Source: Microcaldota archaeon
GTDB lineage: Archaea; Micrarchaeota; Micrarchaeia; Micrarchaeales; Micrarchaeaceae
Assembly: GCA_021816895.1 (NCBI GenBank)
Contig: JAKAWW010000001.1
Span: forward strand, 186,001-250,000
Direction of reading: 5' to 3'
DNA: 64,000 nt
The notes under the pieces: model-generated
Seen by the model: only the letters and a program-made list of their open reading frames with translations
Told to the model about the DNA's origin: nothing
The model's database searches: none
Made by a program: the position numbers and the translations under genes
Part shown: one piece after another, positions 1 through 64,000 of the stretch
Position numbering within the stretch: position 1 is the stretch's first letter
Layout: every line of letters begins with the position of its first letter

Positions 1-1
1 T

Positions 2-778
2 TTCCAGAACTTCGTTCCTAACGAAGATGCGCTTGTAAACCTCTTCACAACTGTAATGCAAATTCCGGGTATAAAGATAACCAATCCTACCCACGGCCGC
101 ATATCCCCTGCAGCTGCGTATCCTGAGCTTATAGAGAAGCTGTCGAAGATAGTCCGCGCCGGCCCAAGGAGGTGGATAGGTGTGCAGGTCGGCCTTGAAA
201 CAGGAAGCGAGAAGTTAGCCAAGATGCACATGCCGGCAAAGACGCTGCCGCTTAAGATAGGAGTTGACGGAAGCTGGCAGGAGATTGTGTGGAACGGCGT
301 CCACAACATGAACAAGTACTATTGGAGGCCTGCATTCACGGTGCAGGTGGGGCAGGCCGGAGAGACCGACGAAGACAATTGGGATACCGTAGCTCTTATA
401 AACAGGCTGAGCAGTTCTGTAGTTGATGGCAGGCCTTTCGAGTTCACTGTGACTCCTTTGTACAACATGCCTCTTGGCCGCATCAAGGCAAAGAAGGTAA
501 ACTTTGCCGACACGCTCAGCATTTCAGCGCTTGCCGTATACTATGCTTCATACGCCCATCTTGCCAAGATGGCTGCCAGGGATTCAAGGAAAGAGGCAAA
601 GGGCTCGCCGTTGGTAAGGATTGGCACCTCTTCGCTAATCTCGCTTGGCGGCTACATAATGCTGAAGACTGTTGAAAAAATAGCAAGAAAGGCTGGCCTT
701 GACATAGAAAAGGCAAAGCGTTACGGCACAAGCGGCAGCAAGGAAATAGAAAGCTGGGCTGTTGCCGAGAAGCTATAG
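2..778 (+). CDS. Radical SAM (probably B12-binding type) protein, 3' part
   Basis: The reading frame is open from the first bases of the window, so this is the C-terminal part (about 258 residues) of a larger protein; the ATG at 56 is internal. The stretch GVQVGLETGSEKLAKM is the conserved mid-barrel segment of radical SAM enzymes of the kind that often carry an N-terminal cobalamin-binding domain; the CxxxCxxC cluster motif would lie upstream, outside the window. The substrate cannot be told. The C-terminal helical tail after residue 190 is not recognised. The GNAT-like gene follows 8 bases later on the same strand, so they may be co-transcribed. Confidence 0.75.
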   Translation, partial: FQNFVPNEDALVNLFTTVMQIPGIKITNPTHGRISPAAAYPELIEKLSKIVRAGPRRWIGVQVGLETGSEKLAKMHMPAKTLPLKIGVDGSWQEIVWNGVHNMNKYYWRPAFTVQVGQAGETDEDNWDTVALINRLSSSVVDGRPFEFTVTPLYNMPLGRIKAKKVNFADTLSISALAVYYASYAHLAKMAARDSRKEAKGSPLVRIGTSSLISLGGYIMLKTVEKIARKAGLDIEKAKRYGTSGSKEIESWAVAEKL

Positions 779-786
779 GTATTTGG

Positions 787-1062
787 ATGGCGCGCATACT
801 GCATGACAGGAAGGAAGGCAGATTCTACATGCGCACGCCAGATGGCGATGCAGAGCTCCTTTACGGCGTAAGGTCAGGCATAATGTACATCTACCACACA
901 TACGTTCCTGAAGGCGCCCGCAACGAAGGCATAGCGGAAAAGCTCGCTGATGCCGCCTTTGCGTTCGCGATAAAGAGCAAGCTTAAGGTAAAGCCTGCTT
1001 GCAGCTATATAGAATACTATCTTTCAAAGCGTAAGGAGATGCAGATTTATGCAGTACAATGA
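787..1062 (+). CDS. Small GNAT-like acetyltransferase (NATD1/YidJ type)
   Basis: A 91-residue protein matching the short GNAT-like family represented by NATD1. Typical traits are the early beta strands (FYMRTPDGDAELLYGV), the central acetyl-CoA loop segment VPEGARNEGIAEKLADAAF, where the R/G-rich turn binds cofactor, and the late CSYIEYYL strand. Family members are small stand-alone domains; their acceptor is usually unknown. The gene overlaps the start of cgi121 by 14 bases, and the ribosome binding site of cgi121 lies inside it, so the two are translated from one message. Role in the cell: not determinable. Confidence 0.75.
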   Translation: MARILHDRKEGRFYMRTPDGDAELLYGVRSGIMYIYHTYVPEGARNEGIAEKLADAAFAFAIKSKLKVKPACSYIEYYLSKRKEMQIYAVQ

Positions 1063-1525
1063 CGAGATGCTCGACGCACCTGACGAGATATTCAAGAAAT
1101 TTTATCCTAGTGCAGGCATTGAAAAGATACTGGAAAAAGCGCAGGAGCTTAGCTTGGGCAGCACCGTGGTGCAGGTATTCGATGCCCGTGCCATATTTAG
1201 CAGGGAGCATCTTCAGCTTGCTTATGCGAACGCTGTGCTTGCCACAATAGAGAAAAGAAGCAGGTCAAAAAGCATATCGATGGAGATGATGCTGTATGCA
1301 GCGCTGACTCTGCAGATAAGCGACGCAATAAAATTGGTCGGAATAAAGGGCAGCACTGAGGCAGTGCTATTTTCAAACAGTAATGAAGCGTATAACCGCA
1401 TCAAAGGCATGCTTGGCCGCGTAGGGGAACTTGGCGGCACAAACGACAGTGCTTTGAAAATATTGGGCGTCAATGATTTCCAGGGCATCATGAACAAGAT
1501 GTCGCTGATGAGTATAAGCGACTAG
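1049..1525 (+). CDS. cgi121: KEOPS complex subunit Cgi121
   Basis: A 158-residue homologue of Cgi121/TPRKB, the KEOPS subunit that binds tRNA and helps Kae1/Bud32 make the N6-threonylcarbamoyl adenosine at position 37 of ANN-decoding tRNAs. Visible family signature: a helix with HLQLAYANAVLA, then SMEMMLYAALTLQISDAIKL, then GIKGSTEAVLF. The start is set by AGGAGATG eight bases upstream, inside the preceding gene. The 3' end overlaps the convergent nuclease gene by four bases. The other KEOPS subunits are not in this window. Confidence 0.85.
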   Translation: MQYNDEMLDAPDEIFKKFYPSAGIEKILEKAQELSLGSTVVQVFDARAIFSREHLQLAYANAVLATIEKRSRSKSISMEMMLYAALTLQISDAIKLVGIKGSTEAVLFSNSNEAYNRIKGMLGRVGELGGTNDSALKILGVNDFQGIMNKMSLMSISD

Positions 1526-2160
1526 CCCTTATACTGCCTATTAAGGATCTTGGCAATAAGTTCAGCCTTCTTTTTGCCTATCTTGTCTACGGACATGAGC
1601 TCCTCGCTGCTGGCATTTGCTATGTTTCTTATCGATCCAAAATGTGCAAGCAGCGACCTGGCTATCTTGGCGCCTACACCTGGAAGATTCCCTACAATAA
1701 GCTCTTGGAACTGCGTGTCATTGTACGCCCTGGCGCCTCCCTTGGGCGAAGGTTCCCTCTGCTTGTCTGCTTGCTCGTGTTTTGCAAGGCTTGCCATGAG
1801 CTCTGCTGTCTCTTTGCTGCTTTCCGTGGCTATGCATACTATGCCGTATTCGATGTATATATAAGTGATAGTGCCATTTATTACAGCACTTTTGAGCCTG
1901 AATTCGCCATCGCCCTCTATTATCAGGATTGGAAATTCATAGTGCTCTTTTAGCCTGTGTATCTGGTCGAATAGCCTTCCATCGATGAGCGAGCTTTCGA
2001 AGTCGCCCATTGTCTTCCTCTCTATGCACACCCTGTCGGATATCGCATAATCGCCAACGGGCAATGCCTTTATCTCAATGTCAAGCCCTTTTGCTTCCAA
2101 AGCGCTCGTTATGTCGCTGTTGCGTTCCCTGCTGTCCACGATAATCTTTGGTGTGTGCAT
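1522..2160 (-). CDS. XPF/ERCC4-type structure-specific endonuclease, helicase-less form
   Basis: A 212-residue protein with an ERCC4 nuclease domain (residues 1-140) and a C-terminal tandem helix-hairpin-helix region (about 150-208). The active-site pattern is complete: VDSRER near residue 8, then GDYAI..CIERKTMGDF, the GDxnERKxxxD motif of XPF/Mus81/Hef. The HhH part shows NLPGVGAKIARSLLAHFGS and MSVDKIGKKKAELIAKI. There is no N-terminal helicase, so it resembles the short crenarchaeal XPF, which depends on PCNA, rather than euryarchaeal Hef. It probably cuts 3' flaps, forks or nicked junctions. No clear PIP box is visible at the C-terminus (NRQYKG). Confidence 0.88.
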   Translation of the reverse strand: MHTPKIIVDSRERNSDITSALEAKGLDIEIKALPVGDYAISDRVCIERKTMGDFESSLIDGRLFDQIHRLKEHYEFPILIIEGDGEFRLKSAVINGTITYIYIEYGIVCIATESSKETAELMASLAKHEQADKQREPSPKGGARAYNDTQFQELIVGNLPGVGAKIARSLLAHFGSIRNIANASSEELMSVDKIGKKKAELIAKILNRQYKG

Positions 2161-2169
2161 GTAGTCACG

Positions 2170-4353
2170 CTACGAAAACGTTATGTTAGCCAAATACGCT
2201 TGGCTGGATTGCTGTGTTATGAAGAATAGTATGTTCCCGTATGGGCCAGAAGCAAGAGTGGCATTAAGCATGTAATGGCGAAGCGATGCGCTTGTGTTGA
2301 ATGCGCCTAGCAAAACTGTCCTATTGTCATATAATTCGCCTATCTCTATTGCACCTTTCCTTGGAGAATAGGCATCAAATCCTATCCTTGCTGCTATCTC
2401 TTGAATGCCATTGCCTCCTGCTTGTGCTGCCGTAGCGTTGCCGTATGGCGCATAGACCGTAACTGCTCCGTAAAGGCTGCCGTTGCGCTGCATGCCCAAT
2501 CCCCAAAGCTGCACCGATGTGGCATTAACGTATGTGCTAACCGGCAGCCAGCCGTTAAGCATGGGATAAGCCACAAAGCTCCTGTATACGGAAGCATTTA
2601 TCGCCCTTGCAGTTTCAAAGGCGATATTATTCGCGCCGTTGTACACGGGATCGCCGAATACATGCAACATGTAACCGGTAAGGCCAAGAAGGCTTGATTC
2701 GTTGTACGCGCTCTTGTCCACTACGACGATGCCCGTGCCGTAATTGTATAAGGTAAGCAGCGTCTGGTTGGTATAGTTTTGCACCACTGGCGAAGAATAG
2801 GAAAATTCATTAAAATATGCAAGATTCGTGGCTTGAATTGCGAGAGGTACATTATACACAGATTCTATGTCTGTGAAGTTCTCGTTTTCGGAATAGCCTC
2901 CGATAATTGGTTTGCCCATTATGCTCGTATAGAAAGACGTCTCGCTTGCATAGAGCGCCGAAGTGCCATTGCTTGGCGTGTATATGCTCGGCAGGGTCAG
3001 TACTGAAAAGTTGCCGTGCACCTTGGCTATTGTCTTGTATGCTGTGGGTACAGTAACATGTGTGGAAAATGCCGATTGTGCCGCATGCCCAATGGGAAAT
3101 CCGTTGTTTCCCGCCAGTACCAAGAGCGAAATTATTGCGATGACAATAACAGCGGTGTTTTTATGAAGCCTTGGCATTAAAAATTCAACTCCGTATGCGA
3201 AAAGGACTGCAATAGCAAGCGTTGCAAGCAGGTCAAAATATACAGGCTCTTGCATTATATTGAAATATGGAATGTATGAATACAAGACGAAAAGCCCTCC
3301 TATGCCATTTCCGGTACCATTGAGCGTGATAGACGGGCCTAGGGCCAGCCAGCATGAAAAGAAAGCAAGCAGCACTAGCATCTTTGTAGATAATGTCCTG
3401 CGCCTTGCATATGCACCGAGCAGTGCCAAGGCGAGTACCACATAGCCGATGTAAGTGCTGCGGTACTCTGCAAGCTGGTAATATACATGGAAATGCGAAA
3501 CTACGCTGTGAGCAAGTCCGTTGTAATAACTGGGTACAAAAAATGACAGCAGCGTGGTGCTCATTGCCTGCTCCTCTTGGATGCTTTGCGGTGTGTTGAG
3601 CAGCGGCGCATAAGCGGCACCTGCAATTATTGCAGCAGCCGCAAAAAGCAAGAGTATCACAATATACCTTTTTGCCTGCACATCATGGTGCTTAATGTTG
3701 TATGCAATATATGCAACGAAGGCGAATATGAAAAGCGCCTCAAGCAGCAAAGCCTGGTATATGCTGCCCATAAGCGATGCGAGCACAAGAGACACACCCA
3801 TCCATATCGCGCTGCCAGTATACCGTGCTCCGGTAAATGCCCTGATCATGAAATAAACGAACAACGGCATGAACGCCACGAACAGCAGCGGCATGCTTGT
3901 ATAGGCGCCCGCAATGTGTATTGCGCTAAATTCAAACACAAGCCCAGCCGCAAAAGAGCCGTATGCGCTGTGCGTGAGGTGCCTCGCCAGCACAAACATG
4001 AAGAACCCGGAGAGCATGAACCCTGCGAACAATGCAATATTGTATGCGAAAGCGGTGCTGACAATCCCAAGAGGCCCGAATACCACAGGAGTAAGTATTG
4101 AAGCGTACTGTAAGGGCAAGACAGCTCCAACAGGATAGAAAATCATGTCCATCTTGAACGGATTCATGCCATTGAAGAGCGCGTGGTCAATCCACCAGAA
4201 GCTCAACAGGTTGGTGTATGCAAAGGCTCCATTTCCTGGAGCTGTATTTGCAATGCCCGCGGCTAAAGGGAAAAACATTACAATAGCTATGGCAAGATAT
4301 GCCAGTGCTATCCCGATAAGGAAAGTTGTTTGCCCATGCTGCTTTTTAGCCAT
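2170..4353 (-). CDS. Polytopic membrane protein, GT-C/YfhO-like
   Basis: About 727 residues: a dozen or so hydrophobic helices in the first 430 residues followed by a Tyr/Asn/Thr-rich outer-surface domain with many NxS/T sites. The first extracellular loop (FWWIDHALFNGMNPF, then FYPVGA) and the following helices look like the large family of GT-C-fold or YfhO-like membrane proteins that handle lipid-linked sugars. There is no WWDYG motif of AglB, so it is not the oligosaccharyltransferase itself. I start at the internal ATG at 4353, which has GGGGTGG just upstream; the frame is open to 4389. It stands divergently next to a GT2 glycosyltransferase and a flippase, which supports a role in surface glycan assembly. 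Substrate unknown. Confidence 0.65.
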   Translation of the reverse strand: MAKKQHGQTTFLIGIALAYLAIAIVMFFPLAAGIANTAPGNGAFAYTNLLSFWWIDHALFNGMNPFKMDMIFYPVGAVLPLQYASILTPVVFGPLGIVSTAFAYNIALFAGFMLSGFFMFVLARHLTHSAYGSFAAGLVFEFSAIHIAGAYTSMPLLFVAFMPLFVYFMIRAFTGARYTGSAIWMGVSLVLASLMGSIYQALLLEALFIFAFVAYIAYNIKHHDVQAKRYIVILLLFAAAAIIAGAAYAPLLNTPQSIQEEQAMSTTLLSFFVPSYYNGLAHSVVSHFHVYYQLAEYRSTYIGYVVLALALLGAYARRRTLSTKMLVLLAFFSCWLALGPSITLNGTGNGIGGLFVLYSYIPYFNIMQEPVYFDLLATLAIAVLFAYGVEFLMPRLHKNTAVIVIAIISLLVLAGNNGFPIGHAAQSAFSTHVTVPTAYKTIAKVHGNFSVLTLPSIYTPSNGTSALYASETSFYTSIMGKPIIGGYSENENFTDIESVYNVPLAIQATNLAYFNEFSYSSPVVQNYTNQTLLTLYNYGTGIVVVDKSAYNESSLLGLTGYMLHVFGDPVYNGANNIAFETARAINASVYRSFVAYPMLNGWLPVSTYVNATSVQLWGLGMQRNGSLYGAVTVYAPYGNATAAQAGGNGIQEIAARIGFDAYSPRKGAIEIGELYDNRTVLLGAFNTSASLRHYMLNATLASGPYGNILFFITQQSSQAYLANITFS

Positions 4354-4447
4354 GCTGCCACCCCTGCATGAATATTCATTCAAATCCACAGCTGCCTATA
4401 TTCTCTTAATATCTTCCTAATAAATTTATTAATATATAGTGCTTTGA

Positions 4448-5155
4448 ATGAAGAACGACAATTACCGCGACTTGACGGTGATAATTCCAACGCTCAACGA
4501 AGTCGGAAATGTCAGCAAAATAGCCCTGCGCATCATTGGCATGTACAAGGGCGCTCATATCCTCTTCGCTGATGACGGGTCCAGCGACGGCACAATAGAG
4601 GCTGTGCGAAGTCTTTCAAAGAAGCACAGCGAGATCTCCCTATTAGACCATTCCAACGCAAATGTGCACGGGCTTACCGCAAGCGTTATATCTGCTGTCA
4701 TGGAAGTAACTACAAGCAAGATAATAGTAATGGATGCGGATATGCAGCATCCGCTGAACAAGATAAAATCCATATATGACAAGCTTGAAAAATATGACAT
4801 AGTGGTGGGCGTGAGGACCAAAGTAAGATCCTGGGGCTTGCACAGGCGCATAATGTCCAAAGGGATGGCATTTATCGCATATGCAGCGCTAAAGTTCAGG
4901 CGCAAGCATGTATGCAATGACATAATGTCCGGCTTTTTCGGAATAAGGGCAACGCTTTTCAAGAGCATCATAAAAAAGCACAAGGACTCTTATGTTGGCA
5001 CAGGATACAAGGTGCTTCTTGACACGCTAAGGCTGGCAGATGCAAACATAACTGTAGGAGAGGTGCCCTATGGCACATTTCACAGGCGCATGGGGGGCAA
5101 TTCGAAATTCAAGCCCAAAATAATGCTTGATACCTTAAGATCGGCGTTCAGGTGA
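4448..5155 (+). CDS. Family 2 glycosyltransferase (dolichol-phosphate sugar synthase type)
   Basis: A 235-residue GT-A fold enzyme. It has VIIPTLNE at the N-terminus, FADDGSSDGT (nucleotide binding) near residue 40 and VMDADMQHP near residue 96, the metal-binding DxD region. The pattern and length match dolichol-phosphate mannose/glucose synthases, which load a sugar onto a polyprenyl phosphate at the inner membrane face. There is no C-terminal membrane segment. The flippase gene begins four bases after its stop, indicating one transcription unit for glycan precursor making and export. A TATA-like AT-rich stretch lies just upstream (4425-4440). Confidence 0.8.
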   Translation: MKNDNYRDLTVIIPTLNEVGNVSKIALRIIGMYKGAHILFADDGSSDGTIEAVRSLSKKHSEISLLDHSNANVHGLTASVISAVMEVTTSKIIVMDADMQHPLNKIKSIYDKLEKYDIVVGVRTKVRSWGLHRRIMSKGMAFIAYAALKFRRKHVCNDIMSGFFGIRATLFKSIIKKHKDSYVGTGYKVLLDTLRLADANITVGEVPYGTFHRRMGGNSKFKPKIMLDTLRSAFR

Positions 5156-5159
5156 ATCA

Positions 5160-6725
5160 TTGGCTGTGCAAAAAGGTTCTGTAAAGGAGCTTGGGGCAAG
5201 AACAGCCCACGTGGCTACATTCCTTATGCTAGGCCAGCTTGTATCCACTATACTCGCAGGCATAGCATTCATAATAATTGCAAGGATACTAGGTCCAGGC
5301 ACGTATGGCATATACACCCTTGCAATAGCAGTATCCGCGCTCTTCGGCGCCGTAGGCGACTTCGGCATAGGCACAGCATTCAACAAGTTCATATCCGAAT
5401 ACAGGGCTCATGACAGGATTAACAGCATAGAGAAGCTTCTGGCAGACGGATTTGCGACCGTGGTCATTGTGGGGCTACTGTTTGCCTTGCTTACCTTGCT
5501 TTTCAGCGGCCTCCTGGCTTCAACAGTTATGCACGATGCATCATATGCGTACATAGTAGATGTCGTATCCCTGATAGTGTTCCTTTCGCTTTTATATACG
5601 CCAGCATACAGCGCGCTCGTGGGTTTCGGGAAGGGCGCTTACGTAGCAGTCATAATGGCGTCTCAAACCTTGGTGCAAGCTGTTATAGGGATAACCCTTG
5701 CGCTTTATGGCTTTGGGGCTGTGGCACCCATAATCGGCATAATAAGCGGGTTTGTTGTGGGCATATCTATTGCCATTTATTACCTGTATGTAAAGCTTGG
5801 GATGAAGTTGCGCGCTCCCAGTTTTGCAAGGATAAGAAAGCTAATGGGATTCTCGCTACCCCTTGCAGCATCAAATGTATTGGGGGCAATATCAAATAAT
5901 TTTTCACTGCTGTTCTTGGGGATATTTGTATTGCCGGCAATAATAGGCTACATAGGGGTTGCTACAAGAACAATCTCTATCCTTGGCATACTCACAGGCT
6001 CGATAAGCCTTTCCATACTACCGATGTTCTCTTCAACTCTTACCACAGGCATGAAGCGCCACATAGGCAGGATATACAACTATTCGATGTACGTGGCATT
6101 CCTGCTCATAACACCTGTGATCTTGTTCATAGCGGTGCTAGCAAAGCCCTTTGTTGTTACAGTATTCAGCGCTACGTATGGCGGTTCGGCGCTTTTCGTT
6201 GCCATAATAGGCATAGGCACCCTGATAGGCCTTGTGGGCTCATATACTTCTATGTTGCTTATTAGCGCAAGCAAGGTAAGGAAGGTGCTGAAATACAACG
6301 CCATAATGGTATTTGTGGAGCTCGCACTAATGCCTCTGTTCGTTATAGAATTGAAGGGCCTCGGCTTCGTGCTGCTGTTCTACGCTCTGGCTCCTATACT
6401 TCTGTTTGCGCTTTACGTGCGCGCCGCCAGTTCAGTTTTGAACATCAAGCTGCAGTGGAGAAGAATATTAAAAGTGGTTACTGCTAGCCTGATAAGCGCT
6501 GCATTCATGATTCCGTTGGTGCTGCTGTTCGGCAGCAACTACATCCCGCTACTGGTTGCGGCATTGGCTGAGCAGCTTGTACTGTATCCAGCCATAATCG
6601 CATTTACGGGTGCAGCAAGAAGGAGAGATCTGGCGAATCTATCATCTCTCATGTCAAGCATACCACTGTTCGGCTATGTGATAAGTATCATTGCAAGGTA
6701 TGCTCTGATATTTTCAAGAAATTGA
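5160..6725 (+). CDS. Wzx/RfbX-type polysaccharide flippase (MOP superfamily)
   Basis: A 521-residue integral membrane protein with about 14 predicted helices and short loops, typical of the Wzx branch of the MOP exporters. Early segments (MLGQLVSTILAGIAFIIIARILGP, spanning helix 1) and GDFGIGTAFNKFISEY are the usual N-terminal marks of O-antigen flippases. It likely moves a lipid-linked oligosaccharide across the membrane. The start is TTG at 5160, four bases after the glycosyltransferase stop. Its 3' end is convergent with pyrG, with 56 bases between. Confidence 0.8.
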   Translation: MAVQKGSVKELGARTAHVATFLMLGQLVSTILAGIAFIIIARILGPGTYGIYTLAIAVSALFGAVGDFGIGTAFNKFISEYRAHDRINSIEKLLADGFATVVIVGLLFALLTLLFSGLLASTVMHDASYAYIVDVVSLIVFLSLLYTPAYSALVGFGKGAYVAVIMASQTLVQAVIGITLALYGFGAVAPIIGIISGFVVGISIAIYYLYVKLGMKLRAPSFARIRKLMGFSLPLAASNVLGAISNNFSLLFLGIFVLPAIIGYIGVATRTISILGILTGSISLSILPMFSSTLTTGMKRHIGRIYNYSMYVAFLLITPVILFIAVLAKPFVVTVFSATYGGSALFVAIIGIGTLIGLVGSYTSMLLISASKVRKVLKYNAIMVFVELALMPLFVIELKGLGFVLLFYALAPILLFALYVRAASSVLNIKLQWRRILKVVTASLISAAFMIPLVLLFGSNYIPLLVAALAEQLVLYPAIIAFTGAARRRDLANLSSLMSSIPLFGYVISIIARYALIFSRN

Positions 6726-6781
6726 CGGTCTTGCAAATACAATACGTGCAAACCTTTCGCAGCATAAACAAAACCAAGCAA

Positions 6782-8392
6782 TTAGTGCCTAATGCCCCCG
6801 TATTTGATTGCGCTCCCTATAAAGCTTACGAAAAGCGGCGCCGGGCTCTGCGGCCTGGATTTAAGCTCGGGGTGCGCCTGCGTGCCTATGCCGAAAGAGC
6901 CTTTCCACTCTATGTTCTCCACAAGCATGTTGTCTGGTGTCGTCCCGCTTATTACAAGCCCTCTCTTTTCCATAATGGCCCTGTACCTGTTGTTGAATTC
7001 GAACCTGTGCCTGTGCCTTTCGTTAACTAGCTGCTTGCCGTACGCTTCGTAAGTGAGAGTCCCTTTCTTTATCTTTAACGGCCATGAGCCAAGCCTCATG
7101 GTTCCCCCTTTGTACTTTATGTGCTTCTGGTCCTCCATCAAGTCGATTATTTTGTATCTTGCGCTTTTGTCAAATTCCGTAGAATTGGCGCCTTTAAGCA
7201 TGCATACGTTTCTCGCGTACTCGACAGCCATTAGCTGCATGCCAAGGCATATCCCAAGGAACGGTATCTTGTTGTTCCTCGCATATTCTATGGCATTGAT
7301 CATGCCCTCTATGCCGCGCTTCCCAAAGCCGCCAGGCACAAGTATGCCGTCAGAATCTTTTAATGCCGCAGCGATGTCTGATGCTTTCTTGTTTTCAAGG
7401 TTTTCCGACTCTACCCATTTCAGTTCAACGTTTGCGTGGTTTGCCATGCCCGCATGGCTGAAAGCTTCTTTCAGGCTTGCATACGCATCCTTAAGTGCAA
7501 CGTACTTGCCCACTATGCTTATCCTCACACGCCTGTTCCTCTTGCCGTCTACAGTAGAGAGCCAGTCCCTTATGGCTTTCTTGTCCGGTGTACTTGAAAC
7601 ATCAAGCTTTTCAGCGAGCATCTTGCCGAAGCCCTGCTCCATAAGGTGCAATGGAAGCTTGTAAATATTGTCTGAATCATGGTCGTCTATGATATTGCTT
7701 TCTGGCAAGCTGGAGTACAGTGCAAGCTTTGATTTTGCGTTTTCGCTCAGCGGCTTGCTGGACCTGCTTACTATAAAATCAGGCATCACACCTACTTGCA
7801 TCAGCTGCCTGAGTGCAATCTGCGTTGGTTTTGTCTTCTGCTCTCCAACACTTTCAAGTTCCGGCACGTATGTGATTGTGACAAATACAACCTTTTCCGT
7901 GTTTGAGAGCTGCCGCATTGCCTCTATGAAATAGCTGTTTTCTATGTCTCCTACTGTACCGCCTACTTCTATAAGCATGATTTCTGGCTGTTTTGCCTTT
8001 GCAATTGCATTTATCTTTTCAAGTATGTAACTGGTAAGATGCGGCACAATCTGGACATCTGTGCCGAGAAAGTCCCCTTTGCGTTCCTTTGCTATAATGT
8101 CGCTGAAAAGCTTGCCCCCTGTTATGGAAGACATGCTGTCCATTTCAATGTTTAGGAACCTCTCATATGTGCCGAAGTCCATGTCGACTTCGCTCTTGTC
8201 GTCAAGCACAAAAACTTCGCCGTGCCTGAAGGGGTTCATGGTGCCGCAGTCGTAATTGAGGTAACCGTCAAATTTTACAGGCAGCACCTTATGCCCGTAG
8301 AAGGAAAGAATCTTTCCCATAGAAGCGGTCAGGATACCCTTCCCGAGCCCGCTTAGCAGGGAGCCCAGCACTACAACATATTTCGTTTGCAT
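6782..8392 (-). CDS. pyrG: CTP synthase
   Basis: A 536-residue two-domain enzyme turning UTP into CTP with glutamine. The synthetase half begins with a P-loop-like GSLLSGLGKGILTAS and carries DCGTMNPFRHGEVFV and FGTYERF. The glutamine amidotransferase half starts near residue 290 and has the oxyanion-loop GGFGKRG, the nucleophile in GICLGMQ and the partner His-Glu in HPELKSRP; all catalytic residues are present. Length is normal. The promoter is probably the AT-rich stretch at 8405-8425 with a short leader. It sits between glycan genes, where nucleotide sugars are used, but the link is only positional. Confidence 0.96.
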   Translation of the reverse strand: MQTKYVVVLGSLLSGLGKGILTASMGKILSFYGHKVLPVKFDGYLNYDCGTMNPFRHGEVFVLDDKSEVDMDFGTYERFLNIEMDSMSSITGGKLFSDIIAKERKGDFLGTDVQIVPHLTSYILEKINAIAKAKQPEIMLIEVGGTVGDIENSYFIEAMRQLSNTEKVVFVTITYVPELESVGEQKTKPTQIALRQLMQVGVMPDFIVSRSSKPLSENAKSKLALYSSLPESNIIDDHDSDNIYKLPLHLMEQGFGKMLAEKLDVSSTPDKKAIRDWLSTVDGKRNRRVRISIVGKYVALKDAYASLKEAFSHAGMANHANVELKWVESENLENKKASDIAAALKDSDGILVPGGFGKRGIEGMINAIEYARNNKIPFLGICLGMQLMAVEYARNVCMLKGANSTEFDKSARYKIIDLMEDQKHIKYKGGTMRLGSWPLKIKKGTLTYEAYGKQLVNERHRHRFEFNNRYRAIMEKRGLVISGTTPDNMLVENIEWKGSFGIGTQAHPELKSRPQSPAPLFVSFIGSAIKYGGIRH

Positions 8393-8432
8393 AAGGTATC
8401 TTACTGCTATAAATTTTTAAATATTTGCTCCG

Positions 8433-9119
8433 TTATTTTGAATCAAACAGGTGCCTGAACAGTATAAGCAGAAGCTTTATGCCGTCAACGGGCTTCATCT
8501 GTTTTGATACGCCTTCCCTTACCTTGTAGCTTATCGGCAATTCAACTATGTTATAATTCTTCCTCTTAGCCTTGATGAGCATTTCCTCCTCGAAGCCAAA
8601 ATACTGCTCTCTCATATTGAGGGACTCAAACGCGCCCTTCTTGATAGCCCTAAGGCCTGTTTGCGAGTCCTTCACGTGCGTTCCGTACATGACATTAAGC
8701 GCAGCTGTAAGTATCTTATTCCCGGTTTGCACGTATTTCGGCATTACCCTTGTGTTCAGGTCGTGCATCCTGTTTCCTATCGCCAAGTCGGCTCCGTTGC
8801 GCACCTCCTCAATAAGCTTTTTAAGGTCCTGTGCAGAATACGTAGTATCCCCGTCTATGAAGCACACGATCGGGGTGTCAACAAGCTTCTCTGCTTCATA
8901 GCACGCAGCTCCTTTGCCGTTGCTTTTTTGCTTCAGCAGCATTACAGTGCTAGGGTAGCTTTTCTTTATGACATTTTCTCCTTTGTATACGACAATAATG
9001 TTGCATGATTTCATATTGCTCATTATATCCTCTACAACGCTTTCAACTGCGTATTCTGGCTCATTTTTTATCGGGACTATAACTGTGGTATCACTATAAT
9101 CCTCTCCATTTTCAGGCAT
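8433..9119 (-). CDS. Family 2 glycosyltransferase
   Basis: A 228-residue GT2 enzyme. VIVPIKNEPEYAVESVV opens the nucleotide-binding domain; CFIDGDTTYSAQDLKKL near residue 92 supplies the metal-binding acidic cluster; DLAIGNRM and DSQTGLRAI are typical of dolichol-phosphate mannosyltransferase-like proteins. It differs from the 4448-5155 enzyme in sequence, so the block holds two distinct GT2 genes. No membrane helix is seen. It is read in the same direction as pyrG but lies upstream of it, with a 40-base gap that contains pyrG's own promoter-like sequence. Confidence 0.78.
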   Translation of the reverse strand: MPENGEDYSDTTVIVPIKNEPEYAVESVVEDIMSNMKSCNIIVVYKGENVIKKSYPSTVMLLKQKSNGKGAACYEAEKLVDTPIVCFIDGDTTYSAQDLKKLIEEVRNGADLAIGNRMHDLNTRVMPKYVQTGNKILTAALNVMYGTHVKDSQTGLRAIKKGAFESLNMREQYFGFEEEMLIKAKRKNYNIVELPISYKVREGVSKQMKPVDGIKLLLILFRHLFDSK

Positions 9120-9252
9120 TTGTATCCCTGCAAAAGCAATAAAGAATATGCACTACAGCTATTATTACTGCATATTTATATAAACTATTGCTGGACTTCC
9201 TTCTATATAATTGATTTAGCATGATGTTGGTTGCAATACGTTGGTAGTCTAT

Positions 9253-9810
9253 ATGGAGGGCTCAGGTGGCACGATAAGGGCTTTTATAGCAATAGATGTT
9301 CCAAAGCAGATAAGGCAAGATATAGCATCGCTGCTTTCTGGGCTTAATGGCTTTAGGCCTGTAGATGAGGCAAATATGCACATAACGCTGTTCTTCCTTG
9401 GCGATATAACAAGCGAGCAGGTTGAGTGCGTGAAAGCAGTAATGGATAGGGCTTCTTTTGCTCCGTTTGATATAAGCATAAATGGTGTGGGCGCATTCAC
9501 CGCATCAATGCCCAGGGTTATGTTTGCAGGAATATCGCAGGGCAGCGATAAAATAAAAGGCGTCTTTCATGGCATGCAGGGCGGCATAGCGGAATGCTGC
9601 GATATAGAAGAGAGGGATTTTGTGCCTCACATAACCATAGCAAGGGCGCGCGATGTGCATTCAAGCGCACGTGCGGCAAAAGAATTTATTGAAAAGTACA
9701 GTAGCCGCGATTTCGGCCAATTCCTGTGCAATGCGATTGCCCTGAGGAAAAGCGTGCTTACAAGCAGCGGTCCGGAATACACTGATCTTTACGTCAAGGC
9801 GTTTTCCTGA
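9253..9810 (+). CDS. thpR: RNA 2',3'-cyclic phosphodiesterase (LigT/ThpR family)
   Basis: A 2H phosphoesterase of about 185 residues. Both catalytic HxT motifs are present: HITLFFLG about 40 residues in and HITIAR about 130 residues in, and the N-terminal RAFIAIDVP is the family signature. It hydrolyses 2',3'-cyclic phosphates on RNA ends and shows tRNA-half ligation in vitro, which is relevant in a genome with many spliced tRNAs. The start is uncertain: TTG at 9241 and ATG at 9253 are in frame and neither has a good GGTG site. A TATA-like ATATTTATATAAAC lies at 9171-9184. The 3' end overlaps the convergent unknown gene by 17 bases. Confidence 0.87.
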   Translation: MEGSGGTIRAFIAIDVPKQIRQDIASLLSGLNGFRPVDEANMHITLFFLGDITSEQVECVKAVMDRASFAPFDISINGVGAFTASMPRVMFAGISQGSDKIKGVFHGMQGGIAECCDIEERDFVPHITIARARDVHSSARAAKEFIEKYSSRDFGQFLCNAIALRKSVLTSSGPEYTDLYVKAFS

Positions 9811-10387
9811 TGCCTTTTTCGAATTGCTCTATTGTAGCTGTATTGGTAAGCTCGCCGGGCCTATATATGCGGTTGTCTTTAAGTATGTTGTAAGGAACCC
9901 CTATCTTGGAATCCACTGCAATGTGCCTTATCTCGTTCCCAAAAACATCTATCTCTACAAGCTGTATTTTCCTTGATTTCAGAAATGCGAAAATACGGCT
10001 CAGGGAATCTGTGCTTTCATTGTTTTGCAAGCCTATGAGGCGTGCTTCTAAATTGGCCTTCTTTCCAAGGCCCCTAACAAAGCTATCTATCTCCTTTGCT
10101 GTCTTGTCGGGGAAGCCGAATAGTCTTGCCGCAAGCAGTGTAGAGGTATTTACGTCATATATTGTAAGCATAAGGTCATATGTTACATCCATTGCGGCAA
10201 TATACCGCTGCCGAATCTCAGAGAATTTTAATCTTGATAGTTCACCAGTGCCTATATACAAGGCTTCCGAATACCTGTCCAATTTGGATTTGGATATGTG
10301 CGGCCTGTCCTTGTACGATACCAAAAATCTCTCTTTTCCAAAGCCTTGGCTCATTATGGCCGCGGCAAACGTGTCCTCAAAACCCAT
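9794..10387 (-). CDS. Unknown conserved-looking soluble protein
   Basis: 197 residues with balanced composition, no signal peptide and no membrane helix. I do not recognise the family. The middle (FPDKTAKEIDSFVRGLGKK) looks helical, and the C-terminal part (KIQLVEIDVFGNEIRHIAV) looks like alternating strands, so a two-layer alpha/beta domain is plausible. It is convergent with thpR and divergent from rpoD. Codon use is like its neighbours, with no sign of transfer. Confidence 0.6.
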   Translation of the reverse strand: MGFEDTFAAAIMSQGFGKERFLVSYKDRPHISKSKLDRYSEALYIGTGELSRLKFSEIRQRYIAAMDVTYDLMLTIYDVNTSTLLAARLFGFPDKTAKEIDSFVRGLGKKANLEARLIGLQNNESTDSLSRIFAFLKSRKIQLVEIDVFGNEIRHIAVDSKIGVPYNILKDNRIYRPGELTNTATIEQFEKGIRKTP

Positions 10388-10530
10388 TTATCGCACCGCA
10401 ATTATTTCTATAGTGGTATAAAAGATTAAAAGCATTTTCCCTGTGCATGCAAGCAATAACCCTGCCAGCACCAGTCATGTGCGGGCTGCTTGCCATCATT
10501 GTTTTGCCTTTATTTATTGCCTCGCGCCCT

Positions 10531-10647
10531 GTCGTATACAAACATATATATACCTTTTTCTACATATTCCCATAACAAGTTTTACTTGGTAAACCCATGT
10601 CGCCTGCTTGTGGGAATGCTGCATATCCCTTCTGCAATGTGAGATAA
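10531..10647 (+). promoter_or_regulatory. rpoD operon promoter and structured leader
   Basis: TATA-like sequences lie at 10534-10538 and 10543-10552. The DNA that follows folds well on paper: 10566-10572 (ATTCCCA) pairs with 10611-10617 (TGGGAAT), 10576-10579 with 10607-10610 after a three-base bulge, and an inner hairpin TTTAC/GTAAA forms at 10581-10593. The start codon at 10648 is preceded by GTGAGAT. Depending on the true transcription start, this could be an mRNA leader structure controlling the operon; the exact start is not visible from sequence. Confidence 0.45.
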
Positions 10648-11223
10648 ATGAAAATAGAAGTGCTAGAAGCAACAGACAAAGCCATAAAGTTCAGGCTAAG
10701 TGGAGCCAGCAATTCATATGCGAATGCCCTTCGCCGGACAATCATGAACGACGTGGAAACGTTTGCCATAGATACAGTCACATTTTACGAGAATACAAGT
10801 GCGATGTTCGATGAATACATAGCGCACAGGATAGGGCTTGTGCCCATACTTACTCCAAGCGAGAAGCAACTAAAAAGCGATGAGGTTCTTTTCACTCTTG
10901 ATGCAATAGGCCCAAAGACCGTATACTCGCGCGAGCTTGAGACGCAGGACAAGCGGATAAAGGTTGCAAATGGCAACATACCGATAATAAAATTGTACAA
11001 TGACCAAAAACTGCGCATAGAAGCCAAGGCAGTGCTAGGAAACGGCTACAAGCATGCAAAGTTCCAGCCAGGCTTCGTCACTTTCAATGAAACAGGAAAA
11101 GGTGAGTTTGAGTTTTATATTGAAACGTTCGGCCAAATGCCACCAAAAGAGATAATGGAGAGGGCGCTTGACGCGCTAAGAGACGAGCTGAAGGAGGTTG
11201 AAAAAGTTGCGAAGAAACTTTGA
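10648..11223 (+). CDS. rpoD: DNA-directed RNA polymerase subunit D (Rpo3)
   Basis: A 191-residue subunit D, homologue of RPB3/alpha, which dimerises with subunit L to start RNA polymerase assembly. Recognisable parts: SNSYANALRRTIMNDVETFAIDTV, the alpha-motif at residues 22-45, AHRIGLVPIL, and the C-terminal dimerisation helices. It is shorter than the 260-residue forms with a [4Fe-4S] or zinc domain: the central cysteine-rich insertion is missing and there is no cysteine in the region, so this is the reduced form. It is first gene of the operon; tRNA-Leu begins one base after its stop. Confidence 0.94.
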   Translation: MKIEVLEATDKAIKFRLSGASNSYANALRRTIMNDVETFAIDTVTFYENTSAMFDEYIAHRIGLVPILTPSEKQLKSDEVLFTLDAIGPKTVYSRELETQDKRIKVANGNIPIIKLYNDQKLRIEAKAVLGNGYKHAKFQPGFVTFNETGKGEFEFYIETFGQMPPKEIMERALDALRDELKEVEKVAKKL

Positions 11224-11224
11224 T

Positions 11225-11328
11225 GCGGGGGTGGCAGAGCATGGCCAAATGCGCAGGACTGAGGTGCACAAAAGCTTGGAACTCCTGTGTCTTTAGGGAC
11301 TGCGTGAGTTCAAATCTCACCCCCCGCA
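11225..11328 (+). tRNA. tRNA-Leu(GAG) with 17-nt intron
   Basis: Acceptor stem GCGGGGG (11225-11231) pairs with CCCCCGC (11321-11327), discriminator A at 11328, no encoded CCA. D stem is GCA/TGC, anticodon stem CAGGA (11254-11258)/TCCTG (11283-11287), anticodon GAG at 11261-11263, a long variable arm GTC..GAC as expected for Leu, and T arm GTGAG-TTCAAAT-CTCAC. The anticodon loop is split after position 37 by 11265-11281. A bulge-helix-bulge can be drawn: CTGA pairs with TTGG (two wobbles), bulges GG^T and AA^C, inner helix GC/GC. A tRNA-Leu upstream of L18e is ancestral archaeal gene order. Confidence 0.95.
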
Positions 11329-11347
11329 TTGCAATACGGTGAAATAG

Positions 11348-11692
11348 ATGAAGATCAACGCAGAAAAGCAGAATGTGAAGGAATGGCTTGATACACTATC
11401 AGGCGCAGCCACAAGCGGCAAAGGGATATGGCAAAATGCATATGCTCGCGCGTCTGTGCCGGCGAGGCGCAGGGCGAGCGTGAACCTGTACAAGCTTGAC
11501 AAATATACAAAAGAGGGCGACACCGTGATAGTGCCCGGAAAGGTGCTCTCCATGGGCAAGATGAATCACAGCATAAGCATAGCTGCACTTGAGTATTCGG
11601 CGCAGGCTCTGGCAAAGCTGAAGGCGTCAAAGTGCGTGATACTGAGCATAGGCGACATAGTCAAGCAGAAGGATGCGCGCCTGGTAATCTAG
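11348..11692 (+). CDS. rpl18e: Large-subunit ribosomal protein L18e
   Basis: 114 residues, the normal size for L18e (related in fold to bacterial L15). ARRRASVNLYKLDKYT, then DTVIVPGKVLSMG and ISIAALEYSAQAL are diagnostic. GGTGAAATAG precedes the ATG. It follows tRNA-Leu by 19 bases in the rpoD operon and is eight bases from rpl13. Confidence 0.94.
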   Translation: MKINAEKQNVKEWLDTLSGAATSGKGIWQNAYARASVPARRRASVNLYKLDKYTKEGDTVIVPGKVLSMGKMNHSISIAALEYSAQALAKLKASKCVILSIGDIVKQKDARLVI

Positions 11693-11699
11693 TGGTAGT

Positions 11700-12161
11700 A
11701 TGGACTTCAATGACTTTAATGTTTACAATGCAAAAGACCAGATACTCGGCAGGCTTGCGAGCAGGGTGGCAAAGGAGCTGCTTAGCGGCAAGAAGGTCGC
11801 AGTAGTGAATGCGCGCTATGCTGTCATAACAGGGAGCAAGGGTGCCATAGTCTCAAAGTACAGGACGCGCCTGAACCTGCAGGAGAAGGAGAATCCTGAA
11901 CATTCGCCATACTGGTCAAGAAGGCCTGACATGCTTTTCAAGCGCATAGTGCGAGGAATGCTTCCCTACAGGAAGCCACATGGCAAGAGCGCATACAAAA
12001 GGCTCAGGGTGTTCCAGCTCATGCCTGAAGGCCTAAAAGGCTTCAAGCAGGAGGCAACTGAGTCAAAGGATTTAAAGGACATATACGTAAATCATATAAC
12101 GCTTGGCGAGCTTTCAAAGCTCCTAGGCTATGAAAAGGGCAATGGTGATATTAATGGCTGA
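11700..12161 (+). CDS. rpl13: Large-subunit ribosomal protein L13 (uL13)
   Basis: 153 residues of archaeal-type uL13. Signature segments: DQILGRLASRVAKELL, VVNARYAVITGSKG, and RGMLPYRKPHGKSAYKRLRVF. It binds 23S rRNA early in large-subunit assembly. Its last codons overlap the start of rps9, indicating translational coupling. Confidence 0.95.
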   Translation: MDFNDFNVYNAKDQILGRLASRVAKELLSGKKVAVVNARYAVITGSKGAIVSKYRTRLNLQEKENPEHSPYWSRRPDMLFKRIVRGMLPYRKPHGKSAYKRLRVFQLMPEGLKGFKQEATESKDLKDIYVNHITLGELSKLLGYEKGNGDING

Positions 12162-12690
12162 AGAATCAAGCACTGCCAATGCGCAGCAGCAAGCCCAGCA
12201 GGTGCAAGCTCAGGCAGCGCAGCAGCCCCAGCCAGCGGAGCAGCAGAAGAAGCCAGCCCAAAGGCGCAAAGCCTCAAAAAAGCCGAGGGTCGTGCTCGTA
12301 AAAAGCAAGAGGAAGGAAGCAATTGCCAGGGCTTCACTGAAACCAGGCAATGGCAAGGTAACGATCAACAATTTCAGCATAGACGTAATAGAGCCACAGG
12401 AGCTCAAATACACGATGCTTGAATCCATATACGTGTCAAAATTAGCAAGCAGCCTGGCCAAGAAGGTAGATATCACAATAACCATCCGCGGCGGAGGCAT
12501 AAGCGCTAGGGCGCAAGCGGTGAGAAGTGCCATAGCGAAGGGCCTTGCTGCATATTCAGACAGTGATGTGATAAGGAAGGAATTGATGCATTATGATCGC
12601 AGTATGCTTGTTGATGATTCAAGGCGCGTGGAGCCGAAGAAATTCAAAGGGCCAAAGGCAAGGGCAAGGTTCCAAACTTCGTACAGGTAA
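12154..12690 (+). CDS. rps9: Small-subunit ribosomal protein S9 (uS9) with Ala/Gln-rich extension
   Basis: About 178 residues. The body (from residue 45) is standard uS9: KSKRKEAIARASLKPGNGK, IRGGGISARAQAVRSAIAKGL, and the C-terminal GPKARARFQTSYR whose basic tail reaches the decoding site. The first 40 residues are an Ala/Gln/Pro-rich, probably disordered extension not found in most uS9. I start at 12154, because GGTGAT lies four bases upstream; the frame is open further to 12130. It overlaps rpl13 by eight bases. Confidence 0.93.
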   Translation: MAEESSTANAQQQAQQVQAQAAQQPQPAEQQKKPAQRRKASKKPRVVLVKSKRKEAIARASLKPGNGKVTINNFSIDVIEPQELKYTMLESIYVSKLASSLAKKVDITITIRGGGISARAQAVRSAIAKGLAAYSDSDVIRKELMHYDRSMLVDDSRRVEPKKFKGPKARARFQTSYR

Positions 12691-12701
12691 TGGTGATATG
12701 A

Positions 12702-12902
12702 ATGATGATGCCGGTCAGGTGCTTCAGCTGCGGAGCTGTGGTAGCCGACAAATGGGAAGAATACGACAGGAGAGTAAACAAGAGCAACGAAGATCCAGGG
12801 AAGGTTCTCGATGACCTGGGTGTCAAGAGGTTCTGCTGCAGGCGCATGTTCCTCGGCAACCTCGAGCTCATCGATGAGTTCATGCCCATAGGCAGGCAGT
12901 AA
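12702..12902 (+). CDS. rpoN: DNA-directed RNA polymerase subunit N (Rpo10)
   Basis: 66 residues; homologue of RPB10. The zinc-binding CFSCG near the N-terminus and [11 protein letters not shown] give the CX2C...CC pattern of the family. It binds subunits D and L to stabilise the assembly platform. Start at 12702 because GGTGAT (12692-12697) is four bases upstream; two further in-frame ATGs follow immediately. In many archaea rpoK follows here; in this genome tRNA-Pro follows instead. Confidence 0.95.
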
Positions 12903-12912
12903 TTTATATATA
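12902..12912 (+). promoter_or_regulatory. TATA box for tRNA-Pro
   Basis: The sequence TTTATATATAT-like run directly after the rpoN stop is centred about 30 bases before the tRNA 5' end, the normal archaeal TATA distance plus a short leader. The tRNA-Pro and the rps2 gene could therefore be transcribed from here independently of the upstream operon. Confidence 0.5.
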
Positions 12913-12937
12913 TGCACAGGGAATTATGTTAATGTTT

Positions 12938-13040
12938 GGGGCCGTCTGCTAGCCTGGTAGGCTTCCAGCTTGGGGTGCTGGCGACCCGAGAAACTTTCGG
13001 GAATTCAAATGCATTAAGGCTGAAAATCTCGGCGGCCCCA
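12938..13040 (+). tRNA. tRNA-Pro(GGG) with two introns in the T arm
   Basis: Acceptor GGGGCCG (12938-12944)/CGGCCCC (13033-13039), discriminator A 13040. Anticodon stem CCAGC/GCTGG, anticodon GGG at 12972-12974 with no intron in that loop. The T stem CCGAG (12986-12990) pairs with CTCGG (13028-13032), but 37 bases lie between them instead of seven. Removing 12991-13003 (13 nt, site 53/54) and 13010-13026 (17 nt, site 59/60) leaves a perfect TTCAAAT loop. Each cut can be drawn as a bulge-helix-bulge: CCCG/CGGG with bulges AG^A and AA^T for the first, TTCA/TGAA with bulges AA^T and AA^T for the second. The rest of the cloverleaf is normal. Confidence 0.9.
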
Positions 13041-13051
13041 AAGGTGTTAAA

Positions 13052-13669
13052 ATGGAAGAGCAATTATTGGCAAACCAGAACGATTACCTAGAGGCAGGGA
13101 TACACATAGCCACGAAAGTGAAAACGCCGGGCATGAAAAAGTTTATCTACAAAGTAAGGGACGACGGTTTGTACCTGCTTGATCTTAAAACCATAGATTC
13201 GCGCATAAGGGTAGCTGCATCAATGCTTGCAAGATACGATCCAAAGGATATAGTGGTGACGGCTTCAAGAATATATGCGATAGTGGCGGCACAGAAGTTT
13301 GCAGAGATAATAGGTGCACAATTCATAAAGGGCAGGGTAACTCCTGGCATATTCACAAACCCGAACAGGCCCGATTTCATGGAGCCCAAGCTTATATTCA
13401 TAAGCGACTCCAGGAACGAAAAGCAGGCGGTCAAGGAAGCCAGCAAAAGCAACATGCCCATAATCGCTCTGAGTGACACGGACAACTCTACGAAATACAT
13501 AGATCTGATAATACCTGTGAACAACCGCGGCAGGAAATCATTGGCGTTTGTATATTTCCTTCTGGCGAGGGAAGTGCTTAAGGAAAAGGGTGCCATAAAG
13601 TCAAACGAGGAATTTAAGTACCAGGTTAGCGATTTTGAAGCCAAGATGGAAACGAAGGCAAAGCTCTAA
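13052..13669 (+). CDS. rps2: Small-subunit ribosomal protein S2 (uS2)
   Basis: 205 residues, archaeal-type uS2. Diagnostic segments: YLEAGIHIATKVKTPGMKKFIY, RYDPKDIVVTASRIYA, FIKGRVTPGIFTNP and SDTDNSTKYIDLIIPVNNRG. The start has AAAGGTG five bases upstream, lying directly after tRNA-Pro. It closes the transcription/translation operon. The enolase gene often found beside it in other archaea is absent. Confidence 0.95.
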   Translation: MEEQLLANQNDYLEAGIHIATKVKTPGMKKFIYKVRDDGLYLLDLKTIDSRIRVAASMLARYDPKDIVVTASRIYAIVAAQKFAEIIGAQFIKGRVTPGIFTNPNRPDFMEPKLIFISDSRNEKQAVKEASKSNMPIIALSDTDNSTKYIDLIIPVNNRGRKSLAFVYFLLAREVLKEKGAIKSNEEFKYQVSDFEAKMETKAKL

Positions 13670-13710
13670 TCATCACATTTCCAAATACCGAATAGCTTCA
13701 TTCTATACAG

Positions 13711-14589
13711 TCAAGCCTGCACGAAAACAAGTGCAGACATAAGATATGCAAAGATTGCGAGGGCCATTGCGACAAGGCTTGCGTTCCTTGAAAACCAGAA
13801 GAACTTCCTATCATAGCGCCTTGTATACATTGCAGCTACGTAAAGCAGCACTATGTCAACAATTACAATGGGCACTATGTAAACAAGATTGAACGCGAAC
13901 GGCCTTTCGTAGAAGAACATGAAAAGGCTTATCGCAACTGCTTCAATGTAAAGTATGAAGGCAACATACGCGGAGCGCAGCGTGCCAAACGAGCGTATCA
14001 AGTTTCTTGTATTCCTGGCCTTTTTGTCACCTTCAAAATCCCTTATCATGCCATGAATCTCCCTTGCAAGCCCGCTCAGAAACACCACAAACGATATTAG
14101 CACAATGTTGTTCACCAAGGTCGCAGATACTACAAAATTCCCGTATATAAATGGTATAGCCATTGAAAGTGCGATATAGATGTTGCCCCAGAGCAGCATG
14201 TCCTTGAGCCTGTAGCTGTAAAGCATTGCCAGGGATCCGAAAATAAGCGCGATTACAAAAGCATATGCATTTATGAAAGCACTTGCACTCACGCCAATTA
14301 CAAAGCTTGTCGCAGCGGTGTAAAGTGCTTGTCTTTCAGTAACCCTGCCAGATACTATAGGCCTGTCAAACCTTTTGTTAAGCCTATCTGATTTTACGTC
14401 AAAATAATCGTTTATCGCAAAAGAGCTCATGCTTATGAATATGGGTGTTATAAAGCTGAGCATGAGCACGGGCAAAGAGGGCACCGCGCCGCTGACAAGC
14501 TCCCCGGCAAGCACAGCAATGACAAGTATAAAGCTATGCTCGATCCTTGTAAGCCTTGCAAAATCCTTAATGTTCATAAAATCATTCAT
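13711..14589 (-). CDS. UbiA-family prenyltransferase, probable digeranylgeranylglyceryl phosphate synthase
   Basis: A 292-residue membrane protein with about eight or nine helices. The two Asp-rich motifs that hold Mg-prenyl diphosphate are visible: NDYFDVKSDRLNKRFDRP near residue 60 and RDFEGDKKARNTRN near residue 190. In archaea this branch of UbiA attaches the second geranylgeranyl chain to geranylgeranylglyceryl phosphate in membrane lipid synthesis. That fits the tetraether-synthase-like gene at 60552. A menaquinone-type role cannot be excluded. The ATG at 14577 is an alternative start. Confidence 0.8.
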   Translation of the reverse strand: MNDFMNIKDFARLTRIEHSFILVIAVLAGELVSGAVPSLPVLMLSFITPIFISMSSFAINDYFDVKSDRLNKRFDRPIVSGRVTERQALYTAATSFVIGVSASAFINAYAFVIALIFGSLAMLYSYRLKDMLLWGNIYIALSMAIPFIYGNFVVSATLVNNIVLISFVVFLSGLAREIHGMIRDFEGDKKARNTRNLIRSFGTLRSAYVAFILYIEAVAISLFMFFYERPFAFNLVYIVPIVIVDIVLLYVAAMYTRRYDRKFFWFSRNASLVAMALAIFAYLMSALVFVQA

Positions 14590-14650
14590 TAGTAGATATC
14601 AAAAACTTAATAAATAGATACTGTCTATTATAGAGTAAGCAGGGAATGTG

Positions 14651-16798
14651 ATGAAGCAGCAGTCTGCCTTAGAGTTTATTATTACCTATTCGTGGGCACT
14701 AATCATAATAGCGCTCTTCGTCGCAAGCGTCTTTGTGCTCAGCGGCTACAAGGCGCCCAGTTATTACCTCTCTTCTTCGTGCTACATAGAACCGCTGCTC
14801 CCTTGCGTGCAGTCCATAGTAACATACAACATATCAGCGCCGCTGAGATTTGCGCTGGTGTTCAAAAACACGCTAGGCACAGCAATGTTCATACCGCAGA
14901 ATGGCATAAACATAACAGTTTCAAATATAGGTGCAGCAGGCACAAGCAGCTATGTTGGCAACTGCTATCCAAAGTTCGTGCCTTCCGGAACCGAGGCATT
15001 GTGCAATGTAGGCATACCAGGCAGCGTTAAACCTGGAGTGGGCACCCAGGTAAGCATACCATTTACGTTGAGCTACAATCTCTGCAGCGGGCCAAATTCA
15101 AAGACATGCCAAAGCGCATTATACAAAACCACAGGCACAGCAACTCAGCTTGTTGCACCGTCTTCAATAAGCATCTACTCGCTGAGCATGAATTCCTCTA
15201 CAACTGGAGCATATATAGAAGTCAATGGAGTCGCCTATGCTACAAACAGCACGGCATTCTTTGCAAGCAACAAATACACGCTTTTTGCTAAGCCTCCTGC
15301 TGGATACGCATTCACAGCATGGTCAATTTCATCTGCAAGTTCATCTTTGTCAAGCAGCACATCGCAGACCACTACCTTGACACTTTCATCAAACGCAACA
15401 GTTGTCGCAAGTTTTGTAACATCTGTAACGTCAACAAGCACTTCAACTACAACTAGCACTACTGCTACCTCAACATCAACAACCAGCACATCAACATCAA
15501 CAACATCAACTTCAACCTCAACAACCTCCACCAGCACATCAACAACAAGCACAACAACTTCTACAACCAGCACATCAACATCAACAACATCGACTTCAAC
15601 CTCAACAACCTCCACCAGCACATCAACAACCAGCACAACCACCTCTACAACCAGCACATCAACATCAACAACATCGACTTCAACCTCAACAACCTCCACC
15701 AGCACCTCTACAACAAGCACAACCACCTCTACAACCAGCACATCAACCTCAACAACATCGACTTCAACCTCAACAACCTCCACCAGCACATCAACAACCA
15801 GCACAACAACCTCTACAACAACCAGCACAACAACCTCTACAACAACCAGCACAACAACCTCTACAACAACCAGCACAACAACTTCTACAAGTACTGTTTA
15901 CTATGTTCCAATTACGTTAACCAATAACCAAGGATCTGCTACTCCCACTCCATTCCAGCAGATGATAGTTGCAGATAGCGGCTCTTATTCGGGCTATGAG
16001 CAGAGCGGCTTGCAGAATGTTGAGTTTACAACTGCTCCCAATGCTCAGGGCAGCGTTCTGCAGACATGGATCGAGGCAAATGCAAGCAGCACTTCTACCT
16101 ATACTATATACTGGGTAAATCTTCCAAGTGGGATAGGTGCTAGCAGCAGCGTGACAATATACATGAACTTCATGCCTGGTAGTGTTATGTCAAGTGTTGG
16201 CCCTACAGGAGAAGCCCCACAACTGAGCCCTACATACGCGCAATACGATAATGGTGCATATGTATTTAATGTGTATCAGAATTTTGCAGGAACCTCATGC
16301 CCTTCAGGTTGGACATGTCAGAGTGGCACGACCATAAGCAATGGTGCAACATTAGATAATGCTAATGTCACTTCAAATAACCAGTATTACCCCCAGGTAT
16401 TGGATGCGTATGTGCTGAGCTCAAATTCCAATTTGAAAGGAGAGCAAATAGACTACGTAATAAACTATTTAAACGTTGCCTTTAATCTAAATCAGCCTTA
16501 TTGGGGGCATGGCAATATCGGTAGTGAGTATGGTGGCACTTACACTGTTAATGCAGGCCCACCAGAGTATACAGGCTCATATATCCAATCACTAGGATGG
16601 AGCGGCAGTACCTTATACTGGTGGTACGACTATACCAATGAGTATACAGAAACTACAAGCCTATCCGCTTCTTCTACGTACCATCTTCAAATGCGCGCAT
16701 GGCCTTCCGGCTATTCCGCATCCATACAGTGGCTCCGCACCCGTGCATTTCCACCTAGCGGGATAATGCCTAGTGTAAGTTTTGGTGCATTGAGTTAA
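14651..16798 (+). CDS. Surface protein: class III signal peptide, Ser/Thr repeat stalk, DUF2341-like domain
   Basis: About 715 residues. The N-terminus KQQSALEFIITYSWALIII is an archaeal type IV pilin-like (class III) signal: charged start, cleavage region before QSALEF, then one hydrophobic helix. Residues about 30-185 form a beta-rich domain with cysteine pairs; about 200-255 resemble a bacterial-repeat-like domain; about 260-415 is almost pure Ser/Thr, a probable O-glycosylated stalk; the C-terminal 300 residues (YVPITLTNNQGSATP onward) resemble DUF2341 carbohydrate-binding-like domains. A matching prepilin peptidase is at 27810. GTG at 14648 is an alternative start. It likely projects from the cell as an adhesin or pilus component. 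Confidence 0.8.
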   Translation: MKQQSALEFIITYSWALIIIALFVASVFVLSGYKAPSYYLSSSCYIEPLLPCVQSIVTYNISAPLRFALVFKNTLGTAMFIPQNGINITVSNIGAAGTSSYVGNCYPKFVPSGTEALCNVGIPGSVKPGVGTQVSIPFTLSYNLCSGPNSKTCQSALYKTTGTATQLVAPSSISIYSLSMNSSTTGAYIEVNGVAYATNSTAFFASNKYTLFAKPPAGYAFTAWSISSASSSLSSSTSQTTTLTLSSNATVVASFVTSVTSTSTSTTTSTTATSTSTTSTSTSTTSTSTSTTSTSTSTTSTTTSTTSTSTSTTSTSTSTTSTSTSTTSTTTSTTSTSTSTTSTSTSTTSTSTSTTSTTTSTTSTSTSTTSTSTSTTSTSTSTTSTTTSTTTSTTTSTTTSTTTSTTTSTTTSTSTVYYVPITLTNNQGSATPTPFQQMIVADSGSYSGYEQSGLQNVEFTTAPNAQGSVLQTWIEANASSTSTYTIYWVNLPSGIGASSSVTIYMNFMPGSVMSSVGPTGEAPQLSPTYAQYDNGAYVFNVYQNFAGTSCPSGWTCQSGTTISNGATLDNANVTSNNQYYPQVLDAYVLSSNSNLKGEQIDYVINYLNVAFNLNQPYWGHGNIGSEYGGTYTVNAGPPEYTGSYIQSLGWSGSTLYWWYDYTNEYTETTSLSASSTYHLQMRAWPSGYSASIQWLRTRAFPPSGIMPSVSFGALS
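15479..15814 (+). repeat. Four 84-bp tandem repeats in the Ser/Thr stalk
   Basis: Four copies begin at 15479, 15563, 15647 and 15731, each starting ACAACCAGCACATCAAC. They are near-identical at DNA level, with changes mostly at third positions, and each codes for 28 residues built from four seven-residue Thr/Ser units. Copy number probably varies by slippage or recombination, which would change stalk length. Confidence 0.9.
15815..15886 (+). repeat. Three 24-bp tandem repeats ending the stalk
   Basis: Copies start at 15815, 15839 and 15863, each ACAACAACCAGCACAACAAC plus four bases, coding for TTTSTTTS units. They follow directly on the 84-bp array and look like a separate later expansion of its last part. 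Confidence 0.88.
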
Positions 16799-16898
16799 AA
16801 TATTACCTCCTCTTATCATATTGAATGGCAAATGTTGCAATCCTTTATTTTCACCCTCATTAGTAAAGTATTTAGAAATGCACTAAGATAAATTATCA

Positions 16899-17510
16899 AT
16901 GTTAACATCAAGGCGCAAAGCAGCAATAGCTATATTAGCTGTAATGGTTATTATTGTAGCGGCTGTTGGATTAGAAATCAATAATGGCAGGGCGGCGCGT
17001 GCTGCCAATACTACGACTACTTATACAACATCAATTTTAGTACATGTTGGAAATCCTTCATTAACAAGCGCGCAAGCCAAAGCACTGACAAGCCCAAACG
17101 CAACATACTCTCTAAACATATTAACCACACCCGCAGAAATAGAAAATTATAAGTTGTATTCTGTCTCAAATGTAAGCTCCGTGTGGCTTATGGACTACCT
17201 TAACGGATCAGAACTCGATTCAAATTGGGGAATAGAACAGGTAGTGGTAGAAGCGAACACAAACCAGGAAGCACAGAGCATCTACTTGCAAATGTGGCAT
17301 CCTATTGTAGAACCTAGCTCACAGCAGATACCTGTTAATGGTACTTACAACGGCATGGCCTATTCTTATACATTCAATAAACTGTCTTATAGGATGGGGT
17401 TTGTTGGAATAATGGGCAATTATGTAACATCCATAGTTATAAGCACAGAAAACACCAGCATTAATGCTACTCAGCTAATACATGCAGTAGCGGGCGACTT
17501 ACGACAGTAA
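16899..17510 (+). CDS. Exported or membrane-anchored protein of unknown function
   Basis: 203 residues. A basic start (MLTSRRKAA) and one hydrophobic helix (IAILAVMVIIVAAVG) form a signal anchor; the rest is outside, Thr/Asn/Ser-rich with several NxT sites (e.g. NTTTT, NATYS, NTSINAT). No cysteine in the mature part and no motif I recognise. It follows the big surface protein on the same strand after 100 bases, with its own TATA-like AAGTATTTAGAAA at about 16865, so it may share a surface role. Confidence 0.65.
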   Translation: MLTSRRKAAIAILAVMVIIVAAVGLEINNGRAARAANTTTTYTTSILVHVGNPSLTSAQAKALTSPNATYSLNILTTPAEIENYKLYSVSNVSSVWLMDYLNGSELDSNWGIEQVVVEANTNQEAQSIYLQMWHPIVEPSSQQIPVNGTYNGMAYSYTFNKLSYRMGFVGIMGNYVTSIVISTENTSINATQLIHAVAGDLRQ

Positions 17511-17634
17511 TATAGGAGAAATTTAAGCGAAGCTTGCCAAACGACATCGGCAAAAAGCCTGTATCAACACTATAATTGATATCAAAGTACCCCAAACGCC
17601 TAACTTAAACATGCGAAAATGAAAACCCAAATAA

Positions 17635-17967
17635 CTAGCTGAATCCTATGACAATAACCCCTATTGTTATTACTATTACGCCAATCCACCTTAGTAGCGG
17701 CACGTGCTCCATTAGAACAAACGCAGCAAGAAGCACTGTGAATATGTAGCTCAGGCCGCCTATACTGTACGCCCAGCTCAGGTGGACCCTGCTCAGAACA
17801 TAGAAGTAAAATACGGTTGAGGTCAAATATGCAATTACTGCTATACCGAAATATGGCACCAGCATGGGCTTGTCAACAAACGCATATTTGAACATGAGCT
17901 GCCCTATTGCTCCTAGCAGCGTTGAAACGAAGAGCACTCCTATAAGCCCGATCTTGCCATTCATCAA
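17635..17967 (-). CDS. Small DMT/EamA-type transporter subunit, second of pair
   Basis: 110 residues with four hydrophobic helices; GAIGQLMFKYAF in helix 1 and WAYSIGGLSYIFTVLLAAFVL in helices 3-4 are characteristic of half-size drug/metabolite transporters (SMR, ArnE/ArnF-like). It is four bases downstream of a related 117-residue gene. Such pairs form heterodimers with opposite membrane topology. The substrate is not known; lipid-linked sugars or small cations are both possible. Confidence 0.75.
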   Translation of the reverse strand: MMNGKIGLIGVLFVSTLLGAIGQLMFKYAFVDKPMLVPYFGIAVIAYLTSTVFYFYVLSRVHLSWAYSIGGLSYIFTVLLAAFVLMEHVPLLRWIGVIVITIGVIVIGFS

Positions 17968-17971
17968 ATCC

Positions 17972-18325
17972 CTATATGGTCAATGATATTATTATGATTC
18001 CTATGAAAACGATTCCTATGCCTAAATATCGCAAGCCGCTTATCCTTTCCTTCAGGACAAGCCTTGAAAATATTACTATGAATATGAAAGTGCTTGCGAA
18101 TATGGGGTATACGATGGAAAGCGGTGCATTGTACAATGCGTACAAGTATATTGCCAGCCCTGCTATGTAGCCTGCTCCTCCGATCAGCACATATTTATCT
18201 GCCACAAGCTTTACTATCTCTTTGAATGATATGTTGGGCTTGAGCGCCTTCTTGAAGACAAGCTGGGCAAGCGAAGCTATCAGGGCAGCAAAAAGTGTTA
18301 AAAATATAACCAAATAAGTATTCAT
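17972..18325 (-). CDS. Small DMT/EamA-type transporter subunit, first of pair
   Basis: 117 residues, four hydrophobic helices, with SLAQLVFKKAL in helix 1, LAIYLYALYNAPLSIVYPIFAST in helices 2-3 and LGIGIVFIGIIIISL at the end. It is a diverged homologue of the next gene, and the two are nearly contiguous, which supports a two-subunit transporter. The segment PLSIVYPIFAS corresponds to the GxxYPl signature of ArnE/F-like proteins. Confidence 0.75.
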   Translation of the reverse strand: MNTYLVIFLTLFAALIASLAQLVFKKALKPNISFKEIVKLVADKYVLIGGAGYIAGLAIYLYALYNAPLSIVYPIFASTFIFIVIFSRLVLKERISGLRYLGIGIVFIGIIIISLTI

Positions 18326-18340
18326 AGCTATCGTGGTTCA

Positions 18341-18601
18341 ATGGCATACGAGACAAAAGGCCTGCAGCTCTCAATTGCAACAATAGTGCTAACAATATTA
18401 GCGATAATAATATTTATATATCAGCGTGGAAGCGCAGCCTTTTATGCAACAGCAATAATAGCCATTGTGGTGGGCTTTACCAATGCGTGGCTTCTTAGCA
18501 GGAATGCCATGGCAGGGCAGCAAACGCCTGTTTTGCCTGGCAGTGCCAAAGCCGGGAAAATACGCGCGCGGAGCATCAAGCGCTCAAAAAGCAAAGGCTA
18601 A
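18341..18601 (+). CDS. Small membrane protein with basic tail
   Basis: 86 residues: two hydrophobic helices (about 10-28 and 35-52) joined by a short charged turn, then a strongly basic cytoplasmic tail (KIRARSIKRSKSKG). No family recognised. It is divergent from the transporter pair and 17 bases before topA, perhaps co-transcribed with it. The basic tail could touch nucleic acid or acidic lipid, but this is only inference. Confidence 0.55.
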   Translation: MAYETKGLQLSIATIVLTILAIIIFIYQRGSAAFYATAIIAIVVGFTNAWLLSRNAMAGQQTPVLPGSAKAGKIRARSIKRSKSKG

Positions 18602-18618
18602 GCAGATGAGCGCATAAA

Positions 18619-20808
18619 ATGGTAGAAATGGATACACTTATCATAGCAGAGAAGCCCAGCGTTGCTCTTAGAATAGCAATAGCTCTTGGCAACGGAGCGC
18701 AGAGGCGCGAGGTGCTTAACGGGGTTAGCTACTATATTATAGACAACGGTGCATCAAAGATTTATATCGCTTCTGCAGTGGGTCATATCTTCACTATGCA
18801 CCAAATAGGCAACAAGCACGATTATCCCGTGCTTGAAGTCGAATGGGTGCCTTCCTACAAGGTAAGCAGCATCATGTATTATACAAAAAAGTATTTTGAC
18901 GTATTCGAGCACTTGTCATCAAAATGCCGCGCCTTCATAAACGCATGCGATTTTGACGTTGAAGGCACAGTAATCGGCACCAACATAATAAATTTCATAG
19001 CCCACGGGCTAGAAAGGACAAAAAGGATGAAATTCTCCACAACTACGGCACAGGATCTAAAGTACTCTTATGAGCACCTGCTTCCTCTTGACATAAACAA
19101 TTTCTATGCTGGGGAGACGCGCCACGTGCTTGATTGGCTGTGGGGTATAAATCTGAGCAGAGCTCTATCTAGCGCCATGCAGGGCGGCAAGCCCCTGAGC
19201 ATAGGCAGGGTCCAGGGCCCTACTCTTGCACTCCTGGCCGAACGCGAGATAGAAATAAAAAATTTTGAGCCCAAGCCATATTGGAACGTATCTGCGATTA
19301 TAGAAGGCGCCAAATTTAGCAATACCAGGGGCAACATCTTCGAAAAGCAAATTGCCGATGCCGCATATTCGGAAACTGAGAAAAATAAGGGAAATGCCAC
19401 AATAGAGAGCGTTGAGGAGAAAGAGGAATATGTAAGCCCGTATCCTCCTTTTGATCTCACTTCATTGCAGCTTGAGGCAAGCAGGGTAATGGGCTACGAT
19501 CCATCTACCACTCTGGCAATTGCGCAATCTCTTTATGAGCGCTCATACATTTCATACCCGCGAACGTCATCGCAAAAACTGCCTTTTTCGATACCTTTGC
19601 CACGCATAATATCCGACCTGTCAAAGAATCCGCTGTATGCCGCTAGCGCAGGAATGCTCATAAAAGGAAAAATGTTCAAGCCCCACGAAGGAGCGAAAAC
19701 GGACGAGGCGCATCCTGCAATATATCCTACAGGAATAATGCCTAAAGGGCTCACGGCGCAGGAGCAGAAGCTCTATGATCTTGTTGCAAAGAGGTTCCTC
19801 GCGTGCTTCGGTCCATACGCAAAAGTTGCCAAGGCAAAGGTGCAGGCAAGAGCAGGGTCTGAAACCTATATGGCAAGCGGCTCTGTCGTTATTGAGCGCG
19901 GATGGCTCGACATCTACGGCTATGCCGAGCTTAAGGAGAGCACGCTGCCCAAATTTGCCAAAGGCCATGCAGCAATTGAAAAGGTGCTTATGGAGGAGCT
20001 AACTACAAAGCCCCCAAGGCGCTACACAAAGGCTATGCTCATAGCTGAGCTGGAAAAGAGGTCATTGGGCACAAAGGCTACAAGGGCCTCTATAATAGAT
20101 ACGCTGTTCAAGCGCAACTATATAACAGGAGCCTTGATAAACGTGACGAGCTTCGGGATGAGCGTTTACAATACCCTCAACAAATATGCGAGCATGATAA
20201 TAAAGGAGGAAACTACGCGAAAGCTTGAGGAGGATATGGAAAAGATAGCCACGGGCAGCAAGAGCGAGGCTGAAGTCATAAGCGAGGGCAAGGAGCTGCT
20301 GCTCGAGGCGCTTGAGATGTTCAACAAAAACAAGCAGGGCATAAGCAGTGACATGAAGGAGGGCTTTGCGGCAAGCGAGGTTGTGCTTGGCAAATGCCCG
20401 CTTGATGGCGGGAACCTCGTGATAAGGCATTCGCGCACCGGAAAGATATTCGCAAGCTGTTCAAACTACCCCGATTGCAAGGCGATATACCCGCTTCCGC
20501 AACATGCCAAGATAGTGCCGACCGGCAAGGTGTGCGAGTACTGCCATACCCCTATAGTTAAGGTTTTCCGCAACAAGAAGGTTTTTGAGATGGATCTTGA
20601 TCCAAACTGCATAACAAAGAAATCATGGCAGAGCAAAGCGGCACCTGCTGTGGAAACAGCAAAGGCAATAAATGAAAAAGAGGCAGCGTTGCGAAAGCCC
20701 AAAGAGCAGGAGCCAAAGCGCAAGGAATCAAAGCCCAAGCGGAGGCAGCGGCGCAGCAGCGCAAAGGGAAAGGCAAAGAAAAAAGGTGCAAAAGATGTTC
20801 ATGCCTAA
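18619..20808 (+). CDS. topA: DNA topoisomerase I (type IA)
   Basis: 729 residues. The Toprim domain opens with TLIIAEKPSVALRIA and contains DFDVEG; the active-site tyrosine is Tyr313 in SYISYPRTSS; the core motifs GRVQGPTLALLAERE and PPRRYTKAMLIAELE follow. After residue 590 come zinc-ribbon-like C-terminal elements (CPLDGG..CSNYPDC and CEYCHTPIV) and a long Lys/Arg tail. It relaxes negative supercoils. There is no helicase domain, so it is not reverse gyrase. ATG at 18628 is an equally likely start. The tail overlaps the start of trmI. Confidence 0.94.
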   Translation: MVEMDTLIIAEKPSVALRIAIALGNGAQRREVLNGVSYYIIDNGASKIYIASAVGHIFTMHQIGNKHDYPVLEVEWVPSYKVSSIMYYTKKYFDVFEHLSSKCRAFINACDFDVEGTVIGTNIINFIAHGLERTKRMKFSTTTAQDLKYSYEHLLPLDINNFYAGETRHVLDWLWGINLSRALSSAMQGGKPLSIGRVQGPTLALLAEREIEIKNFEPKPYWNVSAIIEGAKFSNTRGNIFEKQIADAAYSETEKNKGNATIESVEEKEEYVSPYPPFDLTSLQLEASRVMGYDPSTTLAIAQSLYERSYISYPRTSSQKLPFSIPLPRIISDLSKNPLYAASAGMLIKGKMFKPHEGAKTDEAHPAIYPTGIMPKGLTAQEQKLYDLVAKRFLACFGPYAKVAKAKVQARAGSETYMASGSVVIERGWLDIYGYAELKESTLPKFAKGHAAIEKVLMEELTTKPPRRYTKAMLIAELEKRSLGTKATRASIIDTLFKRNYITGALINVTSFGMSVYNTLNKYASMIIKEETTRKLEEDMEKIATGSKSEAEVISEGKELLLEALEMFNKNKQGISSDMKEGFAASEVVLGKCPLDGGNLVIRHSRTGKIFASCSNYPDCKAIYPLPQHAKIVPTGKVCEYCHTPIVKVFRNKKVFEMDLDPNCITKKSWQSKAAPAVETAKAINEKEAALRKPKEQEPKRKESKPKRRQRRSSAKGKAKKKGAKDVHA

Positions 20809-21355
20809 GTTTTACCGCGGCCTTAAAAGGGGTCCGCAGGTGATACTGCCCAAGGACATAGGTGCAATAATCGCTTATACAGGCATAAGCAAGGACAGCG
20901 TCTGCGTGGATGCCGGCACGGGAAGCGGGTGGCTTGCAATAGAGCTTGCAAGATTGACGAGTCATGTTACCACTTATGAAATAAGGCCGGAATTCGCGAA
21001 GATAGCGCAAAGCAACATAAGCAGGCTGGGTCTGGGCAATATAGACATAAGGATGGCAGATATCTCAAAAGGCATAAAGGAGAGAGCAGTGGATCTGGTA
21101 ACGTTGGACATGCCGGGCTCTGAAAAGGTCGTGCGCCATGCGTACAAAGCGCTCAAGCCTGACGGCTATATATGCTCATATCTGCCGCACATGGAGCAGG
21201 TCAAGCTGTTTGTGAAAAAGCTTGAGTGGTACAAATTCCACGACATACTTGTGATTGAAGTAATAGTGCGCGACATGCTCGTAAGGGAAGCGGGAATGCG
21301 CCCTTCCACAAAAGGAGTGTGGCACACAGCATACCTAGCATTTGCGCAAAAGTAG
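20795..21355 (+). CDS. trmI: tRNA (adenine-58-N1) methyltransferase TrmI
   Basis: About 186 residues from the chosen start. RGPQVILPKDIGAIIAYTGI is the typical entry of TrmI; VDAGTGSGWLAIELARL is SAM motif I; YEIRPEFAKIAQSN is motif II; LDMPGSEKVVRHAYKALKPDG is motif IV and following. It methylates A58 in the T loop of tRNAs, and in archaea also A57. I start at 20795, with AAAGGTG six bases upstream inside the topA tail, which gives a 14-base overlap; the frame is open upstream to 20672 without support. The target T loop is exactly the part interrupted by introns in tRNA-Pro. Confidence 0.88.
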   Translation: MFMPKFYRGLKRGPQVILPKDIGAIIAYTGISKDSVCVDAGTGSGWLAIELARLTSHVTTYEIRPEFAKIAQSNISRLGLGNIDIRMADISKGIKERAVDLVTLDMPGSEKVVRHAYKALKPDGYICSYLPHMEQVKLFVKKLEWYKFHDILVIEVIVRDMLVREAGMRPSTKGVWHTAYLAFAQK

Positions 21356-21378
21356 CCACTATGGCATAATACAATATT

Positions 21379-21401
21379 GGGCGTATGCAACGCATACGCC
21401 C
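21379..21401. terminator. Perfect 10-bp inverted repeat after trmI
   Basis: GGGCGTATGC and its complement GCATACGCCC are separated by AAC, 24 bases after the trmI stop and between convergent trmI and tbp. No T-run follows on the plus strand, so it is not a classic terminator; it may be an mRNA 3'-end stabiliser or a protein binding site. Confidence 0.45.
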
Positions 21402-21516
21402 GGGTGGATGAGAATAGGGTTTATAAAATACGCATAAACAGAGTTTAAAGTAGACTAAAATTTGTCAGAAAGATATTTAAATGCTATTACTGTTTGATTT
21501 TACTAAAATAAATGCA

Positions 21517-21837
21517 TCATCTAGTTGACAGGTATTTATTCACAAGGGCCACAGCTTCGCCTACTGCTCTTTTTATATCTGCTACTGTCCGCGCCCCTGT
21601 ACATATTATCTTGCCGTTCTTGAACAGCAGCAACGCTGCTTTGGGTTCGTGCACCTTGAATATGGCGCCGGGAAACTGCTCCGGTTCGTAGTCGATGTCG
21701 TGGGAAAGCCTCGCAAGGCTGTACAGGTCGAGGTCTACACCAAGCTCTGCCTTTGCAACTATATTTTCAACCCTATAAGTGGGCTTTAGCACAACATGCT
21801 TGTGCGGCGGGGAAATCTGGGCAGCGCGCTTGGCCAT
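21517..21837 (-). CDS. tbp: TATA-binding protein homologue with a single repeat
   Basis: 106 residues. It contains one TBP repeat: VENIVAKAELGVDLDLYSLA, then DYEPEQFPGAIFKVHEP, KAALLLFKNGKIICTGA and the C-terminal helix DIKRAVGEAVALV. Normal archaeal TBPs have about 180-200 residues with two such repeats forming the saddle. Here the frame starts with its own signals (AAAGGTG and a TATA-like box), and the upstream DNA is the divergent rpl21e, so nothing is truncated by a break. It could act as a homodimer, or be an accessory copy beside a full TBP elsewhere. Confidence 0.85.
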   Translation of the reverse strand: MAKRAAQISPPHKHVVLKPTYRVENIVAKAELGVDLDLYSLARLSHDIDYEPEQFPGAIFKVHEPKAALLLFKNGKIICTGARTVADIKRAVGEAVALVNKYLSTR

Positions 21838-21867
21838 AAATCAACACCTTTATATAGATTTGCCTCA

Positions 21868-21883
21868 TAACCTTTAAATACCT
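21868..21883. promoter_or_regulatory. Shared divergent promoter of tbp and rpl21e
   Basis: The palindrome-like CCTTTAAATACC carries TTTAAA in both directions. It is about 40 bases from the tbp start and 45 from the rpl21e start, both of which have GGTG sites, so it may serve both genes. A second TTTATATAG lies closer to tbp. Confidence 0.5.
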
Positions 21884-21920
21884 TAGTAGCACAATCATAA
21901 GTGCTTGTTTTGGTGTTTTT

Positions 21921-22208
21921 ATGTCGAAGAGGTCAAATGGTTTATTCGTAGGCAAAACAAGGCATCTTGCGAGGCATCACGTGCCTTCGGCAATGTCTGT
22001 AAACAAAATAATAAAGGAATTCAAGATAGGCGACAAGGTAGTTATAGTGCCAAAGGGCAGCGTGAAGAACATACCCCACCCGCGCTACAAAGGCAGGGTA
22101 GGCACCGTGATTGAGAGGCGAGGCTCAGCGTATGTCGTAGAGCTCAAGATGTTCAACGCCACAAAACGCCTAGTGGTACCATCGATGCATCTGGATAAAT
22201 TCAAGTAG
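21921..22208 (+). CDS. rpl21e: Large-subunit ribosomal protein L21e
   Basis: 95 residues of L21e. FKIGDKVVIVPKGSVKN, HPRYKGRVGTVIERRGSAYVV and RLVVPSMHLDKFK are the family pattern of an SH3-like barrel that binds 23S and contacts 5S rRNA. GGTGTTTTT precedes the ATG. The gene is convergent with rps3ae; the 119 bases between hold only a short GCCC/GGGC hairpin. Confidence 0.94.
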   Translation: MSKRSNGLFVGKTRHLARHHVPSAMSVNKIIKEFKIGDKVVIVPKGSVKNIPHPRYKGRVGTVIERRGSAYVVELKMFNATKRLVVPSMHLDKFK

Positions 22209-22327
22209 TAATAATATCTGGTTCTTGTTCGCAATAAGTGCAACGTGCCCAATGGGCTTCAGATACCTGCAGTAAAAGCAGTTTTCATGCTAAACTATAA
22301 GCTCTGAAGTAAAGATTAGAAAAGGAG

Positions 22328-22894
22328 TCAGTGGACTTCAAGCTTCCTTACTTCTACCTTGCCTACTTGTGCGATGTGGTTCAGCCTGCTGGCAAGCTCA
22401 GTTTGGAGCTTATTCTCGTTTATCGCGCTTATGATGCTGCCGATGTCGTTGTCTTTCACATAAGAAGCCATGAACGTCTCGATCTCCTTGCGCATGCCGA
22501 TAATCTTGCTGTGGGTTGTCCTGCTCCTTGTTATGGCGATTATCTTGGCGACAATCTTGGTGCCGTCCTTAGAATTCAAGGTCTGCACCGTGGAAGTTAT
22601 GCTCCTGTAGCGCCTCACCAACGACCTTATGTAGCTGTTCAGCTGCTCTAGCTGCACGAGCTTTGTGTGAGCAGAAGCGCCATCAACGCTCACGATCTTG
22701 AACTTCACTTTTGTATAAGCATTTGAAGGATTGTGCGTTATCGTGTCAAGCCCTACATTGATGCTCCTGCCAAGCACCACCTTCTCGTCATTGGCTGGCA
22801 TCTCTCCCAGCGGAGCATTGTTGAATTCCTTTGGTGCATATACCGTAAACCACTTCTTAAGCTTCCAAGTGTCAACCTTTTTCTGCAAAACCAT
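22328..22894 (-). CDS. rps3ae: Small-subunit ribosomal protein S3Ae (eS1)
   Basis: 188 residues. WKLKKWFTVYAPKEFNNAPLG, then GRSINVGLDTITHNPSNAYTKV are the diagnostic N-terminal parts of eS1; the C-terminus is helical. It sits on the platform of the 30S near the mRNA exit. It follows rps15 by four bases, the usual archaeal pairing. Confidence 0.95.
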   Translation of the reverse strand: MVLQKKVDTWKLKKWFTVYAPKEFNNAPLGEMPANDEKVVLGRSINVGLDTITHNPSNAYTKVKFKIVSVDGASAHTKLVQLEQLNSYIRSLVRRYRSITSTVQTLNSKDGTKIVAKIIAITRSRTTHSKIIGMRKEIETFMASYVKDNDIGSIISAINENKLQTELASRLNHIAQVGKVEVRKLEVH

Positions 22895-22898
22895 TGCA

Positions 22899-23360
22899 TC
22901 ACACCTTGCCCTTTATCAAAAGCTCTGCAGTCGCGGGATTGTACCTCCAGCCCTGCGGTAGCCTATTCTTCCTTATATAATACCTGGTAAGGCGCCATAT
23001 CTTCGATTCCACGTTGTGAAGCCTTATCTTATTATATGTGTCTCCCTTGTTTGCCGCCAGGTGCGCGCGCATATTTACTGCCTTTCTCATCAAATCCAGC
23101 ATGTCAGGAGGCAGCTGCTGTGCCATTCCTTTCTCTTCAAGTATCTTGCCCAGCCTCTTGCCCATTGCGTGCTTTATGTAGGGTACATTGTGCTCCTTCT
23201 TAAGCTTCTCGCCAATGAGCGCGGGACTCATGCCCTGCTTCGCATAGTTTATTATAATATCCTCTATCTTCTCCTTGCCTGCTTCTGGTAGCACCGCCTT
23301 TTCAAGAGGCGGCTTCCTTGATTTTGACTTGCCCTTCTTTTTCGAATGTATCCTAGCCAT
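22899..23360 (-). CDS. rps15: Small-subunit ribosomal protein S15 (uS15)
   Basis: 153 residues with the archaeal/eukaryotic N-terminal extension (ARIHSKKKGKSKSRKP). GMSPALIGEKLKKEHNVPYIK and the C-terminal NVESKIWRLTRYYIRKNRLP match uS15, which binds 16S rRNA helix 22. First gene of the rps15-rps3ae pair. A 113-base AT-rich upstream region (23361-23473) holds a likely TATA run AAATATTTTTATTTTTTATA on its strand. Confidence 0.95.
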   Translation of the reverse strand: MARIHSKKKGKSKSRKPPLEKAVLPEAGKEKIEDIIINYAKQGMSPALIGEKLKKEHNVPYIKHAMGKRLGKILEEKGMAQQLPPDMLDLMRKAVNMRAHLAANKGDTYNKIRLHNVESKIWRLTRYYIRKNRLPQGWRYNPATAELLIKGKV

Positions 23361-23473
23361 GCCAAATTCACTGTGCCGAATAGTGACAAACCATAAAATG
23401 CAACAGCATAAAGTAACATACTACTGATTTATCTTCAAATTATAAAAAATAAAAATATTTAAAGCATGCTCAA

Positions 23474-23758
23474 TTAAGATACCCTTTCGGCGTTAGCTGA
23501 TCTCGCTTTGACCTCGGTTATCCTTACCTTTATCTGCTCTCCCTCCTTGGCATTGGGCACGAATATCACAAAGCCGTCTTTCTTCGCAATGCCGTCGCCT
23601 TTTGCGCCGACCGCAATTATGTTTACCTCTATTTCATCCCCGACCTTTACTGGTTTGGGCATAAAATAGCTGGGCTTCATGCTCATGCCGCGCCTTCCTC
23701 TGCCTTCTCCTCCTGCGCCTTCATCATTTCCATTTCCTTCTTCTTCATAGTCCTTCAT
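23474..23758 (-). CDS. TRAM-domain protein
   Basis: 94 residues. The C-terminal 65 residues are a TRAM beta-barrel: VKVGDEIEVNIIAVGAKGDGIAKKDGFVIFVPNAKEG followed by VRITEVKARSANAE (here in pieces). The first 25 residues are Glu/Gly-rich and likely disordered. Stand-alone archaeal TRAM proteins act as RNA chaperones. An internal start at the later Met (MSMKPSYF) is possible. It is followed at 142 bases upstream by other short genes on the same strand, with no operon evidence. Confidence 0.85.
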   Translation of the reverse strand: MKDYEEEGNGNDEGAGGEGRGRRGMSMKPSYFMPKPVKVGDEIEVNIIAVGAKGDGIAKKDGFVIFVPNAKEGEQIKVRITEVKARSANAERVS

Positions 23759-23900
23759 TTACATCTCTCTCATACGTAGAATTAGCGATTACGCCTTACT
23801 CCGTATCTGTTAAGTTATTTTCTTTCATATTTAAATACTTTTGCATAGGTGCCTGCACGGCACTGCCCTATGTAAAAGGCAAGCGTTGCAATGCCATTTA

Positions 23901-24080
23901 TTATCTTCTATTTCCGTGTCTTGCATTGTAAATATGCCTTATTCCTTCGTGAAGCTCTTGTATCGAAATCCTCCTATCCTCTTCTCTTTCAAGCTTCTTC
24001 CTCAGCAGATATCCTGATCCCTTAGGCTTCTCCTCGCTTTTCTGCTGGGGCTTGCAATTCAATAATGCTCTTTCTGTCAT
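23901..24080 (-). CDS. Small charged protein, unknown
   Basis: 59 residues from the ATG at 24080, chosen because AAGGTGAC lies eight bases before it; the frame is open to 24107. The sequence is rich in Lys, Arg and Glu with a probable helix in KKLEREEDRRISIQELHEGI. No cysteine, no membrane segment. No family recognised. Coding is supported mainly by the translation signal. Confidence 0.45.
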   Translation of the reverse strand: MTERALLNCKPQQKSEEKPKGSGYLLRKKLEREEDRRISIQELHEGIRHIYNARHGNRR

Positions 24081-24165
24081 CGTCGCGTCACCTTCAATAG
24101 TGTGCAATTCAGTGCAGTTTATATAAATTATATTACTGAATCCAGATATTTATGGCTATCGCAAG

Positions 24166-24801
24166 TCAGAGCGCTTCGCAAAGCTCCTTAATGTTCTTGA
24201 AAATATAGTCGGGATTAACACTTTTAAGCTTCTCATAGTTATCGAATCCGTCCGCAATGCCGCACGAGCTTACCTTCGCATATTTTGCAGTCATGATGTC
24301 ATCTGTCTTGTCTCCTATGTATATGCTCTTTTCCGGCTTCTCATTGAAAGCCTTCAGAACAATCTTTATGCCTGTGGGGTTCGGCTTTGCCACGTGCAGG
24401 TCTTTCGCGCTTACCACCATGCCGAAATATTCAGCAAGGCCTGCCTTCTCCATCTTTTTCAATATCCTGTACCTGTTGCCGTTCGACATTATCGCCACCT
24501 TCTTGTGCTTCCGCTTCAGCTCCTCCAGCAATTCCTTGACATAATAATTGAGGTGCGGCCTAGAGAGCTTGTCAACAAAAAAATTGAGGAAAGAAGAGAT
24601 AATATAGTTTTCTTTTGCCTCAAGGTCTTCAGGAGGCTCGAAATCACTGTCATACCGCTTCGACTGGCCCTTGCGCTTTACAAGAATGCTCAGCAGCCTC
24701 CCATAGAGGCGCACATGCGTATACAGCCTTAATATGGTGCCATCCCAATCTAATATAAAAAGGTCAAACTTTTTCGCTAAATGCTCCACGCTATTACCCA
24801 T
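24166..24801 (-). CDS. HAD-superfamily hydrolase (phosphoglycolate phosphatase-like)
   Basis: 211 residues. Motif I is DWDGTILRL near residue 18 (nucleophile and acid/base Asp), motif II MSNGNR near residue 106, the motif III lysine in AKPNPTG, and motif IV GDKTDDI near 165: a complete HAD phosphatase set with an alpha-helical cap between motifs I and II. The substrate is open; small phospho-metabolites are likely. Its ATG overlaps the leuS stop by eight bases, so the two genes are translationally coupled. Confidence 0.83.
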   Translation of the reverse strand: MGNSVEHLAKKFDLFILDWDGTILRLYTHVRLYGRLLSILVKRKGQSKRYDSDFEPPEDLEAKENYIISSFLNFFVDKLSRPHLNYYVKELLEELKRKHKKVAIMSNGNRYRILKKMEKAGLAEYFGMVVSAKDLHVAKPNPTGIKIVLKAFNEKPEKSIYIGDKTDDIMTAKYAKVSSCGIADGFDNYEKLKSVNPDYIFKNIKELCEAL

Positions 24802-27676
24802 ATAAGATGTCTATGCTCGGCTTGTCGGGCATCGCCCTGCTTGCCCGCTGCGACTTCGATGCGGTCTCGCTCTCTATGGTTACCTTCACGCCCAGCTTGC
24901 CGCTTAAGTAAGGCACTGCTTCAGAGAAGCTCTTCAGCATGTCAGCGCTGCTTATTTTCGGCAGTTCTATCAGGCTCTGCGCGTTTTTCGCAAACTGCTG
25001 GAGGAACTTTGCAACCGCTTCTTTGTTGTTTTTGAATCTGCTTTCTTCAATCACTGCCTGCATGCTTTTCTTCAGTGCAAGCTCATTGAAGGCGTCAAGC
25101 TTCCATTCTGCTGCAAGTATTATGCGCGCCTCTATGGGCTTCTTGCCCTTGTTCGAATCGATCTTGGATGTCAATGCTATTGCCTTCCTCGCGTCTTCTA
25201 TCGTGCTAATAATCATGCTTTCAAGCTTTTCCGTTCCCTGAGAAATGAGCGAATCATCCTCGACAGGCCATCTTTCTGTAGCGGCAAAGGACTCCTTGTT
25301 CAGCATATGCCAAAGCTCCTCCGCAACGTGGGGCATTACCGGAGCAAGCATGAGTGCAATGCCCTCTAGAAATTCCTGCACTACTATCTTGTTGTTTCCG
25401 CCGCGTTCAAGGTACCACTTCAGCTCTATGATGGAGTTGTAGAATATGTCAGTGTATGCTTCCTTTAGCTCGAAGCTGTCAAGCAGCTTGGTTGCCCTTT
25501 TTATCTTCGAATGGAGCTTTGAATAAAGCCAGTAATCAATATGCATGAGTTCACCGCTTTGCAGTTTGTACAAGTCCTCTATCGCGTTGTATATATACTC
25601 TATTCCTGCTTTCACGCTTTCAACACCCTTCGGGCTGAAATCTGTATCTGTGCCTAGAGAAGAGCCTGCGACTTCTACAAACCTGAGCGGATCTGCACCG
25701 AAGCGTTTTATTCCATCAATTAACGGAACTATGTTGCCAAGGCTTTTGCTCATCTTTTCTCCTTCATACAGAACAAAGCCATTCACCACGATCTGCTTTG
25801 GCAAGAACCTTTTGGCCATCAGGGCAACATGCGCAAATATATACATGGTCAAGTGGTTGGCGATAAGATCCGGACCAGAATGCCTGGAAGTGTTAACATA
25901 CCAGTAGTCTATTGACTCCTTGCACCTTTTCACTGCTGCAGCATCCAAGCCTGTTGCCTTTGCCACGCTATCTGCATCACCCATGTCGTTGAAGAGGTAG
26001 TCAAAGAATTCAGGCTTGAGCTGCTCCGGCTTTACGTTGTTTGCGTTTAATACGTGCGATATGGTATAAAAGCTCATGTATATTACTGAATCAGAAAGCG
26101 ATTCTATTATGTGATTGGGATTGAATGGAAACTTGGTGCCAAGGCCTTCTGCCCTCTCTGTAGCCCTAAGGTTGATCCAGTCTATTGTTTTCTCAAATGC
26201 GGGCCTCATCAATGCCGGCACTATATCTATGGCACTGAAAACTCCCCTCGCCTGCTCTTTCCATGCTGCATCGCCATAGTTTATGAACCACTGGTTTTCG
26301 ACGAATTTCACAACCACCCTGGCGCCGCATCTGCAGTATACGGGCTCTTCATTTGAAAGCACGTACAGCTCAATCGCATCGCCGCTTGCCATCATATCCT
26401 TCTTGACCTGCTCCCTTGCTTCAGGCTCCTTAAGGCCCTTGTACTTGCCGTATACCATGATTCCCCAATGCGACTCTTCTCGGTAAAGCAGCTTTGTTGC
26501 GAACTCCAGCATATCATCTATCGCATCAGGATTGGTGTGGAGTATCTCCAAATAAGCTAGCGCAGGTATCTCAGGATGCTCCACCTTTGCATCGCCGACA
26601 TTTACATCGCTAAGCGAACGCCCTATGCTCACGCCTGTGCCAAGTGGCTCTATCTCTATGATTTTCCTGTAGTCCATAGCAGGCAATTGGTAGCCGCTTG
26701 CCTTGAGCCTTTCCAATGCTGCATAGTCAAACGGTGCATGTGAAGGCACGCTCATCACCACGCCTGTGCCTATATCCGGCTTTACAAAGAAGCCCGGAAG
26801 CACAACTACCGTTTCATTGGTAACAGGATTCACAGCCTTTTTGCCTACGAGATCGCTGCCTTTCAGTTCACTCTCTATCTCTATGCTCATCTGGTATTTA
26901 AGTATAGCTGCAGAATCCTTTGCAATGTAATATCTCTCATTACCCACCTTTGCAACCACATATGTGCTCTTCTCGTTAACGAAAAGATTAGTGACGCCAT
27001 AGATTGTCTCCGGCCTGTATGTGGCGCAGCCAAACACGATGTTGCTTTCCGGCTCCCTGAATTTTATCACTGTCATGGTATCTATTTCGGGCTGGACATC
27101 GTGCCTTGTATCATGCTGGCCTACTGCATTGTTCTCGTTAGGGCACCAGCCAACCGGGTGGCTGCCTTGCGAAAGCAATCCCTTGTCCTTGAGCTTGAAG
27201 AATTGCCACTCGACCATCTTGCTGAAGATAGGATCGGTTGTGGTAAACTGCCTTCGCCAGTCTATGCTGAAGCCCGCCTTTTTCATTCCTTCTTTTATCT
27301 CGTTTGAAAAATAGCTTACTATATAAGTCGGATCTGTCATTTTCTTTATGTCGTCTTCGCTTATCTTGAAAGCCCTGAAGTCCTCCAATATGTCAGGATC
27401 ATTATTGCGCAATCTCTTCGCGAATGATATTATGGGAGTTCCGGTAGCATGGAAGGCCATCGGGAAGAGCACGTTGTAGCCCTTCATGCGCATGTACCTT
27501 GCATGGAAATCGGCAGTGCTATACGTGCGCAGGTGGCCTATGTGCTGCGGTGAATTAACATACGGCAATGCTGCGGTGATCATTATTGCCTTCTTCTCGT
27601 TTGGCTCAGCCTCGAAAAGCTTTGCGTCGCTCCACGCCTTCTGCCATTTCTCCTCTATACTAGTGTAGTCAATCAT
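24794..27676 (-). CDS. leuS: Leucyl-tRNA synthetase
   Basis: About 960 residues, archaeal/eukaryotic-type LeuRS. It has HIGHLRTYS (class I HIGH) near residue 50, the editing insertion with its threonine-rich region about 200-420, KMSKSLGN near 620, and a C-terminal tRNA-binding domain. The start at 27676 gives the conserved MIDYTSIEEKWQKAW; the frame extends seven codons further without support. The tRNA-Leu(GAG) that it charges is at 11225. It precedes the HAD phosphatase in the same transcript. Confidence 0.95.
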   Translation of the reverse strand: MIDYTSIEEKWQKAWSDAKLFEAEPNEKKAIMITAALPYVNSPQHIGHLRTYSTADFHARYMRMKGYNVLFPMAFHATGTPIISFAKRLRNNDPDILEDFRAFKISEDDIKKMTDPTYIVSYFSNEIKEGMKKAGFSIDWRRQFTTTDPIFSKMVEWQFFKLKDKGLLSQGSHPVGWCPNENNAVGQHDTRHDVQPEIDTMTVIKFREPESNIVFGCATYRPETIYGVTNLFVNEKSTYVVAKVGNERYYIAKDSAAILKYQMSIEIESELKGSDLVGKKAVNPVTNETVVVLPGFFVKPDIGTGVVMSVPSHAPFDYAALERLKASGYQLPAMDYRKIIEIEPLGTGVSIGRSLSDVNVGDAKVEHPEIPALAYLEILHTNPDAIDDMLEFATKLLYREESHWGIMVYGKYKGLKEPEAREQVKKDMMASGDAIELYVLSNEEPVYCRCGARVVVKFVENQWFINYGDAAWKEQARGVFSAIDIVPALMRPAFEKTIDWINLRATERAEGLGTKFPFNPNHIIESLSDSVIYMSFYTISHVLNANNVKPEQLKPEFFDYLFNDMGDADSVAKATGLDAAAVKRCKESIDYWYVNTSRHSGPDLIANHLTMYIFAHVALMAKRFLPKQIVVNGFVLYEGEKMSKSLGNIVPLIDGIKRFGADPLRFVEVAGSSLGTDTDFSPKGVESVKAGIEYIYNAIEDLYKLQSGELMHIDYWLYSKLHSKIKRATKLLDSFELKEAYTDIFYNSIIELKWYLERGGNNKIVVQEFLEGIALMLAPVMPHVAEELWHMLNKESFAATERWPVEDDSLISQGTEKLESMIISTIEDARKAIALTSKIDSNKGKKPIEARIILAAEWKLDAFNELALKKSMQAVIEESRFKNNKEAVAKFLQQFAKNAQSLIELPKISSADMLKSFSEAVPYLSGKLGVKVTIESETASKSQRASRAMPDKPSIDILYG

Positions 27677-27809
27677 CAAAAGCACTGAAATAAGCATTTA
27701 CATTACGCCATATATACTATTTATTCTTTTTCTTTGCATGCTATTGTATTTCTATGCAGTTAGCACGTGCATATAAAAATATGAATACTGCAAGTATAAC
27801 AAAAGTAGT

Positions 27810-28712
27810 GTGGTACCGGTGGACATCACAGTCATAAGAGTGGCGAGCGTTCTTGCAATCGCGCTAATATACATGCTTTTCGACCTGTTCAACAAAAGGA
27901 ACGTGCCAAGCATATTTGCATATGCCACGCTGGCCTACGGTTTCGTGCTTACTCTGCTTTATGCGAGCATACTCTCATTGATCAGCATAGCCGTAGCGCT
28001 GCTTGTGCTGGGCTTTGGATACCTGATATACAAGATGGGCCAGATAGGCGCGGCAGACATAATAGAGTTTGCTGCAATATCGCTTGTGCTGCCTATACAG
28101 CCGATGCCTTGGCTCGTAAGCCTTAACCAGTTAGGTCTGCCTTTCATACTGTCAATACTTATCGGATCTGGGGTTGCTGCGCTCATAATAGCGCCAACCT
28201 ACTATTTGCTCTTCTCGAAAAATAGAGGCACAAAAAGCAGCATCATGCGCGGCATCAATTCAAAATCAATATTCAAGTCTGCAATGGTAATACTTGCATA
28301 TGCAGTGTTTTTGGTTTTCCTAAGGCTTACAATAGGCCTTAGCGCGTATGCGTTCGCACTGCTTGCCGTTTTGGCTTTCTTTTCCGGCTTGATCGTGCTT
28401 TTCGAATCCTCAATTGCCTCGGCAATGATAAAATATGTGCGCGTCAGCAGTTTCGAGGAAGGCGACATAATCGCGCTTAACCTGATGGACCAAAAGGAAG
28501 TTTCAAGGCTGAAAGCAAGGGTGAAAAGCCTTGACAGGCTCGTTACCCAAAGGCTCATAAAAGAGCTGAAATCGAAACGCATCAAAGAGAGGTTCCCTGT
28601 TTACAAAAACGCGATGCCGATGGCGCTTCCCGTATTCATAGGTGTCCTGGTGGCGCTCTCTGTTGGGGACATAATATTGTTTATAATCCCGCCATTCCTG
28701 GCACCGTTGTAA
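27810..28712 (+). CDS. Archaeal prepilin peptidase (A24 family)
   Basis: 300 residues, several membrane helices and an extended cytoplasmic part. The aspartate protease residues appear as the N-terminal FDLFNKRNVPS and the second motif GQIGAADII (GxGD-like, here GAAD). It removes class III signal peptides from pilins and archaellins; the surface protein at 14651 has such a signal. A C-terminal lysine/arginine-rich segment (LKARVKSLDRLVTQRLIKELK) before a last helix is not usual. GTG at 27810 or the in-frame GTG at 27819 may be the start. Confidence 0.8.
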   Translation: MVPVDITVIRVASVLAIALIYMLFDLFNKRNVPSIFAYATLAYGFVLTLLYASILSLISIAVALLVLGFGYLIYKMGQIGAADIIEFAAISLVLPIQPMPWLVSLNQLGLPFILSILIGSGVAALIIAPTYYLLFSKNRGTKSSIMRGINSKSIFKSAMVILAYAVFLVFLRLTIGLSAYAFALLAVLAFFSGLIVLFESSIASAMIKYVRVSSFEEGDIIALNLMDQKEVSRLKARVKSLDRLVTQRLIKELKSKRIKERFPVYKNAMPMALPVFIGVLVALSVGDIILFIIPPFLAPL

Positions 28713-28750
28713 CTAAATATTTTGTCAAATCCATAATAACAGGTGGAAGG

Positions 28751-29209
28751 ATGGAAGAATGCGAGCTTTGTGGGAGAAAGATAGAGCATGCATACGTGAT
28801 AGAGGTTGAAGGCGTGGAGCTGCGCGTCTGTTCGGATTGTGCCACTGGCAAGCACATAATCAGCGAGCCCAAAGAGGCGAAGCAGCAAAACCAAGCCCAA
28901 ATGCGCCATGCACAAAAAAAGAGCAGTGACGATTACGAGCTTGTCGATGGCTATGGCAGCATGATACGCAACGCTAGAGAAGCAATGAAACTGCCGCTCA
29001 AGGTTCTCGCAGAAATGCTTAACGAGAAGGAAACGCTGCTGCTGCGCATAGAGGAGCAGAAAACCCAGCCTTCTGTAGAGCTCGTCAAAAAGCTTGAAAA
29101 AGCCCTTAGCATAAAGCTGCATTCAGCAGAGCAAACCAATGCGGGTGCGAGCGCGCAGCGGGGCAGTGCAAGCAATGAAGCAAGCATAGGAGAATTCCTT
29201 CAAAAGTAA
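28751..29209 (+). CDS. MBF1-type multiprotein bridging factor
   Basis: 152 residues. An N-terminal zinc ribbon (CELCGRKI...CSDC, residues 4-35) is joined by a Gln/Lys-rich linker to a Cro/C1-type helix-turn-helix (about 70-125: MIRNAREAMKLPLKVLAEML..EKETLLLRIE). This is the archaeal MBF1 arrangement; archaeal MBF1 binds the small ribosomal subunit and has proposed roles in translation. It precedes fen by 18 bases on the same strand. Confidence 0.9.
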   Translation: MEECELCGRKIEHAYVIEVEGVELRVCSDCATGKHIISEPKEAKQQNQAQMRHAQKKSSDDYELVDGYGSMIRNAREAMKLPLKVLAEMLNEKETLLLRIEEQKTQPSVELVKKLEKALSIKLHSAEQTNAGASAQRGSASNEASIGEFLQK

Positions 29210-29227
29210 AGTTTCAAGGCGGTTATT

Positions 29228-30277
29228 GTGGCAGTAGACCTGAGCAAGCTCGTATCAAAAAGAAAGCTCTTGCTCGACGAGCTCAGCGGCAAGACCATAG
29301 CTATAGATGCATATAACTTCCTCTACCAGTTCCTTGCGATAATAAGGCAGCCCGATGGCACGCCACTGACCGATGCTCACGGAGCGGTTACAAGCCATCT
29401 TTCAGGAATATTCTTCAGAAGCATAGACATCATTGCAAAAGGGATAAAACCCATATATGTTTTTGACGGAGTGCCGTCAATGCTAAAGCAGAAGACCATA
29501 GAGGCAAGGATGAACAGGAGGGAAGAAGCATACAGGGAATGGCAGGTCGCGAAGGAAGCAGGCAACGTGGAGCAGGCGCGTGCTCATGCAATGGCAAGCA
29601 CCAGGGTCACCAAAGAAATAGTAAAGAGCGCAAAAGATCTGCTTGACCTGATGGGGATAGGCTATGTGAATGCGCCAAGCGAAGGCGAGGCGCAGGCGAG
29701 CTACATGTGCAGGAAGGGCTTTGTATATGCTACTGCTAGCCAGGATTATGACACGATGCTTTTCGCCTCGCCCGTTGTCATAAGGAACCTTACTTTCAGC
29801 GGGCGGAGGAAGCTGCCCAACAAAAACGTATACGTGAACGTGGAACCAGAACTGGTGAGCCTGGAAGACACGCTCAACGGGCTAAAGCTTACGCAAAGGC
29901 AGCTTATATGGGTGGGGATACTGCTAGGCACCGATTTCAATTCAGGCATAAAAGGAATAGGTCCAAAGACGGCGATAAAGATAGTGAAAAGCGTAAGCAG
30001 CATGGCCGAGCTGAAAAGCGTTGTAAGCTCTAAATACGGCCAGGAATTCGATGTAGCGCCGGAGGAAGTTGAAGCTTTGTTTATGAAGCCAGAAGTGAAG
30101 GACCTTTCCGGCGAGGAGATGCAGAAACTTGCGTCAAAGATACCAAACAGGGCTAACCTTGTCAAGTTTCTCTGTGACGACCATGGTTTTTCAAGGGAAA
30201 GAATAGAGAAATATGCAGGCATACTTGAGCAGAGCGAAACCGCGCTCAGGCAGAAAACCATAACCAAGTGGTTTTAA
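29228..30277 (+). CDS. fen: Flap endonuclease 1
   Basis: 349 residues, GTG start. The N region (AIDAYNFLYQFL) and I region (APSEGEAQASYMCRKG..ATASQDYDTMLF) contain the metal-binding acidic residues; helix-hairpin-helix GTDFNSGIKGIGPKTAIKIVK follows. The last eight residues QKTITKWF are a canonical PCNA-binding box (QxxIxxWF), so it is clamp-directed. It removes 5' flaps in Okazaki fragment maturation. It lies in the same region as PolX and PolD. Confidence 0.96.
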   Translation: MAVDLSKLVSKRKLLLDELSGKTIAIDAYNFLYQFLAIIRQPDGTPLTDAHGAVTSHLSGIFFRSIDIIAKGIKPIYVFDGVPSMLKQKTIEARMNRREEAYREWQVAKEAGNVEQARAHAMASTRVTKEIVKSAKDLLDLMGIGYVNAPSEGEAQASYMCRKGFVYATASQDYDTMLFASPVVIRNLTFSGRRKLPNKNVYVNVEPELVSLEDTLNGLKLTQRQLIWVGILLGTDFNSGIKGIGPKTAIKIVKSVSSMAELKSVVSSKYGQEFDVAPEEVEALFMKPEVKDLSGEEMQKLASKIPNRANLVKFLCDDHGFSRERIEKYAGILEQSETALRQKTITKWF

Positions 30278-30362
30278 AAACCATCGTATAAAATGTTTAT
30301 TGAGATATAACAAGCAAAGCATTACTTTTATATTTTATCTTGATTATAAATTTGTTGGTAAA

Positions 30363-30872
30363 ATGGCTAAAAAAGACGACCAAAAAAAAGGATCCAACTT
30401 CAACGACATGGACAGGTTTAACCGGTATCTCAACAAGATAATAAACGACATCATGGTCAAGAATGTAGACATCAAGAGCGCTCTCGAGAATACTCCGTTC
30501 CAGAACGGCATAAGCATAAAGTTTGATGAGAGCGGAATGCCCATAATAGAGGGGATCAACAGCAGCACGCTCATACAGGGCCAGATAGAAAGCCATTCAG
30601 ATGACATGCTCATAGATATAATAGAAAGAAGCGAAAGCGTAATAGTGGATGCAACGCTGCAGGGCGTGAATGCTGAAGGCATAAAAATAGAGACAACGAA
30701 TAATAGCCTGCACATAATGGCATCAAGCGCAAGCAGGCACTATGACAAAAAAGTAGACCTGCCTGCAAGCGTCGATCCTGCTTCGGGCAAGGCCGTATTC
30801 AACAACGGCGTATTAGAAGTGACTTTAAAGAAGGCTTCAAGCCCAAAAGGAATAAACATCGAAATTAAATAA
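30363..30872 (+). CDS. Hsp20/CS-domain-like protein
   Basis: 169 residues from the ATG at 30363, which is preceded by GGTAAA; the open frame begins at 30300 but the extra N-terminus is hydrophobic and unsupported. The last 80 residues look like an alpha-crystallin/CS domain: SESVIVDATLQGVNAEGIKIE, then VDLPASVDPASGKAVFNNGVLEVTLKK, the classic ending of small heat shock proteins. There is no C-terminal IxI anchor, so it may not form large oligomers. The N-terminal half is helical and acidic. Confidence 0.7.
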   Translation: MAKKDDQKKGSNFNDMDRFNRYLNKIINDIMVKNVDIKSALENTPFQNGISIKFDESGMPIIEGINSSTLIQGQIESHSDDMLIDIIERSESVIVDATLQGVNAEGIKIETTNNSLHIMASSASRHYDKKVDLPASVDPASGKAVFNNGVLEVTLKKASSPKGINIEIK

Positions 30873-30899
30873 GGATACAATTGTGCAGCGTGATTCGAT

Positions 30900-31019
30900 A
30901 TGCAGATTACAATTCCAAAATCCAACCGTAGAATAGGCAAGGCATACAGGAAGCAGAAGGCATCCAGGCTCAAAAAAGCCCACAGGAAGGCCCTGAAGGC
31001 GTTGCACAGGAAGCGATAG
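30900..31019 (+). CDS. 39-residue very basic protein
   Basis: A short frame starting ATGCAGATTACAATTCC and ending TAG at 31017. About half of the residues are Lys, Arg or His (for example RRIGKAYRKQKASRLKKAHR) and the rest Ala/Leu, giving an amphipathic basic helix. It follows the Hsp20-like gene by 27 bases on the same strand. It resembles a very small ribosomal or nucleic-acid-binding protein but is not L39e, L41e or L40e. It has no clear GGTG site. Confidence 0.45.
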   Translation: MQITIPKSNRRIGKAYRKQKASRLKKAHRKALKALHRKR

Positions 31020-31024
31020 CCTGC

Positions 31025-31597
31025 TTATCTTATATCGTTGTAGTGCTGGTTGTTGAACTCGTATGCGACAGAATCACTGCCTTTAACCAGCGAGTCGTAT
31101 AGCTCCTCCTTGCTTGAGAACTCCTTAATCCCGTCTTTCAAGTCAAAAGCGTAGAATACATTGTTGAATTCGAAGTATACGAACACTGAGAGCTCGTTGT
31201 CCACCTCGACAAGCACCTTCGCGGAAGGATTGCCCAGCTGGAGCAGCAGGCTGCACAGGAGCACATTCTTGTCCATCATGTCCCCTACCTGGAAGTCTAG
31301 CGTTTCGGAAGGCATGAGCCAGAACTGCACTGGAGGCACAATGTTGTCTATTTTGTCCCTTGTAAATTCAAAAGCCTTCTTTGCTGCGGCTAAAAAGTCC
31401 TTTTCGTACGTGTAGTTGACAAACTCCCTCTTGAATTCTTCGGCCTTTGCTATTACGCGCTCGTCCTTCGGAGTTATGAGCGTGGGCAGCGCGGCAACAG
31501 AAAGCTCTTCTTTCTCCTCTATGAGCTCCTTGTAGCGCAATATTATGGCAAGGTAGAGCTTGTTCAATTCTTCAAGTTTGCCCTCTCCAGCAGCCAT
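31025..31597 (-). CDS. Transglutaminase-fold protein lacking catalytic residues
   Basis: 190 residues. The middle looks like a transglutaminase/protease-like core: helix AAKKAFEFTRDKIDN, then GDMMDKNVLLCSLLLQLG, then strands VLVEVDNELSVFVYFEF and VFYAFDLKDGIKEF. In active members the segment reads GDCxD/E with the nucleophile Cys, followed by a His in the next strand. Here the Cys position is Met and no His is seen, so hydrolytic activity is unlikely. It may be a structural or peptide-binding relative. The gene is convergent with the basic protein and divergent from polX. Confidence 0.6.
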   Translation of the reverse strand: MAAGEGKLEELNKLYLAIILRYKELIEEKEELSVAALPTLITPKDERVIAKAEEFKREFVNYTYEKDFLAAAKKAFEFTRDKIDNIVPPVQFWLMPSETLDFQVGDMMDKNVLLCSLLLQLGNPSAKVLVEVDNELSVFVYFEFNNVFYAFDLKDGIKEFSSKEELYDSLVKGSDSVAYEFNNQHYNDIR

Positions 31598-31671
31598 GGA
31601 ATCCGCAATTAGCTATTGAATGAGAAGGGATAAAAGCCATTCGTTGCATATATAAAAATGGCAAGGATACG

Positions 31672-33396
31672 ATGTTCAACAAGCTCATAGCTGACATATT
31701 CAACGAGATTGCAGAACTGCTCAGCGTTGACGATAAGGCGTCAAAGTTTGAGGTAAGGGCGTACCAGAAGGCGGCCTTGACCATAGGCACGCTGCAGGAG
31801 CCAATCGAGGACATCTATGCAAAGGGCGGAAAAGATGCGCTGCAGGATCTTCCTGGCATAGGGCCCACGCTAGCAGACCGCATAATAGAATATATTAAAA
31901 CCGGCAGGATAAGCAAGTATGACGAGCTGAAGAAGAAATACCCGATAGACATGAAAGCGCTCACAAGCATAGAGGGCATGGGTGCAAAGAAGGCCGTAAT
32001 CTTATACAAGAAGCTTGGTGTAAAGGACATCGCCGACTTGAAAAAAGCCATAAGCAGCCACGAGATAAGCAGGCTCGAAGGCTTCGGAGAAAGGAGCGAG
32101 GAGCTTCTCGCCAAGGGCGTAAGCATGCTGGAGCAGAGCAAGGGCCGCATGCTGCTTGGCGATGTGCTGCCCATCGCTGAGAGAATTGTAAGCGCTCTGC
32201 GCAAAAGCGGCCTTGTTTCAAACGCAGTAATCGCAGGGTCAACAAGACGAATGCGCGAAACTGTGGGGGATATTGACATACTTGCCCTTTCAAGCAAGCA
32301 GGAAAGCGTAATGGACCTGTTTACAAAAATGCCAGATGTGTCAACTATAGTTTCAAAGGGCCCTACAAAAACTACAGTGTGGCTAAAGATTGGCATAAGC
32401 TGCGACCTGCGCGTGATAGATCCAAAAAGCTTCAGCGCGGCGCTGCAATACTTCACAGGAAGCAAGGACCACAACATCGAGGTAAGGAAGATAGCCATAA
32501 AGAAGGGCTACAAGCTCAACGAGTACGGCCTTTTCAGGGGCACAGCGTCTGTCAATGTAAGGAGCGAGGAAGACATATATGCCAAGCTTGGCATGCAGTG
32601 GATGCCTCCGGAAATGCGCGAAGACAGGGGCGAGGTGCAGCTTGCCCTAGCGCACAAGGTGCCCAAGCTTGTAGAACTTTCTGATTTAAAGGGCGATCTT
32701 CACACGCATACAAAAGATACTGATGGCGCAAACACATTGGAAGAGATGGTTTCAGCAGCCAAGGCAGCGGGCTTGGGATACATCGCAGTGACAAACCATA
32801 CAAAAAGCCTGAGGGTAGCCCATGGCATGGACGAGAAGGGCTTCAAGGAGTTTTTCGAAAAGATAGACAGGCTAAACGAAAGCATGAGTGGCTTCCGCGT
32901 GCTCAAGGGCGCAGAAGTCGACATACGCGAAGACGGCTCATTTGACTTGACAGAAAGGTCGTTGCAAAGCATGGACATCGTGATAGGCGCGGTGCACTCG
33001 CACTTTTCCATGAGCGAAAGCGAGATGACAGCACGCATCGTAAAGGCCATCGATACGGGAATGATGAGCATACTGGCGCACCCTACTGGAAGGGTGATAT
33101 TCGAGAGGGACCCTTACAAGGTAAGCCTAGAAAAGGTATTTGAGGCGGCAGAGCGGAACAACACCGTGCTTGAAATAAATTCGGTTCCGAACAGGCTGGA
33201 TCTAAGCGACACAAATATAATGCTGGCCTCGAAGTACAGGGTAATGTTCGCGATAGATTCCGACGCGCACAGGACATCGCATTTTGAGTTCCTCAGGTAC
33301 GGTGTAGGAACTGCGCGCAGGGGCTGGCTCACAAAGGATCGCGTAGTAAATGCGCAGCGCATCGACAAGCTCTATTCGGTGCTGAAAAGAGGCTAA
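31672..33396 (+). CDS. polX: DNA polymerase X with PHP exonuclease domain
   Basis: 574 residues. Domain order: N-terminal helical lyase-like and helix-hairpin-helix region (1-130; LPGIGPTLADRIIEYI), polymerase X palm/fingers (about 160-320) with GSTRRMRETVGDIDILAL and the third Asp in DLRVIDP, then a PHP domain (about 340-574) with DLHTHTKDTDGANT, ILAHPTGR and IDSDAH, all metal ligands present. It probably fills short gaps in base excision repair with 3'-5' proofreading. Such PolX proteins are common in bacteria and scattered in archaea. Confidence 0.93.
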   Translation: MFNKLIADIFNEIAELLSVDDKASKFEVRAYQKAALTIGTLQEPIEDIYAKGGKDALQDLPGIGPTLADRIIEYIKTGRISKYDELKKKYPIDMKALTSIEGMGAKKAVILYKKLGVKDIADLKKAISSHEISRLEGFGERSEELLAKGVSMLEQSKGRMLLGDVLPIAERIVSALRKSGLVSNAVIAGSTRRMRETVGDIDILALSSKQESVMDLFTKMPDVSTIVSKGPTKTTVWLKIGISCDLRVIDPKSFSAALQYFTGSKDHNIEVRKIAIKKGYKLNEYGLFRGTASVNVRSEEDIYAKLGMQWMPPEMREDRGEVQLALAHKVPKLVELSDLKGDLHTHTKDTDGANTLEEMVSAAKAAGLGYIAVTNHTKSLRVAHGMDEKGFKEFFEKIDRLNESMSGFRVLKGAEVDIREDGSFDLTERSLQSMDIVIGAVHSHFSMSESEMTARIVKAIDTGMMSILAHPTGRVIFERDPYKVSLEKVFEAAERNNTVLEINSVPNRLDLSDTNIMLASKYRVMFAIDSDAHRTSHFEFLRYGVGTARRGWLTKDRVVNAQRIDKLYSVLKRG

Positions 33397-33438
33397 TTTC
33401 ATCGTGGGTGCAGTAACTGCGCAAAATAGGATCTTGCA

Positions 33439-36400
33439 TCACATATATTTAGAGAGATTGAACTGCCTGACAGGCTTGCCAGTTGAATTGGAGCTGAATA
33501 TGTTTTCTATCTCATCCTTTATCAGCTTTAGCCTCTGCCTTATATACGGCTCCAAATCGTACCTGTCTGCGAGCTCTATCGCCATTGTAAGGTATTTCTC
33601 TATGCCTCCTTTTGATATTGTAAGCACGAGCTTTCCCCCGCATCTGGTGCACCTGCCAATAAGCGGCACGCGCCTGTATTTCGCATTGCACGATATGCAC
33701 CTGAAAGTTTGCTTCGAATAGGAATGCATGTTGCCTATGAGATCAGGTATGAAGTGGCTCAGTATGAGTTTCCTGGCAGAATCCTGCTTGTCTATACTCT
33801 CTAGCATGTCTGCGAGCCTGAATTGCGCTTCAACCTTCTCAGGCATTGAATTGAGTCGCGTGTACATGCTCTTCTTCGGCGCCGACTCGACTGCGTTATA
33901 GCTTGTTTCATGCGTGAACATTATAGAGCTGTACGCTTTTTCTGACCCTAGCCTATTTTTGACTGTCTCCACAGCAGCTTCGCTTGGCGAAGGTAGGCTG
34001 TATGTCTTGTCATAAAAATCTATTCCATACGATTCCGTTACTTCCATCTCATGGACTTCATCGTCAACCTCGCTGGGATTTACGTTAAGTGTTAATATCA
34101 GCGGGGCGTCCATTGTGCCGCCTATTGTTGTCGGCAGGTAGCTTCGCGAGAAGTTTATGAGCGCATCCAGAAGCAGTATTGTGGTATCCTCGTCGCCGTC
34201 GCAGTTCCTCCTCCTTGCGGCAATAGTGTATGGGTGTGCAAAGCCCACGTTTGCATTCGTGAAGCCTATTATCCTGTTGAGTATGCCTACTGACGTATGC
34301 GGTGACAGGGTTATTGCAAGCTGGCCTACAAGGTCTTCCGCGCTTTTAGCGTTGTAGAATGGCTCCAAGCCGTAGTACCTGGCGAGCAGGTCGTCTATGA
34401 ATTTTGAAACGCTAAGCAGAAATTCGGCGCCGTGCCTGTTTATTATAACATCCTGATGCCTCAGCTCCACTAATTGATAAGGGTCTGCAAGCTCGTTGCC
34501 CTTGTAATCAGTTGCATAGCCGAGCTCTTTTAGCTTTTCAACGCTTGTGCCTATCTCAATAGGATAGAAGTGCGTCATCGGCATATCTGTGGCATCGAAC
34601 CTGCTGGTGCCGTCCTTGAAGGGGTGCACATTGTGGAGCGACCTTAATAGCCCTTTCTCTATGGGCTCTGCTACCTTGTACTTGTTTATAACTCCTTTGA
34701 CCCCCTTAAGTGTCCTTGGCAGCTCCTGCAGCCTCAGGCCTTTCATCGCGTTGTCAATCAGCTTTACAATGTCTATCTTTCTTACGTCGAAAGCCTGCGT
34801 CTTGCTGCCACAGTAGGGGCATATATCGTAGTTGGACTTTCTGCCGCATGCCGGGCAGATACGCTCCAGCACCGCCCTTGAATTATGCACATTGCAAAAC
34901 GGCCCAGGCACGAGTTCTCCTCCTTTCTCGCACCTGAATCTTGCAATCTCTATGTCAATGCCCTGGCTGTTGAATTTGGTCTTTTCGGTGTTGTACGCCT
35001 TATATATAGAGCGGTCCTTGCCTCCGTAATCCCCTATGGGAAAGAGCGAATTCGGTGCTGGCTTCATCAGCCTCTCTTTCGCCTTTTCCGGCCTGCCTAT
35101 CCTTGCGCCTATCCTTGTGGAGCGCGGCATAATCTTGAACGGGGAGAGTTTGTTAATCTCTTCTAACGCGCTTGAGCTTGTGCCTATCTCAATGGTTCTG
35201 CTGTTTTGCTCTATGCGCGCTCCGTTTGCAAAGCCCAAGCTTGCGATCAGGCTCTGCGCGTCGTCTCCTCTCACCAAAATAGAAGACCCCTTATCAAGGT
35301 GAGGCAAGCACAGCTTCTCAGCTATGCCTGCAATATCTGAGCCTTGAATATCTATCTCTTCTACGCCAAGCAGCATGCCTTCCTCTCCTTCGCCATATTT
35401 TATCTTGGCCTTGCTTACTGCTTCTGCAAGGCTTTTCAGCTCCAATGGCGTTATATCTGTATACTCGTAAATGTATCTTGGGTGCATAGGAACATTGTAT
35501 GCGCTTGAAAGCTCATATGCTTCCTTGAATGTTTCGACTCGCACATTACTGCCCTTGTAGCCATTGTGCAATAATTGCTGAAGCCAGTACTCTTCAACGT
35601 AGCTTGTAGGCTGGAGCTGCGTGTTGGTCTTCTTGAAGTCTCCAAAAGTCACCAATATGTCCCCTACAGCAAGTATCTTCCTTACCTTGTCCTTGAGTTC
35701 GTACGCCTTTTCTGCGCTATTGATGCGCAGCGCTTCGCCGTTTTCAAGCTTCACAAAAGGTCCCTCTATGCTATCGGCAGGAGCTGCAACGCAGCCCTTG
35801 CCCGGCTTGTCAATCTTGAGCTGCGTGCCGCTTGCGATGAACTCGCCGAGCAGCACCATCGTTGCGGGGTTGAAGCCCTTTGCGGCAATGCCTGTAAGCC
35901 TTGACCTTCCGTAGCGCAGCCTGAATGCTCCTGCATGGCCTGGATAAGCAAGTATTGGCCTCCCCGCAACAAGCTCCTGGAGGAAATGCTGGTCCTTCTC
36001 GACTTGGCTGGAATCTCCGCTCTTTACCTTGTCTATTTTTATTATATCGTTGAGCCAGCTCCAGTCTAGTCCGATATTCTTCGTGTGCTTCAGCACGCTT
36101 TTGGCCTTCTGCGCTATGCCTTCGCAAAGAACAAGGGCAACACCGCCGCGCACTCTGTTGGTAATGTATTCCTCCTTGCCGTCTATTGTCAGTCTTTTTA
36201 TGTTCCTATGCACGCCAACTTCAACGCGTTCCGTAGGCAACCCGTCTATGCATACGGGGCAGTTGCCCAGTATGGTGCGCAGGTCCTCTTCGCGGGGCAC
36301 ATATTGAAGCTTTGCTACTGCGTTGTATATCTGCACTTCTTCAACATATCTCTCTATCTCGTTCTGCTGCGGCTTGTAAGCGCCTATGTTGAGCAGGCGC

Positions 36401-36867
36401 CTGCCATAATCAGCAAGCGCTACAGAGAGCGCAGCGCCGGTTCCTCCTGCTCCCCTTATGGGCCCTGCGTACAATACTGCCGCATATTCGGTGCCGTCAG
36501 GATTCTTGTGCAGGGCGCAGCCCTGCATGCCTTCTGTGGGTGCTACAACAATGCCCTCAGTGAGTATTGCCAAGCCGACCTTAACGGAAACCGCCAGCTT
36601 CTGCTCAGCGCTGCCGAAGCTGTCATCGCTGCATATATCTTTCACAAGCTCGAAGGCAAGAGCCTCCCTGGATATGTTATTCTGCTTGCTCCTGATCTTT
36701 TCAGCAACGCCTTTTATGCCGGTTATGCCCTCCACTCTTGCAGGCATGTCCGGGGCAGGCTTTATCTCCACATCTGTCTCAATGTCGTAACCCTTGCTGC
36801 GCGCTCTCTTCGCTATCTCTTCCGTTTTGGCGAAGCTGCTGTTCAGCAAGTCAAAGTATTTCATCAT
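33439..36867 (-). CDS. polC: DNA polymerase D large subunit DP2
   Basis: About 1142 residues, the replicative polymerase catalytic subunit of PolD. The catalytic NCDGDEDTT lies near residue 890; zinc sites are CPACGRKSNYDICPYCG about residue 690 and CISCNAKY..CTRCGG near the end. Length is normal with no intein. The C-terminus VRQFNLSKYM contains QxxLxxYM, a plausible PCNA-binding box. The start ATG at 36867 overlaps the DP1 stop (ATGA), so DP1 and DP2 are translated together. Confidence 0.96.
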   Translation of the reverse strand: MMKYFDLLNSSFAKTEEIAKRARSKGYDIETDVEIKPAPDMPARVEGITGIKGVAEKIRSKQNNISREALAFELVKDICSDDSFGSAEQKLAVSVKVGLAILTEGIVVAPTEGMQGCALHKNPDGTEYAAVLYAGPIRGAGGTGAALSVALADYGRRLLNIGAYKPQQNEIERYVEEVQIYNAVAKLQYVPREEDLRTILGNCPVCIDGLPTERVEVGVHRNIKRLTIDGKEEYITNRVRGGVALVLCEGIAQKAKSVLKHTKNIGLDWSWLNDIIKIDKVKSGDSSQVEKDQHFLQELVAGRPILAYPGHAGAFRLRYGRSRLTGIAAKGFNPATMVLLGEFIASGTQLKIDKPGKGCVAAPADSIEGPFVKLENGEALRINSAEKAYELKDKVRKILAVGDILVTFGDFKKTNTQLQPTSYVEEYWLQQLLHNGYKGSNVRVETFKEAYELSSAYNVPMHPRYIYEYTDITPLELKSLAEAVSKAKIKYGEGEEGMLLGVEEIDIQGSDIAGIAEKLCLPHLDKGSSILVRGDDAQSLIASLGFANGARIEQNSRTIEIGTSSSALEEINKLSPFKIMPRSTRIGARIGRPEKAKERLMKPAPNSLFPIGDYGGKDRSIYKAYNTEKTKFNSQGIDIEIARFRCEKGGELVPGPFCNVHNSRAVLERICPACGRKSNYDICPYCGSKTQAFDVRKIDIVKLIDNAMKGLRLQELPRTLKGVKGVINKYKVAEPIEKGLLRSLHNVHPFKDGTSRFDATDMPMTHFYPIEIGTSVEKLKELGYATDYKGNELADPYQLVELRHQDVIINRHGAEFLLSVSKFIDDLLARYYGLEPFYNAKSAEDLVGQLAITLSPHTSVGILNRIIGFTNANVGFAHPYTIAARRRNCDGDEDTTILLLDALINFSRSYLPTTIGGTMDAPLILTLNVNPSEVDDEVHEMEVTESYGIDFYDKTYSLPSPSEAAVETVKNRLGSEKAYSSIMFTHETSYNAVESAPKKSMYTRLNSMPEKVEAQFRLADMLESIDKQDSARKLILSHFIPDLIGNMHSYSKQTFRCISCNAKYRRVPLIGRCTRCGGKLVLTISKGGIEKYLTMAIELADRYDLEPYIRQRLKLIKDEIENIFSSNSTGKPVRQFNLSKYM

Positions 36868-38378
36868 ATCTCCGTATTGAAGTCTATTTGCACAAAGGTG
36901 CCCTTGTCCGCCTCGTATACAGGCAGCAGGCATGGCGTTGGTATATGGCCCTGTCTTACCTGGAATTCAGTCCTAGCCTGCCACGTCCCGCTGTTGACTA
37001 TGTCTACGCCATGGTAGTTTGAAATAGCATTCTTGTGTATGTGACCCATTGTAAGTATGTCTGGCACGCTGTTTATTATCATCGGGTCGTGCTTGCTAGG
37101 CACGATTATGTTGCCTCCATATATTGGTGAGAGATGCCTTCTTTTTAATATCTCTATCATTGCTTTGTCTGGGCTCGCGTAGCTCATGCCAGGAAGCGCC
37201 CCTATTATCGAGTCAAGCGATGTGCCATGATAGGCAAGCACGTCTATGCCATGCATGCTTATCGTGCTAGGGCTCGGCAGCATGTGCACGTTGTCTGGCT
37301 TGTATTCTCCCATAAGCTCTGCACTGAGCTGCGGCTGGGGCTCTGCCCTCTGCACAGCATCGTGATTGCCTGGCAGTATGAACACGTGTATATATTCCGG
37401 TATTATCCTAACAAGCTCCATGAGCTTCTTGTACTGCAAAAATACATCCTGTATGGCAAGATCCCTATCCTGATTGGGGTATATTCCAATGCCATCAGCC
37501 ACATCGCCATTCATCACAATATACTTTATCTTTCCCGCGATATCCTTCCTGCCCTCTACGCCGCCATTGAGCCATTTGATAAAGTGCACAAAATTGTTTT
37601 CCATGAAAAGTTTGCTGCCCACGTGTATGTCTGACAAGAACGCGATTGCAACGTGCTCCTTGGTGGGCTTTCTCTCTTTTATCGGAACGTCAGGCCATAC
37701 TATCTCATTTGCTATGACAAACTGGCCTGATATCTTGCCCTTTACCGCAATTACCTCGTCGTTTATTATCCGTTCGGCGCTTTCGAGCATGCTTCCCTGG
37801 CCGCTGCGGTACCTGCTGAAGATAACGCGTGCAGAGCCTGTTTCATCCTCAAGGATGACCATCACGTTGCCTGCCTTCGTAACAATCTTGCTGTTTACCA
37901 TGCCAACTATCGCCACTTCTCTTCCATCCATATAGTTTTTGAGCTCTTCGATGCTCCTGAGCAGCCCTACAAGATTGCTTCTGCCCTCCACAATATGCCT
38001 GATCTGCTCCAGCCTGTCCCTGAAGTAGTTTACGAAGCTGTCAACAGTGCCATCTGGCTTTTCCACGCTTTGGGCACTTATGGAATAGATTGCGTCAATA
38101 TCCTTTGCAGCAGGTTCAAAATCAGATTTTCTTATTACCTCTATTTCGGCTTCTGTGCTTATCGGCACCTTCTCTACGGAGAGCTCGTCGACTATCAAGC
38201 GCAGCAAGCTGTTATCTACAATTTTTAGTCCTTGCTGGCCCTTCATGTATTCAATTATCTTTGATGCAAGCAAGCCGATGTCTATGGTGCCGATGCCGCT
38301 GATATCTATATCTGAAGATACAAGTATGCCTGCATTTGCAAGCTGCGCCACCAACTCCTTTGCCTTATTGTTAGCCAT
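36864..38378 (-). CDS. polB: DNA polymerase D small subunit DP1
   Basis: 504 residues. The calcineurin-like phosphoesterase domain, the proofreading 3'-5' exonuclease of PolD, starts about residue 225 with FLSDIHVGSKLF, then NGDVADGIG, LPGNHDAV and MGHIHKN. An OB-fold region (VAIVGMVNSKIVTKAGNVMVILED) precedes it. The N-terminal 130 residues are helical and probably bind DP2. Its stop overlaps the DP2 start. The UPF0147 gene ends one base upstream of its start, so the three may be one operon. Confidence 0.95.
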   Translation of the reverse strand: MANNKAKELVAQLANAGILVSSDIDISGIGTIDIGLLASKIIEYMKGQQGLKIVDNSLLRLIVDELSVEKVPISTEAEIEVIRKSDFEPAAKDIDAIYSISAQSVEKPDGTVDSFVNYFRDRLEQIRHIVEGRSNLVGLLRSIEELKNYMDGREVAIVGMVNSKIVTKAGNVMVILEDETGSARVIFSRYRSGQGSMLESAERIINDEVIAVKGKISGQFVIANEIVWPDVPIKERKPTKEHVAIAFLSDIHVGSKLFMENNFVHFIKWLNGGVEGRKDIAGKIKYIVMNGDVADGIGIYPNQDRDLAIQDVFLQYKKLMELVRIIPEYIHVFILPGNHDAVQRAEPQPQLSAELMGEYKPDNVHMLPSPSTISMHGIDVLAYHGTSLDSIIGALPGMSYASPDKAMIEILKRRHLSPIYGGNIIVPSKHDPMIINSVPDILTMGHIHKNAISNYHGVDIVNSGTWQARTEFQVRQGHIPTPCLLPVYEADKGTFVQIDFNTEI

Positions 38379-38379
38379 A

Positions 38380-38649
38380 TCAAGATGTCTTTATAGATTC
38401 AAGCATGCTAAGTATATTCCATATCGTAGTGCGTGCCTGTGGCGGTAGGTTGATGTCATTGCTTACTGAATCCAGGTTGTAGATAGCTTCAGAGACCTTT
38501 ATTATGAAGTCCGCATTGGAATTAAGCTTCTGCCTTGCTTCTCCTACCGTGCCTCTCACATTCTTCGGCACGCTTGTATCGTTCAGCAATGCATCCATCT
38601 GCCTTGTAATCTCAGCAAGCAACTCTGCAACTTTCTTTTCGTCCTTCAT
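38380..38649 (-). CDS. UPF0147 family protein
   Basis: 89 residues from the ATG at 38649, chosen because GGGTGATC sits just before it. The helical sequence with DTSVPKNVRGTVGEARQKL and LPPQARTTIWNILSMLESI matches the archaeal UPF0147 family, whose function is unknown. It is the first gene upstream of DP1-DP2 on the same strand. Confidence 0.85.
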   Translation of the reverse strand: MKDEKKVAELLAEITRQMDALLNDTSVPKNVRGTVGEARQKLNSNADFIIKVSEAIYNLDSVSNDINLPPQARTTIWNILSMLESIKTS

Positions 38650-38790
38650 CTGATCACCCAAAAAACGTTCGCTGTCTTTTAAAACAACATATCAATACAA
38701 TATTGCACAGATGCCTATTTATCCTTATGGTAGCAAATCCTTACTATCAGTTGCCGTGCGTAGTTGCAACCGTATATAATTAGCACTAAT

Positions 38791-38850
38791 ACTTATAAAA
38801 GTGGGCGTAAAACCCACACTCTTTAGAGGTTGGATATAAGCCCACCGCAA
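38791..38850 (+). mobile_element. Left end of TnpB element 1
   Basis: A hairpin GTGGG (38801-38805)/CCCAC (38813-38817) is followed by CTCTTTAGAGGTTGGATAT. The flanking bases before it, AATACTTATAA, are the likely target-adjacent motif. Compare the second TnpB locus at 58201-58245, where AATACTTTATA, a hairpin and GAGGGTTGGAT occur in the same order. Exact transposon border not provable here. Confidence 0.55.
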
Positions 38851-38900
38851 AGTATAACAAGAGATATATAAATATTAACAACTTAATAAATATGGTCGTC

Positions 38901-40088
38901 ATGAAAACTGCATATAAATACAGAGTATATCCTTCAAAGGAACAGAAGGAAATACTTAATCGGCAGATGTTCCTTGCGAAGGAACTTTACAACCTTCTCC
39001 TTGAGAAATCAAAAGCATACCACAAAGAAACAGGAAAGACCCTCACAGAATACAGAATGAATATTTGGATTACTCAATTAAAGCATGAAAGACCAGAATT
39101 TGCAGAACTGCACTCGCAGGTTCTACAGAACGTTTCAAAAAGAGTATCAGATGCATACAGGCACTTCTTCAGGAGGTGCAAGGAGAAGAAACAGGGAAAG
39201 AAAGTAAAAGCTGGATTCCCACGGTACAAGAAATTTGTGTTTTCTCTGACATACCCACAACTTGGATTCAGATTGGAGAAGAAGAGAGTAGAGCTTTCAA
39301 GGATAGGTAGGATAAACTTCGTAAATCACAGAGAGATAGAGGGAAAGATTAAGACGCTAACAATAAAGGAAACGAAGTCGCAGGAATTGTATATCACCAT
39401 TTCAGTTGAAAAGGAGGATAAACCATTCGTATCAAACAACAAGCCAAAAGTCGGCATAGATTTGGGCGTAAATCAGTATGCTGCACTTTCAGATAATACA
39501 ATAATACAGAATGCCAAGATAACAAAACATCAAAGAAACCATGCAAGAGTCCTGCAACAGAATATTTCAAGAAAGGAGAAAGGATCTAATAACAGAAGAA
39601 ATGCGGTAATAAGATTCGCAAAATATTCAGAGCATATAGCAAGGATAAGACAGGATAGGCTTCACAAGATTTCGCATCAGTTGGTAAATTCATACTCATT
39701 AATCGCATACGAGGAACTTGAAATACCGAATATGGTAAAGAGCCATAGATTCGCAAGGTCGATAGGGGAATGTTCTTGGGGCAGATTTACCGACTATCTG
39801 CAATACAAGGCTGAAAGTGCTGGTTGCGTAGTGGTTGGTATAAACCCCAGATATACCACGATGACTTGCAGTAATTGCGGAAATGTGCAGAAAGTGTCAA
39901 TATTACAAAGAACATTCGTTTGCGAGAAGTGCGGTATGAGAAAGGACAGAGATATAAATGCATCTATAAATATACTCAAAAGAGCTACCGAAGGACATTC
40001 GGGAAGTCAAGCCTGTGGAGACGACGTAAGACCTTCCGCAAGGAAGGCAGCTGCCGAAGAAGCAGGAACTATATGGGTGGCATCATGA
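38901..40088 (+). CDS. tnpB: IS200/IS605-type TnpB RNA-guided nuclease
   Basis: About 395 residues. The N-terminal helix-turn-helix region (YKYRVYPSKEQKEILNRQ) and the RuvC-like core are intact: Asp in GIDLGVNQ near residue 190, Glu in AYEELEIPNM near 275, Asp in RKDRDINASINIL near 355. The zinc ribbon is CSNCG...CEKCG. So all nuclease residues are present. No TnpA transposase is in the window, so the element cannot move alone. The C-terminal tail after residue 365 is longer than the core and overlaps the probable guide-RNA sequence. The element sits between UPF0147 and the VIT1 gene. Confidence 0.9.
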   Translation: MKTAYKYRVYPSKEQKEILNRQMFLAKELYNLLLEKSKAYHKETGKTLTEYRMNIWITQLKHERPEFAELHSQVLQNVSKRVSDAYRHFFRRCKEKKQGKKVKAGFPRYKKFVFSLTYPQLGFRLEKKRVELSRIGRINFVNHREIEGKIKTLTIKETKSQELYITISVEKEDKPFVSNNKPKVGIDLGVNQYAALSDNTIIQNAKITKHQRNHARVLQQNISRKEKGSNNRRNAVIRFAKYSEHIARIRQDRLHKISHQLVNSYSLIAYEELEIPNMVKSHRFARSIGECSWGRFTDYLQYKAESAGCVVVGINPRYTTMTCSNCGNVQKVSILQRTFVCEKCGMRKDRDINASINILKRATEGHSGSQACGDDVRPSARKAAAEEAGTIWVAS

Positions 40089-40099
40089 CGACCAATCAT

Positions 40100-40143
40100 A
40101 GCCGCTCTGGAAGCCCACGATTTCGATCGTGGGAGGATGTCAC
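40100..40143 (+). ncRNA. Right end and probable reRNA scaffold of TnpB element 1
   Basis: A perfect 8-bp hairpin CCCACGAT-TTCG-ATCGTGGG at 40114-40133 is followed by AGGATGTCAC, ending at 40143. In IS605-type elements the guide (omega/re) RNA runs from the 3' part of tnpB through this hairpin and ends with bases copied from the flank; here the guide would be 40144 onward. The boundary is inferred from the hairpin position. Confidence 0.55.
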
Positions 40144-40236
40144 AATAAATATTGCGGTCTTCGTGCAGCAAAATAAGTGCATCTCGATCAAAAGGAGCAA
40201 ACTTCTACGCAATAGTGCTTGATGAAGCAGGAAATT

Positions 40237-41184
40237 TTATATCGTTATGTGCAGCACCGACCTCGCATATGCCCCAAGTGCTATAGTTACAAATGCGCTG
40301 CCGATAGATATTAAAAGCGTCTTCAAAATGTTGCTTTTTATTGAAATGCCGCTTACAAGTGCCACCAGCGATGCAACGATGCTAAGCACTGCAGCAGTGA
40401 GCATTATTGAAATTGCGATGCCGTAATAGCCTCCAGCGCCAAATGCAAACGGTATGAGCGGCACTATTGCGCCTATAACGTATGCTCCACCTACATAAAA
40501 GGCAGAACTCTTGGCGCTTCTTTGCTTGCCGCTTTTCGAGTTTACATTTATTTCATACGATGTAGAGATGAACGCGCTCCCTGTCATCGAAAGGGTTCCT
40601 GAAAGTGCTATTATTATACCCCCAACAAGTATGAGCACAGGCGTATGTAGCGCGGCGCCGAGCCCTGATACCGCGGCAAGCACCTCGACAAGGCCGTCGT
40701 TCATTCCTATTATTATGTCGCGTATGTTGTTTAGCACCTGGTTGTATGTTATAATTTTGGCTTTAAGAGGGGCTTCATTTTTCAATTCGTCCTTTATTAT
40801 CTCCTTTATTATCTCTTTCTCATGCGGCTCTAGTCCTCCGTACCTCTCTACTTCAACAATCTTTTTGTCCAGTTGCGTCTCAAATCTTTCTGCTGCCTTT
40901 ACTGCCAATACGAGGCCCAGCAGGTGCCTAAGCAGCAGTATCGCAAATACGAAAAATTTGGATGTTCGTCTTGGTACTTTTATTTTGCTTATTTCCAGTA
41001 TTTTTGCCCACATCTTTGCATGCTTGCTTTCAGTTGCGGAAAGCCTTTCAAGTATATCCTTAAGCTCCTTATTTTTCTCCCTTTTCGCAAGGTCGCTGAA
41101 TATTATGTGGTGCATCCTTTCTATCTTGTAAAGCTCGACAAGATATGTATTCTTCCTGTCCTTTTCGTGTTTATTCTCATACAT
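40237..41184 (-). CDS. VIT1/CCC1 transporter with ferritin-like N-terminal domain
   Basis: 315 residues. The first 100 residues form a ferritin/rubrerythrin-like helical bundle with Glu and His metal candidates (KIERMHHIIFSDLAK, SATESKHAKMW). From about 150 come five membrane helices of the VIT1/CCC1 family, opened by IIGMNDGLVEVLAAVSGLGAAL. Such fusions export or store Fe(II)/Mn(II). This would suit an acidic, iron-rich habitat, though the habitat is inference. Read away from TnpB element 1. Confidence 0.85.
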   Translation of the reverse strand: MYENKHEKDRKNTYLVELYKIERMHHIIFSDLAKREKNKELKDILERLSATESKHAKMWAKILEISKIKVPRRTSKFFVFAILLLRHLLGLVLAVKAAERFETQLDKKIVEVERYGGLEPHEKEIIKEIIKDELKNEAPLKAKIITYNQVLNNIRDIIIGMNDGLVEVLAAVSGLGAALHTPVLILVGGIIIALSGTLSMTGSAFISTSYEINVNSKSGKQRSAKSSAFYVGGAYVIGAIVPLIPFAFGAGGYYGIAISIMLTAAVLSIVASLVALVSGISIKSNILKTLLISIGSAFVTIALGAYARSVLHITI

Positions 41185-41256
41185 GTGGCTGCACTATTCT
41201 ATTTGCTATAATAAGCACTAAATACGTTTCAATAAAACCGAAGCGTTGTGTACGTC

Positions 41257-41709
41257 TTACTTTTGGTAGCCAGTGTCTATTATGTTCTTAAGGACCTCTA
41301 TAAGATATGTCGCATTTTTTATTATATCGCTTTCAGTTATTATGCCTGCAATCTTGCTGTTTTCGTCCAGTACACATAACTTTTTTATGCGCTTTTCAGA
41401 CATAAGTTTTGCCGCTTCTTCAAGAGTGGTATCCTTTGATATGGTAACAACGGGCTTTGTCATCACGTGCTTTGCCTTTGCGAAAAGAAGATTTCTCTTC
41501 TTTGCGAGCAGCCTGCCTATTATGTCGCGCTCAGTGATCATACCCAACGGCGTGTTTGAGCTGTCTGTTATTATGACTGAATTTATGTTGTGCTTGTTCA
41601 TCTTCTGGGCGATGGACTTTATACTTTCATTTTCGCTTGCTACCACTACCGGACTGCTCATTATCTCTCTTACCCTTACTGAATTATTTGTTGAATACAT
41701 CTTTGTCAA
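41257..41709 (-). CDS. Two-CBS-domain protein
   Basis: 150 residues made of two CBS motifs: residues 12-65 (VREIMSSPVVVASENESIKSIAQKM) ending in GMITERDIIGRLL, and 80-140 (VMTKPVVTISKDTTLEEAAKLM) ending in GIITESDIIKNA. CBS pairs bind adenine nucleotides such as AMP, ATP or SAM. No effector domain is fused, so its target is unknown. It is 47 bases upstream of the VIT1 transporter's promoter region on the same strand. Confidence 0.9.
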   Translation of the reverse strand: MTKMYSTNNSVRVREIMSSPVVVASENESIKSIAQKMNKHNINSVIITDSSNTPLGMITERDIIGRLLAKKRNLLFAKAKHVMTKPVVTISKDTTLEEAAKLMSEKRIKKLCVLDENSKIAGIITESDIIKNATYLIEVLKNIIDTGYQK

Positions 41710-41829
41710 TGATACTTACATGCATTCTTTTTTAATTTTTGCGATAATAATCGATAACTTAGATAAATGGCTAAAATCCCAGTTTATTTTGCTTATTTTC
41801 GGACCCGCATTTCCGACTGCAAAAACAGG

Positions 41830-41902
41830 CGCCTTGGTCGGGATTCGAACCCGAGTCGCAAGCGTGACAGGCTCGCATGCTGGACCACTACACTACCAAG
41901 GC
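41830..41902 (-). tRNA. tRNA-Asp(GTC)
   Basis: Read on the minus strand: acceptor GCCTTGG/CCAAGGC, discriminator G (41830), D stem GTGT/GCAT-type pairs, anticodon stem CGAGC/GCTTG with loop CTGTCAC, anticodon GTC at 41866-41868, T arm CGGG-TTCGAAT-CCCG. No intron and no encoded CCA. It lies five bases downstream of the HIT gene and downstream of aspS. Confidence 0.96.
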
Positions 41903-41907
41903 ATACT

Positions 41908-42375
41908 TTACTGCTTATTCTTTTCCACAATCATATTCTTTAACTTTTCCAATTCTTCTTCTTTCGCTCTGGGCCCTATCTTTGTTGTTATATAACCTTC
42001 ATACTTCTCGAAATGCACCTCTTCCTTTATCCAGTACATCTCTTCCTTGCTTTTCATGCCTATTGCCGGATAAAGCTTCGCGTGGAGGTGGTTTATTGCT
42101 GTGCCTTCGAGCACCATGTGGACGCGTTTTACATCCAGGGCTTTTTCAAGCATCTTCGCGACCTTTTTCGAAAACGTCATTAGCTTGCAGAGTTCCTCGC
42201 CGCTCGCATCGAAGGCGTAGCCGCTGAGGTGCTTTTTTGATATCACTAGCGTCTGGCCCTTTATGTTGGGGTAGATGTCGAGTATCGCCAGGTATTCATC
42301 GTCCTCATATATCTTGAATGTTTTGGCTTCTCCACGTGCAATCTTGCAAAAAATGCAACTCTCCATAATAATCAT
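41908..42375 (-). CDS. HIT-family nucleotide-binding hydrolase
   Basis: About 155 residues. CIFCKIARGEAKTFKIYED is the classic N-terminus; the histidine triad is HLHAKLYP near residue 110, with the last His position replaced compared with HxHxHxx (HLHAKLY), so activity may be changed. HIT proteins hydrolyse adenylated nucleotides such as AppppA or AMP-lysine, by-products of tRNA synthetases. Its ATG overlaps the aspS stop (ATGA), so it is coupled to aspS. The alternative start is 42366. Confidence 0.85.
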   Translation of the reverse strand: MIIMESCIFCKIARGEAKTFKIYEDDEYLAILDIYPNIKGQTLVISKKHLSGYAFDASGEELCKLMTFSKKVAKMLEKALDVKRVHMVLEGTAINHLHAKLYPAIGMKSKEEMYWIKEEVHFEKYEGYITTKIGPRAKEEELEKLKNMIVEKNKQ

Positions 42376-43661
42376 GGTGTTATCCTTTTCCTGTCCCTTG
42401 GGAACAGCGAGCATTCCCTTATGTTGCTAGAATTTGTTATGCGCATCGCAAGCCTCTCCATGCCTATGCTCCATCCTGCGTGAGGCGGCGCTCCGCATCT
42501 GAATGCGTTCACATAAAACTCAAACTTGCTCGGATCAAGGTTTCTCTTTCTAAGTGCTTCGACAAGCATGTCTGCCTTGTGTATCCTCTGCGCGCCGCTT
42601 GAAATCTCGAGGCCCTTGTAGATGAAATCGTAGCTCTTCGAAAGCTCGGGATTGTCCTCTTTGGGCATCGAATAGAAGGCGCGCAGCGCTGTTGGAAATT
42701 CCCTGACAATAACGGCATCCCCAAATACTTTCTGAATGCCTGCTTCATATTCCCTGGATATGTCGCTGCCAAATTCTATTGCATAGCCGTTGCTCCTGAG
42801 CTTATCTATTACCTTGCTGTATGTAACTACCTTTACTTTTGGGACATCAAGCTCTACTCCAAGAGTTTCAAGGTCCTCTTTATTGTTTTTCTTCACCGCT
42901 TTTATCATTGTTGTGACCGCGCCTGCGAGCTCTTTTATTGCGTCGCTGTCGTCGGCGAAGCCCATCTCTATATCCATTTGCGTCGATTCTGTAAGATGGT
43001 ACGTTGTATTGGATTTTTCGGCCCTGAATACCGGCGCTATCATGTACACTTTGTCAAGTCCGCCTATCACGGCAAGCTGCTTGTACAGTTGCGGAGATTG
43101 CGCCATGTAAGCATCTTTCTCGAAATACTTTACCTGGAAGAGCTCGGCGCCGCCTTCGCTAGCTTCTGCTATTATGCTCGGCGTCCTTATCTGCGTGAAG
43201 CCTTTCTTGCTGAACATGCTGGAAAACGTCGCCAGTATTGTTGATTCAATGTTGAATATCGCTTTTGTGCTCAGCCTTCTTAGATCGATGTACCTGTAAT
43301 CAAGCCTTACGTCGAGATCGGCAGGCACCTTGCCCGTAACTTCAAATGGTATGCTTGTGCCCAATGGATTTAGGTTCTCTATCTGTTCGGGTATTATTTC
43401 AAAGCCCTTCTTGGCCTCGGGATTGCTGCTTATCCTGCCTTTGACCAGCACTACGCTCTCCTTCGGCATCGACATCTTCTTTATGAGCCCGGCATCGGCT
43501 ACGCCCTGCTTGCCTATGACCTGCACAATGCCCGTCCTGTCCCTCACAAGCATGAATGTTATCTTCGCTGTTTCCCTTACCTCGTGCACCCAGCCGGCAA
43601 CGGTCACGCTCTTGCCATCCATTTCCTTTGTGAGTTCGCTGATGTAGTGGCTTCTCAACAT
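42372..43661 (-). CDS. aspS: Aspartyl-tRNA synthetase (archaeal type)
   Basis: About 429 residues from ATG 43661, giving MLRSHYISELTKEMDGK; the frame is open further into the tRNA-Tyr gene and is not coding there. N-terminal OB domain (VTVAGWVHEVRE, ITFMLVRDRTGIVQVI) for anticodon binding, then the class II core with motif 2 region MIAPVFRAEKSNTTYHLTE and motif 3 GAPPHAGWSIGMERLAMRI. It lacks the bacterial insertion. It may be discriminating or non-discriminating; not decidable here. tRNA-Asp lies in the same gene run. Confidence 0.95.
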   Translation of the reverse strand: MLRSHYISELTKEMDGKSVTVAGWVHEVRETAKITFMLVRDRTGIVQVIGKQGVADAGLIKKMSMPKESVVLVKGRISSNPEAKKGFEIIPEQIENLNPLGTSIPFEVTGKVPADLDVRLDYRYIDLRRLSTKAIFNIESTILATFSSMFSKKGFTQIRTPSIIAEASEGGAELFQVKYFEKDAYMAQSPQLYKQLAVIGGLDKVYMIAPVFRAEKSNTTYHLTESTQMDIEMGFADDSDAIKELAGAVTTMIKAVKKNNKEDLETLGVELDVPKVKVVTYSKVIDKLRSNGYAIEFGSDISREYEAGIQKVFGDAVIVREFPTALRAFYSMPKEDNPELSKSYDFIYKGLEISSGAQRIHKADMLVEALRKRNLDPSKFEFYVNAFRCGAPPHAGWSIGMERLAMRITNSSNIRECSLFPRDRKRITP

Positions 43662-43672
43662 AAATGCACCTT

Positions 43673-43773
43673 TCCCGTTGGGGTGAGTCGAACACCCAAC
43701 CTGCCGGTATCTGACAGTCTTATGCCAGTGCTGCAAACTACAGCCGGCCGCTCTGCCATTGAGCTACAACGGG
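43673..43773 (-). tRNA. tRNA-Tyr(GTA) with 29-nt intron
   Basis: Minus strand: acceptor CCCGTTG/CAACGGG, with the C1-G72 pair that marks archaeal tRNA-Tyr, discriminator A at 43673. D stem GCTC/GAGC, anticodon stem GCCGG/CCGGC, anticodon GTA at 43739-43741, T arm GGGTG-TTCGACT-CACCC. The anticodon loop is interrupted after position 37 by 43709-43737. The bulge-helix-bulge is relaxed: CTG pairs with CAG but the fourth pair is a mismatch. Confidence 0.92.
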
Positions 43774-43792
43774 CCTATATATTCTTGTAAAT

Positions 43793-43803
43793 ACCATATA
43801 TAA
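43793..43803 (-). promoter_or_regulatory. TATA box for tRNA-Tyr
   Basis: On the minus strand CTTATATATGG is centred about 25 bases before the tRNA 5' end, the normal archaeal spacing. It may also drive aspS, which follows 12 bases after the tRNA. Confidence 0.55.
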
Positions 43804-43819
43804 GAGTTTTCTTTTGCCC

Positions 43820-44485
43820 TTATTCAAGGGCTTCCATGAGCCTGTCAAGCTCGTAGCCCGTAGTTTCATCTCCTACAACTATCGCAGTAGAATTCGCAAC
43901 TGCGGAAAGCCCTATCGCTACAGAGCCCCTGTTAGCAGTCGTGCGCACGGAGCTGAAGCCCAGCATCTTGTCGAATTTCTCCTTCTCGGCATCGCTGCTC
44001 CTGTTGTTTATTGCAAAGCCCTTGTTGGTGAGTATGTTGTTCGCGCCTATGGTCTTCATGCCGCCTATTTCTGCTCTTATCACTTCAACTCCAAGCACGT
44101 CCCCTATCTGCCTTATCGCCATCTGATCGTATTCTGAATTTACTATTGCTATCTTGTCGTTGGCTACGATGTCGCTGCCTACTGCGTTAAGGTCGCTGTC
44201 AAGCACGGCGATGTTCATGTCGAGCTTCATGCCCTTTATGCGCTCTACCTCAAAATCGTAAGCAAGATTAGACAGGAGCATGCCATTCGAGTTCGCTCTT
44301 GCAAGTATGCCGATAAGGTTGGAATCAGATATAGTTATTGGCACTGGCTTGACACGCAGTGTTTCTTCCAGCACATCAAGGCTTTTCTTCGGCAGGCTTT
44401 GGCCGGCGAAGACATACCTGTCTGTGGCAGTTGCGAAAGCACCCACATATTCGCTACCATTCAACCTGTACGTGGCAGCTTCCAT
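43820..44485 (-). CDS. eif6: Translation initiation factor 6 (aIF6)
   Basis: 221 residues with the five-fold repeated alpha/beta fold. Signature segments: ISDSNLIGILARANSNGMLL, NDKIAIVNSEYDQMAIRQIGDVLGVEV and GGMKTIGANNILTNKG. It binds the large subunit (L23/L14 region) and prevents subunit joining. It follows rpl31e by 11 bases, the standard archaeal order rps19e-pdcd5-rpl39e-rpl31e-eif6. Confidence 0.95.
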   Translation of the reverse strand: MEAATYRLNGSEYVGAFATATDRYVFAGQSLPKKSLDVLEETLRVKPVPITISDSNLIGILARANSNGMLLSNLAYDFEVERIKGMKLDMNIAVLDSDLNAVGSDIVANDKIAIVNSEYDQMAIRQIGDVLGVEVIRAEIGGMKTIGANNILTNKGFAINNRSSDAEKEKFDKMLGFSSVRTTANRGSVAIGLSAVANSTAIVVGDETTGYELDRLMEALE

Positions 44486-44496
44486 AAAGTTTCACG

Positions 44497-44871
44497 TTAT
44501 TTGTTTGCCTTAGCCTTATCAGGAGCAGCTACGCTTGCCTTGGCTTCCTTTGCAGCTTTGGCCGGCGCAGGCTTTGCCGCCTTGGCCTCTTTGGCGTTTG
44601 CTTGCGGCTTGGCCTGGGCTTCCTTGAATGGCGAAGCTGTGGCTATGCTGTTTTCTATCGATATGTTCAGCCTAAGCGGAGTCATGTGCTTGGCCGAATA
44701 CTTGAATATGCGCTCGTTGAGCTCCCTGCTGAACTTCACATTCTCCTCGCTCACCTTTGCATGCCTTGCAACCTGCTCCCGCACGTAGCGTACCGCTTTC
44801 CTTATGCGCTTCGTGCGCGGCTGGTTCACCAGATATTTGCGCAGGTTTATCGTGACAAGCTTGTTGACCAT
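44497..44871 (-). CDS. rpl31e: Large-subunit ribosomal protein L31e with Ala/Lys tail
   Basis: 124 residues. The first 80 are L31e (VTINLRKYLVNQPRTKRIRKA, VKFSRELNERIFKYSA), which lies at the polypeptide exit tunnel. The last 45 residues are an Ala/Lys/Pro-rich tail of repeated AKA-type units, absent from most L31e and like the extension on S9. It starts two bases before the rpl39e stop. Confidence 0.93.
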   Translation of the reverse strand: MVNKLVTINLRKYLVNQPRTKRIRKAVRYVREQVARHAKVSEENVKFSRELNERIFKYSAKHMTPLRLNISIENSIATASPFKEAQAKPQANAKEAKAAKPAPAKAAKEAKASVAAPDKAKANK

Positions 44872-45033
44872 CTAATCTACCTTTAGCCTCATCTTTGACT
44901 GCCTCCAGTTCCTCTGGAATCTATTGGATTCTATCCTCCTGTGGGTTCTCAGCACCGCAAGCAGCGGTATCCTCCTTGACTGCTTCAGCTTCTTGCCGAG
45001 CATCACTTTCTTAAGCCTGCTTTTCTTTGACAT
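44872..45033 (-). CDS. rpl39e: Large-subunit ribosomal protein L39e
   Basis: 53 residues, starting ATGTCAAAGAAAAGC at 45033 and ending TAG. It reads MSKKSRLKKVMLGKKLKQ, then RRIPLLAVLRTHRRIESN and FQRNWRQSKMRLKVD, matching L39e by size, basic composition and the NRxxxRNWRxxK-like end. L39e lines the exit tunnel. It fits exactly between pdcd5 and rpl31e, where L39e is expected. It is too short for many gene finders. Confidence 0.9.
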   Translation of the reverse strand: MSKKSRLKKVMLGKKLKQSRRIPLLAVLRTHRRIESNRFQRNWRQSKMRLKVD

Positions 45034-45037
45034 AATA

Positions 45038-45364
45038 TCACTTGTGCTTGAATTCTATCGATGATTCCCTCTTGCTGGTGAGCTTCTCGAGCAGCGCCTT
45101 GAACTGGGCGTCGCTTATCTTGCCAGCTATCTTATTGCCCTGCACCAGCGAGACTATCAGGTTTACGAGCTGCCCGTAGAGCTCCTCATTAGAAGACCTT
45201 ATTATCATAAGCCTTTCATACGCTTCAGGCTCCAGTATCTGGCGCATCGCCGCCTTTGTCTGCTCCTCTATCTGAGCGCGCCTTATGCTTTCGTTGATGC
45301 GCTTCCTCAGCTCTTTCTGATACCTTTCATCCTCGCTATCTGTACCTTCAGGCATTGCTACCAT
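45038..45364 (-). CDS. PDCD5-family DNA-binding protein
   Basis: 108 residues. The helical core RAQIEEQTKAAMRQILEPEAYERLMIIRSSNEELY is seen in pieces as AAMRQILEPEAYERL and VNLIVSLVQGNKIAGKISD, both diagnostic for the PDCD5/TFAR19 family. The archaeal role is unclear; it lies in the ribosomal operon in nearly all archaea. Start at 45364 overlaps the rps19e stop; ATG at 45355 is an alternative. Confidence 0.92.
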   Translation of the reverse strand: MVAMPEGTDSEDERYQKELRKRINESIRRAQIEEQTKAAMRQILEPEAYERLMIIRSSNEELYGQLVNLIVSLVQGNKIAGKISDAQFKALLEKLTSKRESSIEFKHK

Positions 45365-45782
45365 CGCTCTTAACCTCAGATTTCAGCTCCTTGCTGCTTT
45401 TGTCAAGGAGAGACTGGCCTTGCGCAGTTATCACGCGCCCCGTGTTGGTGCGCTTAACGAGCTTTGCGCGCTCCAGCTCCTTGAGTGCGTCGCTTATTAT
45501 GCTGCCTCCGGCCTTGATATGGTGCTTCTTGTGCACTACGTGCTCCTGCCTCTTGCCGTAATGCGTCCTAAGCTTGGATACACCTATAGGCCCGTTTATA
45601 TAGACCTGCCTCAGTATAGAAGCTGCCCTTATATACCAGAAATCAGGGTCCTGGGGCGGCCTCTCCCGGCCTGCGCCGGATTTCACCAAATCAACATATT
45701 CAGGCTTTTTTATCATCGGCTTAAGCTTCTCCGCTACCGTCTTTATAAGCTCTGAAGCCTTTACATCATACGTATTCGACAT
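45348..45782 (-). CDS. rps19e: Small-subunit ribosomal protein S19e
   Basis: 144 residues. ERPPQDPDFWYIRAASILRQVY and KLRTHYGKRQEH, GGSIISDALKELERAKLV are the S19e signatures, a winged-helix protein of the small-subunit head. First gene of the rps19e-pdcd5-rpl39e-rpl31e-eif6 operon. Confidence 0.95.
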   Translation of the reverse strand: MSNTYDVKASELIKTVAEKLKPMIKKPEYVDLVKSGAGRERPPQDPDFWYIRAASILRQVYINGPIGVSKLRTHYGKRQEHVVHKKHHIKAGGSIISDALKELERAKLVKRTNTGRVITAQGQSLLDKSSKELKSEVKSDGSNA

Positions 45783-45878
45783 TGTATTCCCTCTCTTTGA
45801 AAAAACGGCACTTGCAATATCAGCAAAGAATGCTCCGCAGTCCGCTTATTTTATTATAGTGGTGAGATATAAATATAT

Positions 45879-46733
45879 TTATTGCTTATGGTGCCTGTCC
45901 CTGTCAGAGTGCCTTTTATTCTTTGCAACATCGGGCTTGCTGTTTATCCTTGCGATGCCTTTTTCTATGTCTGATTTGAGCTTCTCCGCAATGAACCTCT
46001 TCGAGAAGTAATCTGCTTTTAGCGCTATGGCAACCTTCGTGGCGTATAGCCTTGCTATCTTGCCCCTGGCGCTCCTCTTGCCGTTGCTTATCGCGGGCAG
46101 CTTGAATAGCACCCCGTACTTGGGAGGCTTGCTGCCAAACTTTATGTGCTTGAAAAGGGCCTTTTCCGCGCCCAGCAGCTGCACCGTGCTTGCCGGCATC
46201 GTAGCCAGCCTCTCCATTGAGCCGGCCCTGCTGAGCAGCTCGGCCGCGATCTTTTCATCCGTTATATAAGTGGCATTTGGCATTATCTCGTTTGCTGCTG
46301 CTTTTATGTAGGCTTCAAGCGCTTCGAGCGTTTCGTTCATGCTATTGCTTGCATCTGCAAACTTCATCAGGGCATCGCGCTCCCTGCCGCTCATGGCCCT
46401 GCCCATGCTCGACGTGGCTTTTTCATACACCGAAGCGGCGCGCTGCTCGTCGCTGAACAGGGCAGTAAGGCTTTCCTTGCTGATCGTATCGCGCGTGTTA
46501 AGCGTCTTGACCATATCCGCAAGGAGCTTCTGGCTGCCGGCCTTTATCTCCGGATAGTAAAGCCCGTACCACTCGCTTAGCCTTTCATACACAAGATTGT
46601 ATGACCTGCTTAGCTCGTTATAGGCGTTTATCGCCTGCATGAGCGCATATTCCTCGTTCGCATAGGTCCTGCTGATCTGCTCGCGCGTGCTCTTGAGCAT
46701 CTTTTCCCTTATTGATTCTATCTTTCGCGGCAT
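45879..46733 (-). CDS. nop5: Nop5 (box C/D RNP core protein) without N-terminal domain
   Basis: 284 residues. It starts in the coiled coil and continues into the NOP domain: MERLATMPASTVQLLGAEKALF, HIKFGSKPPKYGVLFKLPAI, ARGKIARLYATKVAIALKADYFS are strongly conserved. The usual N-terminal 110-120 residues, which bind fibrillarin, are missing; an in-frame stop lies upstream in front of the ATG at 46733, so no hidden extension. The Lys/Arg/His-rich C-tail is normal. It assembles C/D guide RNPs for 2'-O-methylation with L7Ae and fibrillarin. Confidence 0.85.
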   Translation of the reverse strand: MPRKIESIREKMLKSTREQISRTYANEEYALMQAINAYNELSRSYNLVYERLSEWYGLYYPEIKAGSQKLLADMVKTLNTRDTISKESLTALFSDEQRAASVYEKATSSMGRAMSGRERDALMKFADASNSMNETLEALEAYIKAAANEIMPNATYITDEKIAAELLSRAGSMERLATMPASTVQLLGAEKALFKHIKFGSKPPKYGVLFKLPAISNGKRSARGKIARLYATKVAIALKADYFSKRFIAEKLKSDIEKGIARINSKPDVAKNKRHSDRDRHHKQ

Positions 46734-46835
46734 GCAAACACTGCGCTTTACAGCTATAATTAAGACCTACTTATTTGTAAATCAAAGTATATAATGTTTT
46801 GCCCCAAAATATATAAAGAGCAGACAGTGTTGGCG

Positions 46836-48338
46836 ATGGAAAAGTCAAGCGTAGACGACCTCACAAACCTGGCCACAAGGCGCGCCATAATAATGCCCGC
46901 ATTTGAGATATACGGCGAAATAGGCGGGTTTTACGATTACGGCCCCATAGGCACAAGGATAAGGCACAACATAATAGCCCAGTGGCGCGGCGCATTCATA
47001 GAGGAGCTTGGCAATCTCGAGATCGATTCTACAATAGTGGCACCAGAGCCTGTTTTTGAGGCGAGCGGCCATCTGAGCAGCTTCAGCGACCCTATGGCAA
47101 TCTGCGACAAATGCCACACTGCGTACAGGGCAGACAAGCTTCTTGAAGAGTATTTCGAGAGCAAAAGCATGCATAAAGAAGCGGCAGGGCTGAAGAAGCT
47201 GAAGCCTGATGAGCTCGAGCAGATGCTCAAGCAATACAATATAAAATGCGGCAAGTGCGGGACAGCGCTGGCAAAGGTCAGCGTCTTCAACCTCATGCTT
47301 AAAACTGGCATAGGCCCCCTTGAAGCAGTAACCGGATATCTAAGGCCGGAGACGGCGCAGGGCATATTCATGGATTTCAAGCGCATATTCTCCACGCACG
47401 GGCTCAAGCTGCCAATCGGGATCGGCCAGGTTGGGCGCGTTTTCAGGAACGAGATATCACCAAGAAAGATGCTTGTCAGGCTAAGGGAGTTCTCGCAGAT
47501 GGAGCTGGAATACTTCTTCGATCCCAATTCTGATGCCTTGTCCATAAATGGCGAGCAGGTCGGGGATTCATTCCTGGAGCACGAAATAAGCATGCTGCCC
47601 AAAAGTGAGCAGGAAGCCGGTTCTAGCGAACTTAAAAGAATGAGCTTGAAGCAGTGCCTTGAAAAGGGTTACATGCCAAACAAGCTTTTCGCCTTCCTCA
47701 TATACAAGGAATCTGTGTTCCTTCGAAGCCTCGGATTTCCCGAGCAATCAATACGGTTCAGGCAGGCACTTGATGTAGAGCTGCCCCACTACTCGAAGGG
47801 CAACATTGATGTGGAAGCATTGATAGGCGATACGTTCGAAGAGATAATAGGCAATGCGTACAGGACAGACTTTGACCTTGCAAATCATCAGAAGCACTCT
47901 GGCAAGGACATGAGCATTATCAACGGCGAAGCAAAAGTGCTCCCGCATGTTGTCGAGGCAAGTTTTGGCATAGACAGGATATTCTGGAGCATTATGTACA
48001 ACTCTATGTACATGGACAAGGAGCGCGGCTGGGAGGTGCTCAAGCTGGACAAGCGGGTTGCACCGTACAGGTGCGCAGTATTCCCTTTGCAGAAGGATGA
48101 CAAACTGGTAGAGAAAGCCCTGCAGGTTTCAAAGCTCCTTGTGAGCAACGGAATACCAAGCTACTATTCGCAGAGCAACAGCATTGGCAAAAGGTATGCA
48201 AAAGCCGACGAGATAGGCGTGCCGTTTGCAGTAACTGTAGACTATCAAACCCTTGAGGACAACACAGTGACGGTGAGGAAGAGGGATGACACAAAGCAGG
48301 TCAGGAGCGACATAGGTGGGCTCGATGCCGTATTATGA
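46836..48338 (+). CDS. glyS: Glycyl-tRNA synthetase (archaeal/eukaryotic type)
   Basis: About 500 residues from ATG 46836 (MEKSSVDDLTNLATRRAI). Class II motif 1 region AIIMPAFEIYGEIGGFYDYGPIG, zinc-type pairs CDKCH and CGKCGTA, motif 2 GRVFRNEISPRKML and motif 3 SFGIDRIFWSIMYNSMY are all present, followed by the anticodon-binding domain. The alpha-2 dimer type of archaea. Its last bases overlap the start of the DNA glycosylase. Confidence 0.95.
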   Translation: MEKSSVDDLTNLATRRAIIMPAFEIYGEIGGFYDYGPIGTRIRHNIIAQWRGAFIEELGNLEIDSTIVAPEPVFEASGHLSSFSDPMAICDKCHTAYRADKLLEEYFESKSMHKEAAGLKKLKPDELEQMLKQYNIKCGKCGTALAKVSVFNLMLKTGIGPLEAVTGYLRPETAQGIFMDFKRIFSTHGLKLPIGIGQVGRVFRNEISPRKMLVRLREFSQMELEYFFDPNSDALSINGEQVGDSFLEHEISMLPKSEQEAGSSELKRMSLKQCLEKGYMPNKLFAFLIYKESVFLRSLGFPEQSIRFRQALDVELPHYSKGNIDVEALIGDTFEEIIGNAYRTDFDLANHQKHSGKDMSIINGEAKVLPHVVEASFGIDRIFWSIMYNSMYMDKERGWEVLKLDKRVAPYRCAVFPLQKDDKLVEKALQVSKLLVSNGIPSYYSQSNSIGKRYAKADEIGVPFAVTVDYQTLEDNTVTVRKRDDTKQVRSDIGGLDAVL

Positions 48339-49206
48339 ACTTTTCGCGCACAGGTTTGCCGTGAGCGATTTCAGCCTTAAGCATACAGTTGAGAGCGCAC
48401 AGCCCCTGACGTTTTACGCCCAATACAATGAGCCCTCAAATACACTCACGTATCCTACCTTTACGCATATTGTAAATGTGGCATTTAGGGGAAGCGAGAA
48501 AAGCGGCGAGCTCACCGCCATAAGCAGGGTCCAGAACTTCAACTACGAGGTCGCAAGGAGGTTCAGGCTCGGCGACAATATGAAGAACATATACAAAAAG
48601 ATAGGCACAGATGCTTTTATAAGGGAAGCAATCAAGAAGTATTACGGCATGCGCCTCACGCTCAATGACCCATGGGAGACAACCCTGTGCTTCGTGCTGT
48701 CGCAGAACAACAACGTGAAGCGCATAAGGAAGATAATGCTCAACATAATTGAAAAGTTCGGGCAACCAATAAAGGACGACAGCGACAACATAGTTGCAAA
48801 AAGCTTCCCTAAAAGCGATGTGCTGTACAATGCTTCCATCGAAGAGCTGAAAGCCTGCGGCACGGGCTTCAGGGCACGATACATAAAAAGCGCCGCGGAA
48901 TTCTTTACCAACAATTCAACATCAAGGGAACTGGAAGGCAAGAGTTATCCAAAGCTGAAAGAGGCGCTTATGGAGATAAATGGCATCGGGGACAAAGTTG
49001 CCGATTGCATCGCCCTAATGGGCTATGGCAGGCTTGAGGCTTTTCCCATAGATACATGGTCAAAGAGGGTGCTCGAGAAGGCATACTTCCACGGCAGGCC
49101 GCAGAAGATAGCAAAGCTGCACGAATACGCTGAGCGCAAATGGGGCAGATACGCAGGCTATGCGCAGCAATATCTGTACTGGCACGGAAGGCAGTCAAAG
49201 ATATGA
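48325..49206 (+). CDS. ogg: 8-oxoguanine DNA glycosylase (OGG1 family)
   Basis: About 293 residues from ATG 48325, which has AGGTGGG upstream; GTG 48316 is an alternative. An N-terminal beta domain is followed by the HhH-GPD fold: INGIGDKVADCIALMGYGRL, where the Lys is the Schiff-base residue, and AFPIDTWSKRVL, with the catalytic Asp. Ten-residue context VLSQNNNVKRI matches OGG1's NNN motif for the opposite cytosine. It removes 8-oxoG paired with C and nicks the strand. It overlaps glyS by 14 bases and precedes a translin-like gene. Confidence 0.9.
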   Translation: MPYYELFAHRFAVSDFSLKHTVESAQPLTFYAQYNEPSNTLTYPTFTHIVNVAFRGSEKSGELTAISRVQNFNYEVARRFRLGDNMKNIYKKIGTDAFIREAIKKYYGMRLTLNDPWETTLCFVLSQNNNVKRIRKIMLNIIEKFGQPIKDDSDNIVAKSFPKSDVLYNASIEELKACGTGFRARYIKSAAEFFTNNSTSRELEGKSYPKLKEALMEINGIGDKVADCIALMGYGRLEAFPIDTWSKRVLEKAYFHGRPQKIAKLHEYAERKWGRYAGYAQQYLYWHGRQSKI

Positions 49207-49216
49207 GTTGATCAAA

Positions 49217-49813
49217 ATGGCATTCGATGCAGACATAGAAAGGATAAACAAATACCTGCTGTCAAGGCAGGCGGCATTCGACAGCATAATGGCAGCTTCG
49301 CGCAGCATAATAATGGAATCAGGCAGGATTATAACACAGCTCCACAACGGCGACATAAAAAATGCCGTGAAAAAATTCGGCGAGCTTTCATCAAGCGTGG
49401 AAAAATTGAAAGGCATTGACAAGGGCTTCGAATACTACACGCTTCAATCTTATCAAGAATACGCAGAAGCGGCGATAATGCTGGAAGTGAAAGTCCATGA
49501 TTCGATACCATCGATAAGCAAGCTCGGCGTTCGCGAGGAAGCATACCTTTTTGGATTGATGGACGCTGTCGGAGAGCTGAAGCGCGATGTGCTCGAATCG
49601 CTCCGGAAAGATGATATAGAGAAAGCGGAATCGCTGTTTGCGAAGATGAACACCATATATGATTCCACAAGGCACATCCGCTTTGCAGAAGCCATACTGC
49701 CCGGATTCAGGAGGAAGCAGGACACCGCGCGCATACAGCTTGAGAACGCGGGCAGCGAGATACTGATGTTCAAGAATGCAAGCGGCAGGCTGCACGCTTC
49801 GCAAAGTGAGTAA
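49217..49813 (+). CDS. Translin-family protein
   Basis: About 198 residues, all helical. The C-terminal DIEKAESLFAKMNTIYDSTRHI and EAILPGFRRKQDTARIQLENA match the translin/TRAX family, single-strand RNA/DNA binding ring-formers; some archaeal members are RNases. The acidic triad of TRAX is not certain here. Start at 49217 follows TTGATCAAA; the frame extends upstream inside ogg without support. Confidence 0.8.
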   Translation: MAFDADIERINKYLLSRQAAFDSIMAASRSIIMESGRIITQLHNGDIKNAVKKFGELSSSVEKLKGIDKGFEYYTLQSYQEYAEAAIMLEVKVHDSIPSISKLGVREEAYLFGLMDAVGELKRDVLESLRKDDIEKAESLFAKMNTIYDSTRHIRFAEAILPGFRRKQDTARIQLENAGSEILMFKNASGRLHASQSE

Positions 49814-49833
49814 AGCAGCAAATCAAAATAGTC

Positions 49834-51162
49834 TTACCTGCTTTGGTTTGCGCCGCGGTCTGCTACGCTTATCGCTCTGTCGAGTATGTCAAGGCCCTTG
49901 TCTATGTTCACAATGTTCGCAGTAAGCGGAGGCACTATCCTTATGGTTGACGTGCCTGCGGGCAGAAGAAGCAGGCCGTTCTTGAATGACTCGCTAAGCA
50001 CTATATCGCGCTCCTTCACTCCTGGCTCCTTGCTCTTTTTGTTTCTTACAAGCTCAATGCCTATCATTAGCCCTATGCCGCGCACGTCCCCTATTATCTC
50101 ATAGCGCTCTTTCATCTCATTGAGCCTTTTCATGATATGCTTGCCTTTTGAGACTATCTGCCTCTCAAGCTTCCTTTTGTTATTGTGCATGTATTTCAAT
50201 GAAGCATATGCCGCAGCGACCGATATATGGTTGCCCCCGAAAGTGTTGGCATGTGCTCCTGGTTCTATGTTGCCCAGGCTGAGCTTTGTGATGGTGACTC
50301 CTAGCGGCAGCCCTCCTCCAACTGCCTTGGCCATGGTGTATATGTCTGCAGTGACACCGAAATTGTCAAGCGCGAAGAACTTCCCTGTGCGCATGTATCC
50401 TGCCTGCACCTCATCATCGACAAGCAGTATATTATGCTCATCAAGAAGCCTCTTGAGCTCCTTGAAGTAATCCCTTGGTGGCACCACATAGCCGCCTTCG
50501 CCCTGTATCGGCTCTATGAAGAACGAATTGACCTCCTTGGGGTCGACTTCCTTTGCTAGCGGGTATTTCCTTATGTAATCTATGCATGCAAACCCGCAGC
50601 TTTCCGGCTCAAGCTTTAACGGGCACCTGTAGCAGTAGGGAAACGGCACGTGCACCACTCCTGGGAACGGTCCGAAATGATCCCTCTGGACAAGCCTTGA
50701 AGCAGTAAGCCCCAGTGTGCCGTTCGTCCTTCCATGGAATGCGTTATAGTATGCAAGCGTATACGGCTTGTCGGTAAATAACTTGGCAAACTTCAGCGCG
50801 GCCTCGTTGGCTTCGGTGCCAGAATTCGATAGGAAGAGCCTTCCAAAGCCTTTCGGGAGCATTTTTACAAGAAGCTCTCCGAATTTTACTGGAAGTTCAG
50901 AATAATAGTCAGTGAAAGCTGCATGCGAAAGTAAATCTGCTTGCCTCTTTATTGCATTCCTTATGCCTGCATTGCCGTTTACACCAAAGGCGTAAACCGC
51001 TATGAAACTGGAGAAGTCTATGAACTTGTTACCTGCAATGTCATATACAAAGTCGCCCTCGCCATGATGGGCTACAAACGGGTATGCTTCCCTTGTAGTG
51101 TTGATAAAAATCTTCTTGTCCCTTTTTATCACATCATTTATTTTTTTTGTTATCTTTATCAT
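49834..51162 (-). CDS. Class III PLP aminotransferase (or related racemase)
   Basis: 442 residues. LFLSNSGTEANEAALKFA binds PLP phosphate, AFHGRTNGTLGLT is conserved, LLVDDEVQAGYMRTGK carries the cofactor Asp, and the Schiff-base Lys is in YTMAKAVGGGLPLG. The relatives include 4-aminobutyrate and acetylornithine aminotransferases and, in some archaea, broad amino-acid racemases. A CYRCPL...CGFACIDYI insert with cysteines is typical of the archaeal branch. Substrate not decidable. It follows acdA with the start one base after its stop, so probably one operon. Confidence 0.85.
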   Translation of the reverse strand: MIKITKKINDVIKRDKKIFINTTREAYPFVAHHGEGDFVYDIAGNKFIDFSSFIAVYAFGVNGNAGIRNAIKRQADLLSHAAFTDYYSELPVKFGELLVKMLPKGFGRLFLSNSGTEANEAALKFAKLFTDKPYTLAYYNAFHGRTNGTLGLTASRLVQRDHFGPFPGVVHVPFPYCYRCPLKLEPESCGFACIDYIRKYPLAKEVDPKEVNSFFIEPIQGEGGYVVPPRDYFKELKRLLDEHNILLVDDEVQAGYMRTGKFFALDNFGVTADIYTMAKAVGGGLPLGVTITKLSLGNIEPGAHANTFGGNHISVAAAYASLKYMHNNKRKLERQIVSKGKHIMKRLNEMKERYEIIGDVRGIGLMIGIELVRNKKSKEPGVKERDIVLSESFKNGLLLLPAGTSTIRIVPPLTANIVNIDKGLDILDRAISVADRGANQSR

Positions 51163-52599
51163 TTAATCACCCTTGCCCCGCACTCCCTTTACCTTCAAAT
51201 ACCTAGAGTATGAGATCAGAGCTGCAAGCGCATCTGCAGCTTCTCCTGGCGATGCGTACACGGGCACCCCAGAGCTCTCAATCATGCGCTTATGCGCTTG
51301 CGTGTAGCTTCCTCCCATGCTCACAACTACAAGCGGCTTCTTCATCTGCGTGCCATAGTGTATAAGTGAAGCGGCAACACGCGAGTCAGCACCAGGTGTT
51401 TGGAACAGGGCTATCGCCATTACCGCGTCAACATTAGGATCTTCTTCCATCCTTGCAAGCGCGGCTGAGAACCTTGTGTCGTCTGCATCTCCTGCCATGT
51501 CAAGTGGCATCCTTATGTTCACTATTGGAGGCATCACCTTCCTTAGCTCTTTTTTGGATGTTTCGGAAAGCTCCGGCAGCACAAGCCCATTTTTGTAGAG
51601 CGCATCTGTCGCAAGCACTCCTGTGCCCCCGCCATTGGTTATTATAGCTACCCTATTGCCTGTTGTAAGCGGTTGCGTCTCGAATATTTTTGCATAGTTA
51701 AGCAGGTCCTTTATGTCTTTTGCGATAGTGAATCCGTATTGCCTGAATACTGCTTCATACGCTTCATAGCTGCCTGCAAGCGCTGCTGTATGCGAATGCG
51801 CGGCACCAGCTCCTGCTTCTGTGACGCCGCCTTTTATTACGACAATGGGCTTCTTCAGGGAAGCGCGCTTTGCAACTTCTATGAATTCCTTGCCTCTCTT
51901 TACCCCCTCCATGTACAATACAATCACTTTGGTGTCAATATCCTCTGCGAGATAATTAAGAATGTCGGTTTCATCAACCACCGCAGCATTGCCGTAAGAG
52001 ATAAATCGAGCCATTCCAAAGCCTTCGTCATCTATCATATCCAATATGGAGCTGCCGACAGCGCCGCTCTGCGATGCAAAGCTTACTCCTCCTATGGTGG
52101 GCTTGTCTATCTTGAACGTAGGAAGGAACAGCGTGTCTATCCTTGATCGCGGGTCCATGACGCCGAGGCAATTCGGTCCTATGACAGGCATTGTGTACCT
52201 GTTTGCGATCTCTGCTATCATATCCTGCAGCTTTGTCTCTCCAACCTCTGCAAAGCCGCCGCTTACAATTATAACGCCCTTGGTGCCTGCTTTTCCGCAT
52301 TCCTCCAGCACGCCAGGCACAGCCTGCGCGGGTATCGCTATCACCGCCAGGTCTATGCCCAATTTTATCTCGGTAACGCTCTTGTAGGATTTGAAGCCCA
52401 TGATGCTGCCATCGCTGCTTATATTGACAGGATAAATCTTGCCGTCATATCCTGCATCTATGTAATTCTGCATTATGACATGGCCCACCTTGTCCGGATT
52501 GTTTGATGCCCCTATAATCGCAACCGACTTGGGATGCATTATGGGCTCAAGTTTCCAGTACTTGCCATGCGACTTGCCGTTTATTTTTTCCTTAGTCAA
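51163..52599 (-). CDS. acdA: ADP-forming acetyl-CoA synthetase, alpha subunit
   Basis: 478 residues: CoA-binding Rossmann domain (SVAIIGASNNPDKVGHVIMQN), then two succinyl-CoA-ligase-like domains (GVSFASQSGAVGSSILDM). The phosphorylated His is in AAHSHTAALAGS near residue 270. It makes ATP from ADP, phosphate and acyl-CoA, a main fermentative energy step in archaea. The beta subunit lies just upstream, so it is a two-gene form. Confidence 0.92.
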   Translation of the reverse strand: MTKEKINGKSHGKYWKLEPIMHPKSVAIIGASNNPDKVGHVIMQNYIDAGYDGKIYPVNISSDGSIMGFKSYKSVTEIKLGIDLAVIAIPAQAVPGVLEECGKAGTKGVIIVSGGFAEVGETKLQDMIAEIANRYTMPVIGPNCLGVMDPRSRIDTLFLPTFKIDKPTIGGVSFASQSGAVGSSILDMIDDEGFGMARFISYGNAAVVDETDILNYLAEDIDTKVIVLYMEGVKRGKEFIEVAKRASLKKPIVVIKGGVTEAGAGAAHSHTAALAGSYEAYEAVFRQYGFTIAKDIKDLLNYAKIFETQPLTTGNRVAIITNGGGTGVLATDALYKNGLVLPELSETSKKELRKVMPPIVNIRMPLDMAGDADDTRFSAALARMEEDPNVDAVMAIALFQTPGADSRVAASLIHYGTQMKKPLVVVSMGGSYTQAHKRMIESSGVPVYASPGEAADALAALISYSRYLKVKGVRGKGD

Positions 52600-52603
52600 G
52601 CAA

Positions 52604-53221
52604 TCACCGTAAAAGCCTGAGGTCTACCGCATCATAGGTGCCGTCATGCAATATCACCGGATTAAGGTCTAGCTCAGTAATGTCGTTCTCGTAAAACATC
52701 CTTGACGCATTCATAAGCAGCTCTATTACCATACTCTCGGCCTTCGCGTCCCCTGCTATGATGCTCTTGGATTTGAGCTGCTCTAGCATTGACGTCGCAT
52801 CATACCTGCTTATGGGGCATATGCGCAGTGCAAAATCCTTGAACGTTTCTACATATATGCCGCCAAGGCCTATCAGGACAAGCTTGCCGAACTGCTGGTC
52901 TGTATTGCCCCCTATGATGATCTCGAGCCCTTTGCCAAGCATCTTCTGTGCGAGGATATCATAAGGCTTGAGCGCGCCGGCCTTCCTTTCAAGCCTGCTG
53001 AACGCGCTCCTTATGTCTTTTTCGGTTGCAAGATTTAGCTCTACAAGCCCGCTCTTCGATTTGTGCAGCGCCTTTTGGGAAAGCACTTTAAGCACTATTG
53101 CATCGCCGCCTGAAAAGCTTATTGCATCTTCTGCGCTTTTCACGTATGTGCTCTCAACGCTTTTTATGTGGTACCTCTTTAGCAATGCGTACGCTTCCAT
53201 GTAGTCTAAAAGCTCACCCAT
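52604..53221 (-). CDS. acdB: ADP-forming acetyl-CoA synthetase, beta subunit
   Basis: 205 residues of ATP-grasp fold: YHIKSVESTYVKSAEDAI, DAIVLKVLSQKALHKSKSGLVEL and the metal-ligating DLNPVILHDG at the end. It phosphorylates the alpha subunit His for ATP formation. Its stop is four bases before acdA, confirming one enzyme. The winged-helix membrane gene is seven bases upstream on the same strand. Confidence 0.9.
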   Translation of the reverse strand: MGELLDYMEAYALLKRYHIKSVESTYVKSAEDAISFSGGDAIVLKVLSQKALHKSKSGLVELNLATEKDIRSAFSRLERKAGALKPYDILAQKMLGKGLEIIIGGNTDQQFGKLVLIGLGGIYVETFKDFALRICPISRYDATSMLEQLKSKSIIAGDAKAESMVIELLMNASRMFYENDITELDLNPVILHDGTYDAVDLRLLR

Positions 53222-53228
53222 TCAACCA

Positions 53229-53984
53229 TCATATAACTTTCATCTCTATAAGTATGAGAGCGAGTACGAATATTATTATTACCGCGGCTACGCCTATTAC
53301 CATATATGTGCTGCGCTTTTTGGCGCGCAGCATGCGTTCCTCCAGCTCCTTCATGTCTGTGCTTGGTTCCTGCGCGCTTGCTGCTCCGGCGCCTTCCGCT
53401 TGCGGTTGTGCGGCTTGCATCTGTGCTTGCTGCGCTTCTGCATGCGCCTGCGCGGGCTGTGCTACGCTTTCCTGCGCAGCTTGAGGCTGCTGCTGTACCT
53501 CCTGAACTTGCGCCTGCTGTGGCTTGGGCATGCCGCTCTTTACCTGCAGGAAGCCCTTCTCTGTGAGTGATATATCTATGCTGCCATTTCTCATGTCATA
53601 TGAGACATACTGCTGCTCTGAGAGCTTGTAAAGGTGCAATGCAAGGTCGCGCTGCCTTACATTCACCGAACTTCCAAGGTCTGTCAAGCCGCGCTTGCCC
53701 CCGGAAAGCTGTGTTATTATTGCAAAGTCTAGCGCATCGAAATCTGATTTAGCCCTCTCTTCGCATTCTTTTATTGTCTGCTTGCCAAGGTCTGTTATGG
53801 TTATTGCATTCTGCCCCACAGAAGAATTGGTGAAATTTATCATGCCTTTCTGCATCAGCGAACCCAAAATATTTGAAGCATCGAAGAAAGAAGAATTTAT
53901 CAAGCCCCCGAATTTCTCCACAATGGTATCTGGCTGTATGCGCATAAGTGAAACAAGATCCACAAAATTTAAGTCTTCAGCCAT
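53229..53984 (-). CDS. Winged-helix protein with Q/A-rich linker and C-terminal membrane anchor
   Basis: 251 residues in four parts: two winged-helix-like segments (1-70 and 80-150, e.g. LGSLMQKGMINFTN, LALHLYKLSEQQYVSYD), a Gln/Ala/Pro-rich linker (about 155-215), a coiled stretch, and a hydrophobic helix (TYMVIGVAAVIIIFVLALIL) near the end. It is likely a membrane-bound regulator or scaffold facing the cytoplasm. The family is not recognised. It sits ahead of acdB-acdA, possibly co-transcribed. Confidence 0.6.
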   Translation of the reverse strand: MAEDLNFVDLVSLMRIQPDTIVEKFGGLINSSFFDASNILGSLMQKGMINFTNSSVGQNAITITDLGKQTIKECEERAKSDFDALDFAIITQLSGGKRGLTDLGSSVNVRQRDLALHLYKLSEQQYVSYDMRNGSIDISLTEKGFLQVKSGMPKPQQAQVQEVQQQPQAAQESVAQPAQAHAEAQQAQMQAAQPQAEGAGAASAQEPSTDMKELEERMLRAKKRSTYMVIGVAAVIIIFVLALILIEMKVI

Positions 53985-54087
53985 GCAATCACTATTATGA
54001 AGAAAGAAACATATTTATCTCTTGCTAGATGCATGCGTTTCAATCATTGCTTGCGTGCCAGCGTCGCTTTTTTTCACATGTGTGAAG

Positions 54088-55536
54088 TCAGCCTACCGCG
54101 CCATACTTGCCCATTTCCAGCCTTATGAGCTTATTGAATTCTATTGAGTATTCGAGCGGTATCTCCTTGAGCACGTCGTCAAGAAATCCCAGGACAATAA
54201 GCGATCTTGAATCCTCTTCGCGTATGCCCCTGCTCATGAGGTAGTATACCTGCTCGTCTGATATTTTTCCGACCGATGCTTCATGGGAAAATGACGAGCT
54301 TTCGTTAAGTATCTCATTGTGCGGGTACGTGTTGCTTTTAGAAATATCATCAAGTATCAGCGCATCGCATTGCACTGAAGCTTTTGAGTTGTAAGCATTT
54401 GGATTTATCCTGAGCAAGCCCCTGTAAACAGTCATGCCTCCTTTGCCAGAAATGCTCTTTGCTACGATCTTCGAGCTTGTGTTGGGCGCGGCATGTATTA
54501 CCTTTGCACCGTTGTCCTTCCAGACGGGCCCTATGCCCAATGCTACATTCATGTTTGATGTGCTTGCCCTTTCTCCGCGCAGTATCGACGAAGGGTAGGT
54601 CATTGTTATCTTTGAGCCGAGGGAACCCTGCACCCATTCCATCCTGCCGTCTTCTTCAATCCACGCCCTCTTCGTTGGTCCATTTATGATATTGTCGGAC
54701 CAGTTTTGAACCGAGGTATACCTTACCTTGCCGCCTCTTTTCACGTATACTTCGACTATTGCAGCATGCAGCGAATACTGGCTGTATGTGGGTGCCGTGC
54801 ACCCTTCAATGTAGTGCACAGAAGAACAAGGCTCTGCAATGATGAGCGTTCTTTCAAACTGCCCTTCCAATGCGCCGTTCATCCTGAAGTACGCCTGCAC
54901 GGGCAGGTCAAGGCTCACTCCGCTGGGCACATAAAGAAATGATCCACCGGACCAAACAGCGGTATTAAGCGCCGCAAACTTGTTGTCGCTTGCAGGCACT
55001 ATGTGCCCGAAATGCTCCTTTACTATATCAGGATACTGTTGCACAGCGCTGTCCATATCTGTAAATATTACCCCCTTGTCGGCCCACTGCTTCCTGAGCC
55101 TTGAATATACGCTTTCTGATTGAAGCTGCGCGACCGAGCCAGCAAGGTACTTTTTTTCCATCTCGGGTACTCCGAGCTTGTCGAATGTTTCCTTTATCTC
55201 TTTTGGCACTTCGTTCCAATCTGTGGCTTTTCTTTCATCCGGTTTTATATAATATACAAGGCTGTCAAAATCTAGCACTGAAAGGTCAGGCCCCCATGTT
55301 GGCACAGGCTTTGACATAAAGATGTCAAACGCCTTGAGCCTTATGCTTCTCATCCATTCTGGCTCCTTTTTCTCTGCAGAAATCTCCTCCACAATGCTGC
55401 GGCTCAGTCCACTGCTGACCTGGTAAGATGGCTTTACTTTTGAAACAAAGTCGTACTTCTGCGCAGAGTCCTTCTTAATTTCATCAAAGCTGCCAAGTTT
55501 CTCCAATGTTCCCACCGTGCCACCTGCTAATGACAC
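54088..55536 (-). CDS. sufB: Fe-S cluster assembly protein SufB
   Basis: 482 residues, beta-helix core. Recognisable: VPSGVSLDLPVQAYFRMN, HYIEGCTAPTYSQYSLHAA with the SufB cysteine, NWSDNIINGPTKRAW, and SHEASVGKISDEQVYYLMSRG with the conserved Glu/His at the end. SufB normally works with SufC ATPase and SufD; neither is next to it here. The start is uncertain: GTG 55536 is the outer one, but the TATA-like CTTAAATAG at 55549-55557 would start transcription near 55530, favouring GTG 55515 or TTG 55506, the last with GGTGGG upstream. Confidence 0.92.
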   Translation of the reverse strand: MSLAGGTVGTLEKLGSFDEIKKDSAQKYDFVSKVKPSYQVSSGLSRSIVEEISAEKKEPEWMRSIRLKAFDIFMSKPVPTWGPDLSVLDFDSLVYYIKPDERKATDWNEVPKEIKETFDKLGVPEMEKKYLAGSVAQLQSESVYSRLRKQWADKGVIFTDMDSAVQQYPDIVKEHFGHIVPASDNKFAALNTAVWSGGSFLYVPSGVSLDLPVQAYFRMNGALEGQFERTLIIAEPCSSVHYIEGCTAPTYSQYSLHAAIVEVYVKRGGKVRYTSVQNWSDNIINGPTKRAWIEEDGRMEWVQGSLGSKITMTYPSSILRGERASTSNMNVALGIGPVWKDNGAKVIHAAPNTSSKIVAKSISGKGGMTVYRGLLRINPNAYNSKASVQCDALILDDISKSNTYPHNEILNESSSFSHEASVGKISDEQVYYLMSRGIREEDSRSLIVLGFLDDVLKEIPLEYSIEFNKLIRLEMGKYGAVG

Positions 55537-55662
55537 TGAAGTGGGAAGCTATTTAAGCATGCATAAGCAAAAACTATATCTATGGTTAAAAATGCGAGCT
55601 TTCAAGGCGCAAAAACGTTGAATGCATAAGAATTAGGCCATACCTAAAATTTGGGGCATAAA

Positions 55663-56907
55663 ATGGAATTTAAATTCTATGGCGGAGCAAGCGAAGTCGG
55701 GAGGTCTGCAATACTGCTGAAAGGCCAAAAGAACATAATGCTGGATTTCGGGGTAAAGATAGACCACAAGGCCGAATACCCTGTTTCGGTGCCGCATGTA
55801 GACGCGGTTGTGCTGAGCCATGCGCACCTGGACCACAGCGGCGATGTGCCCGCCATATACAACAGCATGCTTGTGCCCACGTTCGGCACTGAACCTACCT
55901 TGGCATTGTCTAACTTGCTTCTCAAGGATTCCATGAAGCTGGCCAGGATGCAGCACCTAAAGCAGACCTTTCACAAGCAGCAGTTGCACACCTTTCAAAA
56001 CCACTACGTTGGCATGGATTACAACAAGAGCGCCGAGTTTGGCGGAATGAGCATAGAGATGCATGATGCCGGCCATATAAGCGGCAGCGCAATAACGCTC
56101 ATTGAAGCTGGCAATATGCGGGTCGTGTATACAGGCGATTTTAAGCTCTCCGGGCAGTACCTGCACAAGGGCGCAGACGTAGTCAAGAGTGATGTACTGA
56201 TAACCGAGAGCACATACGCTACGAGGGAGCACCCTGACAGGCGCGAGCTGATAAGCAGATTCATAGAAAATGTCAAGACTGTGATAGACAACAATGGAAT
56301 AGCCCTGGTGCCTGTATTCGCGGTCGGCAGGAGCCAGGAGATACTGACCATACTTTACGAGCACAATCTGTCAAGCTTTGTGTATCTTGACGGCATGGCC
56401 AGGGAAGCTACGTCGATAGTGCTTAGATATCCGAGCTTCATAAGCAACAGCGACAAGCTGAAGAAGGCGGTGCAGGCTTCAAGCACCATAAGCGAGCACA
56501 AGGACCGCATGGAGGCGCTGGAAGGGCCTTCAATAATACTTACAACAGCAGGCATGCTCAACGGCGGCCCTGTGCTTACCTATATAACAGAGCTTGGCAA
56601 AAGCTCCGCGATAATGCTTACTGGTTACCAGGTTGATGGAACCAACGGGCGCATGCTGCTTGACAAGCATGAAGTGGCAATAGGCGGCAATGTGGCGAAG
56701 ATACTGAATGAAGTGCAGTATTACGATTTTTCAGCGCACGCGGGGCGCAGCGACCTGTACAAATACGTGAAAGAGAGCTCTCCTCAAACAGTCATCTGCG
56801 TGCACGGCGACAAAGAGAACTCAAGCGACTTTGCGGAAAGCCTAAAGCTTGAAGGCTTCGATGCGTATGCTCCGAAAATAGGGGATACAATAAAGCTTGA
56901 TAAGTGA
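55663..56907 (+). CDS. Beta-CASP RNA endonuclease/exonuclease (aCPSF2-like)
   Basis: About 414 residues from ATG 55663 (MEFKFYGGASEVGRSA). Metallo-beta-lactamase motif 2 is HAHLDH near residue 52; the later DAGHISGSA and YTGDF, the beta-CASP region VPVFAVGRSQEI and AHAGRSDL motif, complete the site. It lacks the two N-terminal KH domains of aCPSF1, so it is the aCPSF2/RNase J-like type acting in RNA processing or decay. Confidence 0.92.
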   Translation: MEFKFYGGASEVGRSAILLKGQKNIMLDFGVKIDHKAEYPVSVPHVDAVVLSHAHLDHSGDVPAIYNSMLVPTFGTEPTLALSNLLLKDSMKLARMQHLKQTFHKQQLHTFQNHYVGMDYNKSAEFGGMSIEMHDAGHISGSAITLIEAGNMRVVYTGDFKLSGQYLHKGADVVKSDVLITESTYATREHPDRRELISRFIENVKTVIDNNGIALVPVFAVGRSQEILTILYEHNLSSFVYLDGMAREATSIVLRYPSFISNSDKLKKAVQASSTISEHKDRMEALEGPSIILTTAGMLNGGPVLTYITELGKSSAIMLTGYQVDGTNGRMLLDKHEVAIGGNVAKILNEVQYYDFSAHAGRSDLYKYVKESSPQTVICVHGDKENSSDFAESLKLEGFDAYAPKIGDTIKLDK

Positions 56908-56933
56908 TGGATCGGTTGAGCAAAGCAGAAAAA

Positions 56934-57878
56934 TCAGAACCTGCCTATGTTGGGCATGCTTGCAGGATACTTCTGTCCAAGCTCTTCGGCAGGCTCTTCA
57001 TACTGCTCCTCTTCAGCAGCGCCTTCGTACGCGCTCTTTGAGTAGAGAAGCATTACAAGGCCAATGAAAGAGGCAATGCTCACTATCGCTTCGTAAGCAG
57101 TTGTAGTGCTCAGGTATTCATAGCTGAATGCAGCAAGGTTTATGAATGAAACCACTAGCCCTAGCATAAAGCTCCTCTTTGCCTGCATGAGTATCATCAC
57201 AGCTGCAACGAGCATTAAAATAGACATTATCGTTCCGAGCAGAATGAAGCCGTACGGGCCGCCAAGCTTTGTCGAGAACTCCAGAATGCCTATCGCGTTT
57301 GACAGCTTTACCATGCTGGCTATCTGGCCGCTGCCATAATAGACGAACACTACAAATGCGGCAAGCAGCGCCCCTGCTGCTACTATCCCAAAATTGTTGT
57401 ATTTCACGTACACGCTCTGCTGTGGTGTCGTGGCAACCTTGTCTATGTCCTCAAGGCAGTAATAATTGCCACCTGATTCAACAATATCCTCAAAGCAAAA
57501 AGGCCTGTGGCAGTATGCGCATACCGCATACGCAGGGCGCCAAGGGTGCCACACGCAATAAAGGCCCAGTGCAGCTTCCCTGCTCTCTTCTTCGCTTCTC
57601 GTTTCCCTGCCCTTGCCCTTCTTGCTCACCATCTCAGACGCTAAGGCTCTGTCTGTAGCAATGTTTATGCTTGCCTCTACCGCGCTTTCGCTAGGCTCTG
57701 GCACTACGAACATCTGCTCGCTTACCTCTGCTTGCTTGGTACTGCGATAAACGGGCTGCTCCTCTCTTGCCGGTGCCACCACATTCGGCGCGGCCACTGG
57801 CTTGGCTTTCTTTGCTGCCTTCTTGCTGGCTTCCTCTCTGACCTCGAATATCAGGAGGTCATCAGGGTTTATGGCCAT
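56934..57878 (-). CDS. Membrane protein with B-box/LIM-like zinc finger
   Basis: About 314 residues from ATG 57878. A cytoplasmic, charged, Glu/Ala-rich N-terminus (1-105) leads to a cysteine/histidine cluster, CVWHPWRPAYAVCAYCHRP then CFEDIVE..YYCLEDI, like the B-box-type fingers of archaeal membrane proteins; then four hydrophobic helices (about 165-280) and a Glu-rich tail. The finger probably binds zinc. Function unknown; possibly a membrane regulator. Convergent with the beta-CASP gene and downstream of rps26e. Confidence 0.6.
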   Translation of the reverse strand: MAINPDDLLIFEVREEASKKAAKKAKPVAAPNVVAPAREEQPVYRSTKQAEVSEQMFVVPEPSESAVEASINIATDRALASEMVSKKGKGRETRSEEESREAALGLYCVWHPWRPAYAVCAYCHRPFCFEDIVESGGNYYCLEDIDKVATTPQQSVYVKYNNFGIVAAGALLAAFVVFVYYGSGQIASMVKLSNAIGILEFSTKLGGPYGFILLGTIMSILMLVAAVMILMQAKRSFMLGLVVSFINLAAFSYEYLSTTTAYEAIVSIASFIGLVMLLYSKSAYEGAAEEEQYEEPAEELGQKYPASMPNIGRF

Positions 57879-57895
57879 AAGCACATCCTGGCGGG

Positions 57896-58129
57896 TTAAA
57901 ATTCTCTCTTCGAGCGCTCTATTGCCTGCCTCTTCAGCTTTTCAAATATGCCCCTGTGCTTTGCGCAGCTTATGCAGTAGTAAACCTTTCTCTTCTCGAA
58001 GAATCTGACGTCGTTGGCTGTCTTCAGCTCGGTGTTGAATGTTATCGCTTTTTCAAACACCACGGCCTTGTTCCTTGGCACAGTCCTTCCGCATGACTCG
58101 CATCTCACTAGTGGTTCTCTTCCTCTCAA
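57896..58129 (-). CDS. rps26e: Small-subunit ribosomal protein S26e
   Basis: 77 residues from a TTG at 58129, chosen because AAAGGTG stands six bases before it, exactly as in rps2; the frame is open to ATG 58168, but that would bury the ribosome site in the coding part. VRCESCGRTVPRNKAVVFEKA and VYYCISCAKHRGIF give the CxxC...CxxC zinc site of S26e. S26e binds the 3' end of 16S rRNA near the mRNA exit. Confidence 0.87.
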   Translation of the reverse strand: MRGREPLVRCESCGRTVPRNKAVVFEKAITFNTELKTANDVRFFEKRKVYYCISCAKHRGIFEKLKRQAIERSKREF

Positions 58130-58200
58130 GTTAACACCTTTATGGTTGCGTAAATGGCATGCTGCCATTATGCAATAATCGATACACCATATATTATTAT

Positions 58201-58245
58201 TAATACTTTATATAATTACCTCAACTTCGTTGAGGGTTGGATTTT
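58201..58245 (+). mobile_element. Left end of TnpB element 2
   Basis: AATACTTTATA (58202-58212) is followed by a 7-bp hairpin CCTCAAC-TTC-GTTGAGG (58219-58235) and GTTGGATTTTATA. The order and the GAGG(G)TTGGAT motif match the left side of TnpB element 1. The exact border cannot be fixed from one copy. Confidence 0.5.
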
Positions 58246-58307
58246 ATATCATATTCTACATATAGTGCAACTTTTATATACTTTTGTGTAGTAAAGTAAA
58301 CGATAAA

Positions 58308-59624
58308 ATGCAGCTTGCCGAGCGTATAGAAATAAAACCGACAAATGCGCAGGAGCAGGTGCTCTATGAAATATCTGAAAAATGCAGGCTCATATACAAC
58401 TATGCGCTCGCGGAGAGGCTCAAGGCCTTGAATGAAGGCCGTCAGCTTACATATATTGATCAACAGAATTCACTTCCAAAGATAAAGAAGACGTACAGCG
58501 CTTATAAAATTGTCCATTCGAAAACATTGCAATATGCCATGAAAGAGCTCGATTCTAACTTCAGGTCGTTCAGGAGAAGGGCAAAGAAAGACAAAAATGC
58601 ATCACTGCCAAAATATAAAAGCAAGTACAAGTTCACCACTTTTACGTATAATCAGTCGGGGTTCAAACTCCAAAATGGCAAGATAATACTCTCGCAGTTT
58701 TTGAACGATACTGAGCTTGCATTCGAGGTGCCAAAAGACATTTGGCAGAAGCGCATAAGGCAAGTAGCCATTTCCAAAAAGAAGCGCAAATATTACATGT
58801 CGATAATATATGATATCGATGAAAAAGAATACAGAGACAATGGCATATACGCTGCGATTGATCTCGGCATTGACAACATAGTTGCTTCGATAGATACCAA
58901 TGCGAATATATTCATAAGGAAGAACAAACGGCCCGATAAGTATTGGGAGAAGAAAATAGAAAAGGTGCAAAAGGCGCAGGCGCACTGCAGGAGGGGCAGC
59001 AGGCGCTACAACATGTTTGCGAAGAAGATCGCGTTCATGAAAGCAAAGATGTCAAACCAGATAAAGGATTTCCAGCACTTCGAATCGAAGAAATTTGTAG
59101 AGCATACAAATGCCAATACAATAATAATAGGCAGACTTTCATCGAAGGAGATGTCATCAAACAAATCAAACATAAAAAGTGAAAGGAGCCTGCACAGGGC
59201 ATTGCAGAACACTGGCACGATAAACAGGTTTGCCTCTTTCCTCACCTACAAGGCCAAACTTATAGGAAAAAAGGTTGTAGAGATTGACGAAAGCAATACA
59301 ACAAAAATGTGCCACGTGTGCCTTAAAGTGCACGATATGAAACTCTCTGACAGGCTCATGGAGTGCGAGTGTGGTAACCGCATAGAAAGAGATACCAATT
59401 CAGCTATCAACATAATGGAGCGTTACCTCTCGCTGAATGCCCCAGTGACGGGGCTGCTTGCATTTGCAAGCAATCTGCGAAAAACAGGGCTGCAAGTTAA
59501 CCCAAACCTCCTGAACGAAGAAGGATGTAGAAAGTTTGCGGAGATGCACAGCAACTCGCAGAAAGGCTTACTGCGTGCTGGTATACCGCCGACCTCGTCG
59601 GCGGAGAGGACCCGCACGCAATAG
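58308..59624 (+). CDS. tnpB: TnpB-like protein with altered RuvC-II site
   Basis: About 438 residues from ATG 58308. N-terminal IEIKPTNAQEQVLYEISEKC..YNYALAERLK matches TnpB. RuvC-I Asp is in AAIDLGIDN; RuvC-III Asp in IERDTNSAINIM; the zinc ribbon is CHVC...CECG (the second pair CxC). In RuvC-II the usual Glu position reads NTIIIGRLSSKEM, Gly instead of Glu, so nuclease activity is either lost or moved to another acidic residue. The last codons pass the probable right end (about 59617), and the stop TAG is in flanking DNA. TATA-like TTTATATA at 58273-58280. Confidence 0.85.
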   Translation: MQLAERIEIKPTNAQEQVLYEISEKCRLIYNYALAERLKALNEGRQLTYIDQQNSLPKIKKTYSAYKIVHSKTLQYAMKELDSNFRSFRRRAKKDKNASLPKYKSKYKFTTFTYNQSGFKLQNGKIILSQFLNDTELAFEVPKDIWQKRIRQVAISKKKRKYYMSIIYDIDEKEYRDNGIYAAIDLGIDNIVASIDTNANIFIRKNKRPDKYWEKKIEKVQKAQAHCRRGSRRYNMFAKKIAFMKAKMSNQIKDFQHFESKKFVEHTNANTIIIGRLSSKEMSSNKSNIKSERSLHRALQNTGTINRFASFLTYKAKLIGKKVVEIDESNTTKMCHVCLKVHDMKLSDRLMECECGNRIERDTNSAINIMERYLSLNAPVTGLLAFASNLRKTGLQVNPNLLNEEGCRKFAEMHSNSQKGLLRAGIPPTSSAERTRTQ

Positions 59625-59647
59625 GTTTATAAGGGCGAAGCCCTTAT
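59586..59647 (+). ncRNA. Right end hairpins / probable reRNA of TnpB element 2
   Basis: A perfect 8-bp hairpin CCGCCGAC-CTC-GTCGGCGG (59586-59604) lies inside the end of the coding frame, followed by AGAGGACCCGCAC (to 59617), similar in layout to hairpin plus AGGATGTCAC at element 1. A second perfect 8-bp hairpin ATAAGGGC-GAA-GCCCTTAT is at 59629-59647 and may be a terminator or the true end. Confidence 0.5.
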
Positions 59648-59784
59648 ATCATTCCAGATAAGTATAAATAACTGAAAGGCACAGTTTAACATTTGAGAGA
59701 GTTCCACGCTGCGGCAAAGCCTGCATCTTCCAGGAGAGCAACAGAGCGGACAAGCACGCAGATATTGAGAATTGTCGTGATATA

Positions 59785-60381
59785 ATGAAGGCCTTTATAG
59801 CAAGCGAAAATGTGAGGCACGGTATACTGTTGTCGAATACCCTTAATGCATCTGGAATCAATACTGCGCAGAGCGATTCGGGCTACTCTGATGCCGATGC
59901 AATGATAAGCGATCTTTCAAATAACGTCCAGTCTTTCGACGTCTGCTTTGCGATATCCCGCAAGCCCATAGATCTTAGCATAGATGCCAACAAGGCACAG
60001 GGAATAAGGGCTGCTTACTGCAAAGATTTCAACGACATAATAAATGCGAGGAAGGCCGGGGCCAACGTGATGGTGCTTGATGCCGCAAATGCCTCAAGGG
60101 AAAAATTTCAAAGCATGGTAGAAGGATGGCTTGCGGGCGAAGGCTTTCAGGTAAAAGGCATAGCCAAGACCTTCTACGGATTCATAGGCCAGAAGAGCCA
60201 AGATGCCACAAGCAGCGCGGAAGCCCCAAGGCAGGAGAGGAAAAAGAGCACCACAAAAGCTGTTTTCCGCGAGTTACACAGCAGGAGTGAAGAAGAAAAC
60301 GATGAGGATGACGATAAAGGCAGCGCGCCGAAAGGCAAAGGCATAATCAGCAAGATCAAATATTCGCTCGGCCTTGAATAG
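59785..60381 (+). CDS. RpiB/LacA-fold protein with degenerate active site and acidic tail
   Basis: 198 residues. The first 125 follow RpiB (ribose-5-phosphate isomerase B) in order: MKAFIASENVRHG, a helix, DVCFAISRKPIDLSIDANKAQGIRAAYC and ARKAGANVMVLDAANASREK. The RpiB active-site loop with Cys (CGTGIGM) is replaced by FAISRKPID, and the DHAG start is SENVRHG, so isomerase activity is doubtful. Residues 140-198 are charged and low complexity (EEENDEDDDKGS), then a basic end. GTGATATA precedes ATG. A 100-base leader follows TATA-like AGTATAAATAA at 59660. Confidence 0.65.
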   Translation: MKAFIASENVRHGILLSNTLNASGINTAQSDSGYSDADAMISDLSNNVQSFDVCFAISRKPIDLSIDANKAQGIRAAYCKDFNDIINARKAGANVMVLDAANASREKFQSMVEGWLAGEGFQVKGIAKTFYGFIGQKSQDATSSAEAPRQERKKSTTKAVFRELHSRSEEENDEDDDKGSAPKGKGIISKIKYSLGLE

Positions 60382-60505
60382 TGCCTTGTCTTGCTAGCGT
60401 AAACCCTATAAGAGCAGGCAAGCAAAGGCGATTGCTTATGCGCTGCACTAACTGCTCCTGCTTGCGTCGCAGAAATTGAACAAAAGTAAATTTTTGAACA
60501 GAAAG

Positions 60506-60547
60506 TATTTAAATAGTTTCTAAAGCGCTCTTACTCATAACGGTGTT
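60506..60547 (+). promoter_or_regulatory. Promoter and ribosome site of the tetraether-synthase-like gene
   Basis: TATTTAAATA (60506-60515) is a palindromic TATA box; GGTGTT at 60542-60547 is the ribosome binding site four to five bases before ATG 60552. The predicted leader is only about 15 bases. Confidence 0.6.
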
Positions 60548-60551
60548 ATAA

Positions 60552-62390
60552 ATGAGCGCAGAAGATGCTATTACCGAAGTTAAGATAGAGGTGAAGGACG
60601 CAGGCATTAACAGCGTCAGGCCGGAGGTCAAGGAAGCTGGCGACTATGCTGCAAACCCTGTCCTTGCTCCATACCACAGGCACATGGAAGATATAGAAAA
60701 GATGCCAGTGCTTGATACGACAATGACAGTGTGCCCTGAGTGCAAGCTCATCATAAAAGGCACGATCTACAAGGATGGCGACAACGTAATGATAAGGAAG
60801 TACTGCCCGGAGCACGGCTGGACCGTGGAGAAATACTGGGAAGACTATGACATGTACATGAAAATGAAAAATCTTAACTATTATGGCAGGGGATTTGATA
60901 ACCCTAATTATATTACAGATACAAAAGGCGCAAACTGCCCATTCGACTGCGGCATGTGCGAAAGGCACAAGTCCCATACCGGGCTTGCGAATGTTGTAGT
61001 TACGAACAGGTGCCACCTGAGCTGCTGGTACTGCTTCTTCTATGCTAAAGAGGGGGAGCCTATATATGAGCCTACTGTCGATGAGATAAGGCACATGTTC
61101 AGGAACCTGAGGCAGCAGAAGCCGATACCGGCAAACGCCATACAGATAACCGGTGGCGAGCCAACAATGCACCCGCAGATTGTAGATGTAATAAAGGCGG
61201 CAAAAGAGGAGGGATTCGACCAGATACAGCTCAATACTACAGGCATAAACTTGGGCCTGAATCCCGATCTTGCGGTAAAGCTTAGGCATGCAGGGGTAAG
61301 CACCCTATACATGAGTTTTGACGGTGTCAGCAAGCGCGCAAATCCAAAGAACCACTGGGAAGTGCCCCTTACACTAGATGCAGCAAGGAAAGCAGGCATA
61401 GGCATTGTGTTTGTGCCAACCGTAATAAGAACAATAAACGAGCACGAGCTCGGTGCCATGATAAACTTCGCTCTTAACAACGTTGACATAGTAAGGGCTG
61501 TCAACTTCCAGCCAGTATCGCTTGTAGGAAGGATGCCTACAAGACTGAGGGAGCAACAGCGTATCACCATACCAGGAGCAATAAAGCTCATAGAGGAGCA
61601 GACAAACGGCGTGATAAGGAAGGAGCACTGGTTCTCAGTGCCATATGTCGGAGGCATAGCGAAGTTTCTCGAGGCGCTCACCGGAGATTACAGCTATGAT
61701 TTGTCAATACATTTCGCATGCGGTGCCGGAACCTACCTCTTCCTTGACAAGGACAACAAGATAATACCTATAACGGAATTCCTCGATGCTCCTGGCCTGC
61801 TTGAGCACTTGCAGAACGCAGTGAATGAGATGGAAGGCAAGAGCAAGATTGTCAGGAAGGCGATAGCAGTAAAGACAGTGCTCGGCCTTGGCAAGTTCAT
61901 AGACAAGAGCAAGCAGCCAAAGGGAATGAACCTCATGAGCATGCTAAGCTCAATATTCATGAAGCACGATTTCGACACGCTGGGCAAGTTCCAGATGAAA
62001 TCGGTATTCCTTGGCATGATGCACTTCCAGGATGAGTACACGTATGATATACACAGGGTGGAAAAGTGCGACATACACTATGCCATGCCTGACGGAGAGG
62101 TGCTGCCGTTCTGCACGTTCAACGTATTCCCTGAAGTATACAGGGACAAGATACAGAACCAGTACAGCATACCTTCTTCGGAGTGGCAGAAAAACCACAA
62201 CGACTGGTCATACTCAAAGGACAAATACATAAGGAATGTCAAGCAGCTTGAAAGCTCACAGCTGTACAGGCAAACCTACGGCAGGCTCGTCGACTATTTC
62301 GCACTTCCTGTAAATGGCGGCAAGGGCGTGAAGAATTTCGCCAACGAAGTATTTGCGGAAGAGCAGAAGGTTGTAGAAACCGTCAAATAA
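60552..62390 (+). CDS. tes: Radical SAM enzyme, tetraether lipid synthase (Tes/MJ0619) family
   Basis: 612 residues. Before the radical SAM core is a cysteine-rich domain, VCPECKLIIKGTIY, KYCPEHGWTVEKYW and CPFDCGMCERHKSHTG, typical of the Tes family. The cluster motif CxxxCxxC is Cys154-Cys158-Cys161 in CHLSCWYC; QITGGEPTMHP binds SAM. A C-terminal part has further cysteines (CGAGTYLF, CDIHYAMPDGEVLPFC). Tes joins the tails of two archaeol-type lipids to make membrane-spanning GDGT lipids. With the UbiA gene this suggests a tetraether membrane. Function by family; not proven. Confidence 0.88.
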   Translation: MSAEDAITEVKIEVKDAGINSVRPEVKEAGDYAANPVLAPYHRHMEDIEKMPVLDTTMTVCPECKLIIKGTIYKDGDNVMIRKYCPEHGWTVEKYWEDYDMYMKMKNLNYYGRGFDNPNYITDTKGANCPFDCGMCERHKSHTGLANVVVTNRCHLSCWYCFFYAKEGEPIYEPTVDEIRHMFRNLRQQKPIPANAIQITGGEPTMHPQIVDVIKAAKEEGFDQIQLNTTGINLGLNPDLAVKLRHAGVSTLYMSFDGVSKRANPKNHWEVPLTLDAARKAGIGIVFVPTVIRTINEHELGAMINFALNNVDIVRAVNFQPVSLVGRMPTRLREQQRITIPGAIKLIEEQTNGVIRKEHWFSVPYVGGIAKFLEALTGDYSYDLSIHFACGAGTYLFLDKDNKIIPITEFLDAPGLLEHLQNAVNEMEGKSKIVRKAIAVKTVLGLGKFIDKSKQPKGMNLMSMLSSIFMKHDFDTLGKFQMKSVFLGMMHFQDEYTYDIHRVEKCDIHYAMPDGEVLPFCTFNVFPEVYRDKIQNQYSIPSSEWQKNHNDWSYSKDKYIRNVKQLESSQLYRQTYGRLVDYFALPVNGGKGVKNFANEVFAEEQKVVETVK

Positions 62391-62403
62391 ATTGGTGATA
62401 TGA

Positions 62404-62988
62404 ATGGACAGGAGAGACGAATTGGCGCAGGCGCAGGCCGAAGAAGGCAGCAAAGGCGAGGAAAGCAAGTACAAGCCCATATACGTAAGGGAGGGCAACA
62501 GCGAGTACAGGCTGCCTTATGACATAATAAGGCAGGTCGTATTCTCAAACATAAAGAAGGAGGAGCTTATAGACATGCCACATGCGGCAAGGATGCAGTA
62601 CAGGCTAATGCTAATGGATCCTATAATAAAAGCAAGAGTAGATTTTACAAAATCGAAGATAACCATAATATACAATCCAAAAGGTGCAGACAACGCCAAG
62701 CCGAAGATGAGCCTTGACGAACTCATTGCGGTGCTAGAGAAGGAAGGCGTGCATGTCGACAGGAGCAGCATTGATGACAAGGATTATGATTACAGGAACT
62801 TCTACAACTATGCTTTCAACCCTGCAGAGGTGCGTGAGAGGCCTCCGTATTCATATTCGCATGAAGAATGGAAGAAGATGAAGGTCGGGGTTGAGCAGAA
62901 GCGAGCTGAAGTCAGGAAGAAGAAGCTGGAGAAATTCCACGAATGGCAGGAAAGGTATGCAAAGGAGCACGGAATGGCTGCCCAGTAA
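62404..62988 (+). CDS. Charged soluble protein next to tes, unknown
   Basis: 194 residues with no cysteines and no membrane helix. Polar start (residues 1-20), a middle with KPIYVREGNSEYRLPYDIIR and SKITIIYNPKGADNAKP strands, then YDYRNFYNYAFNP and a long charged helix to the end (KVGVEQKRAEVRKKKLEKF). GGTGAT lies four bases before the ATG; the tes stop is 13 bases upstream, so the two share a transcript. I do not recognise the family. It may be a partner or accessory of the lipid enzyme. Confidence 0.65.
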   Translation: MDRRDELAQAQAEEGSKGEESKYKPIYVREGNSEYRLPYDIIRQVVFSNIKKEELIDMPHAARMQYRLMLMDPIIKARVDFTKSKITIIYNPKGADNAKPKMSLDELIAVLEKEGVHVDRSSIDDKDYDYRNFYNYAFNPAEVRERPPYSYSHEEWKKMKVGVEQKRAEVRKKKLEKFHEWQERYAKEHGMAAQ

Positions 62989-63048
62989 AGCAGTAAAGTA
63001 ATGCCCACTTACCTGCCCATATCATCTAGGGCAGCATGCTTAAATGTG

Positions 63049-64000
63049 CTATTGGACAGGAGCATGCTTGCGCCGCTCGGCATAAGGCAGTGAAGCGATG
63101 AGCTGGTCGGCACTAATCTCTGCGCCCACTGTTGGCTCTGCGATGCCGAAATTGCTAAGCACTTCTGGAGAAAGCTCTCCGAACGTGCCAATTGTATTGC
63201 CACCTACGATAATTGCCGCACATCTCCCTTTTATGAAAGAGCTGTCATCGCCTTCAGCAAGCTTGTAGTCAACTCCGAGAACGCCAAGCAGCGCTTCCAC
63301 ATACGCTTTCATCTCTGAAAAGTTGGCCTTCGAATGCTCCGATACCAACGCTACAGCGCCGTTTTCGAACGGCTTCTTGTTGTCCATGCCGAAAACGCTG
63401 CCCGTTTCGAAAAGCCTCTGCGGCAAGGCCTCGTTGGAGGATATGGCCAGATTATTTAGCAGGCACGGCAATATCGATGTTCGCAGCATTGTAAAGGTCT
63501 CAACCTTAGAATATGCAAGCCTTACTATTGAATGCTTGTCGTAATGCCTTAGCATATTGTCGCCATCGACAGTCTCGTTCGTAAGGTAGCCGTTCATGGC
63601 CTCTGTGAACCCCATGCCCACAAGCAACACGGAAAGCCTATTGTAGAATTCAGCGTGCTCGTCAGCTATGCCTATCGAGGTGCCTATCACCGGAGCAGGC
63701 ACGATGTTGTTGTATCCATAGCCTATTGCTATGTCCTCTATCACATCCTGCTGGTTAAGCACGTCGACCCTGTATGGCGGCACATATGCAAGAACATACC
63801 TGCCAAATACCGCACCGTCATAGCCAAGCTTGTTCAGCTGTGTTATGATATCAGCCTGGCTTATTCCAACGCCGAGCGTGCGCTCAGTGTCTATAGGCTT
63901 TATCCTTAGCTCATTATAAGCAAGCTGCGGTGTGGTGGCCTCAGCGCCGTCGCGCTTTATCACGCACGGGTATATATCAAAGCCGGCGTCTATGAACGAG
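63049..64000 (-). CDS. pheT: Phenylalanyl-tRNA synthetase beta subunit, C-terminal part
   Basis: The frame is open to the window end, so the gene continues beyond 64000; the GTG at 63963 is internal (its codon is Val, in YPCVIKRDG). The visible 317 residues include the B3/B4-type and B5 region (DADI..IDAGFDIYP) and ISQADIITQLNKLGYDG, VPPYRVDVLNQQDVIEDIAIGYGYN, the catalytic-like fold RLFETGSVFG and GTFGELSPEVLSNFGI. Archaeal PheT of about 550 residues. pheS is not seen here; probably upstream. It is convergent with the tes-linked gene. Confidence 0.92.
   Translation of the reverse strand, partial: SFIDAGFDIYPCVIKRDGAEATTPQLAYNELRIKPIDTERTLGVGISQADIITQLNKLGYDGAVFGRYVLAYVPPYRVDVLNQQDVIEDIAIGYGYNNIVPAPVIGTSIGIADEHAEFYNRLSVLLVGMGFTEAMNGYLTNETVDGDNMLRHYDKHSIVRLAYSKVETFTMLRTSILPCLLNNLAISSNEALPQRLFETGSVFGMDNKKPFENGAVALVSEHSKANFSEMKAYVEALLGVLGVDYKLAEGDDSSFIKGRCAAIIVGGNTIGTFGELSPEVLSNFGIAEPTVGAEISADQLIASLPYAERRKHAPVQ

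Follow-up and report, generated by a model that had tools for sequence, protein, structure and literature searches.

Two short introns within the T loop of a tRNA-Pro(GGG) gene of a Micrarchaeota archaeon

The locus and the anatomy of the gene

The window analyzed here is a stretch of 64,000 nucleotides from an archaeal genome that consists of one contig of 928,770 bases. At positions 12938-13040 it holds a tRNA-Pro(GGG) gene, the T loop of which, as read from the sequence, is interrupted twice, by introns of 13 and 17 nt. The gene is part of a cluster with the order L18e-L13-S9-RpoN-tRNA-S2, the same order being found at two loci of a sister family (L128 and L138), and its neighbors on the two sides are read from their translations as RpoN and ribosomal protein S2. 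The features are as follows.

12702..12902, + strand: upstream neighbor, presumably RpoN (from its translation)
12903..12913, + strand: AT-rich and TATA-like, lying some 25-35 bases before the tRNA; from its bases, a possible promoter of the tRNA's own
12938..12990, + strand: exon 1, with the acceptor 5' strand, D arm, anticodon arm (GGG), variable loop and T stem 5' strand (12986-12990)
12991..13003, + strand: intron 1, 13 nt, AAACTTTCGGGAA, at tRNA position 53/54; missing from intronless orthologues and from those with the 59/60 intron only
13004..13009, + strand: exon 2, TTCAAA (six bases, positions 54-59 of the T loop), a sequence shared by all double-intron orthologues
13010..13026, + strand: intron 2, 17 nt, TGCATTAAGGCTGAAAA, at tRNA position 59/60; missing from intronless orthologues and from those with the 53/54 intron only
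13027..13040, + strand: exon 3, with T60, T stem 3' strand (13028-13032), acceptor 3' strand (13033-13039) and discriminator A (13040)
13052..13669, + strand: downstream neighbor, presumably ribosomal protein S2 (from its translation)

The inserts are laid out in the T loop as GAG-AAACTTTCGGGAA-TTCAAA-TGCATTAAGGCTGAAAA-TCTCGG. On rereading of the window, the gene and intron coordinates and sequences of the first-pass annotation were found to be correct, and its claim that loss of 13 and 17 nt restores a normal TTCAAAT loop was borne out. Removal of both introns yields a 73-nt tRNA with discriminator A73 and the anticodon loop TTGGGGT (GGG), which matches an intronless orthologue (G003) in one piece, over 73/73 positions and with 96% identity; the intact tRNA-Pro(CGG) encoded in this genome (L026) has exactly the spliced T arm, CCGAG-TTCAAAT-CTCGG. 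In intronless orthologues the TTCAAA of exon 2 indeed adjoins the T stem without a break, and exon 1 is 100% identical in several relatives. From the window bases alone the right boundary of intron 2 is ambiguous, T13010 being the same base as T13027, and relatives in which this intron starts with A or G fix it at 59/60. The 3' ends of the introns (CGGGAA in intron 1 and TGAAAA in intron 2) are conserved among relatives, while their interiors are variable. A one-intron reading was dropped, since no deletion of one contiguous stretch was found to give a normal T loop, and relatives with a single intron carry only one insert. Inserts of 13 and 17 nt, with no Rfam intron match within the window, do not have the catalytic core or reading frame of group I or mobile introns.

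In its unspliced form the gene was missed by both ARAGORN and Rfam RF00005, and an annotation resting on such tools would list tRNA-Pro(GGG) as absent. The only other proline tRNAs found in the genome were Pro(CGG) and Pro(TGG). A second intact tRNA-Pro(GGG), which according to the first-pass annotation would make this copy a pseudogene, was searched for in the genome with the spliced tRNA form, and none was found. CCC and CCT account for 13 of the 34 proline codons in the neighboring genes.

Several other features were observed in passing. Two more intron-containing tRNA genes lie in the window, at 11225-11328 and 43673-43773; both were found by Rfam and missed by ARAGORN. A 716-aa frame at 14648-16798 carries long Ser/Thr repeats (STSTTST...) and likely encodes a cell surface protein. 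In the same genome, no fewer than six further tRNA genes (L033, L035, L036, L037, L038 and L039; by eye Leu, three Arg, Lys and Ala) have a single T-loop intron at about 58/59 or 59/60, with the same logic of exon-intron helices (e.g., TCCG/CGGA in L037). ARAGORN assigns one gene (L003, G000:C1:90559-90633) to tRNA-Ile with the anticodon TAT, which is reported to be rare in archaea. Two near-identical tRNA-Gln(CTG) genes lie about 1.3 kb apart (L025, G000:C1:411558-411630, and L014, 412942-413014); changes in one T-stem strand of L025 break pairs, and this copy may be decaying.

Introns and anticodon at the orthologous locus

The spliced tRNA served as the query against 119 genomes, comprising the window's own and its relatives, and orthologues were parsed from 99 genomes of the same order of Micrarchaeota, 55 of the same family (family 1) and 44 of a sister family (family 2). 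Both introns were present in 38 of the 99, only the 59/60 intron in 53, only the 53/54 intron in five, and neither in three. In family 1 the corresponding numbers were 28, 20, four and three; in family 2, ten genomes had both, 33 the 59/60 intron only, and one the 53/54 intron only. The inserts were thus independently present or absent, each occurring without the other in relatives, and always at 53/54 and 59/60. This four-state pattern, together with the match to the intronless G003, shows that the arrangement is not due to chance, and the comparison confirms the two inserts as genuine introns at one orthologous tRNA locus. One orthologue (G011) shows a compensatory change in the T stem (TCGAG/CTCGA). 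The earlier view that introns so closely paired are extreme did not hold up, as the same pair recurs in those 38 genomes, and first introns go down to 11 nt.

When the GTDB species set was independently scanned for the pattern, the double arrangement turned up on 39 contigs, of which nearly all are titled Micrarchaeota. Three were titled Marsarchaeota; these titles look like depositors' labels, because the tRNA of one such contig (L127) is the same as that of a family-2 genome (G073, L180) and the tRNA of another (L130) is the same as that of a family-1 genome (G039). A quick protein tree built from S9, RpoN and S2, with 78 rows enriched for double-intron genomes and several weak forks, required at least ten changes for intron 1, at least three for intron 2, and one for the anticodon.

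That single anticodon change concerns family 2, in which the slot S9-RpoN-tRNA-S2 is occupied by an orthologous tRNA-Pro with the anticodon AGG (A34) in 44/44 parsed genomes (L157-L186, L207-L220), the anticodon loop being TTAGGGA or CTAGGGC. The family-2 loci with neighbors are as follows.

L128:3456-3499 and L138:4792-4832, with flanks: tRNA-Pro(AGG) slot

A search of 23 family-2 genomes with one pattern found no GGG-type anticodon arm. tRNAs with A34 are nearly absent from archaea (PMC6000648). Of 12 family-2 genomes, only three yielded genes of the PF00383 (cytidine/adenosine-deaminase) family, so that the gene content gives no clear sign of a dedicated A34 deaminase belonging to it.

Splice motifs, splicing enzymes and order of removal

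The motifs were read with cuts placed between bulge bases 2 and 3, and counted over distinct sequences. The strands of the central helices in the window are as follows.

12985..12988, + strand: intron-1 motif, central helix (4 bp), 5' strand CCCG, partner 12998-13001
12998..13001, + strand: intron-1 motif, central helix, 3' strand CGGG, with the 3' bulge at 13002-13004
13004..13007, + strand: intron-2 motif, central helix (4 bp), 5' strand TTCA, partner TGAA
13021..13024, + strand: intron-2 motif, central helix, 3' strand TGAA, with the 3' bulge at 13025-13027

A 4-bp exon-intron central helix with all four pairs, flanked by two 3-base bulges as in a bulge-helix-bulge (BHB), was found in 44 of 45 distinct first introns (11-35 nt) and 89 of 90 distinct second introns (11-32 nt). 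Because the exon partners hardly vary, what this pattern shows is that the intron ends are conserved, and not that the strands covary. An inner helix of at least 3 bp was found in 12/45 first introns, where shuffles would give 1.1, and in 37/90 second introns (2.9 expected), and all 14 distinct second introns of 21 nt keep 5/5 inner pairs by compensatory changes (e.g., TAAGC/GCTTA, TGGGC/GCCCA, AGCAG/CTGCT); covariation is thus present in the inner helices.

In the window copy, intron 1 has its 4-bp central helix, an outer helix of 2 bp and an inner helix of about 1 bp, and in the minimum-free-energy fold its bases form a hairpin in which pairing continues across the 5' bulge. Intron 2 has a 2-bp inner helix, and acquires a 5-bp outer helix only once intron 1 is out. 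Bases 13004-13006 are common to both motifs, and in that of intron 1 they provide the 3' bulge base and the 2-bp outer helix. The window copy does not have both flanking helices of the strict form (hBHBh'), which some relatives do have, and its motifs, classified by pairing, are of the relaxed class, intron 1 by the usual classes. The proposal that both junctions fit BHB geometry was therefore upheld as to the BHB-type motifs at 53/54 and 59/60, with central helices of 4/4 pairs, but needs amendment at the first junction, which is relaxed and has essentially no inner helix.

The sole splicing-endonuclease gene found in the genome encodes 387 aa and matches the ARMAN-2 EndA (4FZ2) over residues 3-387 of 387 (E 6e-166). 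It keeps Y160, K161, Y236, H251 and K282 at positions identical to 4FZ2, residues of known roles (PMC6379350, PMC12397907). With this full-length match, the catalytic triad and the ARMAN-specific loop (Y160/K161), the enzyme is by homology of the ARMAN-2, or epsilon-2 (three-unit), type, and a three-unit endonuclease of the kind that the first-pass annotation ascribed to ARMAN-type archaea is indeed encoded in the same genome. Cleavage of relaxed motifs, at a variety of positions in the tRNA, has been reported for the epsilon-2 type (PMC4033280; relaxed motifs also in PMC12397907). A gene for the RtcB ligase is also present (E 1e-165).

We consider it very probable, on these comparative and genomic data, that the locus is a functional, and probably essential, tRNA-Pro(GGG) gene with two BHB-type introns that would be cut by the epsilon-2 endonuclease and its exons joined. 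A decayed pseudogene with two chance insertions, CCC and CCU being read by another tRNA, would account for the failure of standard tRNA finders; it is nonetheless highly improbable, as no other Pro(GGG) was found in the genome, the exons pair perfectly and differ little among relatives, and 38 genomes retain both insertion points and the motif ends despite divergent intron interiors. It is to be noted that the T stem can also pair across the 37-nt loop of the unspliced form (probability 0.82), as would suit a mature tRNA that retains one or both inserts as an enlarged T arm. The absence of one or both inserts from this locus in relatives, insert lengths ranging from 11 to 35 nt, and the conserved splice motifs make such retention equally hard to credit. 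Both readings were rejected on the comparative data.

As regards the order of removal, the outer helix of the intron-2 motif has 0 bp before, and the full 5-bp T stem after, removal of intron 1 in 40/40 distinct double-intron genes. Because this motif is without an outer helix until intron 1 is gone, the pairing suggests that intron 1 leaves first. Whole-precursor folding gave misfolded cloverleaves, and only local T-arm partition-function folding was used. In the window precursor so folded, the T stem of probability 0.82 competes with the intron-1 helix (0.17), and the idea that splicing has to precede formation of the T arm was overstated. Removal of intron 1 raised the intron-2 helix from 0.09 to 0.38, and removal of intron 2 raised the intron-1 helix from 0.17 to 0.98. 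Introns spliced in either order or simultaneously would agree with this mutual effect and with an enzyme that accepts relaxed motifs (PMC4033280, PMC12397907); against them stand the missing outer helix and the double use of bases 13004-13006, and we judge such an absence of hierarchy possible but rather doubtful. Local folding does not settle the order, and of the initial claim that intron 1 is cut before or together with intron 2, the dependence of the intron-2 outer helix on removal of intron 1 stands, whereas a fixed order does not follow from folding. That the overlapping motifs, through the shared six-base exon, force an obligatory order with intron 1 first, in an arrangement gained and lost repeatedly (at least ten changes of the first intron within one order), is a proposal that we make tentatively, at somewhat less than even likelihood.

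We infer actual splicing, its order and ligation by RtcB from the genes and motifs, and the preferred course, with intron 1 first, would be as follows. After transcription, the epsilon-2 endonuclease would cut each intron at the two 3-base bulges that flank its 4-bp exon-intron helix. Intron 1, with its relaxed CCCG/CGGG motif, would most likely be removed first, which would place T-stem base 53 beside TTCA and let the T stem serve the intron-2 motif (TTCA/TGAA) as its outer helix. This motif would then be cut, leaving a normal T loop, and the exons would be joined, most likely by RtcB.

Comparison with known systems

Positions 53/54 and 59/60 are among the non-canonical intron sites of archaea, as the first-pass annotation had stated, and several introns per gene are known (PMC4090602). 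The gain of a tRNA intron at one locus within a population has been described (PMC3293823). The natural series found here, with neither, either or both introns at one locus in close relatives, is suited to the study of tRNA-intron gain and loss, and also to testing ordered splicing by the epsilon-2 endonuclease. A literature search, which covered sources other than the primary ARMAN-2 and Thermoproteales multi-intron papers, found no description of the Micrarchaeota gene or its six-base exon.

The closest known systems are multi-intron genes. Those of Thermoproteales likewise have several BHB introns per tRNA gene, some in the T arm, e.g., the Pyrobaculum islandicum tRNA-Pro(UGG) with introns at 25/26, 37/38 and 56/57 (PMC4090602). 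There, however, the introns lie in different arms, whereas both introns of the window gene are in one loop, six bases apart; the window gene also has no 37/38 intron and belongs to another phylum. ARMAN-1 and ARMAN-2, listed among archaea with multiple-intron tRNAs (PMC4033280), are close kin and share the endonuclease type with the Y160/K161 loop (PMC12397907, PDB 4FZ2). tRNAscan-SE 2.0 is designed to deal iteratively with introns in such proximity that the motif of one can form only after the other is gone (PMC8450103); the passages on this name no case, whereas in the window gene the shared six bases and the conservation over many species can be seen. Archaeal tRNAs with multiple introns, even introns too close to fold together, have thus already been published, and the window gene adds one example.
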